Shown here one piece after another: positions 1 to 64,000 of a stretch of 64,000 nucleotides of DNA. The notes beneath the pieces are model-generated. The model saw only the letters and a program-made list of their open reading frames with translations, searched no databases and had not been told where the DNA came from. The stretch lies in NCBI GenBank assembly GCA_900169235.1, contig FWCC01000114.1:107431-171430 (forward strand), written 5' to 3'. Source of the DNA: Zarea fungicola. Taxonomy: Eukaryota; Ascomycota; Sordariomycetes; Hypocreales; Cordycipitaceae. Every line of letters begins with the position of its first letter. Within the stretch, counting starts at the first letter, position 1. The position numbers and the translations under genes are program-made.

Positions 1-507
1 ATGGTACGGTGACCAGTTTCCCGGGCGAGCTTCCTCAACCGGACCGGCATTTTGATTCCAGCGGGGAATCAATGCAGTGTCACTGTTGAGCTTCTGCATA
101 AAGACGGAAGCCCCGCCGTCGAGGGTATCTCCAACCCACACATGTTGTACAATCTTGACCAAGTCCACGTCCAAATTGGGCAACAAGCCCACAGGGAGGT
201 ACAAGACGTCGGGGACGTCACCATTGTTTCTCTTCTGCGCAAAGACGGGGGTTCCGCAGGTGCCACAGAAGAGAATTGACGAATCTTTACCGTAGTTGTA
301 TGTTTGGAGAGCAGAGTTTAGTATGTCGTCTGGTGAGCCTGGCCACTTAACCGCACATGTGTACATGGCACCAGTGACATGACGACATGTATCACAGTGG
401 CAGCAGGTTGCCTCGAGTGGCAATGCTGTGGTGGGAACCAAGGCTGAGAAAGTACTTGCTCTGCATAGACAGTGGATGTCTAACTGAATATTCTCCGACC
501 CAGACAT
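1..507 (-). CDS. GFA/CENP-V-domain protein (partial, 3' end beyond window)
   Basis: An open minus-strand frame of 169 codons starts at the ATG at 507-505 and runs off the left edge with no stop and no intron needed. It shows the zinc-binding cysteine pattern of the GFA (glutathione-dependent formaldehyde-activating, CENP-V-like) family: a CLC motif near residue 13, then CHCDTCRHVTGA around residues 34-45, and later FCGTCGTPVF. Fungal members are small cytosolic zinc proteins that are often annotated as glutathione-dependent formaldehyde-activating enzymes, although most are biochemically uncharacterised. The order and spacing of the cysteine pairs are as usual for the family. The missing part lies left of base 1. 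The start is chosen because it gives the normal short lead before the first CxC. Family assignment is strong; the substrate is unknown. Confidence 0.85.
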   Translation of the reverse strand, partial: MSGSENIQLDIHCLCRASTFSALVPTTALPLEATCCHCDTCRHVTGAMYTCAVKWPGSPDDILNSALQTYNYGKDSSILFCGTCGTPVFAQKRNNGDVPDVLYLPVGLLPNLDVDLVKIVQHVWVGDTLDGGASVFMQKLNSDTALIPRWNQNAGPVEEARPGNWSPYH

Positions 508-2025
508 GTTTACTGCAGTCTGATAATGTGTCGAGTTCTTGTTACAAAGCACGTACCGTAGTAAAGGCATCTAATATGAACAGTTGTCGAGCTGGGCATT
601 TTATTGTTTAAATAGGCTCGTGATAGGGTAGCTGCGACACCAAAACATGGGGGAATCGCGCCAGGCTTCAGCTGAATCGCCACAAGAGCGCCGTGAAGTT
701 CTAGATGGCATGCTGCACGAGAATTCACTGCCCCGCAGCAACTACGGAACAAGGCTGTGCAATTTGTTTCTATTTATTTTGCTTTTTCCTTGATTTTACC
801 GCCACCGAAGAGATAGATCTCCATGTCTCCACTCCATTCCCTGATTGACTAAATATGGCAGCTTTTGGCTTACAAGTACAGCTAGGCCGATTCGAACATG
901 GTAAATGAGAGAGGAGGGATGATGCCTCTCTCGCAGTATGCAATCAGTGTCATAAGCGGCTAGGGGCACGTCTCTTTGCATAGCCTGATAGCTAACGCGA
1001 ACGAAAGTTCAGAGTAGCTAGGCTCTGTATAAATACGTGGATGAGACAAGTTTAAGCTGGGTTTGTTAAGATTTTATCTAAAGCAATCCCTTTGAAAGCT
1101 TTGAGTGCACGAAGCCTCTGGGCAGGTCAACCTACCCACTGTTAAAATGGTAACGGTTCAAGTACATTGAGATTGACCAAATAATCCCTGTACCTAGGCA
1201 TAACAGTCATACATGTCGATCAAAACAGCACCTCGGGCCGCATAGAGTTGCCGCCTAGTAATAAGTACCTACTAAGGAAGCCATATTACTGGCCGCAATG
1301 CCTGTAAGTGACTTGCCTGGAGGCTGCGCATGCAAATACAATTTTGTAGACATGCTTCTGTGACAGTGTCCTCCCCGAAAGCCAGGGCCAGGATTAACAC
1401 CTAGAGGTGCTATAATTTCCAGAAAGCGACCCTCCACGTAAATCTACACGCACTTCATCCGTAGCAACAGCGCCCTGCCTGCACCTGAACAACCTAGCTT
1501 GACCAGAGAAGATGTCTGCGAAGCTCACAAATTCTTTCACTGTCCCGTAGAGCAGTTAGCTATAATCTAAATTTTCACAGTAAGGATGGAATTAGTGGAA
1601 CAACTTCAAATACAAAGGATCCATTCTACATAGTTGTAGGCATGGCCGTTTCAAAACAAATCATTAGTCCAATATCACGGTTGTCTTTCCACTGCCCTTC
1701 TAGCTGTGTGGAGTAACGCCTGTAAAAGGCACTACCAACTTCAGTGAGACAGGTACCGAGTACAAAGAGATTGATTATTGAACCGATTTCTTCTATCAAA
1801 GACTTGCCATCTAGCTCCATGTTGAGATGATTCGAATTATATTCTGAAGCAGAATTTTGGCTGCATTCAATCTATCGTATTAATAAAGACTTTAGTTCGC
1901 AATCTTCAGGCTGCGGTGTTGTGAAACGAGTGCAAAGGCGATGCAACGGTAGACCATGATATTCAAACTGTACAATATAAATTACTCGACTGAGACATCT
2001 TTACACGCTAATTTTTGGCATTTAA
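508..2025. other. Intergenic, no gene recognised
   Basis: About 1.5 kb between the GFA-domain gene start and the 3' end of the dioxygenase gene. It is AT-rich with many stops in all frames and only short chance frames. It must contain the promoter of the GFA gene and the 3' UTR of the dioxygenase; no distinctive site was seen. Confidence 0.6.
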
Positions 2026-3039
2026 TCAGTACGTTTCAGTGTCCCAGCTCTTCTTCTCTGCATCGTTAAAGTCGTGGGCATCCCTCAACGTGTTGTACTC
2101 TTCCAAGGAAACCTCTTCAATCATGGGGACGATTCCGTGAGTCCTGGTGCCGTGCAGGATACGCTCATACGTGCCTGTGCCCTTTGGCACTCGGAATCGG
2201 CTCTTGCCATGCCACCACGACGCATGAAACCCAAGCGCAATCATGTAGCGCGGGCTGTCTGACGGATTGGGGATGCCGGCGTGCCAGGTGCGCATGTCCC
2301 GAAAGAGGACGGATCCCTTCTTGATGGTCGGCTGGAAGCCCGGAATCGTCTTCTTCCTCTCCTCGACGAAGCTGTCCAGGATGCGCGTCTCGCCCTTGGG
2401 GCCGGGCGGCGTCTGCGCCTCGCCGTTGAACAGGTGCGTGCCGGGCCAGATCTCGGTGGAGCCGTTGTACGGGCCCGTGTCCACGGTGTAGATGTTGCCA
2501 ATGGCATAGAACGGGCACGGCGGGTGGTTGCACATGGCGTCCGAGTGGGCGGGCTGCCGCTTCAGGCCATGCGGCAGCGCGTTGTTGCCCGAAATCAGGT
2601 TCCACGCGGGGTTCGCCCCCAGGTACAGCGTGGCCGCGTGGAACAAGAGGCCGTTGAGGTAGACGTCGTCGTAAAAGTACTCGGCGGGGAAGAGGGGAGG
2701 GCCCTGCTGGATGTTCTCGACGCCAAAGTTGCGGTGGAGGCTGTCGCCCTTTTTCAGCTCCTCGTTGGTGTCCTCCACCATGAAGGCATTGATCTTGTCC
2801 AGATGCGCCGGGTCAACCAGATCTTCCAGGACGACGACGCCGTCGCGGTGCATGCCGGCGAGGAGCAGCTTGATGTTGGCGTCATTGAAACGGCCGGCCG
2901 CCTTTTCCTCGGGCGACGCAATGACCTTGACCACTGTGTTTGGGCCCTGTTTTGGCAAACCCGGCATGTACGAATTATCCAAGGCATTAGCACGGCCCTG
3001 CACGGGCTCAGTAGCGGTTTGGGTGACTGTAACAGCCAT
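2026..3039 (-). CDS. PhyH-family Fe(II)/2-oxoglutarate dioxygenase
   Basis: Single-exon protein of 337 aa similar to fungal phytanoyl-CoA dioxygenase (PhyH) family enzymes. These are non-haem Fe(II)/2-oxoglutarate oxygenases, many of which hydroxylate small metabolites rather than phytanoyl-CoA. The iron-binding facial triad is visible: His165 and Asp167 (in PAHSDAM) and the distal His253 (in TWHAGIPN). Arg264, in SPRYMIALG, is the likely 2-oxoglutarate carboxylate ligand. The stretch GSTEIWPGTH (193-202) is typical of the family. The length is normal. It is transcribed divergently from the sugar transporter at 4187 across a 1.15-kb shared upstream region, which suggests co-regulation. No signal peptide is seen, so it is probably cytosolic. 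The substrate cannot be predicted; the neighbouring dehydrogenase and transporter suggest a degradative role, which is inference. Confidence 0.88.
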   Translation of the reverse strand: MAVTVTQTATEPVQGRANALDNSYMPGLPKQGPNTVVKVIASPEEKAAGRFNDANIKLLLAGMHRDGVVVLEDLVDPAHLDKINAFMVEDTNEELKKGDSLHRNFGVENIQQGPPLFPAEYFYDDVYLNGLLFHAATLYLGANPAWNLISGNNALPHGLKRQPAHSDAMCNHPPCPFYAIGNIYTVDTGPYNGSTEIWPGTHLFNGEAQTPPGPKGETRILDSFVEERKKTIPGFQPTIKKGSVLFRDMRTWHAGIPNPSDSPRYMIALGFHASWWHGKSRFRVPKGTGTYERILHGTRTHGIVPMIEEVSLEEYNTLRDAHDFNDAEKKSWDTETY

Positions 3040-4186
3040 TATTACGAAGAATGAATTAGAATGGGGTGAGCTGGTAGTAGATTTGATGTGCTATTCGCTG
3101 ACAAGAGCCGGCAGCGACAAAATCAACTGTGAGGCACTCTGTAATCTAAATTTGGCAGGTATGAGACGGCCAAGTTGCTGGTTTTATCCTCACTGACGCA
3201 ATGAATCCTGTTTCGTATACTTCTCGCCGGGCAGCGCTCAGCGTCTCGGCACAAATCGGTTCGTACGATGTCATGTCCATGACTATGTCCGCAGATAGCA
3301 ACCAGGTGCGGCGCTAGCACGGAGAAAGGCTGAGCGTACGGAGCAACTAAGAGCAAGTTCCGTATTGACGGAGCTGTCAACATAATGTGGCTGGGAGCCA
3401 CCTCCCTTAGCTCGGCGCTATACATTACCGGAGAGGTCAGGTCAGCAGTGTTATCAAACAGACGGAGATAGAGATGAAACTCCAGGTTCGACTGTTTTCG
3501 AGCAAAATGATACCTCATTTGCCATCCTTCAGGTGATTTATTATACCGTACGCTAGTTCTGTATTTCCGGCATCGTTCCATCCATGATTGCAAGGTTACA
3601 ATAACACGAATAGGCCGCTCCACAGTCGTAGTTTACTCGATCAAAATCCGGGGTAACTAGTTACTGGGGTAAACGGCGCTATGGGCCTCTTACACGGAAG
3701 CAAAGTAACGGCCTGCTAGGACTATGTACCAGGTAATTAAAGGACAATTCATGGGGAACGGGGTTTACCGCACGATTCCCCAATGGCAGATAGAGGTTAC
3801 TCGACTTCGTGTGTCAATGAAGCTGTACACAGACGAGAGCGCCACTGTACTGTCCTTATCTGGATTCGTAGCTACTCGGTAATACAGGTGTGCTGGTTGG
3901 CAGACTTGCCGAAGACCAACGCCTGCCTGGGGTATGGCCAGCGCCACAAAGCCGAAGCACACGCTCTCCATATACAAGTATTCCCTGTTTCCTCACCCAA
4001 ATGTCCTCGCCAGACTTCGTATTCAAAATTCACGAGAGTTCCTAACTCGCACAACACGTTTCTTCTTCCAAGTACATTTTCGTTGCATCTCTTTTGCTCT
4101 CCATTGTGCAAATCCGGCTTTCAACATCGTTCCTCCTCACGTTCAAAGCCGTCGGACGGGACTGCACATACAAAAGCGCCTGCACC
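3040..4186. promoter_or_regulatory. Shared divergent upstream region (dioxygenase / sugar transporter)
   Basis: 1.15 kb separates the ATGs of two divergent genes, so it must hold both promoters. No protein-coding signal was recognised. A 166-codon minus-strand frame (3123-3623) has no family resemblance. No canonical TATA or clear CGG-triplet pair was identified with confidence. Confidence 0.5.
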
Positions 4187-5846
4187 ATGTCGGTGGAAAA
4201 GCAGGAAAACTTGGCACCTGTCGTTACTGGCGGCTCGCTAGAATCTGTCCATGCCACTCATGATCTCAAAGAAAAACTTGACATCAAGGATGCCGACATT
4301 TTCCTCGCGCAGACAAAGTCGGCCGCGCGCGACGAGCGCTCCATGACTACCATGGAGGCCCTCAAGGCGTTTCCCATGGCCATTTTCTGGTCCACCATCT
4401 TTGCAACATCGCTGATCATGGTTGGATACGACTCTGGCATTCTCTATTCCTTTTACGCCCTGCCCGCCTTTACCAAAAAATACGGCACAGACTATGGCGG
4501 CACCATTGGCTACGAAGTGTCCGCGAAATGGCAAAACGTCCTGGGCATGGGCACGCCTGTTGGACAGTTCCTCGGCGCCTTTACGGCCTACTATCCGATG
4601 GAGCGATGGGGCCGTAAAAAGGTCTTTGCCGGCTCCCTGTTCCTCACGTCGGCCTTTGTCTTTATTCAAATGTTTGCAAAGAACGTCCAGACCCTCGCCG
4701 CGGGCGAGTTCTGCGCCGGCGTCTTGTACGGCACGTATGTCGTGCTCGCCCCTACCTATATATCCGAGGTGTGTCCCACGCCCCTGCGCGGCATCATGAA
4801 CGCCGGGATCAACCTCGCCTACGTCATTGGCCAGTTTGTCGCCTCAGGCGTCGGCGCCGGCGTCGCTACGTGGACGAGTCAATGGGCCTACCGGCTGCCC
4901 TTTGCCATCCAGTGGGTTTGGGTGCCCCTTCTGGCGGTCGGCCTGTGGTTCGCTCCCGAGTCGCCCTGGTGGCTGGTGCGCCAGGGCCGCCGGGAGGATG
5001 CCGAGGCTTCCCTGCGACGCCTGGTCCGGGCCTCCGCCGGCATCGACATTGAGGCGAAGCTTGCCATGATTGAGACCACGACTGCGCACGAGGCCGCGAT
5101 CCAAAAGGACACGTCGTACATGGAGTGCTTCCGCGGAACCNNACCGCATCCGCACCGAGGTGGCGCTGTTTGCGCAGACCTGGCAGGTCATCACCGGCAT
5201 CTCGCTCATTGGCTACGCCGTCTACTTCTTCGAGCTCGCCGGCCTCCCCGTCTCCCAGGCGTTCTACATGGGGGTGGGCAACACGGGCATTGGGTTTGTC
5301 GCGACGACAAGCTCATGGGTGCTCATGTCGTACTTTGGCCGCAGATCGCTCTTCATGTCCGGGCTCTTCGTCATGGGCGTCTGTCAGATTCTCATTGGAG
5401 TATTGGATTGCGTTCCCAACTACGAATCCCGTCCCGCACTTGCATGGGGACAGGCTGGGCTGCTCGATCTGCTCACGTTTGTGTTCCAGAGCACCGTTGG
5501 CCCCATCAACTTTGTCCTTTTTGCCGAAATTGGATCTACACGCCTTCGTTCGCAGACTGTTGCCCTTGCGGCCTCGACTGGATCCATTTTCCAGATTGTC
5601 ATGACCATTGCTGTTCCATACATGCTAAACCAGTCCGAAGCAAACTGGAGAGGAAAGACGGGATTTTTCTTCGGCAGCATTAGCCTGGTGGCTACGCTTT
5701 GGTGCTGGTTCAGGCTACCAGAGACAAAGGGCCGCACCTATGAGGAGCTTGACTACATGTTTGAGTGCAAAGTCCCGGTGAGGAAGTTCAAGTCATACAA
5801 GTTTGAGGACGCGGTCGAAGGCGAGAAAGCGGGCCATGTGGTGTGA
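4187..5846 (+). CDS. MFS sugar transporter, maltose/alpha-glucoside permease type (frame interrupted by NN)
   Basis: The start is the ATG at 4187 (context CACCATG); an in-frame ATG at 4094 lies in likely 5' leader. The protein has the sugar-porter hallmarks: GYDSGILYSF early, ERWGRKKVF (motif A), PESPWWLVRQGR after TM6, and PETKGRTYEELDYMF after TM12, followed by a hydrophilic tail. This matches fungal maltose/alpha-glucoside proton symporters of the plasma membrane. The reading frame changes at the two Ns at 5141-5142. Upstream the frame reads FRGT and downstream it reads RIRTEVALF, which are adjacent in this family with exactly one residue between. The total of 1660 nt minus one N is 553 codons, so one N is surplus and the gene is very probably intact (552 aa). 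It is divergent from the dioxygenase and codirectional with the dehydrogenase at 6934. Exact sugar specificity is unknown. Confidence 0.9.
5141..5142. other. Assembly ambiguity (NN) inside the transporter gene
   Basis: Two undetermined bases. The second N is the first base of a codon NAC in the downstream frame (Asn, Asp, His or Tyr). The first N has no place in either frame, so the run appears to be a fixed-length placeholder, not two real bases. Confidence 0.8.
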
Positions 5847-6933
5847 TGGTTTTACCGAGGCTCCAACCTTGGTCCTGTTTGGCAGTTAATGTTGTCTCGC
5901 TGCTTGTTTGCCTCGAGTTTGTGGTTCTAGTTTGAGATGACTGAATTAATCGAGATTGATATTCCCGAGTGGAAAACCATTGCGCCCAGAGAGTGCACTG
6001 TGTAATTATTTTCTTTGGTGTAATTTACTTTGCGGTCTTACTTATTGTAACACCGAATTAAAGAGAATGGCAAAAAGAATGTTGCAACTGCAAAAAGAAT
6101 GCCGCAGCGAGGANNCTGACCCCTAGACGACTGTGGCCGAAGAATTGCACGATGAAATTTTATAACGCGCTGAAAACGATTATATTGCTGAATGTACAGT
6201 GTCACAGTGAGGATTGCCTGCTTGCAGTCCACAGAGCTTTAAGTCATGCATCATGAGGACCTTGGAATCATTTTGATCTGAATCTCATGTATAAGTGTCT
6301 TCACTTCCCACTGGACATGGAGTTTGCCTGCTAAAATGTTACCTTTACCAATGCCAATGGGTTTTGGATGCTTCACATGGCAATCTGCACGAGTCGTTGA
6401 CAGGCAGACATCCGTAAAAGTCAATAGAGGAAAATTAAGAGGCTGGCCAAGCAAAGGGCGCCTTATCAAGCCATCAAGCCATCTAGTCACAAATACAGGA
6501 TCAAGTGTTATCTATTGTTGGTAACAAATGTCGGCTTTGGAGTAACCGTCGCCTGTACCGGTGGTGCAGACGCTACGTTGCAACTTAGCATCGCCCATTC
6601 TCAATTATCCCCGAACCGGTTCCACCGTACAACCGTTGCGCATAACAGAGGGCACCAGCTACTTGGCGATCAGAAAGAGGGGAGAACGCCACCGGCGAAT
6701 TTAGCTACCCTCGGTGAATTTGTTGCGACTGGACACGGAACTTGCATCCGCATCACCTGACGAGGAGAGTTGGCCGCTCCAATGCATTCGAGTTGGAGAC
6801 AAAGCCGCCTCATAACAAATACGTCGCCAGTCACCAGTATTTGGGACGCTTTTGTAATTCTCATGTCTTTTCAGCCCGAATTTTGAGGAACTGGACTTCG
6901 AGGCACGCGACAGTACTCTATTACAAGTAAAAG
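5847..6933. other. Intergenic between transporter and dehydrogenase
   Basis: 1.09 kb with no recognised gene. It contains a second NN run at 6114-6115. The 14-mer GCCAGTCACCAGTA at 6826-6839 lies about 95 bp before the dehydrogenase ATG and recurs upstream of the Dabb gene (8667-8680). Confidence 0.55.
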
Positions 6934-8059
6934 ATGGCCGGAGTTGCCATATTTGGAGCGGGCCTGTACCCGAAGCAGGGTATGTCTAATAAATTTAGCG
7001 ATTTTAAGCCGTCTGGCATTAATTAAAACTGCGATCGAACAAAGAGGAGCTGACATTCTTAAAGCGTATTTTCCTGCGCTTAAGGACATTGACGCAAACT
7101 TGGTGGCCCTGTATTCTCGGTCTCTCAAGACAGTTACCGAGGGCTATGAGGAGGCAAAAAAGTACCCAGGGCTTTGCTCGCCAGATTTTGAAATCTACCA
7201 TGATGAGCAAGGCAGCAGTGGAGTTGACGGCGTACTGAAGCGCGACGACGTGACGGCCGTTGTGGTGTCCCTGCCCACGACTGTCCAGCCCACTGTGGTC
7301 TTGAAAGCCTTGGCAGCGGGGAAGCATGTCTTGATGGAAAAGCCGCTGGCCAAAGATATTCAGACTTCTGAGATGCTTATTTCCGAGTATGAGAAAACAT
7401 ACCGGCCAAAGGGTCTCATACTTGCCGTGGCGGAGCAGTTTCGGTACGACGCCGGCCACGACAAAATTCGAGACACCATCGCCAGCGGCGACATTGGTGC
7501 GCTCACCGCGGTGCATCTACGGCTCTGGCAGCTAGTGGTGCCTGGGAACAAATGGTATGAGACAGAATGGCGAAAGACCCCAGAGTACCAGGGAGGGTTT
7601 CTGCTCGATGGAGGCGTTCACTTTGTGGCCTTGCTTCGGCACGCTACATCCGATGAGATTGTGGAAACAGCGTCATTTGCGAAGCAGACCCTAGACCACC
7701 TGCCTCCTTTGGACACCGTTCATGCGGCTCTCAGATTCAAGAAAGGCGCATTGGGCACCCTTAGCATCTCATTTGCTTCCGCAAAAACCGACTACAGCTG
7801 CGTATTCATAGGCGACAAGGGTAGTATTACTGTTGCAGGGGAAGCAAAGGGACTCAAAGTCCATGTGCAGGACGCAGCTGAAAAAACACTGTTTGACGAA
7901 GTCGTCGAGAGCAATGACACCTATAAAACTCTATTTGCCGCATTCCTCAATTCGGCAGAGACAGGAAAGGAGGACCCGAGAGGCTCACCGAGGCAGGCTC
8001 TTGCGGATGTTGCAGTTGTAGAGAGCATTTGCAATAGAGGGGGGAGTGTTGATAAATAG
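6934..8059 (+). CDS. Gfo/Idh/MocA-family NAD(P)-dependent oxidoreductase
   Basis: The first exon begins at the ATG at 6934 and encodes a Rossmann start, MAGVAIFGAGLYPKQ (GxGxx motif). A donor GTATGT follows at 6980. The acceptor is uncertain: AG at 7045-7046 or 7048-7049 keeps frame (67- or 70-nt intron). The rest is open from there to the TAG at 8059. The body shows the family's KHVLMEKPLAKD motif (EKP, cofactor and catalytic lysine) and GGFLLDGGVHFVALLR with the catalytic-region Asp-Gly-Gly-x-His. It resembles the yeast YMR315W-type group of GFO_IDH_MocA oxidoreductases, about 355 aa. Members oxidise or reduce sugars and cyclic polyols, and the substrate cannot be told from sequence. It is convergent with the Dabb gene, whose stop lies 43 bp away. 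The residues just after the first exon (the usual HLPA-like segment) are not evident, so the 5' splice model is tentative. Confidence 0.82.
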
Positions 8060-8101
8060 TTATGCCTTGGCAAAAACACCGAATTCCTTTTTTCTTTAGC
8101 A

Positions 8102-8559
8102 CTAGAACTCGCCTGGAATAAAATCGGTTACCATGACCACATTCTCCACCTTACCTGTTATATAGCTGCCGAAATCCATGTGCGCCGGATCGTTTTTAAT
8201 GTAATAATCCCGGTCCTCAATTGATCCAAACTCAAATACAAATGAATGCGAATATCCTCTCTTTACGCACCGTTAATTCGTTGCAGACTCTCTGCTTGAA
8301 TTCAGTCCGGGTTACTCACCTGGAGGCCCTCAGGACTTATGTCTTTGCCACCCGTAGCAGAGACTATATATGGTTGATTTGTGGTTTGCGAAACGCACAA
8401 CTGTTTCAAGTTTATAAATCTCTGGCAAACCTTGAACGCAGTGTAAGTGCCTAGCGCGCGTTGACAGAATCAGGCTAATTCCCAGCTTACATCTCGTATG
8501 GTGTCCTCTTTAACAGTCGGGAAAAATTTGAAATGAACAAGATGAAGGATTTTGGGCAT
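8102..8559 (-). CDS. Dabb (stress-responsive A/B barrel) domain protein, three exons
   Basis: Exons on the minus strand are 8559-8491, 8430-8320 and 8260-8102, with introns 8431-8490 (GTAAGC...AAG, 60 nt) and 8261-8319 (GTGAGT...AAG, 59 nt). All junctions are phase 0 and together give 112 aa. The N-terminus MPKILHLVHFKF is the first beta strand, with the HIVLFxFK-like pattern of Dabb proteins. The middle has the TGGKDISPEGLQ motif, and the last exon has HSFVFEFGSIEDRDYYIKND and DPAH, the second signature of the fold. Dabb proteins are small dimeric alpha+beta barrels. Some act as stress-induced proteins and some catalyse cyclisation in polyketide pathways. The gene is too fragmented to appear as one frame. 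It is convergent with the dehydrogenase gene and close to the Zn2Cys6 gene, so it may belong to the same local pathway. Confidence 0.85.
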
Positions 8560-8998
8560 TTTTAGGAGTTATGATTTGATCAAGTTTTTTAAGATTTTTT
8601 AGAATGAGTATTGGCAAGAACGAGCAGTAGGGGTAGCAACTTAAAAGAGTTGTCTCACAACAACTAGCCAGTCACCAGTACGCTCCAAGTGTCTCTAGTT
8701 CTTTGAGCGCGAGTCAGCCAACACGTCTCCATTTCAGTGGCGCGAGATTTAACGTTCTGGCTTTGTCGGAAGAAACGTTACCGTACACGTGACAATACTC
8801 CCCTCCTGCTGGCAGGTGGGCGAGCCGCTCTAATGCCGTTCCCCGGATATTCGGGCAATTGACATGTCTGTATCTCCACATATAAGTCCTCCCGCTCCGT
8901 GCGACTGTAGCAGCTATCCGTACCAAAGACTCGGCTCAGCAAACCGCTTCGGACGCTCCATACGTGTAGGCCGCCAGCGACATGGTGAAGGCATCACT
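8560..8998. promoter_or_regulatory. Shared divergent upstream region (Dabb / Zn2Cys6 regulator)
   Basis: 439 bp between divergent ATGs. The 14-mer GCCAGTCACCAGTA at 8667-8680 also occurs upstream of the dehydrogenase gene (6826-6839). No other clear element was seen. Confidence 0.5.
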
Positions 8999-11300
8999 AT
9001 GGAGAACCAGCAGGCCAGCCATGCGGAATGCGACGTGCCCGCCAAGGATCCACTGCCTACCAGCGCTCGTGGCGATCGTGTGAAGAGGGCATGTTCGGAA
9101 TGCAAGCGCCGCAAAGTCAAGTGCGACGGTAGAGACCCATGCTACTATTGTCAGTGGTACAAACATCCCGAGCGTTGTGCATACCCACAATTAGTCCCGA
9201 GACATATTTTGACTCGCGAGTGAGTAGTCCCTGCAGTTTTACCGGAGGTACGCTGTCTTGTTGAATTCTTTCCATGCCATGAAACTGACTTACCTCCGTG
9301 TTTAGAGCAGTGGATATCATTAGGAAGAGGTTGAACGATGCCACAGGTGTGCTTGGGCGCCTATTCCCAAAATCTACACTGGATGATCTCATCCCTCTTT
9401 CACGAGAGGCACTGGAGGCTCTCCTGAATGAAAGTCATGCAGGCGCTCACGGGCCATCAGCGGCAGCGACTAGTACCGCTGGCGGCAGCAGTCTGTCACC
9501 ACAGAGTGCACGCGTTAGTGGCTACAGCCAATCGACCGGAGGAGCCTTTGAGTATTATGAGTCTGGGGAGAATCTGGAGGGAGCCGAAGCTGTTGCAGAT
9601 GATGTCAATGCTTTGTCGCTAAGACAAGGACGTACTTCCTCCTACGTGGGGCCATCATCAGCGACATCAGGCCTGCGCGCATTATTGAAGATTGCTTCGG
9701 ACTTTCGACTGGCTAGGCCAGAGCAAGGTAATCCGCAAGAAAGCTCTGTGTATCCTCGTCCTTCGCCAATCCAAGTTGCTGAGCCAGCCGCTGAGCTAGC
9801 CACCGAGCCAGCCGCAGTAGCCAGGGTCGTATGCAGTCCACAGAGGCTGGTAGACGCATATTTCTACCATATTCACCCTTCAACACCAATCCTCGATGAG
9901 CGCTATTTCCGATCGACATTTGAATCTAATGAACGAGATGATTCTGCGTGGCTGGCGCTACTGCACATGGTCTTTGCCCTGGGAACCATTGCGTGTACAA
10001 AATCTGACTCCAATGAGGACATATACCACTATAAAATCGCAAAGTCACACCTTGGACTTGATTCTTTCGGCAGCGGCCACATCGAGACATTGCAGGCGTT
10101 GATCCTCATGGCGGGATGGTATCTCCAATATCGCAATCGGCCAAACATGGCATCCGCAATTATGGGCGCCATTTTCCGAATGGCTAACGCATTAAGCCTA
10201 CATCGAGAGCTCCCAGGAGAGGAGACTCCTCATAACCGGCGAGAACGAGAGCTGCGCCGAAGAATTTGGTGGAGCATAGTAGTGCTTGATGCAGGCGAAG
10301 CAACTACGCTTGGTCGCGTCGCGAACACGAATCTATTTGACCTCAAAGTAAAACCGCCCAGAAACATTGACGACTTGGTAAGTTAAAATCAAATAGGCCA
10401 CTGAACAGGAGATTTATCTAACATTACTAGTCGGGAGAAATCGCAACTGGACCAGGGCTATGTTCCGTGCTTCTCGCCGAAATCGACTTCTCCAAGCAAG
10501 CTAGCAAGATTCAGGATCGTCTAATCTCCGATTCAAATCTCAACTTTGCAGAAACCGTGACATTGGATGCCCATCTTACATACTGGTTTGATACCCTGCC
10601 ATCATTCCTTCGTGCTGGTGACGAATCCTCATCATCACTACTGCAGCCACGACTATCACTCAAGTGGAAATACCAAAACCTGCGCATTATCCTCTACAGG
10701 TCCACCTTGACGGAGGCAACCCTTCGCCGCGTGACATTTGAAGATCTAAATAGCGAACAAAAGGTCTGTGTCAGGAAGTGCCAGTCTCTTGCCGGTGAGG
10801 CAATTAATAATATCGCTACGGAATGGACAGAAAATCAGTATTCGGGCTGGCCAGCGGTCTGGTATTTATTCCAGGCTTGCACGATTCCGTTATTAAGCCT
10901 TTATGGGATGGACAGTGATACACAGCAGATTCAAACATGGAACCGGCAAGTCCAACAGGCAATCCAGCTTTTCAAAGACATGGCGTCTTGGAGCATTGCC
11001 GCAAAGCAGACTCATGAAGTCATATCATTCCTTTATGAGACTTATCGGGAAAACCAAGGAGCTCATGAGTATCTACTCAGGATCCCTTCGGCCGTTGTCC
11101 GCAATGGATCATTGAACCATCCTCAAGCCAGACTACCGCCGTCATTCAATCAAATTCCGGTAGAGTGGCCTGCTTGGGACGATATAATCAACGTGCCTGG
11201 CTTGGAGTCCCAAATATCTGCCTTTCCAAATTTAAACCTCCCGGAACTTGGCTCCTGCTTAAATATGTGGGACGCGCCCGAGGCGTTGGCACATGTATGA
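8999..11300 (+). CDS. Zn2Cys6 transcription factor with fungal-specific TF domain
   Basis: Three exons: 8999-9219, 9306-10377 and 10431-11300. Introns are 9220-9305 (GTGAGT...TTAG) and 10378-10430 (GTAAGT...CTAG, branch CTAAC). They join to a 720-aa protein. The binuclear zinc cluster is complete, with Cys at 32, 35, 42, 48, 51 and 60 and the usual basic KRRKVK between Cys35 and Cys42. The start at 8999 gives the usual short lead; an upstream in-frame ATG at 8864 is less likely. The middle region (about 210-450) matches the fungal-specific transcription factor domain: AYFYHIHPSTPILDERYF, the TLQALILMAGWYLQ helix, and RELRRRIWWSIVVLDA. It is presumably nuclear. Its position beside the transporter, dioxygenase, dehydrogenase and Dabb genes makes it the obvious candidate local regulator, which is inference. 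Confidence 0.92.
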
Positions 11301-12825
11301 GGATTAGGATTGTATTGGCCGCGGAAATCCACCGCACACGACGTGATAATTTTTACTCGTTGGAGACTCGGTCCGACATTTGCGCCACAGAACCGGCTCA
11401 CCGGGACCCGACTTGACATTTACAGAATCTACCTGCCTAATGCGCGTGGATGGCGCAAGCCTACGGAGCAACTTCATCTGACTGGTGGCTGAGATAAGGG
11501 CTCTTCGAACCGGGCGGACCGCGGCGGACATTCTGACACGATATCAGCCAAAAATAACATCCGCTGACATCTTATGACCGCAGATTTCAGAAATCTGTTT
11601 GAACAATCCAGCATTTAGGAGCAGCGCTGTTAGAGTCGAGATGTTGATTAAAGTGCAAACTTTGTTCAATAACAGTGCAACCAAGCCCTGATCAGCAGGA
11701 CGCAAGGAAGCAAGGAAAGAGAAAACAACAGTAAACAGTACATGGCAGATGGACAGTGACTGCTCTGGAGCCCCATCAACCCTTGTAGCTATATAACTGA
11801 CTTGGTCGTCGCTGTACTGGGCTTGCATCCCGAAATGTCGCACGGATATTATCAACCAACTATAAAATTAAGCTCCAGCACGTTTTCCCTTGACCTATTC
11901 CATCCTAGGCGCTACGGGAATGTGAAAATACCCGACACACCGGAATATTCTGGCAAGGCAGCCGATACGAGATTCATGCAGAAGTTCCATAAGCCCGCCC
12001 GGCATTGGATAGTCTCACAAATTTACTAAACTAGAATTACCTTATCCCATTTATATCGCGTGAAACTAACGCGATGGAGGCTAGTGATGATCGGCCAAGT
12101 CCCACCAAGAAGCGACAGAATAATGGCTTTTAGCCGCAATTCGATCAAGGCACATGGTTGAATAATGTGAAATCTGATATCTGAAAGTTTAAGCTGAATG
12201 ATTCATGATATATTTGCAGCAAGTGCCACTATCCTTCACAGCCTCGGGTAAGCGCGGCGGGTACCAGTACCGTCGGGGAAGCTCGGTGAAGAGTCAAGTT
12301 ACTGATAGCCAATGAGTAGGCAATTTTGTTGTGACCGGTTAAGAGCCTTTCAAAATAGTCAAAATAAGAAATTGAAAAGTTTTATAGCTTTATACAGGTG
12401 CGTTTGGCTTGTATATATGTTAGTTATTTATTGAGAGATTTGCCAACTTGGGACTGTACAACGGTTGGAATGGAATGTCCCCGGCTGCTCAAGGTATTCC
12501 GTATAAAAGTTTACGACTATATGTGACTGCTTCGTTTGATAATCCCCGATAAATCACTGCTATATCCATCCGAACCCCATGCTCGGTTTATTGGGTCCTA
12601 GTAAATTGCCTCCCCGGAGTCCTCTCTACCGACTCTGTGATGGTTTTGGTCTGGAACGGCAGGAATGATTATGGGATCCATCGAACCCAAACCCACAGCA
12701 AGTGGTAACTTGCTTGTTATAAATAGGTACCAGAACCTCCTTTCTATTCGAAGATGTCGCTTATAGACCATCCAATTTCATAGCTTTCGTTGATTCACCC
12801 TACATTGATCAAACTTGTGCTCACC
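11301..12825. other. Intergenic, mostly featureless
   Basis: 1.5 kb with only short chance frames on either strand. The right end carries the promoter of the NPP1-family gene, including a TATA box at 12718-12725. A palindrome CTCCCCGGAG lies near 12613. No gene is supported. Confidence 0.6.
12718..12725 (+). promoter_or_regulatory. TATA box of the NPP1-family gene
   Basis: TATAAATA, 101 bp before the ATG at 12826. Similar TATA sequences stand at comparable distances before other secreted-protein genes in the window. Confidence 0.6.
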
Positions 12826-13815
12826 ATGAAGTCAATTCTTTACGTCAAGGCTGCCATTTTGGCGCTTACTACGGTTGTCCGAGCCAACGATCCTGTCCCT
12901 GGCTCTTTCTTCCGGAACAACAATGGCTTTCAGGCTGCTCAACTGGCTGCTCCCGCGTGGTATATGGCGGACGGCACCTGCATGGCCTCCGCCGCTGAGG
13001 ATGGCCACGGTAACCAGATGGGTGGCCTTGATGCGGACAACTGCAACATCCTGAAGCTCAACAATCACTGCCCTCAGCAGCCCCCGTCTACCGGGCAGAG
13101 CACTGTGTACCACAACATTCCCGGACAGCCGTGGGAATTCGTTCCTGTAAGAAGAATACCATCCTCACTCCTCGCGACTTACACGGCCAACTAACGCCAC
13201 GTTTTAGACCTACTACAATGTCGTTCAGTGCGACGGAGACAGATGGGACATCATGTACTACGTGTACTTCCCGAAGGACACTGGCCACAAATACGACTGG
13301 GAAGGCATCACTGTCCAGTTCAGGCAGAATGGAGGTGACACCTACGTCCGTGACACTGTTGTTATGGAACAGGGTACGTTTACTACAGACCGGCAATGCC
13401 ATTTGTTAGAAAAAAAGCTCACTCTCCTTTCAGATGGTAAACACAAGCACATTGGCTGGAACGACGTCAACGATACCTTTGACAAGTAAGCTTCCTGCAC
13501 ACTGATGCCTGACATAAACGCGTTGGGTAGCGCAGACTAACAACTCTATGCAGTGTCGATGGAATTGGCAAGTTTGCAAACAAGGGCATGAACCATGGCA
13601 TGTTCTACTTTGGCAAGTTCCACCACCCAGTTCACCATGATTGGCACACTGGTTCCTTCAAGAACACTTGCCCGCCCACTTCCGACGATGATTACCGCAG
13701 CCCCGACTACCAGTGGTGGTCCGTCTCGAACCTGCGCCACGTTAGCGTTCTGAACCCAAACTGGAATTGGGGCCAGGCCTCGTCCCCTGCCAACGCCAAT
13801 GTCTGCCTGTTCTAA
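12826..13815 (+). CDS. NPP1/NLP family secreted protein (necrosis- and ethylene-inducing-like), variant heptapeptide
   Basis: Four exons: 12826-13146, 13208-13373, 13434-13485 and 13554-13815. Introns are 13147-13207, 13374-13433 and 13486-13553, all GT-AG, together giving 266 aa. The protein opens with a hydrophobic signal peptide of about 20 residues. NPP1-family proteins are secreted; many bind plant sphingolipids and are cytolytic to dicots, while others are non-cytolytic. The family's central heptapeptide (GHRHDWE in cytolytic members) appears here as GHKYDWE at residues 133-139. The Asp and Glu that help bind the metal are present, but the second His is Tyr. The region after it is rich in His and Trp. 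The family call rests on the heptapeptide context, the preceding IMYYVYFPKD-like strand and the overall length. Whether it is active cannot be judged. It is an isolated gene with a strong TATA box. Confidence 0.82.
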
Positions 13816-14079
13816 ATTTGAGAGCAATGCTGGAGCCAATAGCTTTGTGATTACCGAGCTGAGAATAAAACCAAGGTGATTGGACGCACAACTGGCTCTA
13901 GAGGAGCAACAAGACGGAGCATTTCACCAAGTGTACATTCACCTTACATAGCATGTATAGAAGATCAGTGTAAGCAAAAACTTGTGATTTAGACTGAGAC
14001 TCTAGGACGGAAGTTTACACGCTAGTTTAAGATTTACGTGCGTTAATGTTTTATCAAAGTCCTCCCTGTAGAATTGCCA

Positions 14080-15570
14080 CTAGTTCTTCCACTCGCCCGC
14101 AATCCAGCGGTTGAAAAAGTCGGCAGAGACCTCGGGCTGGTCTCCGGGGACCATGTGTCCGGCAGCGTAGATTTGCATAAAGTTAAAGTTGCCCGAATGC
14201 TTCAACTTGCCATACTCCTTGCCATTGCCACCGAGTCTCAGGGGCACAACAGTAGCCTGGTTAAAGGCGGTTTTCCCTGGCCACTCCAGCGCCTCCGTCC
14301 AAGCGCGGTTGCCGAGCCAGTTGCAGATGTAGTCAGCGTCACCGGCGTATACGAGGACAGGGATCTGCTTGAGAAGGCCAGGGACAGTTCGTTGGATGGG
14401 CTTCATCCAATCGCCCGTCTGGTCAAAGGCGCGGTGCACAGTACCGCTGCACTCGGACCAGGACACTTCGACACCGAGCGCCTGTTTTGTGGTGTTGGAT
14501 TGCAGGAACTCATCGACGTAGTCTGGGGTTCCTTCGCCATTCTTGATGCGAATATCATAGACGTTTTGGCCGCTCTGCTGGTACACGCCCATAACGTTTT
14601 TGTTACAGTAAGACTCGGCGTTGGAACAGGTCACGGCGTTCTCGGTACTATAGCAATCCTGGATACGCCTCTTGCAGGTTGGCAGAGCGTTGTCCATGGA
14701 CTGGCACTGCTGCGTGCTTAAAACAGAGGGGTATCCGCCCTCCCCGCACGCCATGGGGCGATAGTAGTTGTACTGGGTGAGAGGATCGGTCAAGCCATTG
14801 CCAATGAGAACGGATTTGAGGTTGATGTTGCGACTGGGGTGCGATAGAATCTCAGTGGCGGCGACAGGGATGTAGTGACCGGCATAAGATTCTCCGGAAA
14901 TGTGAAAATCCTGCTTGGAGTATTGAGGATACTGTTTGAAGAAGAGGGTGAGAAGGGAGTAGAGATCCTTGGCGCTGGCGACGCTGGTGCCAACATTTTT
15001 GCCGCTGTATGAGAAGCCGGTGTTGACGGGCTGGTCAATAAAGATGACGGAAGCATTGTTGTTCCAAGCATATGGGTTCCGTTTGGGCTTTAGATCCGAG
15101 GTGGGCAGTGTGGCAGGACCAAGCTCGGTGAAAAGACCAAGCATGGAAGAGCAGCCGGGACCGCCGTTGAGCCAAAGTACAACCGGGTCCTTAACAGGGT
15201 CATTGCGAGACTCAAAAAACCCTGTACATTAATTAGCGGCTAACTTCCCATGACAAGCTATTGATACTAGCGATGGTAACCTACAGAAGAAGAGGTGCTT
15301 GTCATTCGTATTGTCGTCAAGGTAGCCGCTCAACTGTTTGACAGTGTCAATTTTGAGGGACGAGGGGTCGGTAATTTTTGAGCGCATGGAGTATTCCGAC
15401 AGGTAGCCGTCGCTTTTGGCCTGATCGACAGATCGTTGACGCAGAATATCAGAACCGTGGATGATGTTGTCCCACTCGCTGTCAGGAATTCGGTGGATGC
15501 GACTGGTAGACTTTGAAGTGCTGGCGGAGGCAACAAGCCCAAACGCCAAAAGAGATGCGTAGAACCTCAT
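14080..15570 (-). CDS. Secreted or vacuolar serine carboxypeptidase (S10, carboxypeptidase Y-like)
   Basis: Two exons, 15570-15285 and 15221-14080, with a 63-nt intron (GTAGGT...ACAG). The frames join at WFFESRNDP to give 475 aa. An N-terminal signal peptide ([16 protein letters not shown]) precedes a pro-region of about 70 residues. The S10 signatures are complete: [12 protein letters not shown] (oxyanion/substrate loop, about 111-122), [10 protein letters not shown] with nucleophile Ser207, [15 protein letters not shown] with the catalytic Asp near 390, and [11 protein letters not shown] with His451. The Cys in GPGCSS and the ICNWLGN segment are typical of the carboxypeptidase Y subgroup. 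The enzyme removes C-terminal residues at acidic pH, in the vacuole or outside the cell. The length is normal after allowing for a short pro-peptide. It lies convergent with the NPP1-family gene (264 bp apart). Confidence 0.93.
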
Positions 15571-16241
15571 TGTGTTAAATCACAATGTAGTTTAAACTGT
15601 TGGAGGAAGAACAGTATATTGTTGAGGCGAAGCAACCACGGAGACCAGGCAGCCGAGTGGTCTTATGCTTGAGCTAGCTGGCACTCTTCATCCTGGTGGC
15701 ATGAATATGTGCTGATAAATTGCGTAAAGTCCTGCTATTAGTGGCTAGTCTGAGTATGCAGTGATGCCAAGAAAATACTACTCTGCTGCATCGACTTTCT
15801 TAACTTGGATTAGCTGTCAGAAGGGAAGTAGAGATGGGGGATTGGAACAAACTGCTGAATTTTTCAATGATGGACTTTTTGCTACGCTTTGTTCTCGCAT
15901 TCCGTGGCTTAAACCGGCAGCTTATAGAGACTTTCTAACATTCTCGTGTACAAGTACTGTACAAAGTTTGCCTCACTACAATGAGTTTGTCCGAGGAAAC
16001 TTCGCCCCAAGTGGGCCAGCCGGTGGCGCAATTTGACTTTATTGATCCATCGTTTTAGCAACTTTCTTTTTTAGGCAACTCTGATCTGGTGTTAAAGTAT
16101 TGACGGACAATTATATTTTATTGTGGGGTGATGTGATCATAGCTGCATAAGTCATTCTTTTACCTGCCCAATATTGCAATGGAAAACTCCCCGGCTCGTC
16201 ACATCGCTGGTGGCCCATGCTTGGCGTGAATACCACCACTA
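15571..16241. other. Intergenic upstream of the carboxypeptidase gene
   Basis: 671 bp holding the carboxypeptidase promoter and the 3' flank of the LysM remnant. A 91-codon plus-strand frame at 15761 has no recognisable features. Confidence 0.55.
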
Positions 16242-16870
16242 TTAAGTCAAGAAAATATTGATACCAACGCAGGCGTTCGCATCAGCCTGTGGGCCGGTAC
16301 ACTGCTCTCCAACCTGCGGGTTCCTGCGGGCAAACTGCTCGGGCGGAATTCCCTGGTACGCTGTGATCTGGTCAAAAGTGTTGCCCTCATAGATGTAATA
16401 GAACTTCTTCCAATAGTCAATTATACCATGCTGCGTAGGCTGCGGCGTCTAAATGCCATTCGGCGGGGATTTCTTCATAACGCCAACGCAGGCGTAGGCG
16501 TTAAACCGGAGGCCGGTGCATTGCCACTGGACGACGTAGACCGCGGTTCAACTTCCGGCCTCCCTACGCAGTTGAAGCGGCCAGTTTTCAATCCGCGGCA
16601 ATCAGCACCCAAAGAAGGATTCTAAGCGGAACATATACGTGGTTACGTGAGACAAGAGGAAGGAACAATACGCTTGCCAATACGTACCCATTCGCTTAAA
16701 TGAGCCAGAGTAATGTAGTTATCGCTCAAGACGGTCTGGCATGATCTCCCAGACTTGTTGTCAAACCACCAGCTGTAGTCCTCAGTTGTATCGGGGTTAA
16801 AGGGCAGGTTGGGCTTACTGCCACGGCCTGCGCTCGTGCAGATAAACCGGCCACATGGCCCGGGACGACG
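16242..16870 (-). pseudogene. Decayed LysM-domain secreted protein gene
   Basis: On the minus strand the sequence encodes recognisable LysM segments in more than one frame. The first part (about 16870-16688) has PCGRFICTSAGRGSKP, then DYSWWFDNKSGRSC and NYITLAHLSEW. A good intron (16687-16622, GTACGT...TTAG) joins it to NPSLGADCRGLKTGRFNCVG. The frame then ends. A shifted frame resumes with CTGLRFNAYACVGV, meets a TAG at 16451-16449, and continues in the same frame through a LysM-like unit (FYYIYEGNTFDQI, ARRNPQVGEQCTG, NACVGINIF) to a TAA at 16244-16242. Most of a middle LysM repeat is missing. No start codon or signal peptide is found, because the upstream frame is blocked by a TAA. LysM proteins of this kind bind chitin outside the cell. 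A frame change, a missing repeat core, a nonsense codon and a missing 5' end argue for a pseudogene. Confidence 0.7.
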
Positions 16871-17364
16871 AGAAGAGTTTTACAAAATGCATGATGGGAT
16901 GGTTAATCCAGTCAAGTTGCGTTTCCACGCTCTCTACAAGTGCCTTCAAGGCTGATTTCAACAATATGTGACTCATGAAATCTCGACTCGGCCTACACGA
17001 CCAAATTTTCTGTAGAGTCTTAGTTTGACGGTTGCAGCATGAGCGAGCGGGTGAACACTATTTGGGCACGCTCCGTTGGCGGAAAGGGGCGGCGCTTGGC
17101 ATATTCCTCATTCGGCTTTTTTTTTCTTTGCTGAGATAAACGAGCGAGCCTTGCCTGGAAAGCTTGGCGTGCTAAGCGGTTTCGGTAGCCGGTTGAGAGG
17201 CCGACGGCGGACCGAGAGAGCAGAATGTTGTGATGGTTTGCCATTGCACCATTGTCACAGCGTCAATGGAGCGCCTTGGTATGATGGAATTAATTGTACA
17301 CACTTGTAGAAGATAAACAAGGCTTTCTCGCCACTTCCACAGCATTTTGGGTATATGTAACCAT
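16871..17364. other. Intergenic between LysM remnant and DUF7136-like gene
   Basis: 494 bp without a recognised gene. It may contain the lost 5' end of the LysM gene, but no signal peptide could be read on the minus strand. Confidence 0.5.
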
Positions 17365-18365
17365 TTATACAAGCACCATGGCCAGTATCAAGCAAACGGA
17401 CCAAAATACTAATGTGCTAGTCTTTGCACCGAGCAGGGCCGCCATGCTCGGCTTCTTCTCGCAGTCTTGTGTAAGGTTCTGCCATGTGCCCTGACTGCAG
17501 TGCCTCATTTTCAGGACAGTGTCCGATATATTCTTGGCTACCTGAGCAGCCATAAACTTGTATAAACAACCTTCCGATTCCTTGACGTCAAATACGGGAC
17601 AGTTGTCCTGATTCTCGATCCCATTGGCGTGTATGGGCTTTGTGAGGATGTCGCTGACGCGGAGCGCGACGGAGTTTCCAGGCTCTGGTTTTGGGCATGC
17701 CTTGATGGATTCCACAATGTCGGGCGCCTTGCCGTCTGGTGAAGTACTGAAATCAAGGCTGTATTTAAAAATCTTAGTAGGGTCGCTCCCTCAGTTTCTC
17801 TCAATTTTCCGTACCATTCGTTGCGCAGCGACGGAGCATGTTCAACTGCTAGTACACGCGAAACTGGTCTGCCGTTGGTGATGTTGGCGAGGGGAATATG
17901 CAAAAATTGTGCTTTAGGTGATAATTCGTCCACTGTCATCATAAATTTGAGATAGGAGAGATAAAAGCTGCGATAACTTGGATCGCCTCTGCCAAACCCT
18001 GCGCTAACCACGGACAGATCGAGAGACATGGGAAGGGGCCAGACGTCGTCGAGGCCCGATACCGCAAGAACCAGAGGGAACCATGGCACCGGTTTCTAGG
18101 TTTCATTTCGAGGAAAGAGCAAATCTACCTGCACCGTCGCCGGCAGGTTTCGCTCACCCAACACAGCTACGGGCCATATTGTGGCGGTGTAAGCGAACAA
18201 AAGGGCGGCAAGAAGCGCATTTTGCTTCTCCCGGGCAACCGTAGAGAGCTGTGGATGCGGCTGTGAGCGGCAAGGAGAAGAAAACCTCAACGATGCAAGA
18301 GTGGCACTAGATTCGCTTTTGTAATGATAGCGAGGTCTTGGCATGTTATTTACAAAAGTGCCCAT
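17365..18365 (-). pseudogene. DUF7136-like secreted/membrane protein gene with one in-frame TAG
   Basis: Two exons, 18365-17815 and 17758-17365, joined by a 56-nt intron (GTACGG...ACAG), give one continuous 315-codon frame. It is interrupted only by a TAG at 18098-18096 (codon 90). A hydrophobic signal-like segment (ALLAALLFAYTATIWPVAVLG) precedes QVDLLFPRNET, the start motif I associate with fungal DUF7136 proteins; a Tyr normally follows and here the codon is TAG. Past the stop the frame continues with PWFPLVLAVSG, then KACPKPEPGNSVAL, DNCPVFDVKESEGCLYKF, a CSQGTWQNLTQDC segment, and a C-terminal hydrophobic helix (STLVFWSVCLILAMVLV) suggesting a membrane or GPI anchor. Homologues of this type are found beside LysM and chitinase genes, as here. 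Whether the TAG is a true null allele, a sequencing error or is read through cannot be decided from the sequence. The family name is from memory of its motif. Confidence 0.6.
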
Positions 18366-18757
18366 AGTGGATGTTCGTGAAAGGGATTATCCGCGGCCTT
18401 CCGACTTGGCGTTTAATACCCGCTTTCGCTTTCACGCCAAGACATGAAGTTTTCGTGCCAAGCCTACAAGCCAGGGAGCTCCTGTTCGCAAAATGAATCT
18501 CGGGCTTGGCTCTTGTAGGCCGAGCCTTGCGCGGTGCTCTGTCAGACCGCCAAGTAGAGCGACAGAAGCTGCCTTATAAAGGCCACATAAGGCCCCCAGC
18601 TATCTGGCTGGAATCCTGGATGTTCTTGCGCATGGGTATTCGTAGACCAGCACATTCACTCACTCGTTACGTAATCATTCCCTTTTCTTTTCCTTTCATT
18701 TTTTCTTGCACGATATTACATTGAACTTTTTATTCCTTCTCTTTCCTGTCGAGTGCC
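18366..18757. promoter_or_regulatory. Bidirectional upstream region of the chitin-related gene pair
   Basis: 392 bp between the DUF7136-like start (minus) and the plus-strand gene at 18758. A TATAAAGG-type box lies at 18575-18582, 176 bp before the plus-strand ATG. A pyrimidine-rich stretch (about 18679-18712) immediately precedes that ATG, as is common in fungal 5' leaders. Confidence 0.55.
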
Positions 18758-19630
18758 ATGAAACTTTTGGCAAAGAGGCATAGAGCCTCTGTGGCCTTTG
18801 CCTTTGCCTTCGCCTTGTTTCAAGACGCAGCCGCTTCAGCTGCAAGAGACTTGTGCCCCATTACTTGCATGGAGTCTGGTTTTGACCGCTCCAAGTGGAC
18901 GGTGGTTGCCAAGCTTGACCAGCTGAAGTCTTGCAGGCGTCCGTTGGTTGTCGACATTCCTCTGCAAGGCAACGTCACTGATGTTCAGCAGATCCGCTCT
19001 TGCAATGTTTGGGCTGCTGACTTTGACATTCCCGAATCGGAAGATGGTGCCGCGACCATGCCCAACGGCGTAGCCCGGGATGTGGAAGCGCAGTTGGCGT
19101 GGACACCCGTCGCCTCTGAGGACGACAACGGCGGCATGATTGCTATGCAGAGCGTGGAGCACCTGCAGAGCTACTTGACCAATGCCAATGGCATCGCCAA
19201 CTACACCACGCTGTTTGCCACCGTGTCTGACACGACGGTTGGCGTCTACGTCGGCGCTCGATTGGCAAACCCCAGCATCGCCGAACAACTGATAAACCCA
19301 CTGCTGGATCTGCTTCGGAGCGAGGGCATCGCTCGTTCCAAGACGGCGCTTGTGCAGACATGCGCTAACCAGACCAGCGAGAGCATCTTTGGTCTCATTG
19401 TCGCTGACAGTCCCAGCTTTGCCACCGTGCACGCGGCTGTCCAGCAATGGTCCAACGGATACTGCGTGGACACAGCTGACTTTGCTAAAACAGAGGCAAT
19501 GTCCGCCAGCGTTGTTACGTTCGACAGCATTGTTACCGCCTCCAACACCCCCAGTAGCGCATCAGTTATGTTGAGGCCTAATTTTTCTTTTTCTTTTTCT
19601 TTTGTTCTTTTAGCACTGTCATTGCTTTGA
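18758..19630 (+). CDS. Stand-alone protein resembling the N-terminal region of killer-toxin-like (subgroup C) chitinases, with GPI-like tail
   Basis: Single exon of 290 aa. A signal peptide (hydrophobic run AFAFALFQDAAASA) is followed by ARDLCPITCMESGFDRSKWTVV. This matches the opening of large subgroup C GH18 chitinases (those related to the Kluyveromyces killer toxin alpha subunit), which begin with a CPxxC motif and a phrase of the SGxDxSNWTVY type. Later segments fit the same region: IQSRTC-like IRSCNVW, LQSYLTNANGIANYTTLFA, GVYVGARL, and a final WSNGYCVDTADF. In the full-length enzymes LysM, chitin-binding and GH18 domains follow. Here the protein ends with a Thr/Ser-rich stretch and a hydrophobic tail (FSFSFVLLALSLL) that looks like a GPI-attachment signal, so no catalytic domain is present. 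Part of the tail is encoded by a TTTTTC microsatellite. It lies head-to-head with the DUF7136-like gene and next to the LysM remnant, which supports a chitin-related origin. Confidence 0.65.
   Translation: MKLLAKRHRASVAFAFAFALFQDAAASAARDLCPITCMESGFDRSKWTVVAKLDQLKSCRRPLVVDIPLQGNVTDVQQIRSCNVWAADFDIPESEDGAATMPNGVARDVEAQLAWTPVASEDDNGGMIAMQSVEHLQSYLTNANGIANYTTLFATVSDTTVGVYVGARLANPSIAEQLINPLLDLLRSEGIARSKTALVQTCANQTSESIFGLIVADSPSFATVHAAVQQWSNGYCVDTADFAKTEAMSASVVTFDSIVTASNTPSSASVMLRPNFSFSFSFVLLALSLL
19582..19604 (+). repeat. TTTTTC microsatellite in coding sequence
   Basis: Repeated TTTTTC units encode alternating Phe-Ser inside the hydrophobic C-terminal tail of the preceding gene. Length changes in the six-base unit would keep frame, but other slippage would alter the C-terminus. 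Confidence 0.8.
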
Positions 19631-20429
19631 CAACCAAGTAAAGAAGCAGCTGCCGTGCAAGCCGCCATTCGGATATCGATGTACGAGCAGAAATCAAGAA
19701 ACCAATGTGATTTTTAATAATAATAATAAAGAAAGAACAGAACCAAAGGTCAAGATGCAAGTTGTACAATAAATGTGTACATGTCCACGCTGTCTATCTC
19801 TTCCTCTCCAGTGCAGGCGACCCGCTTATTGAAGCATACCAAAACAGGTGTGTATCGACCTCAATTTGGCAACATGGAATCTACATGGATTGGGAAGCAA
19901 ACAACGATCGTGACGAGCTTTTCACTTGAAGATTACATTAATTTTTTTCGTCAAGTCAATACTGGTACGTATACACCCGCCTCCGAAAGCATGCTCGCCG
20001 AGAGAAGGAGCAGCAGCAACAGCAGCTCCACGACTGTTAAACCGTTTGGAGAAGAGCCACTCCATAGATGAGGCGGAAGAGGAGGAGGTGGAAGAGGAGG
20101 CGGTTGCCGAAAAGGAGCAACAGTAACAACAACAACAGCAACAACAGCAGCAACGGTGATATTTACAGCAACATAGTTGATTTGGGGGGTCGCAAGTCTT
20201 AGGCCTAGTCAATTAACGTATGGATCCCATAATGCGGGTTTTCAAATTTCTGACATCACAGTGTAGTTTCAATGGAGCACTGACATGATGTAAATCGGGC
20301 TTGTATTCTGTAACTATCTGAAGGGCACCACAACCATCGCTTCTATGACGGCAGTATGTTAAAATATGGACCAGTCAATGAAATTCTGCACCTGATGCCT
20401 CGATGAGATGGTCAATCACCCGCTATAAT
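19631..20429. other. Intergenic with purine-rich and CAR-triplet repeats
   Basis: About 800 bp of 3' flanks of two convergent genes. It contains ATT repeats near 19720, AGC/AAC triplets at 20008-20028, a GAG/GGA-rich purine stretch at about 20068-20105, and CAA/CAG triplets at 20117-20154. Frames across these repeats code only homopolymer-like runs (including a poly-Cys frame on the minus strand) and are not taken as genes. Confidence 0.65.
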
Positions 20430-21449
20430 TTACCACCAGTCATCACACCACCACGGCTCAATCCGGGTGGTAGTCTTGGTCACAGTCTTGACGCTAGTGA
20501 CAGTGGTTTGGTGGCACGTTGTTTTGGGAGGTGCAGATGCCGTCACAGTCTTGGTCACAGTTGCCGTTACTGTTGGACCAACTTGAGTCACTGTTGCGGT
20601 AGCCGTCGCTGTTGCGGCAGAACTGCAGCTAGTTCGAGAAGGCTGAGTGCTCGTACTTGTAGTGGACACGGACTGAGTGGCTGAGCTCGTTGATGATGTT
20701 GAGGGTGGCTGTGTCGAGGAGGTCGATGGAGGCTGAGTGGTTGTTGAAGAGACAGTCGAGGTCGTCGCGATGGTTGAAGTGACTGAGGTAGTTGAGGTGG
20801 TCGACGTAGCTGAAGTAGTTGAAGTAGTCGAAGTGGTCGAAGTGGTCGACGTGGAGGAGCTGGTCGACGTAGTTGGAGGCGCAGTAGATGTAGATGATGT
20901 GGAGCAAGATTCCCCAGAGTATGCATTGATTCCGTTCTGAATGGCCCCGGCAATGCCTGCTGATAACCCTTGTGCTGTAGACTGGAGACCAGCGGGCACC
21001 AATGCGACAATATCTGCGGAGAACTCTTGGGCCGCAGCAAACTGGCTTTGTAGCTTCTGAAGAGTGAGGCAGCCGTAGCCCAAGGCATCAATCTGAGACT
21101 TGACTGCAATCAGATTTGTGATGGTCTTGTTCGTATCAGCGGAGAGAGTCTGAGTGGGAGAAATAAGATTCAAGGCGTCCATGTCAGAAAGGGCAGCAGA
21201 CTGCTTCACAACAGCAATTCCTGCTTCAATTGCTGCATTAACAGCGTCGGCGCCAGATATAATTGCGGAGGGGACTGGTGGGTTTGCCCCTATGGCCGCG
21301 TTGAGCGCATTGACTTTTGCATCAACAGCAGCTAGAGCACTGGCAATAGACGCTCCATCTCGTTGAGTCAAAGTAGGTCCTCTGCCGAGAATTGCCGGAC
21401 TCGCAAAGGAGGAAGATAGAAAAGACAGAATCACCGCAGAAACCTTCAT
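20430..21449 (-). CDS. HsbA/cell-wall mannoprotein family protein with Ser/Thr-rich repeat tail
   Basis: Intronless, 339 aa. A signal peptide (MKVSAVILSFLSSSFASPA) is followed by a helical domain of about 150 residues (about 25-180). It is rich in Ala, with ALAAVDAKVNALNAAIG, DTNKTITNLIAVKSQID and LQKLQSQFAAAQEFSADIV, as in the hydrophobic-surface-binding protein A / cell-wall galactomannoprotein family (PF12296). HsbA-type proteins are secreted, bind hydrophobic surfaces or wall glycans, and can recruit hydrolases. Residues 183-273 are almost pure Ser/Thr with Gln/Pro spacers and should be heavily O-glycosylated, a wall-stalk design. The tail after that has TVTATVTKTVT-type repeats and ends with two Trp-rich clusters (EPWWCDDWW). 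No GPI signal is seen at the end, so it may be wall-associated or free. A TATA box lies about 110 bp upstream. Confidence 0.87.
   Translation of the reverse strand: MKVSAVILSFLSSSFASPAILGRGPTLTQRDGASIASALAAVDAKVNALNAAIGANPPVPSAIISGADAVNAAIEAGIAVVKQSAALSDMDALNLISPTQTLSADTNKTITNLIAVKSQIDALGYGCLTLQKLQSQFAAAQEFSADIVALVPAGLQSTAQGLSAGIAGAIQNGINAYSGESCSTSSTSTAPPTTSTSSSTSTTSTTSTTSTTSATSTTSTTSVTSTIATTSTVSSTTTQPPSTSSTQPPSTSSTSSATQSVSTTSTSTQPSRTSCSSAATATATATVTQVGPTVTATVTKTVTASAPPKTTCHQTTVTSVKTVTKTTTRIEPWWCDDWW
20630..20906 (-). repeat. Ser/Thr-coding minisatellite in the HsbA gene
   Basis: Imperfect ACC/TCG/ACT triplet repeats, strongest around 20790-20860, encode runs of TSTTSTT followed by two near-identical QPPSTSS units. 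Such tracts vary in copy number between strains in many fungal wall proteins. Confidence 0.8.
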
Positions 21450-21556
21450 CTTGTAGTTTGAGTGTGATTTAGGGCAGAGTTTGATGCAGAGTGTAGCGCA
21501 GAATCTTGGCAGTTGCTCGCGATGGAGGTCCTAATTCTGGATAGATAATCTGAGCC

Positions 21557-21563
21557 TTTTATA
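21557..21563 (-). promoter_or_regulatory. TATA box of the HsbA-like gene
   Basis: TATAAAA on the minus strand, 107 bp before the ATG at 21449. Confidence 0.55.
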
Positions 21564-23404
21564 TCTCACTTCTTGAGTGTAAATGCACGCATTGCACTCA
21601 CATGTTGGCATATGAATCACAAACCTCGGAGGAGAGGCAAGAAACGCCACCAAATTCCAGACTTGACAACAAAGCATAGAGTCAAGCACACTCTTCAAAG
21701 CTTCCTCAGCCACATGCATGCAGGCTGGAGATTCTAGACTGTTCCCCTGCTCGGAAATCTCTTGGGCTGCAATTTGGTTGACTATGAAACATTCCATCAA
21801 ATCAGATATTCTTGCTCTGAACTAATCAATATCAACTTTTTCACACCTAATTCCACGACACGCTGGGTTTATGTATTCAAAATCTCGATAAGAAACGACT
21901 CTTAATACTGTACCTTGATCTTAACTATATCACTCATCCCCAACTCTTATCAGTTGCTGACGGCGCAGGTGACAAAAAGCGGACGGGCTCGTTACTGGCC
22001 ATCGCAGTCGGGGCTTGGCGATGGCTGCTAGCATCTCCCGGTTCCTGGCCATGAAACGTCGTGGCGCTGCTAGCGCTGCAGTGGTATGTCTCCAGCTGAG
22101 CAACGAGTTATGTACAGCACAGCAGCGGAGAATGACTTGCATATTAAAAGATGGCTAAATTGGCATGCTGTCAACGTGTCTCCACAAAGGTACCTCGGCC
22201 GCTTGTGATAATTGCCTACAAGTCTTGGCAGAGCAAGCAATGAGGCTTGATGATCTGCGATGTCTGCATTGTAAGCAGCCACGCCTCCCCACCCACACCT
22301 GGAACCAACGTGCCGGACCTACATAATCTGCTAGCTACCCCAGGCGGTGCTTCAGTAGCGGACCATGGTGGCTTCGGGGACGGAGTACGAAAAGAGTAGG
22401 GCTGCCAGCCGCCCGTGCCTGTGATGCGTAAACAAATACTGAAATGGAGTATAGTGAAGCCATGATAATGCGGGGTAACTGCCTGCTAATATGAAATACC
22501 ATCTGCAAGAGGCCTTCCCCGCCCTGTCAGCTTTCACCCAGCACTCAGTGTATGGAGTATATTAACTCGTATTTTCTTGGCTCACTCTGATGTTGCATTC
22601 TTGTGGCATGTGCCAATACTCAGCCGCTTTGAAGTCGTTTCTCACGAGTAGAGCTGCATCAGGCTACCGCAAGTAGAGAATGCCAGGTCTGCTCAACGTG
22701 TTGGCTGCGATATTGGATCATTTTAGCCTCCGCGGTGCATGAATGGCCTAGCTAGTGAACGGTATCCTCACACCGCCAATAGTTTCGAGACCTGCACGCA
22801 TGTTTTCATCGATTTCACTACTAGCCACCTTTGCATTTCAGAACACCTTTGTCGATGCTGCCGCTTAGGTACTAAACCAATACTACTAAATCTTTTCCGT
22901 CCTCGTGGCACAAAAGTAGCTGAATCCATCAAATGCTATCCGATGACCTTATCCGGCCGGTGTGTCGATCCACTGAGCTCCACGCAGCAACACCGCCGGC
23001 TGGCTACGGTCAACTTTCCTGTTGAGAAAGCATAGTAGCTGCAATAGAATAAAAAGACGACTAAACTGAACAGATTGGGGAAGATGGTGCCAGCTTTCAT
23101 TGTGGGTTACTGATGTAATTCTGCAATGCAAAGGGCCTACTGATTTCACTTCAGCCCTAGCATAGAAGAATTACAAACACCGTATCTCCTCAGATACCAT
23201 TTGCCCCGCGTCTTTACACACTCTTGCTAGAATAATAGATACCAAAGCTTCAATAATATTCTTTGGGAAGGAGCCGTTCCCTTTATTCTAAACTTGTATT
23301 CACCTTTTAGTACAACCCTAACTTTGCCCTTCAATATCCGTCGTCTGGGTAATGTTCATAGACTCTAACCTCTAATAAAAATCCCAAGTTGTTCCTCGCC
23401 ATCA
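21564..23404. other. Intergenic, no gene recognised
   Basis: 1.8 kb of AT-rich sequence with short chance frames only (all below about 100 codons, none with a family motif). It contains the 3' flank of the secreted-protein gene on the minus strand. Confidence 0.55.
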
Positions 23405-24112
23405 TTAACCGCTGCATGGAGATGCGTTACTGCCGGAAACACATTCCCAGGTAGTTTTCTTATCTAAAAGTATAGCGCCATACGACGTGACCCTGTGCTT
23501 GCTCACACAGCACTTATTGCCGAACCAACTGCAGGCAAATTGCTGCTCCAAAACGTACGTGCGTGCTTTTATCTCAACTTCATGGACCGTAACTGATGTT
23601 GCGATATCATTGCTCGAAGCGGGTTTGATCGAGCTGGTCGACAGAACAGTGCCAGTCCCCCTGTACGAAAGCCTTCCGCATTTTAAATTCCAGGTAGTAT
23701 AATGCTCAATTCCACCCGCTACACCTGACAGGTATGTTTTCCAGTGCGTGTAGGGAGCGAGCTGGTTAGCATCAGTCCTCGATACTAAGGGTGACCTTGT
23801 CTCCAGCTCCATAGCGCCTTCAAGTTGCGCAACCGTCTCCGCATCCAAGGACATGGAACTCTCCCAGAGACACCCGGAAAAATCGCAGTGAATCAGATCC
23901 AACAGCTCCGGTACGGTAGCACCTCCAGACAGGAAACCAACGTGCTTGTTCTTAGATAGGAACTCTTCAAGTTTCGGGAAAAGGGGATCGCTTGCGTATG
24001 TGGTAATGTTTTGGGCGATAATATCTCCGATAGGGACTCGAAGCTGCTCTTGAGTGGTTGACGGCGCCGCCGCCGCGAGAGAGAGCAACGAAGTAATAAC
24101 AAAAAACTTCAT
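23405..24112 (-). CDS. Secreted cysteine-containing protein of unknown function
   Basis: Intronless, 235 aa. It begins with a clear signal peptide (MKFFVITSLLSLAAAAP). I do not recognise a family. The mature part has eight Cys, including HCDFSGC, a FACSWFGNKCC cluster and a closing WEC...SPCSG, consistent with a disulphide-stabilised extracellular protein. The first 90 residues look helical and hydrophilic. The second half reads as beta-rich (YTTWNLKCGRLSYRGTGT, VTVHEVEIKARTYVLEQQF), with alternating hydrophobic residues. A TATA box lies about 100 bp upstream, and the ATG has a good context. The signal peptide, unbroken frame and TATA support a real gene. It could be an effector-like or wall protein, but nothing in the sequence tests that. 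Confidence 0.75.
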   Translation of the reverse strand: MKFFVITSLLSLAAAAPSTTQEQLRVPIGDIIAQNITTYASDPLFPKLEEFLSKNKHVGFLSGGATVPELLDLIHCDFSGCLWESSMSLDAETVAQLEGAMELETRSPLVSRTDANQLAPYTHWKTYLSGVAGGIEHYTTWNLKCGRLSYRGTGTVLSTSSIKPASSNDIATSVTVHEVEIKARTYVLEQQFACSWFGNKCCVSKHRVTSYGAILLDKKTTWECVSGSNASPCSG

Positions 24113-24208
24113 GATTTCAGGCTGTTAGGATTGAACTGTTTTTTTATGGTCGTTTCTGCGCCGTGATGTAATGCTATTTTGGCTCTCTGGTCGGGCAAGC
24201 CGCTGGCT

Positions 24209-24215
24209 CTTTATA
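24209..24215 (-). promoter_or_regulatory. TATA box of the 23405-24112 secreted-protein gene
   Basis: TATAAAG on the minus strand, 97-103 bp before the ATG at 24112. Confidence 0.55.
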
Positions 24216-27202
24216 CTTGGTGCAGTCGCGGTACACATTATGCAGGAAGAGAGCGAGCGTTGTCTCTCCCACCGCTCCACACCGAATTGAACAGGGAGCC
24301 CTGAATATGATTGCTTTTTTCTCTTCTTTTGGGAATTCCAGTGGGTACAATAAGCTGGATGAGGCCTAAAGAATGCATCAATCTCAATTTCTAATCACCT
24401 CACATATATTAACAGGTCTAGAATAAGATGAGATAAGCATACTTTTAATACATATGTGGCTTGACGCAGGAATTTACTTTTGGCTTTATCCTTCAGCTGA
24501 TTATTCTCAAGATAGTAATCAATGTAGCGTTTAATAATCACCATCTGTGTACATCCAAAGCTTGCAGTCCCCGTATTGTATCCGCCCAAGTCTGGCCCTA
24601 TATCGTCGCTTACTTCGGCCCACCAAAAATCATCATGATTTGGTCTGGAAGGGGGAAAATGGATAAATAAAGTGGGTAGGCAGCCTGAAATACGCGCCAC
24701 GGCAAGTTTTTATTTTACAAATCACATAGGGCTTGATTTAAACCGCGGTTGAGGCTAACTGAGCCTAGCTTAAGCAGCCGACGAGAGTTACTCCCTTATG
24801 CTATATATATTCACCTAGCTGGCCAGAGAGCTTCGTTCCCCCACCGTCCTTACATAGCTAGAAACACACTTTCTAGCCATTCCCTGGATAGTAGCCACTA
24901 CTATTTCCTAGAATGATAGTGGCGGTCATCTACGTTGACTCTAGATACTACGCTCGTATCGTCGCTGTCATGGGACTGTGGCCACAGAACTACGGCTACA
25001 TCAAGGGCACAAGAAATGGACTATGACAGTGAACGCGTTGGTGCATATACAGAGACCGGCAGGCCGCCCGAAATTGAATACTTGGTGGGTGAGGAAAAGC
25101 TAACTATATGGTACGTTAGATGCCTGTTGGCCATTACCATTAGGTGGCCGCTTTAATGACCAGATGCCAATCCCTTCGAGCCGCACCCACAGTTGATCTC
25201 AACAAAGCTTCCAAAGTCTATATTCTACGTCAGTTAATGGAGGGTGACGAAACCTCACTACCAGATAACAAGGAGCCATGTACAACACTGGGCTCCCAAT
25301 CTTGACCCCACAGCTCCAGACAGTCGCGCGGACATGGGACTTGCTGTGCTGTGACTTTTTATATAGGACATATTAAAGGTAGAATGCTAGTGGCGTCTAA
25401 TACAATGGGGCATATTGAACTTCTAAGGAGCCCTGGTGGTGAGGATATGCTTTATTCTTGCTGGTAATGGCATAAGAAGCTTATTCTCACCAGCAAGGTT
25501 CTCAAGAAGTTCAATATTCTGGGCCGCGGCAGATACCATGAGCATGACGCTTTCTATGTGTCTCATCAGCTGCCTTTTCAGCGGATGCGGGCGTCGTGCT
25601 AGTCGGCCGCACGGACGGGCTTCTGGAGGTTTAGGACATTGCTAATAAGGCAATGGAATCGAGTCACCGTAGAAGCACTGCAATGTCTTCTCTTGCCTAT
25701 GTCTAGTTCTGTCACGACACATAGAAGGTATNNCCTAGCACACTGGTCCTGACAAGTTCTTAAAGCTGTGTAGTAGTCTTTACTGGAGACTCACCAGAGA
25801 GCACAACAGGACAGACAGACACAACATCGTTACAATGGAATGAGTGGATACGACTCTATATTTATCTGGAGAAAGCTCGATAGCAAGTCTCAAGCTACCC
25901 TAAGGCGCTGGCAGGCGTAACTCAAGTCATTCAAATTCAATTCGGGTATGGTCTAATACAATTATCGCTGTATATATAGAAGACCAGTTGGCTAAAATAA
26001 AATGGTAGTAAATAGAATACAGAGAGTACGGATGAATGAGATGAGTAGCTTTTCCTGGTGAACAAAGTGCACGCAAGGATGCCCATAATAGTCTGGCTTT
26101 GCGCAACTGACCACACAGAAACCACCACTTTTACTAGATAAACTGCAGGCTGCATACCTGTCTTAAGATACTATAATGTACTCTATGCTCCATAGTCGTC
26201 ATTAAATTCTAGGCAAATGGTGGGAATTTCTGCTGTTCCGACCGGCGTAAGATGTGCCGAAGGTGAAGTTTGTGGGTGTTGGGCTTTCCAACAGGCAGAG
26301 GTTTATGAAGTAGTGCGCATTAATGATTGAAATGAATATCGAATCAGCAAGGATCAGTAAACCTTTTATCGATCAATCATCAAGTAGCATATATCGCTCG
26401 TCTGCCATGGTCATTTGTTTCCGTTCTCTCTCACTGGCACGTAATCCACATATGCGGTTCGTTGCTGAGGTAGCTTTGTATATTATTACAGGCATGTCTT
26501 TCTCGTAAAACCAATATTAACAAACTTTGGAATACACCTCTACTGCCATAGCGGAGTTCCTGATTCACTGCAGCATATGCTGATGCTAAAAGTAACAAGT
26601 GGAGATTGTTAAATTTGGGGATTTGCCCTCATGAAGTAATCAACCTAACTAATGGTAAAAGTTGACCCACCATGTCGGACTTAGACGGGTCTTAATCTAG
26701 CCCTAGTCTATAAGTGGCAGCATTGCCATCAGCAATCGGCCAGCATCGTCTCCAGAGAGAGGAAACCTGAGCATAGATTGGACAGTGCGGTTGTTACATA
26801 AGTTACTTGGACCGCGGTTTAATAACATGCGGAGCGGCCTTTGAAACTAAATAAGTTTGCTTTGTTCATCAAGTCCGCAAATCCGCTCATTGATCATGGC
26901 GAATATCCAGCTAGCTTTCTGTCGCGAGCTGGCGATTCAAGGAGTGTCTATGCCATTGCTGATACATGCTTCCAAAACTCTACTCCGCCAGCAAATGTCT
27001 AACATCTTCCGGAGTTTTGTAGTTTGAATTGCTCATCCGCTCAATTCCGCCCTGCGGTTGACTCCCGCCGTCATGTCGCAAAACTCCGTGCAACGCAAGG
27101 CCATTTATATATGATTGTGCCAACCCTATGCTTAATGTGTCAGGAAAACTTCCATGACTTTACAAGTCTTTTGAGCGGCATCACCAGTCAATAATCTTTA
27201 CA
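24216..27202. other. Gene-poor AT-rich stretch, possibly old repeat remains
   Basis: 3 kb with stops in every frame and no family motif. It contains an NN run at 25732-25733. Short imperfect inverted pieces are present (for example CCACTACTAT and ATGATAGTGG around 24895-24925), as are scattered repeats of TAGTGGC. This could be a decayed mobile element, but no transposase, integrase or terminal repeat was identified. The last about 400 bp (from 26800) are richer in CCGC/CGG triplets and should hold the promoter of the MFS exporter. Confidence 0.45.
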
Positions 27203-29582
27203 ATGGAGCCTTCCGTCCATGATAATACGAGCGACAAAATGTCCGACCGAGTCTCGGTTTGGGACCAGGTCGAACAGAGATACAAGGAACTCGTTGAAGA
27301 GCAGGCGCAATTGGACGATCCCGTGTTTGTATCCGGCCATGAGCTATCCAAGATGGATTCAAGTTGGTACTGAAGAGTCTCCAAATCTGGGTTATTGCTG
27401 ATGTTGTTTTTAAAGATCTTGTGTTCCTAGATGGCGAGGAACATCCACGAGTACGTCTTCTCCGTCGCCCCTTCAGAGTAGATACTAACTGCTCAGGCCT
27501 GGCAACTACGCAAGAAAGCAATAACTACTACAATTGTAGCTGCATTTTGTTTCCTTCCCCCTTTCGCCAGTAAGCTATACATCAAGCGAATCAATATCCC
27601 TACAGGGCTCTGCAGAGGCTTACTGTTTTGCGCAGGCACCATTTTCGCACCATCGATCAACCTAATTATGCAGGACATGGGAATCACTGACAGTGCCCTT
27701 GGGAACCTGCAAGTTTCAATCTTCATGATTGGCTTTGCGCTTGGACCCTTGTTCCTGTCACCCCTAAGCGAAGTGTACGGACGGAGCGTTGTTGTCAATC
27801 TTAGCAACGTGGCATTCGCAGCCTTCTCCCTCGGCGGCGGCTTTGCACACACCGTATGCCCTCCAGAAACTCTATACTAGGCGCATGCTAACTGTTGCAC
27901 AGCCTGCACAGCTTGCCGTTATTCGATTAATTGAAGGAACATTTGGATCGTCGGCGATTGCAGTAGTCGGCGGAATCTTGACAGATCTTTGGGAATTGGA
28001 AGCTAGACCAAAGGTGTCGGGCCTAGTCATGCTTGGGCCGTAAGATATTGAAACATTCATTACTCAAATGACCTTTTCTTTCTAACTCTGTTTATTCTAA
28101 AGCGTTCTTGGGCCCATTCTCGGACCAGTATGTGGCGGGTGGATGTCAGAGCAGGCATCATGGCGATGGACCCTCTGGATACCGGTAAGCAGCACCAACA
28201 ACGGCGGAGAGTCACACTTAATAACGATTTTCATTTCCATAGGCCATTGCTACAGCTGTTTTATGTGCTGTTAGTTTCGTATTCCTCAACGAGAGTTACG
28301 GCCCAAGAGTATTGCAAGCTAAGCTGCTTCGCGAGAAAAAATCGCGACCAGAGTCCGAACTATATACCGTCCTCGATCTTGCTCGACCGACCGGCCCTGA
28401 TCGTTCAATGGTAACCCAGTTCATTCGCCCAAGTGAGTTTCTAGTTTTTCCGAAGACGAGACGTGGTTGCTAACATGATGCGTCCAGTCTTATTTTTACT
28501 CGTCGATCCCGCGCTGTTCATAGGCGCACTTCTTTACTCGGTCCCGTTTGGCGTCATGTATCTCATTATAGTCACCGTATGACGGACGCTCTTGGAATTC
28601 TGCGTTTTCTGTATTTTGCTGACCGAGACTTAGTATGTGGACGTATTTGGTGCCTATTATCATCAATCAGCAGGTCTTGTCGGCACCGACTTCCTGGCTC
28701 TCGGCGCGGGCATGCTTATCGGGACCATTGGGACGGTCAAGGTGGCAGAACACATCTACAAGACCGGTGTAAGCCAAGGCAGGAAATACACTCCCGAATC
28801 ACGGCAAGTCTAGCAATCGTTCCGTCACGGAGCTTATCAAACTAACAAATACCTTGCGCAGTCTTGTTGGCAGTTTTTTTGGTGTAGTGGTTTCCGCTGC
28901 AGGTTTATTCATGTACGGCTTTTCAGCCATGAAGACATCACTTGCCGTTGTAAGTGTCATTGCGCTAGCTGAAGCATATTATTCTAATTTTGTTCAGCCT
29001 TTAGTGGGTTCCGCCATTTTCGCCGGCGGTGTAACAAGTGTCATGGTAAGTAGGCAGGAGACAGAATATTTACATGTTCCATGTTAATAAATGATCTCAT
29101 GCAGGTTTCTTTGCAGTTGTTTGCGGTTGATGGGTAAGACCTCTCTTCTCCTTCTCTAGCGGCTGCTTCTAACAGGGCTAGGTTTCAATTTTCGGCTTCT
29201 ACTTTTGGCGCAAGTAAGTACTAGGGCAAGAGACTGTTATTCATTAGCTACAAAACGCCATGGGTCTAATGTGTTGAGATTCTAATCGAGAAACTAGTGT
29301 CCTTCCTTCGATGTATCTTTGCTGGTGTCTTCCCGCTCTTTGGTGGCAGCCTTTTTGACGCACTAGGTGTTGATTGGGGTACAGCACTTCTGGCCTTTAT
29401 TGTCCTTGGGATTGGGCTGCCCTTCGGTTTAATCGTATGTGCCATGTGTTCTACCGAACTGACTCTACCAAATGCTTACTGATGCTAATCTCTACTTCGC
29501 TATATTACAGCTTTATATTTTTGGTGGCCGCCTGCGTGCTCTTGGAGCTAGAAACATTGCCAAGATCGAAAAGACGAACTAG
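27203..29582 (+). CDS. DHA1-type MFS drug/metabolite exporter with 14 introns
   Basis: Fifteen exons join to 519 aa with all phases consistent: 27203-27362, 27416-27450, 27497-27569, 27636-27853, 27903-28039, 28103-28184, 28243-28432, 28488-28576, 28634-28803, 28862-28949, 28998-29045, 29105-29133, 29182-29213, 29298-29434 and 29511-29582. Introns are 46-84 nt, GT-AG except one GC-AG at 28804-28861. A perfect TACTAAC branch point lies in the second. The protein has a hydrophilic N-terminus with LVFLDGEEHPRAW (the DGPDDP-type lead), a first TM region KKAITTTIVAAFCFLPPFAS, GPLFLSPLSEVYGRSVVV (motif A) and LGPILGPVCGGW (antiporter motif C). These match the fungal 12-TM DHA1 multidrug/caffeine-resistance group. 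It would export toxic or self-made compounds at the plasma membrane. The first intron (27363-27415, GTTGGT donor) is the weakest but is needed for frame. The product may serve the NRPS region downstream, which is inference. Confidence 0.85.
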
Positions 29583-30261
29583 TCAACCCAGCTCGGTGCA
29601 ATTTTTGTCAAGACTCATGAGTGAGTGGAGCAAGCTGAACTAGAAGCAAAAGCCCTTGTGTGCAGGAGTAAGCTATACGTAATAGAATGTTCATTCTCGA
29701 TACACCCATGGCCGTATTGTGAGAATTGTCTCGTTTGTAGGAAACCGTACCTGTCGCTGATGGTGTTATCCTATCGGCAAGAATGTTGTCGGCCGCATCC
29801 TTAGTAATCCTGAGCTTTAGCCCGCTCTTCCGCCTACGCGCGGCGAACTACAGAAGGGCGCGACAAAATTAGTACGGCGAGTATTGTAGCTAGAAGGCGC
29901 CATGTAGTGTAGTTAGAAGGCGTGGCCCTATCGGGTTTGTGGTGTAATTATGGCGCGAAAAAAAACGGCGCCTCTGCTACGTCGCCTGAAATTCTGAGTC
30001 ACCCCGGCGAATCTTAGAGTGGATAAAATCAAACTCCATCGGTTTGAGTCGGATATGTGATGTAGGATCTTTCAGCTGGACTCATGAATCAGTGAAAACA
30101 AGTGGTTTAGTAATAACTAGAGCGTCAATTCATCCGACGACGTGAGATTAGCAGCAACAAGTATAAGTATGACGTCCTTTCATCTCTGCATTGCTTTTAA
30201 TCGCCAGAAATCTCCATTGAAAGTCTTCTACTTGCCATAAAAAGTGAGGAGAGCGCTCGAA
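29583..30261. other. Intergenic between exporter and S9 peptidase
   Basis: 679 bp. A short direct repeat of AGAAGGCG units with GTAG spacers lies around 29880-29925. No gene was recognised. Confidence 0.55.
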
Positions 30262-32554
30262 ATGGACAGCAGCAAAAGTCAATCGCGGTTTTCCCCCGAG
30301 AAACTTATTTCTGCACAGCGGAACTCGGCGCCGGAACCCAACGCCAGTGGAAGCCGTGCATTTTATTCAGTCTCAAAATATTCTATACAGGAGAATAAGC
30401 AGACAAATGAAATCTACACGTTGGACATTGAGAAAAATCAGTCGGAACTTTTTTCTGACTCCGATTTGATCCAAGAGCTGCAATGGATTGATAATGGCGA
30501 CCACCTGTTGTGGACTCAAGCCGGTGACGACGACAAGACAGAAGTATGGATCGGACCTGCAAGTGACATGGGCAGGTAAGTTTCTGTTTGAAGATAAAAA
30601 GTTCTATCTAGCAAATAGTTCAAGTTACTGACATCTGTTTCCAGCCCTTACGTAGCCGGAATTATTCCAGCCGAGATCGAACAGGTACGGACAAAGATGC
30701 TCAAAACGGGCAACATTGCCATTGCGTTCAGCGGTTTTGTTGGAGAAGATGGGTTTCTTGTCAACGAGAATAGCTCCACTCCAACGGAATCATCAGTACG
30801 GGAATATGAGACCATCAGGGTTAGATTCTGGGACAGCTACTTGCAGCGCTCGCGAAGCACGCTCTGGTACACGGTACTGGTCCTCCAACCTGACGGGCGC
30901 TTCAAACTGAAAGATGCACCGCTTGTCAACGCATTAAAAAACACCGGAATGGAGTTTCCCTGGACAACCTCGCCGTTTGAAGCCACGGAATTTGACATCT
31001 CCCAAACTGGACTGCTGCTGTGCACAGTTGGAGCAGAGGTTAATCCGGCAGACTTTGTGACCAACGATATTTACTACATACCGCTCGAGTCATTCGAAGA
31101 GTCGCCGGCACCACCAGCCCAGAAGATTTCAGTTCCTGGTTGGACTGGAAACTCTGAATCGGCCGCGTTCTCGCCAGACGGCTCCATGGCCGCATTTCTC
31201 AAATATGAGCACTGGCAGTACGAGGGAAGCAATCGACGCATCTTTCTCACGCGTCTAGATGCAAACGCATCATCGGCCCAGATGATCATGTTTGCAAATG
31301 AGACTGGATCCTCCGGGTACGCCTGGGACCGTTCCCCATCCTCGCTACTCTGGTCACACGACTCGCGCACCCTCTATGTCACGGCAGAAGATCATGGCAA
31401 CATCCGTCTCTTTGCACTTCCGTTGGATATTGATGCGCAAATTCCAACTTTATCCAGTCCAGAGCCTCTGACGACGCGCGGATCAGTAACAGATGTTAGC
31501 CGACTGGGAACAAGCAACAAGTTACTTGTTACCCTGACCTCAATGGTGGATAGCAGTTTCTGTATTGTTCTCGATACCGACAACAAAGAAGCAGAACCCG
31601 AGACACTATGGACCATGGAACCAAGCCTTGGACTAAAGAGATCACAAATCTTTGACTTTGAGTGCCAAGGAGCTGGTAATCACAAGGTTCATTGTGTGGG
31701 GATGAAGCCCTCCTTCTATGAGGAAGGTAAAACCTATCCTGTTGCCTTTCTTATTCACGGTGGCCCTGATGATGCATGGCGAGATTTCTGGAGTTGGCGA
31801 TGGAATGCTGCCGTCTATGCTGAGCAGGGATACATTGTCATCATGCCAAACATTACAGGCTCAACCGGGTACGGCCAAGACTTTACCAATGCCGTCATCG
31901 GTGACAGTGGAGGCAGGTCATACCAAGACATGGAGACTGCGTTTGAATTTGTTGAAAAAGAGTTGCCATTTGCGGACTGCGATCGAGCAGTTTGCTTAGG
32001 CGCAAGCTTCGGCGGTAAGGCTTCTGCTTCCATGCAAACTACACGCCTAGTAGTTCAGTACATTACTAAAGAAGTTTGCTAACTTTGATAAAGGATACAT
32101 GGTCAACTGGATCGCCGGCAAGCCATTAGCCAAAAAATTCAAGTGTCTCGTTAGCCACAATGGAATCTTCTCATGGGTAGGAATGATGGGAAGTGATGTA
32201 GCCGCAAGTGAACGAGGGAGCCAGGGAGCCGCACTGTGGGAAGATCTTTCAAAATGGGACAATTCTAATCCAAGTCGGCACACCCACAATTGGACGCAGC
32301 CCATGCTGATTATCGCTACCGACAAAGATTACAGGGTGCCCATTACCCATGGCTTGGCGGCTTTCAATGTCTGCCAGCAGCGCGGCATTCCTTCTCGATT
32401 CGTCAATTTCCCCGATGAGCCGCATTTAGTCCTGAAGAGGGCTAACAGCCTGCAGTGGCATTTCAACGTTCTCGGATGGATTAACAAGTGGGCGGGGGTA
32501 TCTGACGGTGTGATCTTGAAGGCTCCAATCTCGGAACCTTTGCCTGAGAAATAG
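30262..32554 (+). CDS. S9 prolyl-oligopeptidase family peptidase (dipeptidyl-peptidase 5/acylaminoacyl-peptidase-like)
   Basis: Three exons: 30262-30575, 30645-32014 and 32094-32554, with introns 30576-30644 and 32015-32093 (both GTAAG...AG), giving 714 aa. The ATG at 30262 is the first in frame. The N-terminal two thirds form a WD/propeller-like domain with repeats such as LQWIDNGDHLLWTQ, SAAFSPDGSMAAFL and LLWSHDSRTLYVTAEDHG. The C-terminal part is an alpha/beta hydrolase: PVAFLIHGGPDDAW, PNITGSTGYGQDF, then the nucleophile motif GASFGGYM with Ser559, whose codons are split by the second intron. An ATDKDYRVP segment carries the catalytic Asp region, and FPDEPHLVL the His. This is the layout of dipeptidyl-peptidase 5 / S9C enzymes. 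No signal peptide is seen at the chosen start, so it is probably intracellular; secreted DPP5 proteins normally have one. Its place near the NRPS suggests peptide processing or detoxification, but that is only a guess. Confidence 0.88.
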
Positions 32555-33524
32555 ATGTCATTTCTACCTACTTCTACTCCGTACATGGAACTCTGCTAGA
32601 TATTCAAGTAAATTTTGGAAGCCTATTAGATCATCGATGTGTTGATTTACAAATCTGAAATCTGAAATGTTCAATTTTCTAGTGTGCAAGATAAGAATCA
32701 GGGGATCTGAGTAAACGGGAAAGGCAACTAGCGGTTGCTCTTTGCGACCTGAGTAACTACGACTCTGCTTATCTCATTCACATACAGCTTCAACGTCCTA
32801 GCTTTGACTGCAGCTTTTTCGCGGGCAGTTCTTCGGCTTATTATAGCCTGAGCAACATTCTGCCCAGTGTGCCACAGAGGTTGACTCGGTTGTTCGGTTA
32901 AATGGGTACTAGGGCTCGATGAGAATCCGCTGGCCCTATGCACACTTCCACCAATGTTGAATCGTATAATAAAGATTAGCACAAAAACAAGCTCCAAACG
33001 GGAAAGAGGAATCCACAAAAGTACCTGGAAGGCGCGCTATTGGCAAAAGATAGGGAACTCTTCCGGCGCTATTGCGACAGATTTGCGCATGTGGCTTGAC
33101 GACGGGGCCAGAGATGATGATGCCCCGCCGCTTTGACTGTTAGTGGGTGCAACGCTTGAACTTAGGTGACTAGAAAGGCAAGTCGTGAAACGGAATCTTC
33201 GGCATTTGTGCCAGTTGTTCCTGGTCGTTTACTCTATGGCAATACGCCATACGTCCATGTGTCAATATCAAGTGAGCGAAGAGAGGGCTTAATTAAAGTT
33301 GAGGGTTTGATTAAGGCTGCTAGCGAAGGCTTTATTGAACCGTTGTTATTATCAGAAAGTCGTCAAACGTTTCTGTCATATCCCAGTGCGATTTGCATAC
33401 AAGTGTTTCGTCTTGTAATAATTGTTTTACATCTCAGCTAGTTAGTCGTTATCCACTGCCTCTTATGCTCGTCTGAATGATTACATGAAGGAAGAATCAC
33501 TGAACTACCGAGTTTCCCACACTT
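32555..33524. other. Intergenic between convergent genes
   Basis: 970 bp holding 3' flanks of the S9 peptidase (plus) and the Zn2Cys6 gene (minus). Short frames at 32728-33018 (minus) and 33166-33441 (plus) have no family features. Confidence 0.55.
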
Positions 33525-35250
33525 CTAGCCCTCCATACGAATAGAAACAAGCAGTGCATCTAGCAGTCGGTGAGCTGTCCGTAAACATACAGATTTGTGA
33601 CTTTGAGCAGCCCAGAACTCCACACATTCTGACAGAGTCATAATAATAGTCTGTCGTGGCGGGATTGCAAAACCAGTGGCAAGTGGCGCGTCCCTCAGTA
33701 GAAGATGTGCGCACACTGTAATGGCTGCAGAAAAGAAATCTTGGGCAAAGAAGCGCACGAGTAGGACATACTCGACAGGTTGTTGATCCCGGGACAAAAG
33801 GTCCCTATGGTGGCCAAGCATGGCTAAGCTGCACTCCAGAGATGTCCAATATGATTCTGGGTAAATAGACGGTCCATTTGGATCGAGGGCATAACCGCGA
33901 TGGACGATCAAGAGGACCTGCCGGAAAAATATATCCAGCGCCACTGCTACCGCTGTTGGCTGTTGCTGGGGGTTAATCCATTTACGCATAAAGTATCGTA
34001 TCTTTGCATTGTACACCGAGACTTCGGCGAAAGATGGCTTGTCTGCATCTGAATGCACGCATCGTAGAATTTCCAATATAGTTGGGTATGATTCGCTTAT
34101 CGCAGTGAGCCACGGTATACTTTCGGGGCTGTAACCATCGAGCTGTCGCATAAGCTCCGTCGACGGTTCGGTCATTGCGTCCACACTGATTGCAGGAGGC
34201 AACCCAGTGATGAGTGACAGCTGAATCTCAAAATGCAGCACAACCGTCCATAGGCTTTCAATTGATTCGGATCCTGCGCCGCGCTGTCTTTGTCGACATC
34301 GGTGAAGTCCCAGCGACAGGGCTACGCGGCTGATGGTGCCTAGCAACATCCAGCAGGATTCAAACGTCCAGCAGGTCGCATTTGCGATTTGCTTTGCAAC
34401 AATCAGTAGGCACATGGCTCTCAAAGCTGCCAAAGTTGGTCGATACATGACTGTAGTTCTGCTTAGGCAGGCCGCTGCCGCCATGAAAAATTCCTCCGCC
34501 GTGGTTGGATCTGTGTTGAGGCTGTATGAACCTAAACCCAGGACCAACAGATACTCTGCCAGCCACTCGCCATCGCCGGAATAGCTGTCATGAAAAGCTG
34601 CAACCTCCATGTGGAACTCGGCGACATTGATGATGGGATATAGAGGCTGGTACAATGCCATGTAATTCAGCACATATGCTTGGAGATTTTGCCGATGCTG
34701 CGCGATAAGATTGTAGACGTCCCTATTGGAACTGTATTTTCTGGACTGAGTGTTGTTGAAGGGGAAGTTCACTGGCAGAGCAAACTCAGTCGAACAGTCG
34801 CCATGCTGCTTCATATCCTCGACAGCGGCGCGGAAGATTGGAGATTCCATCCCCGCAAGAGATCCAAGCTATAATCAGGCGTTCAGAAAAGGGTAAATTC
34901 AAGTCATGCTGTTGGGATTGATGCTATACCTTTGGCAGAAGCTCTTTCCAGTGTCCGGGTCTGGCTTGGGTATACCATGTTCCAATCGGCTCTAATGTTT
35001 TACTAATGGGCTCCTCGGGTACGGAATTGGACGAGGCTGCAACAGGGGCATCGGTTACATGCGTGTAGCTGCATTCCCCTGCCCAGCCAGACGTTCGGCA
35101 TCGGTTGCATGGGAGAAGTCTGTCACACTTTACTTTAAGCTTGTGACAGCGAACACAAGCCAGACGAGCCCGCTGCCTGCGTTTACCACCGCCACTATCT
35201 TGTGCTGCAGCATCTGCAACGTCGGCATCCGATTGGCTTTGCCTGAGCAT
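33525..35250 (-). CDS. Zn2Cys6 transcription factor
   Basis: Two exons, 35250-34930 and 34868-33525, with a 61-nt intron (GTATAG...TATAG) in phase 0, together 554 aa. The zinc cluster is complete: Cys 32, 35, 42, 48, 51 and 60, with HKLKVK between the second and third and a Pro just before the fourth. An in-frame ATG 12 codons upstream (35286) is possible, but the shorter start gives the usual spacing. The second exon carries the fungal transcription-factor middle region, with LNYMALYQPLYPIINVAEFH, RALCLLIVAKQ-like helices, and MLLGTISRVALSLGLHRCRQ. This is typical of pathway-specific activators in secondary-metabolite clusters. It stands between the S9 peptidase and the SDR, about 11 kb from the end of the NRPS gene, and is the nearest candidate regulator of that region, which is inference. 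Confidence 0.9.
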
Positions 35251-35762
35251 TTTGGTTGGATTGATGTGAGATAATAAATGAATCAAGTGCCCAGCAGGTG
35301 GAGCATTGCAGAGGAAAGTTGAGTTACTACCTGCTAAAATCCGGTAAGTTGTGGGTGGAGCTGATTGTTCGTTTTGGTCACTTTCAGCATTTCCCTGATC
35401 GCCTCTGATTGGCGGATTTTCTATGTCGTCAACTTGCGTAGTCTACGTTGTAAATGAAGTGTAGCTAGTTGTTTAATGTCATGAGCCCTGGAACTGGTCA
35501 TCCTTCATAAGAATTGCACTGTGATTCCAACAGGAATTATTGGCAAAGGCAAAAAGCTAATTGATTTCAACGTTGTCATGGCCGAACTTTGCCAAACTTG
35601 AATCATGACATGGAATTGTAGAAAATAGACCAGGCATCCTTTCGATACCTAATTATTTTTATTCCTTTGTTTTATAGTTTTCATGAAACGACTGCCACAG
35701 TGCCATGTAATCAACAAAGTTACGCTGCAAATAGAGCAAGCCAAACACAAAACATGGCAACC
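35251..35762. other. Intergenic upstream of the Zn2Cys6 gene
   Basis: 512 bp between the regulator ATG (minus) and the SDR stop (minus). It holds the regulator promoter; no clear TATA or CGG pair was picked out with confidence. Confidence 0.5.
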
Positions 35763-37021
35763 CTACAGCTCATCACCCACTATTTTGCAAGACGAGCCAA
35801 TTACATCCTTTACTGCATTCGTGCAAAACCCCCATAACTTCTTTTGCTCGGACTCATCCGCCGCCAGAGGCGACAGCTCCTCCCGGACACTTCCACTGTA
35901 TTGTAGCCAGTGTGGAGATGTAGGCCAAAATACAGTCGAGACAACCCAATACTGTCCGTGGATATCTTCTTCACGAATTCGACTGCTCGCTGCCATAAAA
36001 ATACCAGTCTTCGCCGCGTCCTGCAGGGAGTGATTCAATCTGTAGCCCAGACTACTGATAGCTTTGAACCATCTGATGGCCCGCACCCCCATGAGCCTGT
36101 TTTCAATCTCCATAATACCGGTTTGACCAGCGCGACCTGCTCCGATCTATTAAGACTTAATTCACGTTCATTTTAGAGTGTGCCATACCTGGATGAATAG
36201 CGTTGACGAATATGTGGCTACTACCCGCGCTCCGCAATATCCTGTCGAGCTCCATAGCCATGTAAAGTATGGCCAGCTTTGAGGTGCAGTAACGTTGGAA
36301 AATCGCAGCGGCATCAAAATACCCGGCATTCTCTCCAGGTGGCTTAGTCTGGAGCTGGGCGTAATCAATCTTGGAGGCCATTGCGTAGCCTTCGGACGAC
36401 GTCAGGATTATTCGTGCGTCCTGCGTCTTGTCCGCGCTTTGCTGAACCAGATCTAGCACAATTCCTGATTAGAGCCAATCTTTCATAAATTTCCGTCAAA
36501 TCTTACCCAGTAGGCAATTGATCCATGTGAAATGGCCTAAGCAGTTGACAGCAAACGTTTTGTCGTACCCATCTTTGCTCATCTCCCGTAACGGCGCTCC
36601 AAGAATGCCAGCATTACAAACCAATATGTCAATGCCTGAAATCCCGCTTTTTTTGAGGGTCGCTCTTAACTTTTGAGACGAGTGAAAGATGCTCTGAATG
36701 TCAGATAGATCTAATGGATGGAACTGGAGACTGCCGCCCCTGGCTAGTTCCTGCTCTAAAGACAGCAGGTCCTGAACAGCTGCGTCGAATCCCTCTCTAC
36801 ACTCTGGCAGATCCGGTGCAGTAACATACACCGAGGCTCCTAGTGCAGCGAGACAAGTTGCGGTGTATCGACCGATACCGCTCGTTCCGCTGATGGTGTT
36901 GCTTCTGTTTAGTGGTTTTCCCGTGAGCTCTCGTGTTTCGTAGAAATACTCACCCTGTTACCACTGCAATTTTGTTACTAAGATCCTCAAGGGACTCAAG
37001 AAACGTCAAGTCAAATGCCAT
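35763..37021 (-). CDS. Short-chain dehydrogenase/reductase (SDR), four exons
   Basis: Minus-strand exons are 37021-36954, 36904-36507, 36464-36189 and 36136-35763, with introns of 49, 42 and 52 nt (GTGAGT...ACAG, GTAAGA...TCAG, GTATGG...GCAG). They sum to 1116 nt, or 371 aa. The Rossmann start reads NKIAVVTG and then SGTSGIGRYTA (TGxxxGxG cofactor motif). Later motifs are DILVCNAGIL (NAG), a Ser in IILTSSEG, and the active-site YCTSK (YxxxK). The C-terminal exon carries a Trp/Pro-rich extension typical of fungal WW-oxidoreductase or retinol-dehydrogenase-like SDRs. It would act as an NAD(P)-dependent alcohol/carbonyl oxidoreductase on an unknown substrate. The intact splice model shows that the apparent short frames are one gene. 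It may be a tailoring enzyme of the surrounding cluster, which is inference. Confidence 0.87.
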
Positions 37022-38922
37022 TTTGGGACGATTCTCGAGGTGGGAGATCTGGGGGGTTTGGCAGGAGTTCAAGAGTGCAGTAGCGTTTCACTATCGATTT
37101 AGGCCAAGAAAGTTAAACAGTCGATGGAAGCGCGGCTCATAATCGGGGTAAAAATGTTCATAAGAGACGCATATGAAGTATGGAGCGGGAAAAAAGTATG
37201 AAGAAGGTGAGATCTAATGTCGAATTTTAATTCTTTAGCGGCGTTATATCTATTGACAGCTATTTATAGCAAACACGCAGATTGCTTATGTCAACATACA
37301 CAATTGCTGAATGCATACAGATGACAGCGGCAGCTACGGAAATAATACAACTAGTCAGGCGATTTCCTCCGCTATTTTCAAGTGGAGTTTTCCTTTGCTC
37401 AAATTCGAGATTTTGTTGTCTACATTGTGCCGTTTTATTATGATGAGATTGCAACCTGCCTACTCTGGCGAGTTCGTTGTCGCGACAGAACTAACAAGTA
37501 CAACAATGAACATTTCTTGCTTAAGCCGTGATCACAACGCGCCTGGACTTGGTTTCGCAGTTAGACTAGTGATATAGGCGGCCACGGCCAAGGCCATTCA
37601 TCCCCTGGGGTGTTGGACCCTCGATGCTGGCTGGGCTTGAGATACGGGAACGGAGGCAAAACCAACAGAATTACGCCGGAGATCCCCCCGAGCTGGTGTG
37701 AGCGTTAAATTGGCCAGGGGCAGCTCTCCTAACGCCTATACAAGCCAGTGAGCCTCTGCCCCAACCAGCAGGCCATCTAGTCAAGCTAATGGTCTGGCTA
37801 AGTGTTCTAACTGGCTAGCATTGGAGGCAGTTGCTGGGTGTAAGCCGCCACCAATTACGTTACCGGGCATCTCCTAGAAGGGCAACAGGGTCTCGGTTTT
37901 TGGCCGAGTCATTTAGTTACTCTGCATTAGCACTGGCAATGACGCGCAGTACCTCTTTAGGAAGCGGCATGCGACACCTAAGTCCTAAAGTCGACAAGGA
38001 AAAAAAAGTGTTAGGTAGGTGCTGTTTTTTTAATTTAACATGTCGAAAGAATTTAATTCTTTTTATGCACAGAGCAAGTGCTACTCTGATCTGTTTATAT
38101 CTGGTTGCCGCAGCAGGAAGTCTGTCAGGACTCTTCATTTAAAGCCTGCATCCCCTGTCGGCTAGTTAGCCAAGGGGTCCCAAGTCAGAATGCAGCCAAG
38201 AGCCTTGCCAAGATTTTGCTCCAAAGGTTATACCTCTGAATGGCATGGTAGATTACAGAGCAATTGGCCAGTGTTTTAATTGTCCGTTGTGGCTCGAGAG
38301 GTTGGAATCATCTGAATCTCTTGGTCGGTTTTAACCAAAGCTTCCCCCAATCCATGACGATTGGTGTGAAGCAGAATTTCTCCAAGTAGATAAGCGTTAT
38401 TCAGCATAGCTTGTTTTCCGAGGCGGTCCTGCTGTGTCAGGCGAATGTCACATCGTCAGGGCTGGCTGAGATGATCTCAGGACGGGAGAATTCGGCACTA
38501 ACCTAACGATCTACACCAAGGATCATACAATAACTTGAAAGGCACCGAATAGGAGCGTTACCACCGCGGATTTCTGAGAAGAGGGCCAGCCGTTGAATTT
38601 ACCAGCTCTCAGTGTGGGTACTGTTGGCAATTGCCGTCGGATCTACGAAACAGGAATCGTTTTTCATCGACGCACTTGAGACAATAAGGAAATTGATTAC
38701 TTTACGTGATTGAGAGGGGGCTCCACTCAGATTAAGTTGGAAGGCTCCGAAACCCCATTTTCTCGTTTAAAGACATCCGCGACTATCACAAATCTCGTTT
38801 CGCCATTCCATCACCCAATTGATCTATTGACGAGACTTTTATACACTTTCGGCAATCTCATTCCTTTGACAAGAATAAAAAACAAACCCGGTTAAGTCTG
38901 GAACAAACGGTAATAGCGAAAA
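37022..38922. other. Intergenic with a possible decayed fragment
   Basis: 1.9 kb upstream of both the SDR (minus) and the acyltransferase (plus). Between about 37560 and 38200 the base composition is more GC-rich, and a minus-strand frame (37917-38138) ends in CRMPLPKEVLRVIASANAE. This looks like a piece of a larger protein that lost its frame, perhaps from a repeated element, but the family could not be named. Nothing else was recognised. Confidence 0.45.
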
Positions 38923-40275
38923 ATGGCTTTTAGCCTTGCAGTATGGCTGGGCGCGGCATCTGCCCTAGCTGTCTACCATGCGCTCTTTGCGTTCATTGTC
39001 ATCGCAGTGCCAAAAAGTGCCATTTTTACCCGCTTCGCAAGTATAATGCCTTTTTCCGCGGCCGCCTACGCTGTGATTATTCACACCATTGGTCCCATCG
39101 GTCCTTTGCAGCTGAATACGACGCTGCTCGTCATCTTTCTCGTCCACTGGCTTAGCCTGATTGAATACATTTGTATGGCGCGCCTCGACTCTTTCAAGCT
39201 CTCAGAGCTCGTGCTCAGGGACAGAGCAAGTCACAACGGCAGTAAAACCAGCAAAACAAAAAACGGTGACAGGATTGCCGCTGTTTCTGGTACTGCAACC
39301 ATTGGACAGCAGGTCTGGAAAGCTCTCTCTTTAACTACGAATTTCCGTCGTCTCTATACCGAGTGGGAAGTCAAGAATGTGTTTCACCGAGAAACGAAGC
39401 AGACGCGGCTCGGCTTCGTTATTGATGTGCTCCCCAAGGCGATGCTGAGCTACCTGGTCATCGACTGCCTGATGCATGCACCACCGCCCGAGGCACATCT
39501 CATCACAGAGGCCAAGCAGACACCATGGCGCCTGTGGACGCTGACGAGTGAAGACGTTGCGTTTCGCGTGCCAGGGTCTATCTCGCTTTGGCTGGTTGCG
39601 CGCCTCGTTATTTACATCATTACCCAAGGCGTGCTGGGCGTGCCGTCAGTGATTTTGGGCTTGAGCTCACCAGACTACTGGCAGCCACTGTTTGGACCAT
39701 TTAGCGAGTTGTATACCATTCGTGGTTTCTGGGGGTAAGAACCGGCACCCTCTCTCTCTCTCTTTCCTTGCTCTGTATCTTTCCACGTCAAATGATGAAA
39801 TGAATGACTAACCTGCTCGACACTTGGCAGCTCCTTTTGGCACCAATGCCTGCGGAGGACGCTCACCAGTCATGCAAACTTCATCTCCGACCGCATTCTC
39901 TGTGTCCCGCGCGGCACGCTTGCATCGAGATATACACGAATCACGTTTGTCTTCCTCATATTCGGTCTGGTGCACCACCCTGCCGACGCACTGTCAGGTC
40001 TGCCGCTGAATCAGACAGCGTCGCTAGGCTTCTTCGTGCTGCAGCCCATGGGTGTCATGATCGAGGACGCCGTGCAGGCTTTGACAAGGGACTGGCCAAT
40101 CCCACGTATCGTGCGCACTATGGCGGGTTATATTTGGGTATTATTCTTCTTATTCGCAACGACTCCGAGGTGGATGTTTCCTGCTGCAAGACTAAACCTG
40201 GGGCCAACTCTGTTGCCGTTTTCTTTCGTTGCTCCTGCGATAAAATACTACACCATGGGGCAGCATACTCCCTAG
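38923..40275 (+). CDS. Wax-synthase/MBOAT-like membrane acyltransferase
   Basis: Two exons, 38923-39734 and 39831-40275, with a 96-nt intron (GTAAGA...GCAG) that contains a TC microsatellite, give 418 aa. There are several membrane segments: an N-terminal pair (LAVWLGAASALAVYHALFAF, TTLLVIFLVHWLSLIEYI), a middle stretch around FVIDVLPKAMLSYLVIDCLM, and C-terminal spans (FVFLIFGLVHHPADAL, AGYIWVLFFLFATTP). The splice site falls inside the family's signature region, RGFWG joined to SFWHQCLRR, where wax-synthase-domain proteins have RxFWGRxWHQxLR. FGLVHHPAD provides the conserved His-containing motif. Fungal members act in ester formation, including acetylation of secondary metabolites. The substrate is unknown. 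Placement between the SDR and monooxygenase genes makes it a candidate tailoring acyltransferase. Confidence 0.85.
39751..39763 (+). repeat. TC microsatellite within the intron of the acyltransferase gene
   Basis: A run of alternating T and C follows the donor by about 16 bases and contributes to the longer-than-usual 96-nt intron. Confidence 0.7.
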
Positions 40276-43200
40276 ATAGGAGACAGCAGAGCTCCTCAGG
40301 CGGCTACATTTTGGTACAGCATAAGGTATACATAGACACACTTGTAGAATGGGTACAAACCAGCATTAAACAACGGAATAACGAGACATGCATGTTCTTT
40401 TATTCTTACTATTTGCCCTTAGGCACTGCAGCTTTGCGACGCAAGAATATTGATAATAAATCGTACGTGGGGTATGCTTAAAACGCGGATCTTACATTCA
40501 TTACACAAATGATTGTGGGTGGAGAATGAGGATTTGAAGAGACTCTGGCCAAGACAGCAATACTGGAAGATGTAGAACTGCCCAGCAATGCAAGCATCGG
40601 TACGTTAGATAGCATACACACGTTAAATTTCTCTAAATATACGTCTCCGGCTAGACTGTTTACTAAATAACGTTTGTAACTCTTTTTTTTACCCCCTTGG
40701 TCAACTGCTGCTTTGAGCATGGCAAGGTTGAAAAGCTATGCTATGCTTGAGATCTCTAACAGACTGTCAGACTATTTTCTTTGTCTTACAGTCGACCTAG
40801 CTGCTACGTTTCCATCACGAGCAAGAGCGGTCAAGACCCAAATGACACATCCGCAATGGACACTGGAACCTCGGCGCCAAGGGCCGCAGTCCTGTTTCCA
40901 CTCAGGCCCGGAACTCAATCCAAATTGGGACTATAACCATTTGACTACCACAGGCAGTGCTATATAAGCATATACAATTGGTCAGACAAGTCCTGTTCTG
41001 GACGTCGTAGTCCGTTAGTCGGCCCTTTAGAGAAAGGTTACACTGCATACTCTTGCCGCGATCTTGGCAGCAATGCGAATTGCCGAAGCTCGTAATAGTG
41101 GAGGTTATGATATCCTGACTTGCCAGCTCATTAAATTTTTGCCTCAGATGTATGCAAAGGCTCAGTCCGGATCGTGTACAGGCTAGCCAAGTGATAAATC
41201 GTTTACATGAATCAACGCTCTTGACTCTTGTTACCATCCATCCTGGACAAGCGGCCTTCAGAGCTGTTTCGCTCTGGCCCTACAATGTTTTTTTAACTTA
41301 ATCCGATCCTCTTGTCTCGACGATCTCTGCAATATTGCAGGCTCGGGGCAGCAAGACAACGACTTGCTCGTTCTAAAGCACCGATCACGAGTTTGTCAAC
41401 GAATTCGCAAAATTGCTTGCAGGGGGCAGAATCACTATAGAGCCATTGGCTTTTACCTTGAGTTTAAACAAAATCTTACAATGTCGCCCGCTTTTCACAA
41501 CTAGATTAAGTGTAGTTCCCTTCACGTAAAAAGCCACTAAAGGGATAATTAGTAGATAACGTCCTCTTACATTGGAACCTAGTCAGCTGCTACCTTGCGC
41601 CCCAGTCAAGAATACACTATATTCATAGGACTCATGGTAGAAAATTTAAGAATTATGCATTTATGGAGATATAATAGTCTTACTATCCATTCAATAACTC
41701 GCCATACCGCCAAAGACGAAAGCATCTCTTCGGCAGAAGATACGCCGAATGATGGGGCGTGGCACTTCATCCGACCCGACTGTGTGGGTTCGTCGGCAAA
41801 ACTGGTGGAGCTGGTTTCGGCTTCAGATGGCGCTGCTCTTCTAGTCGATTTTTTATTGCCAGGGCTTACACTTTAATTTTCCTTCTCTCTTGCGTGGATA
41901 TAGTGCTTGGCGCTGAAGTTGCTGGCCACCAGGCAACCTCCAGACACCATCTATTAAAACAAGACAGTAGGGCTAGTTTATGGTACAGCTGCTGATAGAA
42001 GTTGAGCAACTTCCTGAAATGACTGCCGTATTCACACCAGGATCTTAAGGGGTAGTTGGGTGAACTGATGACCGCTGCTATAACAACCACCGAAGTTGCT
42101 TTACGCAGCGGACACATCGTCTCGCAGCATTAAAAGATCTGGGGTGGCCGTGCCTACTCTCTTAGCCTATCCTCGTTGAGGGAAATTATCCGTGTTTGTA
42201 ATAGCTTATTAAACAGGAGCAAGTTAGTTAGTTCATGTTCCACAATATGGCGGCTACGAAATGACAGCGGTTCTACAGTGTTTTAGCCAAGTTGTCAAGA
42301 TATCCGTCGGCAGATATTCACTGATCACAGCCCACAACTCCATAAGTCGCCGTAAGAAAACACGAGATACCTTGTTTCTCCATTTTCAGCTCATATTAAC
42401 AGAGAGCCGTCCAAGATGCTCCATACCGTCAGCAATCTAGACCGCCCCCAGTGGCGTGACGGATACAGCGATATCACGAGGGCACGAGGGCACGAGGGCA
42501 CATAGAGAATCTTGGCTTAAGGAGTCCAGAACTAGCGAGCAGATTTCTTACCAAGGTTAATGGAAATGCCAAGTCTTGGTGACCTCGTTAGCTTCCGTCT
42601 ATCAATGGCAAGTCGGCGAGAGAGCCCTGCGCCAATCATAACAGGGTAATATTACCGGCTACATTCCCCGAAGCGTGCTACACATCTGCCAGTGATGGTA
42701 TTAGCCCCTGTTATATTCAGTAGTCTACCGTTACATGGGCTGACCCAAAATTTCGTCTACCGTCATAGATCCGGCCGAGAAAGGCGGAGCAATGCAAAAG
42801 AGGCCGCGCCTGACTAGCGTCATGTCTTTAATCAGGAAGGTATGCCGAGCCAGAACAGATTTTGGGATTGGGGTACAAACACATGCATGGGCCTGCAGAA
42901 GCAAGCATAATGCACGCGTTCAATTCAGTTAATATATACATAACTAATTCTCAATACGCATATATTTTGTGAGGCGAAGAGAATTGCCAACGAAGCCAGC
43001 CACTTGAGTTGTTGAAAACTGAGCGGCCTGGGCATTCAGCAGTTCCACAAAATAAGGCCAAGAATAATAGTGCTGACATTAAACTGCCGCGATGCGACGG
43101 ACAGCCCGAACCATCCTGGGTTAGTTGTGGACGTTGATAAGGAGATTACCGAGATGGAGTCATATCCGCTAAGAGCGTTACTTGGCGTTCGTGCTTAGTT

Positions 43201-43379
43201 AATTGCTTATTTCTTTAGCAGGTACAATGTTATTCTCGGTGAGAAGAAGACAAGCATGTGACGGCAATGAAGCATTCAGCTGGAGGGCAGTGAGCCTTTC
43301 ACAACTATAAGATAAATCATGCTGGCCACCTATTCGAACGAGAACATATCGGATCCATCACCCCAATAAGTTATACACG
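40276..43379. other. Gene-poor 3.1-kb stretch
   Basis: AT-rich sequence with frequent stops on both strands. Short frames (for example 41595-41876 plus, 40902-41237 minus) show no family signal. It includes a small perfect tandem repeat at 42475-42498. The right end carries the promoter of the small Cys-rich gene, with a TATAAGA-like sequence near 43307. Confidence 0.5.
42475..42498. repeat. Three perfect tandem copies of CACGAGGG
   Basis: An eight-base unit is repeated three times and followed by CACA. It is too short to assign a role. Confidence 0.85.
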
Positions 43380-43743
43380 ATGCAATTCAACACAATCTCT
43401 GCTGCGGTCTTGACTGCTTTCCTCTTTCAGTCTCAGTAAGTTTCAAACTTTCTCATTGTAAAGCGTTGGTGATCAAACGCTAATATGTCTTGGGCTCACC
43501 TTTAGGGCTGTGTTGGCTGGTCATCAATGCAAATGCCAGGACCCCAGCGGCACTGGTCCTCAGTACAATGCTGCCACCCGATCATGCTGCTATGCTGACC
43601 CTGGCTGCGGTAACCTATTCGTTAGAATTGGCCCAAATAATCAGTGCATCGCCCAGAATGCCGGTCAAAACTGCCTTGACTCTGGAGCGTTTGTCAGATG
43701 CTGCAAATCGAAAGGTGCTCCGGGAGCTTATTGCTGGAAATAA
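43380..43743 (+). CDS. Small secreted cysteine-rich peptide
   Basis: Two exons, 43380-43435 and 43506-43743, with a 70-nt intron (GTAAGT...TTAG), give 97 aa. A signal peptide (MQFNTISAAVLTAFLFQSQAV) is followed by a mature part of about 75 residues with ten Cys in the order C-x-C, CC, C, C, C, CC, C. Landmarks are QCKCQDPSG, RSCCYADPGCG, QNCLDSG and RCCKSKGAPG, ending in YCWK. Even Cys number, small size, a secretion signal and an intron near the signal-peptide end are typical of fungal small secreted cysteine-rich proteins. I do not recognise a named family, and the spacing is not that of a hydrophobin. A plus-strand frame overlapping the 3' half (43490-43861) is treated as a shadow. Confidence 0.75.
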
Positions 43744-44423
43744 AGAACGAGCAGGGATACCGGGCCAGAGCATTCTCATCCACTTCGCTGACAATAAGCG
43801 TAAGATGCTCCAGTGCTTACGGGGTGCAATGGCTCATGTAGGTTCTTATTTCTCTGTCTAGTTTTTTTTTTGCCCAGGGTAGAGAAGGAAGTTGTTTTCT
43901 TCGCGGCCTCTCATTCCCTGTGGTATTTTTTATAGCTAGAGTAAGAGCAATTTGTTTCACACTTCTTATGCATATGAAATCTTCATAAATGTAACTCGCA
44001 ATAGTACGAGGTAGATGGTGTGCTAATAGCTAGCGATGTCGGTGTCTCTACTGCTGGCATATCAAATAATGACCGTGGGTTTATCACTCCACCCATAAGA
44101 TCCTTAATGAGGTCGATGGTTTCAACTCTGGCTCCACAGTTGGCAGAAATAGGACGCAGGATACCTTGATGTGGCCGTGAAATATCACAGACCTCGCAGA
44201 AACATGGTGGATGTTAGAGATGCTCGGTACTTCTCAGGTGAACTTAGGCCATCACAGCAATTCAAACCTGTTTCAAAACAAAAATGCGGGCCGCAATACT
44301 CCGAGAAACTTGTTGATTATTATATTATACTGATTCAACTGACTATAGCGAGTCTATCTGGTAGAGCAATGTAAGCGGTCTAGGGGCTGACCAAGTTTCC
44401 TCGGCAACATTTATGGCCCTGAA
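43744..44423. other. Intergenic between convergent genes
   Basis: 680 bp holding the 3' flanks of the Cys-rich gene (plus) and the monooxygenase (minus). No gene was recognised. Confidence 0.55.
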
Positions 44424-46251
44424 CTATGCGTTCGCTCTCTTACTTTCCGCAACAAGAGCCTTGACTTGTTCATTCTGATGCAAGATTTCCTCCCTCGCAC
44501 CATCCCATGTTTTTCTCTTTCCCGTCTCAAAGTAGCGAAAGGCATGGGCTGTTTCCACTCCATTGTTCATCAGATTGTACATCTTACGGTCCCGCAGCCA
44601 GAAGAGCCACCCTTTCCATCCCCAGCCAAGATTCTCCATACCGGTGCCAGCCGCCCGGTGCTGCCATTGCTGGAACTCCCATTGCTTCACAGAACCGACG
44701 TTGGTGGTGGGATCCAAGGCCCACCGACTTGCAACCCATTCTTGATGCCTGTCAATCCACCTTTCCATCTCGTCCCGAGATGGTGTCTGATGGATGCCGC
44801 GCCACACATTGCTAACAGCCATGGAAGTTACATCGGAAAAGGAAAACCCATTGTTCTTCCCGAATGCCGAATAACAGAGCATGACACATGAATCAGCATA
44901 GGCAGGAGGGAACAGATTCATGTAAAGACGATAGATGTCAGCGCCACCATACCCTTGCACATTGGGTCTGCTCGTTTCCATGAACGGTGCCGCTTGCCAG
45001 TCTGCCGCATAGCCAGTGCATAGGATCACGGCATCAATATCATCAAGAACCTGCCCATTTGCAAACTCTATCGACTTTGGGCCTGAAAACTTCTTGATTC
45101 CTGGCAGCGACTCAACTTTTCCTTCCTTTAACAGATCCATGACGCCTTCCCAGGAGCCCGGAAGTACCAAGCTGATTGATGGAAACGGTTCCAAGCCCCA
45201 TGCCTTGTCTAGTTTACCAAGCTCCGGCGTGTAATCCATGTAACGGCCCAGTCACCCAGTTTACGTGCAAGTCCTGGCACGTATCTCTGTAAAAACTGGC
45301 TGATTTGACGACGGCGCCATGTGATGACCAAATCCACAGGAACTCCATTTTGATATCTCCGGAACGGCAAAGCTCCTCTGCGATGGGAAACCCAGACCTT
45401 GGCAGCGTGCGGCACAAGGTTTGGGACGATGTCGCCAGACGTGCTAGTCAAGCCGATAACCACTACATTCTTATTTTTGAATTGTTCCGGACTGTTGTTG
45501 AATTAGTAGAGAAGGAATTATTTGGAGTGAATATGGTGGCACCACTGGCTAACCTCCGATACTGCTGGGAATGCATAATGATTCCCTGGTAATTATCCTG
45601 CCCCGGAAACACGGGAACATTGGCTTTGGTTTGATACCCATGGCAAAAAGCGACTTTATCGACTTCTGTAGAGTAAATTTGCTCACCGCGTTGGACTTGG
45701 AGAACCCATTTAGTGTCATCCTGATTTCGCGTCACTTTCAGCACGTTTGAACTGAAGACAATGTCTTTCAATAAATCAAAGTGCGTTGCGTATTCTTTCA
45801 TAAACTCCTGAAACTCTGCTGCCTTCATAAAGGTAGGAAATCCTGTTTTGGCAAATCAATTTTCGCTCAATTCTCGGTTGATGCGATAAAAGTGACAGGG
45901 ACAGTCAGACATACTATCGGGCATCGGATAGTCAGAGTAACCACACGTAAATTTAGAAATGTTTGCCACAGTGCCTTGAACGCCGTTGTCAGTGACGCAC
46001 TATTATATGATGGAATCGGCAGATTACTGACTTGGCAGTGCAGTTGTATAGTTGACATTGTCCGAGTATGCCCATAGACCACCGACGCCATCGCGTCGCT
46101 CATAGGCTGTAACGTCAAATCCGTCATCGCGCAGGGCTTTGAGCATTGACAGCCCCGAAGCGCCTACTTATCATCAGTTCAAGCTACGACAGATGATTCT
46201 GTGCGTCTCACCAGCTCCGATAACTGCTACCTTCATCTTGCCCATAGCCAT
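44424..46251 (-). CDS. Flavin-containing monooxygenase (FMO/Baeyer-Villiger-like), six exons
   Basis: Minus-strand exons are 46251-46212, 46163-46032, 45974-45915, 45842-45554, 45491-45265 and 45208-44424. Introns are 48-72 nt and GT-AG throughout, giving 510 aa. Motifs appear in order: MKVAVIGAGASGLSMLKAL (FAD Rossmann GxGxxG), GGLWAYSD, CGYSDYPMPD, VAFCHGYQTKANVP, a second nucleotide site VVVIGLTSTSGDI (NADPH), a WVSHRRGALPF segment, and the late LCTGYAADW motif (the ATGY box of FMOs). The last intron (45209-45264, GTAAAC...ACTAG) removes what otherwise looks like a frameshift. The enzyme would use NADPH and O2 for N-, S- or Baeyer-Villiger oxygenation. It is codirectional with the NRPS gene, whose stop lies 435 bp upstream, so it is the best candidate tailoring oxygenase for the peptide. 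An upstream ATG two codons before MGKM is used as start; either is possible. Confidence 0.88.
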
Positions 46252-46686
46252 TGCTTCAAATGAGGGTGTTTGTTTTGAGAAGAACGCAGGAGGCCGGGGT
46301 TATCGCCATGTCAGCAACGTGGCTCAGCCTGCGGCAATCTTTACCCCATGCAATCTCACTGCCGCGAATCATGTAAGCAGCTTATGTTAGTCGCAGGTCA
46401 CAATTGCGAGCACTTTTTTGTCCAGAGGAATTAAATGCGATTGATAGAAACCTGAGAGAGGCTTTTTGGTTTTATTTCTCCATAGTCAATATTGTGTTTA
46501 TATCCCTTTTACAGGTCTAATTCCTGCCGGTTCACCATTTTCTGCTCTCTGTCGAATGCATCACACACAGAAGCCCAGTAGCGCGAGCTTGCAATTAAAA
46601 TGAGATGTACTGATTCTAACGTGAAAAAAATTGCCAAAAGCTGTGCTTCGCACCCTCTACACTTTCAGTAGCTAGCTCATCCGCTT
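46252..46686. promoter_or_regulatory. Spacer between NRPS 3' end and monooxygenase start
   Basis: 435 bp that must contain the NRPS terminator region and the monooxygenase promoter. No distinctive motif was seen. Confidence 0.5.
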
Positions 46687-49600
46687 TTAACTGGTCCGTA
46701 AACTTGATCGTCCAATAGTGGCTTCATCTACGCGGCCAAAGTCTGCCGCCGACTTTTGTATGAACCCAATGCGCTGCAGATATCGCACACTGCTCTTGAT
46801 TGCATCTCTAGTTGCTGCATGAGGTAAGATTTCTGGCAATACCTCCTTTACCTGAGTGGCTGACTTTGGGCGCTCAAGGAAGTCTTGTACAGCCCATAAA
46901 GGGTGTTTCTCCTGCATCTCCCCCATCTGCCGCTGTGCTTCCTCGAGCCATTTCGCATAGGGTGACATCATCAATTCCAGACCCGTCTCTTCGCCAACTA
47001 TTTTCCACAGTTCATTCATGGATATGCCGTTGGTAATCTCGGTAAAAGCGTCCACGCCCTGATGGCTAAAGAGTGGCCGGATAATGGCAGCAGCAACTTC
47101 ATCCACCGCCGCAAGCTGTACCCAATCTTGCCCCTCGTCTAATTGCGGTGCTTGACGCAGGGCAACGGATGCAGCGACAAGACGCCATAGGAAATCGTCT
47201 ACATTGGCGACTCCAAACGATGCGGTGCCAATAATGAGACCAGGCTTGACCACCGCGATGCGGTTCTGGTCAGCTGGTAGCTTGTTTGCCAACTCACACA
47301 CAATACTTTCCGAAATGAACTTGGTTTGCGAGTAGCCATTTTGATGGGCAAGTTCATTGCACATCTCTCTAGCAGACTGTGTCCCATTGCGTTTGGAACC
47401 AGTGCCTCCGGAAACAAAAATAAATTTCGGCTGCCTGGGCGAGGCGATGGTAGCTTGGAGCAGGCGAATCGTGGAGGTGATATTTTCGGCCTTTAATGCA
47501 TGAAAGTCGGCGCTCCAGTTGACAACCGCGCCATTATGGATAATGGCATCCATGTTGCCAGCAGTAGAGAGGCCCAAAAGGCGTGAGTATTGACCTGCGC
47601 TCAGACCGAGCTGGTCCTTCCCTAGGTCACCTAACCAAACTTCAATCTTGGCTTCATATTCGGGCATCCACCATCCCGCTATTTCGGCAGTCATCTTGAC
47701 TCGTTCAACACCATGCGCTACTGTATCGGCACGAGCGAGGACAACGACTGTGGCAACTTGGTCCTGTTTTACCGACTCGTGAAGGAGCTCTGTGCCCAAA
47801 TAACCGGTCGCGCCGGTCAAGAAGATGGTAGCTTCCTGTGGAAGAATCGTGCAACAATGGTGTTGTAGAGTTTCAATATCGGAGAGACTCTCAATCGCAG
47901 AAGTAATTTCACCGTAAAAGTCATGCATTATCCCATCTGATTCCTTGGCGCCATTTCTTTGTGTTTCGATCGCTCTGGCCATCGTTTCAATCGTAGTTTT
48001 GGAGCTTCCAAAGACGGACAGTCCAATTCCATCGCCATGGGCTGCTTTGATGAGCTGGACCAAAGAAACAATTCTAATCGAGTCGCCTCCGAGACTGTAA
48101 AAATTGTCTGTCGCGCCAATTGAGCTTGCTGGCACGCCCAGCACCCGCGACCAGTAGCCCTGGATCTCCAACTCCAACGGACCCTGGCATTTTCTCGATG
48201 TGTGATCACGGGAAACGCTGTATTTAAGCAAATCAGAGGGATTTAAGGCAGATAAAGTGGCTTTGAGTGCCCGGCGGTCAAGCTTTCCAGTACTTGTTTG
48301 TGGTATGTCGTCCAGAGGAATAAAATATTGTGGTCTTAAGGCGGCAGGAAGGCGCAGGGACATGAACTCGAGAGCCTCGGCAAAAAGAGCGCCGACTTCC
48401 TTGTCTGATGGCTTGCCTGTGCCAAAGTCAACAAATGCCGCCAGTGCCTTTGTAGATCCAGATTCGACAATGTCAACCGCAACCTGCTTGACGCCTTGAA
48501 TGGCACTTGACAAATGGAATTCAATTTCTCCAGTTTCAATCCTCTGCCCGCGAAGTTTGAGCTGCGAGTCCTTTCTGCCCATGTAGTCAAATGTGCCATC
48601 TGCATTGCGACGGACAAGATCGCCGGTCAGATATCCTCTGCCGGAATGACTGCCAGGCAACCAATCGATATTCTCGAGCCATTTGGCTTCATCCTTGGCA
48701 GTGGCATTGCGGTAACCTCGGGCGAGTAGAGGACCTTGGATTAAAAGTTCACCCATGCAACCAACAGGTACCATCTCTTTCGGATTCGCGGGATCCACGA
48801 CCCAAAATGCAGACAGCAATGGGTGCCCAATATTTGTAGACTTGCCATCGTACCCAAGACGTGGCTTCCACGAGCAAATCGACGACTCCGCCGGGCCGTA
48901 CAAGCCATGAAGATCAACCGAGTTTTTCCACTTATTCGCGACCGCCTCACCAACTGCCTCACCGCCAAGGCAAACAGTTTTGAGGCTGGGTACATCATGA
49001 GGCGACAAGAGGTTTGCGATTGTTGGTGTCAGGAACACCCAGTTTGCTTGTGTGGAGTTGATGCTCTCGGCCAGTTCATGTATGCGCGAGTAATCCGAGG
49101 GAACACACACGCAGCCGCCGCGCATTAGTGTGACAAGAATGTCCAAGATTCCCACATCAAATATATAGGATGAAAACTGGAAAACTCTTGTGCCAGGGCC
49201 AATCTTGAGAGATTCACCATATCCATCCGCAGAAGAGCATATAGCGCTATGCGAAATCTCCACGCCCTTTGGTTTGCCAGTGGTGCCGGATGTGAAAATT
49301 ATGAAGCTGCAGTCCGCCGGGCCAGTTTCTTCTCGCTTCAATAGAGCGTTTTGAGGGAGAGCTGTGATTGCATCTTCGTTGATGATCAGTATGTCTACCG
49401 CCACAAACGACGCCAGTTTCTTGAAGCAGCTCTTTGATGCAAGAATGAGTGGCGCGCTCACATCTGCAATTAGTGTTTCGAGTCGTTTGATTGGAGCTTC
49501 TGGGTCAAGAGGCACAAAGGCACCGCCAGCCATCTGAATACCCAACATGGCAACAACTGCCCACGCCGATTTCACGAAGCAAACCGGGACCACGACATTG

Positions 49601-52600
49601 GGACCAATGCCGCGCTGCTGGAGCATTACTGCCAACGGTCGAGCAGCCTTGTAGAGCTCCGCATAAGTAAAGGTTGCATCCCACGAATTAACGGCTGGAA
49701 TATTTCCATTTAATTCGACCTGTTGTTCAAATTGCCCATGAACACAGGCCGCAGAGGCTGGCCTCAGATTGCTATTCTCCAGGGCGTGGTCTTTGTCCCA
49801 TTGGCAAACAAAGGACACATCGGACAGAAGAGATTGCGGATGAGAAAAGACTTGCTGGAGGACATGCTGGAATTGGTTTGAAAATGCTACAATCTCATCT
49901 TCAGCGACAACACTGGAGTCGTATGTGAAGAGAAGATCGATTGAGCATTCGCCAGAAAAACACTGCGCCACAAGAGGGTAGTTGAAGAAGTTTTGCGAGG
50001 CTTCCTCATCAAGTACATCTTCAACTGATTGATAGAAGAATAAACTACCGCTCTTTTTATCGTTCTTTTTGTCGTCCGCCCGTGTGGTATTAGCTGCCTG
50101 GATAATCAGCAGGCTTGTAAAGTCACATGCCGACTTTTCCACTGTTCCAAGTTTGGCAATATTCTGCAAGCCGAATTGTTCATATGCGGCATCATTAGAC
50201 GCTTCATTCTGCACAACGGCTAAGAGATCCATAACGCGCTTGCTCCTATCGATGGCAACGCAAAAGGGGATGGTTGCAATCATGGGACCAGGCATCTGCT
50301 CCAGTCCAGCTACGGATGCTTGACGGCCAGAAACGGTACTGCCAAAGCACACTCTCTCTGTTCCTGAGTACCGTTCCAAGACAAGTGCCCACGCAGTACG
50401 AATAAAATTCGCATTTGTAACCGGGATTTCCACATTCTTGGTGAAGGCGACACTCCTTTTCCATGTCTTGGTCTGTCGTTCGGCACAGTTTTCTTTCGGT
50501 CTGGATGGAAAGGAAGAGGGAATCGCATCGCAGAGTTTTGTTTTCCAATAGGCACTTGCACTCTTTTCATCAATGCTGTTGATATACTTGACGAACCCAG
50601 AGAATGGTTGCGGAGGTGAAACCCCTCTCCTGTAGTAGAAATTCTCCAGTGCCTGAAAAACGAGAGAAAATACCCAGCCATCGTAGATCGAGTGGTGCAT
50701 CATGAATGAAAATGTGCCTGTTCCATCCGATGTAGACTCAATCGAGTAATAGCAAAGTCGTGAGCCATACCCAATCTTGTTCACATCGAGGTCAAACTGC
50801 TCACTCCATGTAGCCTCCTCTTTGACAATGACTTGAAACGCTTTACCGTCAACGAGGACAATTCTAGTACGAGTATTCTCATACAAGCTGATTACTTGAT
50901 TCCAAGCATTCTTGAACCTGTGGATATCCACTTCTGCTCTGAGAGGTATGGAGACCTTGTTGATGTATGAACCTGGTTGCGTAACCGTGAGAGACATCAA
51001 GCCTTCCTGCATTGCAGTACAAGGATACACATCTTCAATACTCTTGACATCTTCAATATCGCACAATTTGGCTACTGAAGCGACGAAATGTCCAACATCA
51101 TTAGTGCCAAGCAGGCTGAATGGTGGCGCTGTGAAGACAACGTTATCATTTTCGCCTCCGATGGCAACAGCCATGTCTGCGAGCACTGGTGTCTGAAACA
51201 CAGTTCTAGCCGTCAATTGTAGACCATTTCTACGCGCTTGACTAGCGAGTTGAATTGCGCTAAACGAATCGCCACCTATGAGGAAGAAATTGTCCTCTGA
51301 GCTAATGTCCTCTACTTCCAGAGACAGGGCGGAGGCCCATAGCTCACGCAGCTCGGCTTCCACACTGTTGGCTGGCATAGCCATTTTTTTCCTCTGTATT
51401 TCAACGGATGGGAACACTTCTGGTAAAGACCGATCGGTTGCACTCTGTTTCTGCTGCCCGTCAATTGAGGGAAGGATGTGACCAACTGTCTGTTCGGGGT
51501 TGACTATGAGCTGATGAATGGCTGTTTCAAGGTGAGCTGAAAGCTCTGAAGCCTCTTTCTCAGACATGCAATAGGTGTTGTAGATGTACGATATGCGCAA
51601 ACTTGACTCCAGCATTTGACAGTTCACGATAAGGGGAAACCCATCGTATCGTGCAGCAGCTTCGAGCAGTCCTTCATCCTCCGAAACTGGAGGCTCCAAG
51701 ATTGAAACAGACTCAGCACCAAGTTGTTGGAGCTGTGCTTCAATACTTTGTGCAGGCTGTATCACAAGTACATGTCCACAATCAATAGCTTCCTTGAAAC
51801 CAGTACAGAGCTTCGCAATATTATGCAGCCCATATTGTTCATGAGGAATTATTTCAGTCGCCAGTTTTTGAACATCCTGCAATAAACTCTTGACTTGCTG
51901 GCTGTCATTCACGTGGACTCGGAAAGGGATGATGCTAATGGTGAGACCAGGCATGTGCTCAATGCCGTCGACGGCAGCCAGACGGCCACTCATGGTATCA
52001 GAGAAGCAGACGTCATCGGTGGCGCAGTGCCGTGAAAGTACAATGGCCCACGCAGCACGAACAATTGAGGGAACTGTTATTGATGAGTCTCTCAGCGGTG
52101 GCATTGATGTAGATCGGACAAGAAGTCTGGGATCATGGATGCCACCAGTCGTTGGACCACGCCTGGGGAACATGGATTGCTTTGCGCCATCCAGTTGCCC
52201 GATCCAGAACTCCTTCGTCAACCCTTCATCTTGCAATTGAATATAGTCGATAAACGCAGTATAAGGCGCATGAACCCTGGGGCGCTGAAGTGTGTACGCA
52301 TCATGGAGGGCCATGAGGAGAATGTTGATAGACCAGCCATCAAATATCGAGTGCTGCATTGCCAAGATCAAGGTAATTCCTTCTTCATCTCTTACCAAGT
52401 TAGCCCTACAGAGCGGTGTACCATAAATCATATCTGTTTCCAGCAATGCCGCCCGTGCATCGGATGTACTCCGCACGTTCTCGACTTTGCTAATGCATGG
52501 TTGTCGTGTTTCAAGAACAGTCTGCCAGGTCTTCCCCGACGCCGAAACGAGCCGTGTTCTCAGATTGATAGAGTTGTTGACAGTCATATTCCAGGCGCTA

Positions 52601-55600
52601 ATGAAACGATCCATGTCCACGTTCCTCAGTACTTTAAAACTGTGAAGTGCAACGTATGATCCGGATGTTTTCTCCGCCGCAGCTATAAGCCTTTCTTGCA
52701 TGGGGGTTGAGGGGTAAATGTCGATAATTTTTTCACCGGGAAGCAGCTGGATCGACTCCTTGACCTGTTTGATGATGGAATCTCTGTTCTGTTCCGGAAG
52801 AAGGCCGAATGCCTCAATTTCACGCTTTTCGCCAAATGACTCCCCAACGGTGAGTGCTAGGTCACATAATTTCGGTTTTCGGAATACATCTTGCACAGTC
52901 AGGCTCATATTTAACTTGCGTGCCTGGCTAACCAATTCCATGGCAGCAATTGAATCGCCACCGATGGCAAGAAAGCTGTCATGCTTGCCAATATCCACTG
53001 CATCACGGTTTAAAACATTTGCCCACAGGTCTCTCAGCTTCAATTCTTTTTCTGTACTCGGCCTGGTTTTTGTTGCTGCTTGAAAAGAATATTCCGTGAG
53101 CTGCTTCGAGGTCAAGGCCATTCCCATTGACCGAAGGCTCTTTCTGTCGGTCTTCATAGATTGTAGGCGAGGAATATTGGAGATTGGAATGTACATGGAA
53201 GGAATCATGTACGGCGGTAGGGTCTCATTTAGGCTGCTGATGAGGGCAGTCATAGAGGTCACCATCCGATCGTCGACTGGCAAGACAGCGGCTTCGTCGG
53301 TGTCCAGCCCACTTTCCGGGGATTGAATGAAGGCTGCCAGGAACTCCCGCGTTTCTAGACGAAGAACCTCCACAGCGACACCAGAAATCGCTGGTAGGGC
53401 GATTTTAATGGCCGTCTCAACTTCACCTAGTTCAATTCGTCTCCCTCTAATCTTGATCTGCGTGTCTTTTCGGGACACAAACTCAATATTTCCATCCGGC
53501 GAGAATCTGACCAAATCGCCCGTTTTGTAAAATCTCCGTGTATCTCCTTCGCATCTCGGCATCCAATCGATATCCTTCAGGAATGACTTTTCCGTCGCGG
53601 CTTCATTCTTCAGATAGCCACGCGCGAGACAGTGCCCATGCAGTACAAGTTCCCCAACGCAGCCAACCGGAGTGAGTCTGTTGTGGTCATCTGGCTCGAC
53701 AATCCAGCAGTCTGTATTGAAGCCCTTACCAATCATTGTTGGCTGGGTGTCAGGCGACTCCACGGTGAGCATGGTGTTAGAAACGGCAGCCTCTGTTGGA
53801 CCATATCCGAACATGAGCTTGACTCTGCCGTACCACATATCTTGCGCATCCTTGGAGATGGCTTCTGCTCCCATAACAAGTGTCTTGAGAGTTTTTAAAT
53901 CTCTTGGATTAAGGGTTCGTGCAAAAGTAGGGGTCAGAATTGTAAAGTTGACATGCGAAGAATTCATGAAACTCGTGCAGTCATAAAGGCGTTCCTCGTC
54001 GGTCGGGGAACATACCGTACCACCAGCAATCAAGGTTCCAAAAGTCTCGATTATGGTGACGTCAAACATGTAGCTGCTAAATTGTAACATTCTCGTCTCT
54101 TTGGTAATTCCGTAAGCTTTGATGTGCGCCAACATGGACATCGATACAGCAGCATGTTCGAGAACGATGCCCTTTGGCTTTCCTGTCGAACCAGAGGTGA
54201 AAAAACAATACACGGGAGAGCTCGGCGATACTTTTGGAAGAGATACCTCGGAGGTTTCAGCAGGTACATCGACGAAAAATGATTGAGAAAGCTCAATCGG
54301 CGTGATCAAGAGGTCATTGCAGCTTTTTCGTTGCAAAGGAGACACTACCATCACCTCTGCCTCAGTCTCTTCAATTAACATCTGCCTTCTTGTAGCAGGA
54401 TAGGAACTGTCAAGAGGTAGAAACGCAGCACCTGCTTTCAAGATTGCAACAATTGCAACAATGGCCCACATAGATTTTTCGAACAGAAATGGTACAATCA
54501 TGCCTTCCTTGACACCCTTCAGTACAAGATACTGAGCAAATAATGTCGAGTATGTATCCAAGGTCTTGTTGCTCATGCTACCAGCGGTTGTAACGATGGC
54601 GGTATTCTCGGGTCGTGCTTGAAGTGCCTCCGAAAGCAGTTCGTGCAGGCAGGCATCCACCGGCTCAGCGACAGTTTCGCTGTTCCAGCGCCTGACTTGT
54701 TGGGCATCCCAATCTCCCGCTACGGACAGATCCCCGACTGTCAAAGAGCCAGGCTCATTCAACTGCTCAACAATATGGGCATACTGGTATGTTAGTGCCT
54801 CGATTTGACGGTCGCAGAATACGTCGCCGTCAAAGGTGAAGTATGTCGCGAAGCTATCCGCCCGCGTCTCTACTTGGAGAGATAAAGTGTAGTTCAGATA
54901 CTCGGATAAGGCTCCTTCTATTGCATTTTCGAGAGATATCAATCTTTTTGGCCCATTTTGGAAAAATTCGTGTGTGAACGGTTGGATAGCAAGAAGACTC
55001 GTAAAGTTGCAAGCTTCCTTGGCGTCTGCGCTGACTTTGGCAATGTTAGACAACCCAAATTGTTCAAACTCAATGGCCTCGGCCGATGCCTTTTGTAGCT
55101 CATTGAGCATTTCCTTGATGGGCTGCCCGGCCGTCAAGTGTATGTGTGCAGGAATAGTCGCGAGTGTAAGGCCTGGCATCTTTTCAATGCCACGAAGGTC
55201 AGACTGACGACCAGAATGAACCTGTCCAAAACATATGTCGTCCGAGTCAGAGTACTTGGCCAAGAGAATTCCCCAAGCCGCTCGTAAAATTGTGGCTTGT
55301 GTAATTGAGGATGTGCGATTTGGTGTCATGGAATGTGTATGAATGGAATGAATTGCACGTTTCCGCTTCTTGCTGACTGGTAAGGGGGGTGGGAAAATCG
55401 AGGGCTTGACGTCTTTCATCTCTCTTCTCCAATATTCGACTGCTTTTTCTTCGTTGACATTTTTTAAGCTTTGAATAAAAGCACTGTGTGGTGTTAAAGC
55501 GAGTTCACAGTCCAAGTTTTCGTATAATTGCTGGGCCACGTCGGTAATGATGCCCATAGTCCAGCCGTCGTAGGTGGCATGGTGTAGACTCCAAACGAAG

Positions 55601-56754
55601 TACATATCTGTTCCTTTTTGAGCTACACCATAGCGACACAAAGATTGTCCAAGGCCACGTTCAAGATGTGGCAGCGTCGCAGGCCCGTGAAGTTGCCAAG
55701 CCGACAGTTCATCGGTTGAGTACCACCCAGTCGCTTGTTTCAGAACGACTTGCAAGGTATGACCATGTACACGCACCATACGTGTTCGCAAATTTGCACA
55801 TAAATCTACTGTCCTTTCCCAGGCAGCTCGAAAACGGTCAAGGTCGACCTCCGCAGGCAGTCTGTGGATGTGGTGTGAAGTATAGGTTCCTGGAAATTTC
55901 ATTTCCTCCACCATTAATCCTTCCTGCAGTGGGCTGCAAGGAAGTACATCCTCAATTTCCACTACACTTTCTAGAGAGCATGCTCCCTGAATCTCTTTTA
56001 ATAGCTCGTCGACATTATCAATAATTCCATGCAATAATTCAAATGGTTTGGCGTGAACTGTGGATTTCGGTCGGGAGATTGAAGCCACCGATGCCATCTC
56101 CTCGAGTCGTGGGTACTGAAAGATTTGGCCAGCCGAAAGCCCAATATTGTTTTCTTGCGCCAAGGCAGCAAGCTGGATGACATTGACAGAGTTGCCCCCC
56201 TTGGCGATGAAACTGTCGCGAGAGTCAATACTCGCCACCTCTATGTCCAGCGCCCTCGCCCAAAAAAGGGCCAGTAGCCGCCTCATAGAGTCTTGGTTGA
56301 CACTGGGTGCCGATTTCATTTCATTGACCAGCGATGCCACCTCGCCCTTCCAAGTCTTTGTATTCTCTTTTGGCGGCGCCAGCGATAGGCGCAATTCCAG
56401 CTCGTCAATCGCGCCTGTAGCTGTAATGGGAAACTCCTGCAAAACGAGCCATTGCTTCGGTATTATCAATAGTGCATTTCCAGAAGCCTTTTTAAATTTA
56501 ATTAGTGACTTTCTGGCGTCTTTGAGCAGCATGGTGGTGTCTCCCTCAGTTTGCTGTAGGGAGACAATGACTGCCCATTTGGGCTCTGCATCCTGGTCCG
56601 CCAAATTCAAAACCTTGGCCTGGCGAATATTTGAGTTACTGCTTATGTGGTATTCAATCTCCTGCTGCCATGATATCTTTGGCTCAGGATTCATCTTCTC
56701 GACTGTTTGCGGAACGGGCGAGCTGCCCAAGCCCAGTGCATGTGGAGGTGCCAT
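46687..56754 (-). CDS. Non-ribosomal peptide synthetase with terminal reductase: (A remnant)-T-C-A-T-C-T-C-A-T-R
   Basis: One uninterrupted exon of 3355 codons. Residues 1-125 resemble only the C-terminal end of an adenylation domain (FPITATGAIDELELR in place of the usual GKxDR). T1 has Ser189 (GGNSV). C1 (265-690) has HHATYDG at 391-397. A1 (700-1210) has FTSGSTGKPKG (852-862), FGYGPTEAA, YKTGDLVRF and K1201. T2 has Ser1268. C2 (1345-1770) has QHSIFDG (1467-1473), with the first His replaced but the catalytic His kept. T3 has Ser1830. C3 (1905-2320) has HHSIYDG (2020-2026). A2 (2335-2830) has FTSGTTGKPKG (2487-2497), LYGPAESS and GKLDR with K2824. T4 has Ser2892. The reductase (2975-3345) has FLTGATGYLG and Tyr3141xxxLys3145. 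It would build a short peptide and release it as an aldehyde or alcohol. The middle C-T unit has no A domain, so T3 must be loaded from elsewhere or skipped. Extracted A-domain pocket residues (by eye) are DVIIVGGVS and DVLFCGLIC; substrates are not predicted. Confidence 0.95.
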   Translation of the reverse strand: MAPPHALGLGSSPVPQTVEKMNPEPKISWQQEIEYHISSNSNIRQAKVLNLADQDAEPKWAVIVSLQQTEGDTTMLLKDARKSLIKFKKASGNALLIIPKQWLVLQEFPITATGAIDELELRLSLAPPKENTKTWKGEVASLVNEMKSAPSVNQDSMRRLLALFWARALDIEVASIDSRDSFIAKGGNSVNVIQLAALAQENNIGLSAGQIFQYPRLEEMASVASISRPKSTVHAKPFELLHGIIDNVDELLKEIQGACSLESVVEIEDVLPCSPLQEGLMVEEMKFPGTYTSHHIHRLPAEVDLDRFRAAWERTVDLCANLRTRMVRVHGHTLQVVLKQATGWYSTDELSAWQLHGPATLPHLERGLGQSLCRYGVAQKGTDMYFVWSLHHATYDGWTMGIITDVAQQLYENLDCELALTPHSAFIQSLKNVNEEKAVEYWRREMKDVKPSIFPPPLPVSKKRKRAIHSIHTHSMTPNRTSSITQATILRAAWGILLAKYSDSDDICFGQVHSGRQSDLRGIEKMPGLTLATIPAHIHLTAGQPIKEMLNELQKASAEAIEFEQFGLSNIAKVSADAKEACNFTSLLAIQPFTHEFFQNGPKRLISLENAIEGALSEYLNYTLSLQVETRADSFATYFTFDGDVFCDRQIEALTYQYAHIVEQLNEPGSLTVGDLSVAGDWDAQQVRRWNSETVAEPVDACLHELLSEALQARPENTAIVTTAGSMSNKTLDTYSTLFAQYLVLKGVKEGMIVPFLFEKSMWAIVAIVAILKAGAAFLPLDSSYPATRRQMLIEETEAEVMVVSPLQRKSCNDLLITPIELSQSFFVDVPAETSEVSLPKVSPSSPVYCFFTSGSTGKPKGIVLEHAAVSMSMLAHIKAYGITKETRMLQFSSYMFDVTIIETFGTLIAGGTVCSPTDEERLYDCTSFMNSSHVNFTILTPTFARTLNPRDLKTLKTLVMGAEAISKDAQDMWYGRVKLMFGYGPTEAAVSNTMLTVESPDTQPTMIGKGFNTDCWIVEPDDHNRLTPVGCVGELVLHGHCLARGYLKNEAATEKSFLKDIDWMPRCEGDTRRFYKTGDLVRFSPDGNIEFVSRKDTQIKIRGRRIELGEVETAIKIALPAISGVAVEVLRLETREFLAAFIQSPESGLDTDEAAVLPVDDRMVTSMTALISSLNETLPPYMIPSMYIPISNIPRLQSMKTDRKSLRSMGMALTSKQLTEYSFQAATKTRPSTEKELKLRDLWANVLNRDAVDIGKHDSFLAIGGDSIAAMELVSQARKLNMSLTVQDVFRKPKLCDLALTVGESFGEKREIEAFGLLPEQNRDSIIKQVKESIQLLPGEKIIDIYPSTPMQERLIAAAEKTSGSYVALHSFKVLRNVDMDRFISAWNMTVNNSINLRTRLVSASGKTWQTVLETRQPCISKVENVRSTSDARAALLETDMIYGTPLCRANLVRDEEGITLILAMQHSIFDGWSINILLMALHDAYTLQRPRVHAPYTAFIDYIQLQDEGLTKEFWIGQLDGAKQSMFPRRGPTTGGIHDPRLLVRSTSMPPLRDSSITVPSIVRAAWAIVLSRHCATDDVCFSDTMSGRLAAVDGIEHMPGLTISIIPFRVHVNDSQQVKSLLQDVQKLATEIIPHEQYGLHNIAKLCTGFKEAIDCGHVLVIQPAQSIEAQLQQLGAESVSILEPPVSEDEGLLEAAARYDGFPLIVNCQMLESSLRISYIYNTYCMSEKEASELSAHLETAIHQLIVNPEQTVGHILPSIDGQQKQSATDRSLPEVFPSVEIQRKKMAMPANSVEAELRELWASALSLEVEDISSEDNFFLIGGDSFSAIQLASQARRNGLQLTARTVFQTPVLADMAVAIGGENDNVVFTAPPFSLLGTNDVGHFVASVAKLCDIEDVKSIEDVYPCTAMQEGLMSLTVTQPGSYINKVSIPLRAEVDIHRFKNAWNQVISLYENTRTRIVLVDGKAFQVIVKEEATWSEQFDLDVNKIGYGSRLCYYSIESTSDGTGTFSFMMHHSIYDGWVFSLVFQALENFYYRRGVSPPQPFSGFVKYINSIDEKSASAYWKTKLCDAIPSSFPSRPKENCAERQTKTWKRSVAFTKNVEIPVTNANFIRTAWALVLERYSGTERVCFGSTVSGRQASVAGLEQMPGPMIATIPFCVAIDRSKRVMDLLAVVQNEASNDAAYEQFGLQNIAKLGTVEKSACDFTSLLIIQAANTTRADDKKNDKKSGSLFFYQSVEDVLDEEASQNFFNYPLVAQCFSGECSIDLLFTYDSSVVAEDEIVAFSNQFQHVLQQVFSHPQSLLSDVSFVCQWDKDHALENSNLRPASAACVHGQFEQQVELNGNIPAVNSWDATFTYAELYKAARPLAVMLQQRGIGPNVVVPVCFVKSAWAVVAMLGIQMAGGAFVPLDPEAPIKRLETLIADVSAPLILASKSCFKKLASFVAVDILIINEDAITALPQNALLKREETGPADCSFIIFTSGTTGKPKGVEISHSAICSSADGYGESLKIGPGTRVFQFSSYIFDVGILDILVTLMRGGCVCVPSDYSRIHELAESINSTQANWVFLTPTIANLLSPHDVPSLKTVCLGGEAVGEAVANKWKNSVDLHGLYGPAESSICSWKPRLGYDGKSTNIGHPLLSAFWVVDPANPKEMVPVGCMGELLIQGPLLARGYRNATAKDEAKWLENIDWLPGSHSGRGYLTGDLVRRNADGTFDYMGRKDSQLKLRGQRIETGEIEFHLSSAIQGVKQVAVDIVESGSTKALAAFVDFGTGKPSDKEVGALFAEALEFMSLRLPAALRPQYFIPLDDIPQTSTGKLDRRALKATLSALNPSDLLKYSVSRDHTSRKCQGPLELEIQGYWSRVLGVPASSIGATDNFYSLGGDSIRIVSLVQLIKAAHGDGIGLSVFGSSKTTIETMARAIETQRNGAKESDGIMHDFYGEITSAIESLSDIETLQHHCCTILPQEATIFLTGATGYLGTELLHESVKQDQVATVVVLARADTVAHGVERVKMTAEIAGWWMPEYEAKIEVWLGDLGKDQLGLSAGQYSRLLGLSTAGNMDAIIHNGAVVNWSADFHALKAENITSTIRLLQATIASPRQPKFIFVSGGTGSKRNGTQSAREMCNELAHQNGYSQTKFISESIVCELANKLPADQNRIAVVKPGLIIGTASFGVANVDDFLWRLVAASVALRQAPQLDEGQDWVQLAAVDEVAAAIIRPLFSHQGVDAFTEITNGISMNELWKIVGEETGLELMMSPYAKWLEEAQRQMGEMQEKHPLWAVQDFLERPKSATQVKEVLPEILPHAATRDAIKSSVRYLQRIGFIQKSAADFGRVDEATIGRSSLRTS

Positions 56755-58486
56755 GATGTTCTTGTAAGTTCAAAGGCACCTGTTGCTGCTTACTCTTGTC
56801 GAATCGGCAGACCTACGCACACTTTTCCTCTGCGGTCGAAATAAACAACCAAGAAATGAGCTTCAAGTAGGGAGTTTAGATGAGAAAGGCATGTGGGAGT
56901 ATGATAACGCTGACCGAATGGCTGCTTCGCTGGGAGCACCACAACATATTCATAGTAACTACATGGCCCATTTCAATCGCTTCATTGGCATCCAGAAGTC
57001 ACAACTGGAGCGGATCGACTACTATACTCTCAGCCCTTTCCGAGCCAAGCTGCAGTAAAAGAGTCTCTATTGCGGAAGAGTGTCAGCACTGTATTGCGCC
57101 ACTTGTGGGGGCTCATGGTGCATCAAAGGCTTGAGCCCTCGCATAAACGAACTGAACGAGCTCCGTGCGTGGGCCGCGAGAACCGGAAGTGACGAACGCA
57201 TTTGTCTGGGGCACCCGTTGCATGTCAGACAGGTAACTTTATGTCTTATAATTAACTCAATTCCGAGCAGGGGCTAGTTATGCTATAGTGCACGAGAAAT
57301 AATCCTCGGACGCAAGGCTGAACTTTGCGCTAACCAGTGAGCACTGGCTGACATTTCTCGATACCAAAGTTACGACTCAACAACGGGACAACTAGTTCTT
57401 GCTGCGTTGGAGGAAGCCATGAAAAATTAGAAATTTTGGTTCATCTTACAAACGTTGGATAGTCCAAGAAATAAAAGATCTGCAGTCATATGTCTCTGGG
57501 TGGGCGGACTTGGGTGTCGAAATACCTTTGAACCCCGTCAGTTCCGCAAGTCGCATATCCATGAGTAATCGAAACAACAGTCCGGTTGCGCCCGCCACAA
57601 TTTAATTTATGCGAGGTGGGTAGCAAGACCAAAAACGAACCCTCGCAAATGAACGAAAAGAGGCCATTAAAATACAACCAGAATTGGACAGTTAGTGCAG
57701 CGTGCCACGCCACTTTACACCGACACCATACCCAGAACTGCCACTTGTTACAGATAAGTTGACTATTATGTAACTAACACGGACATAAAAGCTGTTTTTA
57801 TTTCTATTATTTCTCCTTCTTCTTATCTGCTGTGTTTCTATTATTTCTACTATTTTTCTTATTTCTTTACTTTTCTTGTTCGTCTTGTTTCCATTGCTGT
57901 TGGCCCCATGTTGCTGTATTTTTTCTTGTTACTCTTATTTCTATTAGTTTTTCTTCTATTTCTTACTTTTCTTATTATTTTCTTATTTTTGTTAATTACT
58001 ACTTTTCCGCGAGGCGGCCAAGAAAATGGAAATTGATCAAAACAAGGGATGGACGTGCACTGTCACTTGTTACAGATTAACTGACCATGTTAGTCAATAA
58101 TTGCCGGCATAATTAACGAAATAATTGGCCCAATAGTGGCCTGCTGTTAAACTGGCAACGGTTGGCTGTTAATTAATTACTCTGCATTATTATATAGTAA
58201 CTAATAGTGGATGGGCTTAACAAAAGTGCTGGTCAAATCATTCCCATGCCAAATACGAAAAGTAAATTGCCAGAGATGTGGAGCTTGGCCACTGTCAATC
58301 GGTGATAGAAAGTCGGCCGCGTCGGAAGAAATCACCGCCACTGCTTCTATTCTCACTATCATTGCACTCCTCGTCCCTTCTATGCTACAATGATTTTTGG
58401 GCATTGTATCCAGCCTAAACACCATGCCCCGATGAAGAATTAACTCCATTATCCCGCAGACTGTTGTCCTCATCGGGATAGCGGCC
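56755..58486. promoter_or_regulatory. Shared upstream region of the NRPS (minus) and kinase-like gene (plus)
   Basis: 1.73 kb between divergent ATGs. It includes a long pyrimidine-rich tract at 57796-57990. Short frames (56783-57058 plus, 57486-57713 minus) have no family features. No regulator-binding site could be defined. Confidence 0.5.
57796..57990 (+). repeat. Pyrimidine-rich low-complexity tract (TTCT/TATT repeats)
   Basis: About 195 bp are almost entirely T and C, with scattered TTATTTCT-like units and few G. Such tracts can exclude nucleosomes in promoters. It lies between two divergent genes but 500 bp from the nearer ATG. Confidence 0.75.
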
Positions 58487-59584
58487 ATGGAAGCTGACCG
58501 TGAGTATCACGTCCGCAGTTACACCCACACGAACCCTGGTGAATTGCCCGCGCGATTCACCCTCGAGATACGCCTGAATGGAAAAAATTTCGCAATCAGC
58601 GTCATTGAATCACGCTTCCGTAACTCTCCAGAGAGACTGCGTGAGTTCCATGAGTACCTCTCGTTTTTGATGTCAAATGAGGATGAGGAAGAGTACGAGG
58701 AGGAGAACGTCGCCGAAGCTGCTCAGGCCAATGGTCCAAGTCATGGCCAGCTTGGCATCAGTGTTTATGACTGTTTTGCCTGGACCGTGGAGCCATTCTT
58801 AAGTTCATTTAAGGAACTGGCCCCAAAGCCAATGCCTGCGTCCAAAATCACTCTTGACGCCTTTTTCAATTCTGATTCATACGAATGCTGGCTCGGAGCT
58901 GTGGATGATCGTCCAGATCTTGGACCGATTGACGTTTTACAAATGGAGCCTGCTTTTTTCCCCGAAAATCTGTCCCCCGACTCCAGGACTGACTATGGTA
59001 CACCCGCATCGGCCTTCTTTCCCACCTTCCCACTGTCCGAGATTGAGGTTATAGGCGATGACCCCAGCACAATTTTTGATGCCCCACCTGAAGTAGTACG
59101 TGTCAAAGGGAAGGAGTACTTTTTCAAGTCCTTTGAGGCAGTGGGTGAGGATCTAGGAAGGAAAGAGATTCGAAAGTACGAGCAGATCGCCAAGGCGAAT
59201 TTTGACGCCGAGGTGCGCACTTCTCGCTTGTTCGGTATTGCACAGGATGCTCAAAAGGCCATCATGGGCATTTTGCTCCATCGAATTGAGGAGGATACCA
59301 CTCTTGAATTCGCAGTTCAACCGGAAACGCCACAGGATGTTAGGAAAAGCTGGATCGAGCAACTTCAGCAGACGCTGTGGGCCTTGCACGAACAAGATAT
59401 CGTCTGGGGGGATGCTAAGAATTCCAACGTGCTTATTGATGTGAATGGTGATGCCTGGGTCATTGATTTTGGTGGCGGCTACACGAGAGGTTGGGTTGAT
59501 GCGGACGACTCGGGAACCATCGCGGGAGACCTCGAGGGGCTGGAGAAGATTATGCACTTTATCAAAACCGGGGAGTATTTGTAA
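58487..59584 (+). CDS. Fungal protein-kinase-fold protein
   Basis: Intronless, 365 aa; ATG at 58487 in context GCCATGG. Residues 1-200 are not recognised and include an acidic run (DEEEYEEEN, about 66-74). Residues 205-365 form a compact kinase-like domain. They include YFFKSF with Lys214 (ATP-anchoring position), QTLWALHEQDIVWGDAKNSNVLI with Asp309 and Asn314 (catalytic loop, HRD replaced by WGD), and WVIDFGGGY with Asp327 (DFG). The C-lobe is short. The key residues are present, so activity as a kinase or small-molecule phosphotransferase is possible. Genes of this type are common and fast-evolving in filamentous fungi. It lies upstream of, and divergent from, the NRPS; a functional link is unproven. 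Confidence 0.8.
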   Translation: MEADREYHVRSYTHTNPGELPARFTLEIRLNGKNFAISVIESRFRNSPERLREFHEYLSFLMSNEDEEEYEEENVAEAAQANGPSHGQLGISVYDCFAWTVEPFLSSFKELAPKPMPASKITLDAFFNSDSYECWLGAVDDRPDLGPIDVLQMEPAFFPENLSPDSRTDYGTPASAFFPTFPLSEIEVIGDDPSTIFDAPPEVVRVKGKEYFFKSFEAVGEDLGRKEIRKYEQIAKANFDAEVRTSRLFGIAQDAQKAIMGILLHRIEEDTTLEFAVQPETPQDVRKSWIEQLQQTLWALHEQDIVWGDAKNSNVLIDVNGDAWVIDFGGGYTRGWVDADDSGTIAGDLEGLEKIMHFIKTGEYL

Positions 59585-59840
59585 ATCTCTGCAAATGTTT
59601 TTTTCGGACCATTGCATCTTTTCCAGTAATTTAAACTTGATAGAGCATACACACCTTGTGACATAGCGCAAGGTGATCTCCCTTGGCAACTAGCTGTCTG
59701 CACTGTTTGTTTTCCCAAAGTGTTCCTATTCCATACCCATACAGTAATCTCATTAATCACTCCATTTAAGCGCCATATGTTCCGCTTTCCATTGACCTCC
59801 ATCGCGTCCCCCCCTGATCACTATTCGTAACTACCCGTAA

Positions 59841-60278
59841 CTACTTGCATTGATAGCTATACAATTCTTTCCCAGCAGGAGATAGATTTTGCGGGTCGGA
59901 GTTGCAGAGGGAATTTCGAATGTGTTCGCCGCATTCTACGGCAAAGGTGTTAAGAAGCGCAAAGGTTTCGCTTGTTGGTCCCTCCTTGCCGTCGTTGCAG
60001 CCGGTGGTGGGATCGCTGAAGCACTTCTCGATTGTAGACCAAGAACTGGGCTCGATTGTAGACCAAGAACTAGACGAAATTGGACAGAAGCAATCATCGA
60101 ACGGTTTATCCGTGCCGGGGCATTGTGCCTCAGCAGCGTGGACACAGTCATAGCAATTTTTGGTAAGTCGTGCTAGACATGGTCCAGGCTGAAATTTGTC
60201 GCAATACACCGGGTATTCTTCGTCCCAAGCGAGGCCAACAACCGCGAGAGAGGCAACAAGGCTGGCGTACCAAAGCAT
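59841..60278 (-). CDS. Small secreted cysteine-rich protein with duplicated WSTIE segment
   Basis: Intronless. The start is taken at 60278 (MLWYASLVASLAVVGLAW), giving a proper signal peptide and 145 aa; an in-frame ATG 20 codons upstream would bury that signal. The mature part has twelve Cys, including PGPCLARLTKNCYDC, DDCFCP and a later KCFSDPTTGC. This is reminiscent of CFEM-like secreted proteins, but the eight-Cys CFEM spacing is not met. Residues around 79-94 contain two copies of SSWSTIE encoded by a 24-bp tandem duplication. A TATATAG box lies about 90 bp upstream. Function unknown. Confidence 0.78.
   Translation of the reverse strand: MLWYASLVASLAVVGLAWDEEYPVYCDKFQPGPCLARLTKNCYDCVHAAEAQCPGTDKPFDDCFCPISSSSWSTIEPSSWSTIEKCFSDPTTGCNDGKEGPTSETFALLNTFAVECGEHIRNSLCNSDPQNLSPAGKELYSYQCK
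60027..60073 (-). repeat. 24-bp tandem duplication in the secreted-protein gene
   Basis: Two near-identical copies (60027-60049 and 60051-60073) differ at one position near the end and encode the repeated octapeptide SSWSTIEP/SSWSTIEK. The near-identity indicates a recent event. Confidence 0.9.
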
Positions 60279-60364
60279 TGTGTCAAGTGTAAGAGATGGC
60301 AGGAGTTTATAGGGGATATCCACAATGATAACGTGCACAAAGTTGATCAGGGAGAGGATGGGAC

Positions 60365-60370
60365 TATATA
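60365..60370 (-). promoter_or_regulatory. TATA box of the 59841-60278 gene
   Basis: TATATA inside a CTATATAG palindrome, 87 bp before the chosen ATG at 60278. Confidence 0.5.
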
Positions 60371-63300
60371 GTCGGCACCAGTCGAACTATTGTAGGCATA
60401 TGCTGCTTGGCTAAATACGTACGGTTGTCTCTCATCTCCAATGTACTCGCCCAGTAAAAGACATTACATAGTCGCAAAAGCTGAAATTAGCTTGATCTTT
60501 GTATCGCTGCTGAGTCTGCCTCGTGTGTCAGCTTTGAGGCGGCATGCTGGTACCTTTGTGCTCAAGGACAGAGACACCTAACGCATGGCACGGCCATGGC
60601 CGAAACAAAAGTAGACGAGATAGTCAATTTAGAAGTATGGTTAGAGAACAGGCTCCAAAATTGCCGCAATGACTCCGATCATCTAGTCTCACATTTGCAC
60701 CCATCTCCAAATTGATGGGGAGCGAATGCCGCCCTTTTATTGGTAACATGCAGTGAGCCCTTGGTCCAGACCGGTCCATATTTCAACCAAGCCACAATCT
60801 TGCTTGACTTTCAGCGGCACAATGGTTGAGATGTTTACGAGTATCCCAACTCGAATAAGCTGTAGACGAGGAACTGCCCATGATGCGAATTTATTTCCCA
60901 AACCCCTTCTGCTCGGTTTCGAGTTGTGGTTTATAACGTGACTGGAACAATGAGTGCTATACGCATTGCGGGCCGGAAATTCTGCGTAGTGCTGCCTTGT
61001 TTCAATGGGCACGGCTACTATCATTTTGCAAAAAGCAACTCTTGATACCTTGTCTATGCGGAAACTTAGGTCACGGCTTCGTTTTAGAACCAAGGTGTGT
61101 ATTGGAAGATGGCTACCAAAAGGCAAGGAAGGCGGCCTCCTAAGCTGCTTGTCAGCTTCCAATTCCAATCTGGCCAGTTCGTGGAAACTGTAGCACCTGT
61201 CAGAATCTCTAACGCTTGCCAAGTATTTTTCCTTTCTTTCAACAGTTTCGAGATATGGCAGTTGCGCTGGACATGATTGCAATGCGAGCCCAGATACCTG
61301 AACTGATTCCACGTTGCGTTTATAATGCCGTGCCGGAAGGAAGAATCCTGTACTGTCAAAATTCGCATATATCTTTATTCCAAATAAAGCCATACTATTA
61401 CAGCTTGCTAAACATCTTGCTTCTCAAGTCCCTACAAGTTAGTACCAATGAGGATGCCAGGGGTGCTGCGGAGAGCAGACTTGACAGGTCGAAGCATTGC
61501 TCGGTGGCAAAGCACGGATTTGCCGTGATTGAAGTACTCTCTGCATTAATTGTTTTATTCATCGATTTATTGATCCTCAAATGCATAAAACCCCAATTAC
61601 TGCGTGGCCGCTGCCGACAGTTTCCCATTCTCAGCTGAGAGAGGTTATGCAATGCTTGCTCCGCAAAGTTTAAGCGCTTAATTAAGAATACCTGCTTAAT
61701 TTAAGAATTTTCGATGATGATAGAATCCACTGTCTACTATTCATTAGTTGAGTTCTTGTGGTTTTCTCGAACCATCTCTGTACAGGGTAGTCAAAAGCGA
61801 CCCGATTACAGTCAAGAGACAGGATGGCCTCAGGCGCGAGATGTGTCAGATAAAATAGACTGATGTGGTAAGTCGCCATATGTCCTCATAATCGTGTCAC
61901 AATTCAACCAGTCTATCCATGGTTACTACTATGTTGGAAGCTGTTTGCTACTGCCCTGCCGGATGCGTCACGTCCACGCCGACATCTGTACTGCGCTTCG
62001 GCGGCTGCGACGGTTACAAAACACGGATTGTCTATTCACTCTTTGTCTTTGATCCCAAATTTAATGCTTATGAGCCGATTACGGGTCTTTTTTCTGCGTA
62101 GCAGTCTGGCAAAGGACTGCATAAGCTCCAGGGAATCACACATTTATGATGCTGCATACACAGACATAAGATTCTCCACGGGTGTTTTAGATTCGAGAAA
62201 TTTCGCTCTGATATATTTCATTGTTTGCTAAGAATAGAACATGATATTAAATAATGTAATCGTCGGAACTCCTGGAATCGCTTAAATTCTCGCAGAAGCA
62301 TCTTCGAATTTACCTGGTCTCGCCGCCTCGTCAGGCACCAGGTTTAAAACGGTGCTTGACTGCTTTCTAAAGCTCACTATGTTACATATAAACTTTTATC
62401 AACTCCTCTGCTATATATTATAGTTTGTTCGATTCTCATTTCTTCAGTAATGGTACTGCGACGTACTGTGAGCTGCTTCTATGCCTACGTACTTTTTTCC
62501 GCACCAAGACTGTTTAACCCCATTTCACATTCGACTATGGCAGTGTGCATTATGTACTTTAAGCACTTGTATCGTACTTCTGCTTGCATTCGCATGTACA
62601 AAATTATTAGTAGAGTGCGGGTGCTTCGGCCTGATTTAGGGAAGCGAACGCAACAGCGACGATTGCAAGGCAAGGTCAGCTGCGTATTACCATCAGGCAA
62701 CTAAATTCGCGAAACGGAGCACGTACACTACAAGCCAAAGTTTTACAAATCAAAGACGGGCCATATCTGTAAGTCTCTCTACTGTCCTCCGAGCACTGCC
62801 ACCGCAAAGCTAATGCCCTGCCTTGATTCCTGCCTTTCCATCATGCCAGCCTGGTAAAAGTAGAGGTTCATGCGAAGATATCCGGAGAGCATGCGCATAG
62901 AAAGAGACACGCTTGCGGTTCACTAGACTCCTTCTTGAATAACTAGCTACACACCATTTTCATTTCTTCAATATTAGATAAGAAAACAATGCCTGGCCAG
63001 TGGCGGAGGCCAAGGCAATGTCGCGGGTACACACCATTTGCGAAGCAGAATGACGTACTCGGGCGGCGCAAGCTTCCCGCCCCTTCCTTACCTCAGCCGA
63101 GACCTGGATTCGAAAGTCCTCCTACAGTCAAACAGGATATTAAAGATGACGGAGAAAAAGTGCCGGTGCGAAAATCACAGGGTGTGCCATCCATCCAGCA
63201 TCGTTCTCGAACGGATACAAGGCGTGGAGGGCAAACCATGATACAAAACATATATTAAAAAAAAATTGTCGATTTTGACAGGCAGCCACCCCCACATGGC

Positions 63301-63894
63301 TTGCATATGTTTAAATTGTTATTGATATAGTAGTTTGCGGAACTAAAATACCACATCGCATCACCAGACACACACCTTTGCTTCAACAATGGGGGGGGAG
63401 GTGGGAACTCTTTTTGGCCACATGATGTGATCCCGTACCCGTACAAGCAAAGAAAATAAATCGTAGATGTACAGATGTACATCGCCTTGCCGAAAACAAT
63501 GACTAGGCCTACGCGCGGCGCACCGAAGGATGGTGGCGTTTCCCACCGTCCGTCCCCGTGCTACTACCCATGAACCAAGGCAAGGCCCATCAGGAGATGG
63601 TGTGCCTCGTTCAGAAGCCATGACTGGACAAGGATCACATTGTCCATTTTTTTTCTTCATTCATAGCGTCCCGTTATAAAGAGGTGGTGGGACGGGTAGA
63701 GGAACATGCATGCATGACACCGTGCGCCGCTGAGAAGTGGGTTTTGAGCGACGCCCCCGCGATGTAGAGATACGATGAAGAGGTTGATGATGTCCAGAGT
63801 AAAAAGATGTGGATATCGGCCTAGGCGGCACGCATCAGAAGACAAATAATATCAAGTGGATGTACGTATTTTTTGCCACTTATTCGGCTTGTAT
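60371..63894. other. Gene-poor right-hand stretch
   Basis: 3.5 kb without a supported gene. A 218-codon minus frame (60737-61393) and shorter frames elsewhere show no signal peptide, family motif or codon pattern that convinced me. Runs of A and G near 63258 and 63389 suggest untranslated or intergenic sequence. Confidence 0.5.
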
Positions 63895-63990
63895 CTACTC
63901 GCCCGCCGGCTTGGAAGGCTGAAGCCAAAGGCGGTGGCTTACCCTAGAGTGCACCTTGAGGTTGTAACGAGTGACCGGTTCATCTTTCAT
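63895..63990 (-). CDS. Possible terminal exon of a gene entering from the right edge
   Basis: A minus-strand frame ends at TAG 63897-63895. It is preceded by 31 codons with a balanced, basic composition (KDEPVTRYNLKVHSR, HRLWLQPSKPAGE). Immediately upstream at 63991-63993 is TAG, which can serve as a splice acceptor, so this may be the last exon of a gene mostly outside the window. The family was not recognised. Confidence 0.3.
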   Translation of the reverse strand: MKDEPVTRYNLKVHSRVSHRLWLQPSKPAGE

Positions 63991-64000
63991 CTACATCACA

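What the first reader, a model, noticed from the sequence alone, without database searches (positions are those of the whole stretch)
46687..56754. NRPS with more carriers than A domains, an N-terminal A remnant and a reductive exit
Direct reading gives four carrier domains and three C domains with intact HxxxDG, but only two complete A domains. The C2-T3 unit has no A domain at all, and the protein begins with just the tail of an A domain whose GKxDR lysine is lost. T1 therefore also lacks a cognate A domain. Fungal siderophore synthetases also have A-less C-T units, but they do not end in a thioester reductase. Combining A-less loading modules with a terminal R domain implies in-trans or inter-module loading followed by aldehyde or alcohol release. 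I cannot match this layout to a known product.
Basis: partly seen in the sequence, partly recalled or inferred. Interest (0 to 1): 0.78.

Follow-up and report, generated by a model that had tools for sequence, protein, structure and literature searches.

The report
Peptide synthetase that shed adenylation domains
A fungal peptide-making enzyme that ends in a reductase has kept its carriers and bond-forming domains but lost two of its amino-acid-loading domains, and relatives show one of these losses in stages, so a remaining loading domain probably serves more than one carrier, as in fungal iron-carrier enzymes.

Summary
One intronless 3355-residue ORF (46687-56754, minus) reads [A-tail]-T1-C1-A1-T2-C2-T3-C3-A2-T4-R; six-frame scanning finds no other A domain in the 64 kb. 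Relatives argue against a missed exon or assembly fault. The N-terminal A-tail is shared: 5 of 6 orthologues, this one included, begin M[A/S]PPHAL, and the GKxDR lysine is gone in all six. The A-less C2-T3 unit ends an erosion series: the C-to-T linker is 567 aa with a whole A domain in an outgroup, 238-242 or 123 aa with decayed A remnants in five relatives, and 32 aa here. T3 stays as conserved as the carriers of complete modules. The gene also lost one module in frame, with the breakpoint in the T1 core. Best mechanism (inferred): A1 charges T2 and T3, as in SidC's C-A-T-C-T unit; T1 is loaded in trans or is vestigial; R releases an aldehyde or alcohol. The elements have precedents: SidC for inter-modular loading, fusaoctaxin NRPS5/NRPS9 for a truncated first A plus R exit. 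I found no characterised enzyme with the whole string. New variant of a known kind.

The parts
46687..56754 (-). NRPS gene, one exon, 3355 aa, [a]-T-C-A-T-C-T-C-A-T-R (range includes the stop codon)
56299..56754 (-). N-terminal tail (residues 1-152): remnant of an A-domain C-terminal subdomain, GKxDR replaced by GAIDE (residues 114-118)
56092..56298 (-). T1 (153-221), GGNS; a chimera: front half like the first T of P0003, back half like its second T
54724..55938 (-). C1 (273-677), HHATYDG; orthologous to the second C of the longer relatives
53089..54612 (-). A1 (715-1222), complete; pocket letters DVIIVGGVS
52855..53061 (-). T2 (1232-1300), GGDS
51472..52710 (-). C2 (1349-1761), QHSIFDG
51376..51471 (-). 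32-aa linker where relatives carry an A domain or its remnant
51169..51375 (-). T3 (1794-1862), GGDS, no A domain in its module
49813..51021 (-). C3 (1912-2314), HHSIYDG
48220..49704 (-). A2 (2351-2845), complete; pocket letters DVLFCGLIC, the same in all 5 read here (this protein, P0003, P0004, P0005, P0007)
48007..48186 (-). T4 (2857-2916), GGDS
46744..47832 (-). R domain (2975-3337) with GATGYLG and GYSQTK
44427..46251 (-). FMO-like gene 0.4 kb downstream on the same strand, exons called by hand; the reading frame changes near 45.2 kb (an intron I did not recognise, or a break); link to the pathway inferred from position only

Best explanation
A reductase-ended, non-linear NRPS of a probably hypocrealean fungus that shed A domains while keeping their C and T partners. 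Shown by sequence: relatives carry a whole A domain or its decayed remnant in the middle module where this protein has a 32-aa linker, while T3, C2 and C3 keep their motifs. Shown: relative to the longer orthologues, one module near the start is missing in frame, with the breakpoint in T1. Inferred: A1, which sits as C-A-T-C-T with T2 and T3, loads both T2 and T3 with the same amino acid, as SidC A3 does for T3 and T4 (A2 loading T3 is possible but has no precedent that I read). Inferred, less sure: T1 is charged by a separate enzyme, or is a leftover and the chain begins on T2. Inferred from the domain family: R releases the chain as an aldehyde or alcohol. Expected core: (X-)aa1-aa1-aa2-CHO or -CH2OH, both amino acids unassigned.
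For: C2-to-T3 linkers: 567 aa with a full A (P0032), 242, 238, 242, 241 (P0003, P0004, P0005, P0007), 123 (P0016), 32 here. The remnants begin at A-core profile positions 298-302 in all five that have one, so one ancestral deletion is likely. P0007 against P0003, P0004, P0005: linker with remnant 38% identical, T3 68-74%, intact A C-terminal parts 65-71%. Against P0006: T3 94.2%, linker 71.9%, N-tail 80.3%. T3 Ser and C2/C3 catalytic His are kept in this protein, P0003-P0007 and P0016. Breakpoint in T1. SidC C3-A3-T3-C4-T4 loading one module downstream, by intact-protein MS: PMC10192304 (passages). R domain.
Against: No biochemical or expression data. Sequence cannot say which A domain charges T3, or whether T3 is charged at all. 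A partner A-T protein is not excluded: the contig ends 7.2 kb upstream, and only 14 of 140 AMP-binding candidates were scored genome-wide. C3 is the least conserved C domain against P0006 (85.6%, against 92.8% for C1 and 89.1% for C2). SidC loads a hydroxamate amino acid; nothing shows such a substrate here. The neighbouring FMO gene may be frame-broken.
Confidence: 0.6

Rival explanations
1. Trans loading: a separate A-T protein (NRPS9-like), or an acyl-AMP ligase for T1, charges T1 and/or T3.
For: NRPS9 (A-T) is proposed to start the chain of NRPS5, whose first A domain is called truncated, in an R-ended system. The fellutamide cluster has a fatty-acyl-AMP ligase, inpC. SyrB1/SyrE is a bacterial case of an A-less module served in trans.
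Against: No other A core in the 64 kb window, 46.7 kb of which lie downstream of the gene. Upstream only 7.2 kb are visible before the contig ends.
Confidence: 0.25
2. Silent module: T3 is never charged; the chain is handed on or the module is skipped, and the product is shorter than the carrier count.
For: N-terminal units of relatives have lost catalytic residues yet are retained: the first C lost its His in P0003, P0004 and P0005, and the first T lost its Ser in P0004 and P0005. The C453 paralogue has GGTA in its first T and no HHxxxDG in its first C. So dead units can persist in this family.
Against: T3, C2 and C3 do not look like those units: their motifs are intact, and T3 identity is in the range of T2 and T4.
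Confidence: 0.1
3. Pseudogene or assembly/annotation artefact: the A domains were lost on the way to death, or an upstream exon is missed.
For: The frame of the neighbouring FMO gene changes without a recognised intron. P0006, 89% identical, departs from the family sequence after about residue 2553.
Against: Intact 3355-codon frame. The start M[A/S]PPHAL is shared by P0003, P0004, P0005 and P0006. The A-less module is shared by seven proteins, counting this one. No A core upstream.
Confidence: 0.05

Closest known systems
SidC / NPS2 ferrichrome synthetases (PMC10192304, PMC2644324; passages read)
   Same: C-A-T-C-T order with A-less modules; A-domain loss inferred from phylogeny; inter-modular loading shown for SidC
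   Different: R exit instead of terminal T-C units; here the A-less module arose inside another family, as the remnants show
Fusaoctaxin A synthetase NRPS5 with loader NRPS9 (PMC6389888, PMC6563249; passages read)
   Same: R-ended fungal NRPS whose first A domain is called truncated; linear product with a C-terminal alcohol
   Different: NRPS5 is printed with seven elongation modules, five of them with E domains, and no A-less internal module; no A-T partner is visible here
Leucinostatin synthetase LcsA (PMC4946873; passages read)
   Same: Linear R-ended NRPS of a hypocrealean fungus; the starter comes from a separate enzyme
   Different: Ten C-A-PCP modules, with PKS genes nearby; no A core outside the NRPS was found here, and no PKS among the 20 ORFs scanned
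Unnamed proteins of Akanthomyces muscarius (P0003), Aphanocladium album (P0004), A. lecanii (P0005)
   Same: Orthologues, 60-64% identical in BLAST pieces, with the same A-less middle module and R exit
   Different: One more module at the front, and a linker of 238-242 aa with an A remnant in the middle module

Membership tests
Reductase-ended multimodular fungal NRPS | C-terminal thioester reductase after the last T | tested here: met
   TIGR01746 above cut-off; PDB hits 6nki (NRPS) and MxaA; GATGYLG and GYSQTK
Reductase-ended multimodular fungal NRPS | Releases aldehyde or alcohol | not testable with these tools
   Needs product analysis
Ferrichrome synthetase (SidC/NPS2) | Terminal T-C unit or repeat | tested here: not met
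   The protein ends C-A-T-R
Ferrichrome synthetase (SidC/NPS2) | A-less C-T unit directly after a complete C-A-T | tested here: met
   C1-A1-T2-C2-T3; a resemblance of order only
SidC-like inter-modular loading | A domain charges the T one module downstream | not testable with these tools
   Intact-protein MS needed
Fusaoctaxin NRPS5/NRPS9 system | Truncated first A domain and R exit | tested here: met
Fusaoctaxin NRPS5/NRPS9 system | E domains in most modules | tested here: not met
   Only three PF00668 stretches, all in C positions
Fusaoctaxin NRPS5/NRPS9 system | Clustered A-T loading protein | tested here: inconclusive
   None in 64 kb, but the contig ends 7.2 kb upstream
Lipopeptide NRPS started by T-C with an acyl ligase | Acyl-AMP ligase or PKS in the cluster | tested here: inconclusive
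   No A core in six frames; Pfam was run on 20 of the 67 other ORFs of 120 aa or more; contig end near

The most novel reading that the evidence does not exclude
A natural, stepwise record of an NRPS becoming non-linear: one A domain deleted in stages while its carrier stays in use, plus loss of a whole module by recombination in the T-domain core. The result would be an R-ended synthetase in which one A domain serves two (or, with T1, three) carriers and so makes a repeat-containing peptide aldehyde or alcohol.
Probability: 0.5. Interest if true: 0.6.

Novelty: new variant of a known kind. Interest (0 to 1): 0.45.

Why it matters
Inter-modular loading has been shown biochemically for fungal siderophore NRPSs. 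If it also runs in a reductase-ended line, it is a more general outcome of A-domain loss and not a siderophore speciality. The relatives give a graded series (full A, two sizes of remnant, none) on which to test what C and T need for loading by a neighbouring A domain. The T-core breakpoint marks a deletion point that evolution tolerated.

Tried and rejected
Missed upstream exon: rejected. There is no A core in six frames, and the start is shared by four relatives. Hidden A domain between C2 and T3: rejected (32 aa). E domain mistaken for C: rejected, since the three PF00668 stretches sit in C positions. Membership of the ferrichrome family: rejected (R exit, no terminal T-C). Substrate call from pocket letters: read but not made; PMC2644324 reports that the 10-letter code failed for its fungal set. 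Shared versus separate module deletion in P0007: left open; its breakpoint is unclear, and the fork that joins P0007, the pair with P0006, and P0003-P0005 is drawn open in the tree. Wider search for the N-terminal tail (residues 1-240): of 29 hits only this protein and P0006 (83%) are close; the rest are 23-33% identical, and the known orthologues P0003, P0004, P0005 and P0007 were not listed, so this search says little about how widespread the tail is. Homology search with the FMO protein: not run; the part before the frame change is 265 aa, and the tool's length window would exclude proteins longer than about 464 aa, so the last protein search went to P0032. Structure prediction: not run; a single-sequence model was judged likely to be poor. 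Paper searches without any hit; the other searches.

Full report
What is there. The finding lies on one stop-free reading frame on the minus strand, 46687..56769, with its first Met at 56754 and 3355 residues. Pfam reports three Condensation, two AMP-binding, four PP-binding and one NAD_binding_4 stretch; the reductase passes the NCBIfam cut-off. HMMs built here give the order [a]-T1-C1-A1-T2-C2-T3-C3-A2-T4-R. All four carrier serines and the catalytic His of all three C domains are present.

No missed A domain. 2035 six-frame pieces of 20 aa or more of the window were scanned with the A-core, A-tail, T, C and R models; outside this gene only noise appeared (best 6.7 bits). Relatives argue for the same start: P0003, P0004, P0005 and P0006 begin M[A/S]PPHAL as this protein does; P0007 starts later. 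The first 150 residues contain the tail of an A domain: a profile of 10 such N-termini matches the A C-terminal-subdomain profile with probability 93.8 and E 1.7e-7, against 0.2-0.4% for A-core, T and C profiles. In single sequences the tail is weak (8.0 bits, E 0.3 here), so this rests on the profile and on the aligned GAID/GKxD position. A search with residues 1-240 alone listed 29 proteins; only this one and P0006 were close, and the known orthologues were missed, so it does not measure how widespread the tail is.

Relatives. The protein search scored 2495 candidates and listed 120 of 1184 hits. Clear orthologues are P0006 (89% over 2553 residues), P0007 (59-64% in BLAST pieces), P0003 (Akanthomyces muscarius), P0004 (Aphanocladium album) and P0005 (Akanthomyces lecanii). 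P0016 (39-44%) and P0032 (37-41%) are more distant. The species of the window was not determined; 'hypocrealean' is inferred from these names and from recalled taxonomy. A quick tree of the last C-A-T-R part of 21 proteins groups this gene, P0006, P0007 and P0003-P0005 (SH-aLRT 100), then P0016 (93), then P0032 (100); it is rooted at the midpoint only, and P0006 fills 44% of the columns.

Erosion of the middle A domain. Between C2 and T3, P0032 has 567 aa with a whole A domain. P0003, P0004, P0005 and P0007 have 238-242 aa, P0016 has 123 aa, and this protein has 32 aa. The remnants start at the same place in the A core (profile positions 298-302), so the first deletion is probably shared. P0016 lacks the later part of the A tail, the others keep it in decayed form, and in this protein and P0006 nothing is left. 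In P0007 against P0003-P0005 the remnant linker is 38% identical, T3 68-74%, C2 61-63%, C3 60-62% and the intact A C-terminal parts 65-71%. Against P0006, T3 is 94.2% identical, the linker 71.9% and the N-tail 80.3%; among C domains, C3 is lowest (85.6%, against 92.8% for C1 and 89.1% for C2). The A domain decayed while its carrier did not. That this is loss and not gain is supported by the remnants themselves.

Loss of a module at the front. C1 of this protein matches the second C of P0003 (58%, against 35% for the first), the A1 core matches its second A core (76%), and so on to the end. Residues 1 to about 185 match the N-terminus of P0003; from about 190-200 on the match moves to the region after its second T core. 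An in-frame deletion of about 1080 residues with a breakpoint near the GG(D/N)S core of T1 explains this. P0007 lacks the same module, but its breakpoint is less clear, so I do not say whether the two losses are one event.

Is T1 used? In P0003, P0004 and P0005 the first C has lost its catalytic His (HAAVHDV, HNAIYDA, HASVCDA); the first T has lost its Ser in P0004 and P0005 but not in P0003. A second reductase-ended NRPS in the same genome (C453) also begins with a T reading GGTA and a truncated C without HHxxxDG; four of five close relatives read GGTA and one GGNA. A decaying N-terminal unit is therefore common in these enzymes. Here T1 keeps Ser and C1 keeps HHATYDG, while P0007 reads HHAIYDF at C1. 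Use of T1 stays open.

Mechanism. SidC makes the best model: its A3 charges T3 and T4 in a C-A-T-C-T piece, shown by intact-protein MS (PMC10192304; abstract and passages). C1-A1-T2-C2-T3 has the same order. I therefore think A1 most likely charges T2 and T3. For T1 and an R exit the closest case is fusaoctaxin: NRPS5 ends in R, its first A domain is called truncated, and NRPS9 (A-T) is proposed to supply the starter (PMC6389888 and PMC6563249, passages). None of the loading steps is shown for this protein.

What counts against the reading. There are no expression data. In the FMO-like gene next door (46251-44427) the reading frame changes near 45.2 kb without an intron that I recognised; it may be a missed intron, an assembly error or a broken gene. 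The contig ends 7.2 kb upstream, so a loading partner could lie out of sight, and the genome-wide AMP-binding search scored only 14 of 140 candidates. Pocket letters were read (DVIIVGGVS for A1, DVLFCGLIC for A2), but no substrate is assigned.

How unusual. Of 43 R-bearing proteins among the 241 examined (this gene counted once), 11 have a C-T step without a full A domain by my caller; two of the 11 (P0185, P0187) look like faulty gene models. P0082 and P0154 carry A-less modules too. P0082 sits elsewhere in the 21-protein tree; P0154 was not in that tree. The set was gathered by similarity to this gene and to P0032, so it is not a census. A-domain loss is described for ferrichrome synthetases (PMC2644324, passages) and a degenerate A domain for ChNPS6 (PMC2823734, passages). 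In the listings and passages that I saw from ten paper searches of the held library, no paper describes this domain string; several of these searches were aimed at precedents, three returned nothing, and the library lacks most subscription journals.

Verdict. The layout is real, conserved in part and explained by domain loss. It is a new variant of a known kind; its value lies in the graded series and in a testable loading hypothesis.

Noticed in passing
44427-46251: FMO-like gene 0.4 kb downstream of the NRPS on the same strand; its reading frame changes near 45.2 kb, through a missed intron, an assembly error or a break.
   Followed up: partly
G000:C453:88340-103270 (L009, L010): A second R-ended NRPS in the same genome, 63-65% identical to five proteins (three named, from Akanthomyces and Aphanocladium), with GGTA in its first T and a first C without HHxxxDG.
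   Followed up: partly
48220-49704 (A2): Pocket letters DVLFCGLIC are the same in the last A domain of this protein, P0003, P0004, P0005 and P0007, and occur in two neighbouring modules of P0015; substrate unknown.
   Followed up: no
P0154, P0082: Other R-ended NRPSs with an A-less internal module (linkers 53 and 42 aa); P0082 lies elsewhere in the tree, so at least one separate loss is likely.
   Followed up: no
P0191, P0192, P0199, P0203, P0210, P0220, P0224, P0227: Aspergillus NRPSs without an R domain share an A-less C-T step with a 145-152 aa linker.
   Followed up: no
window end, 64000: The window ends exactly at the end of contig C141 (171430 bases), so neighbours more than 7.2 kb upstream of the NRPS are not visible.
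   Followed up: yes
58436-59581: Single-frame ORF of 382 aa upstream of the NRPS on the opposite strand with a weak protein-kinase match (29.1 bits, under the Pfam cut-off of 31.7).
   Followed up: no
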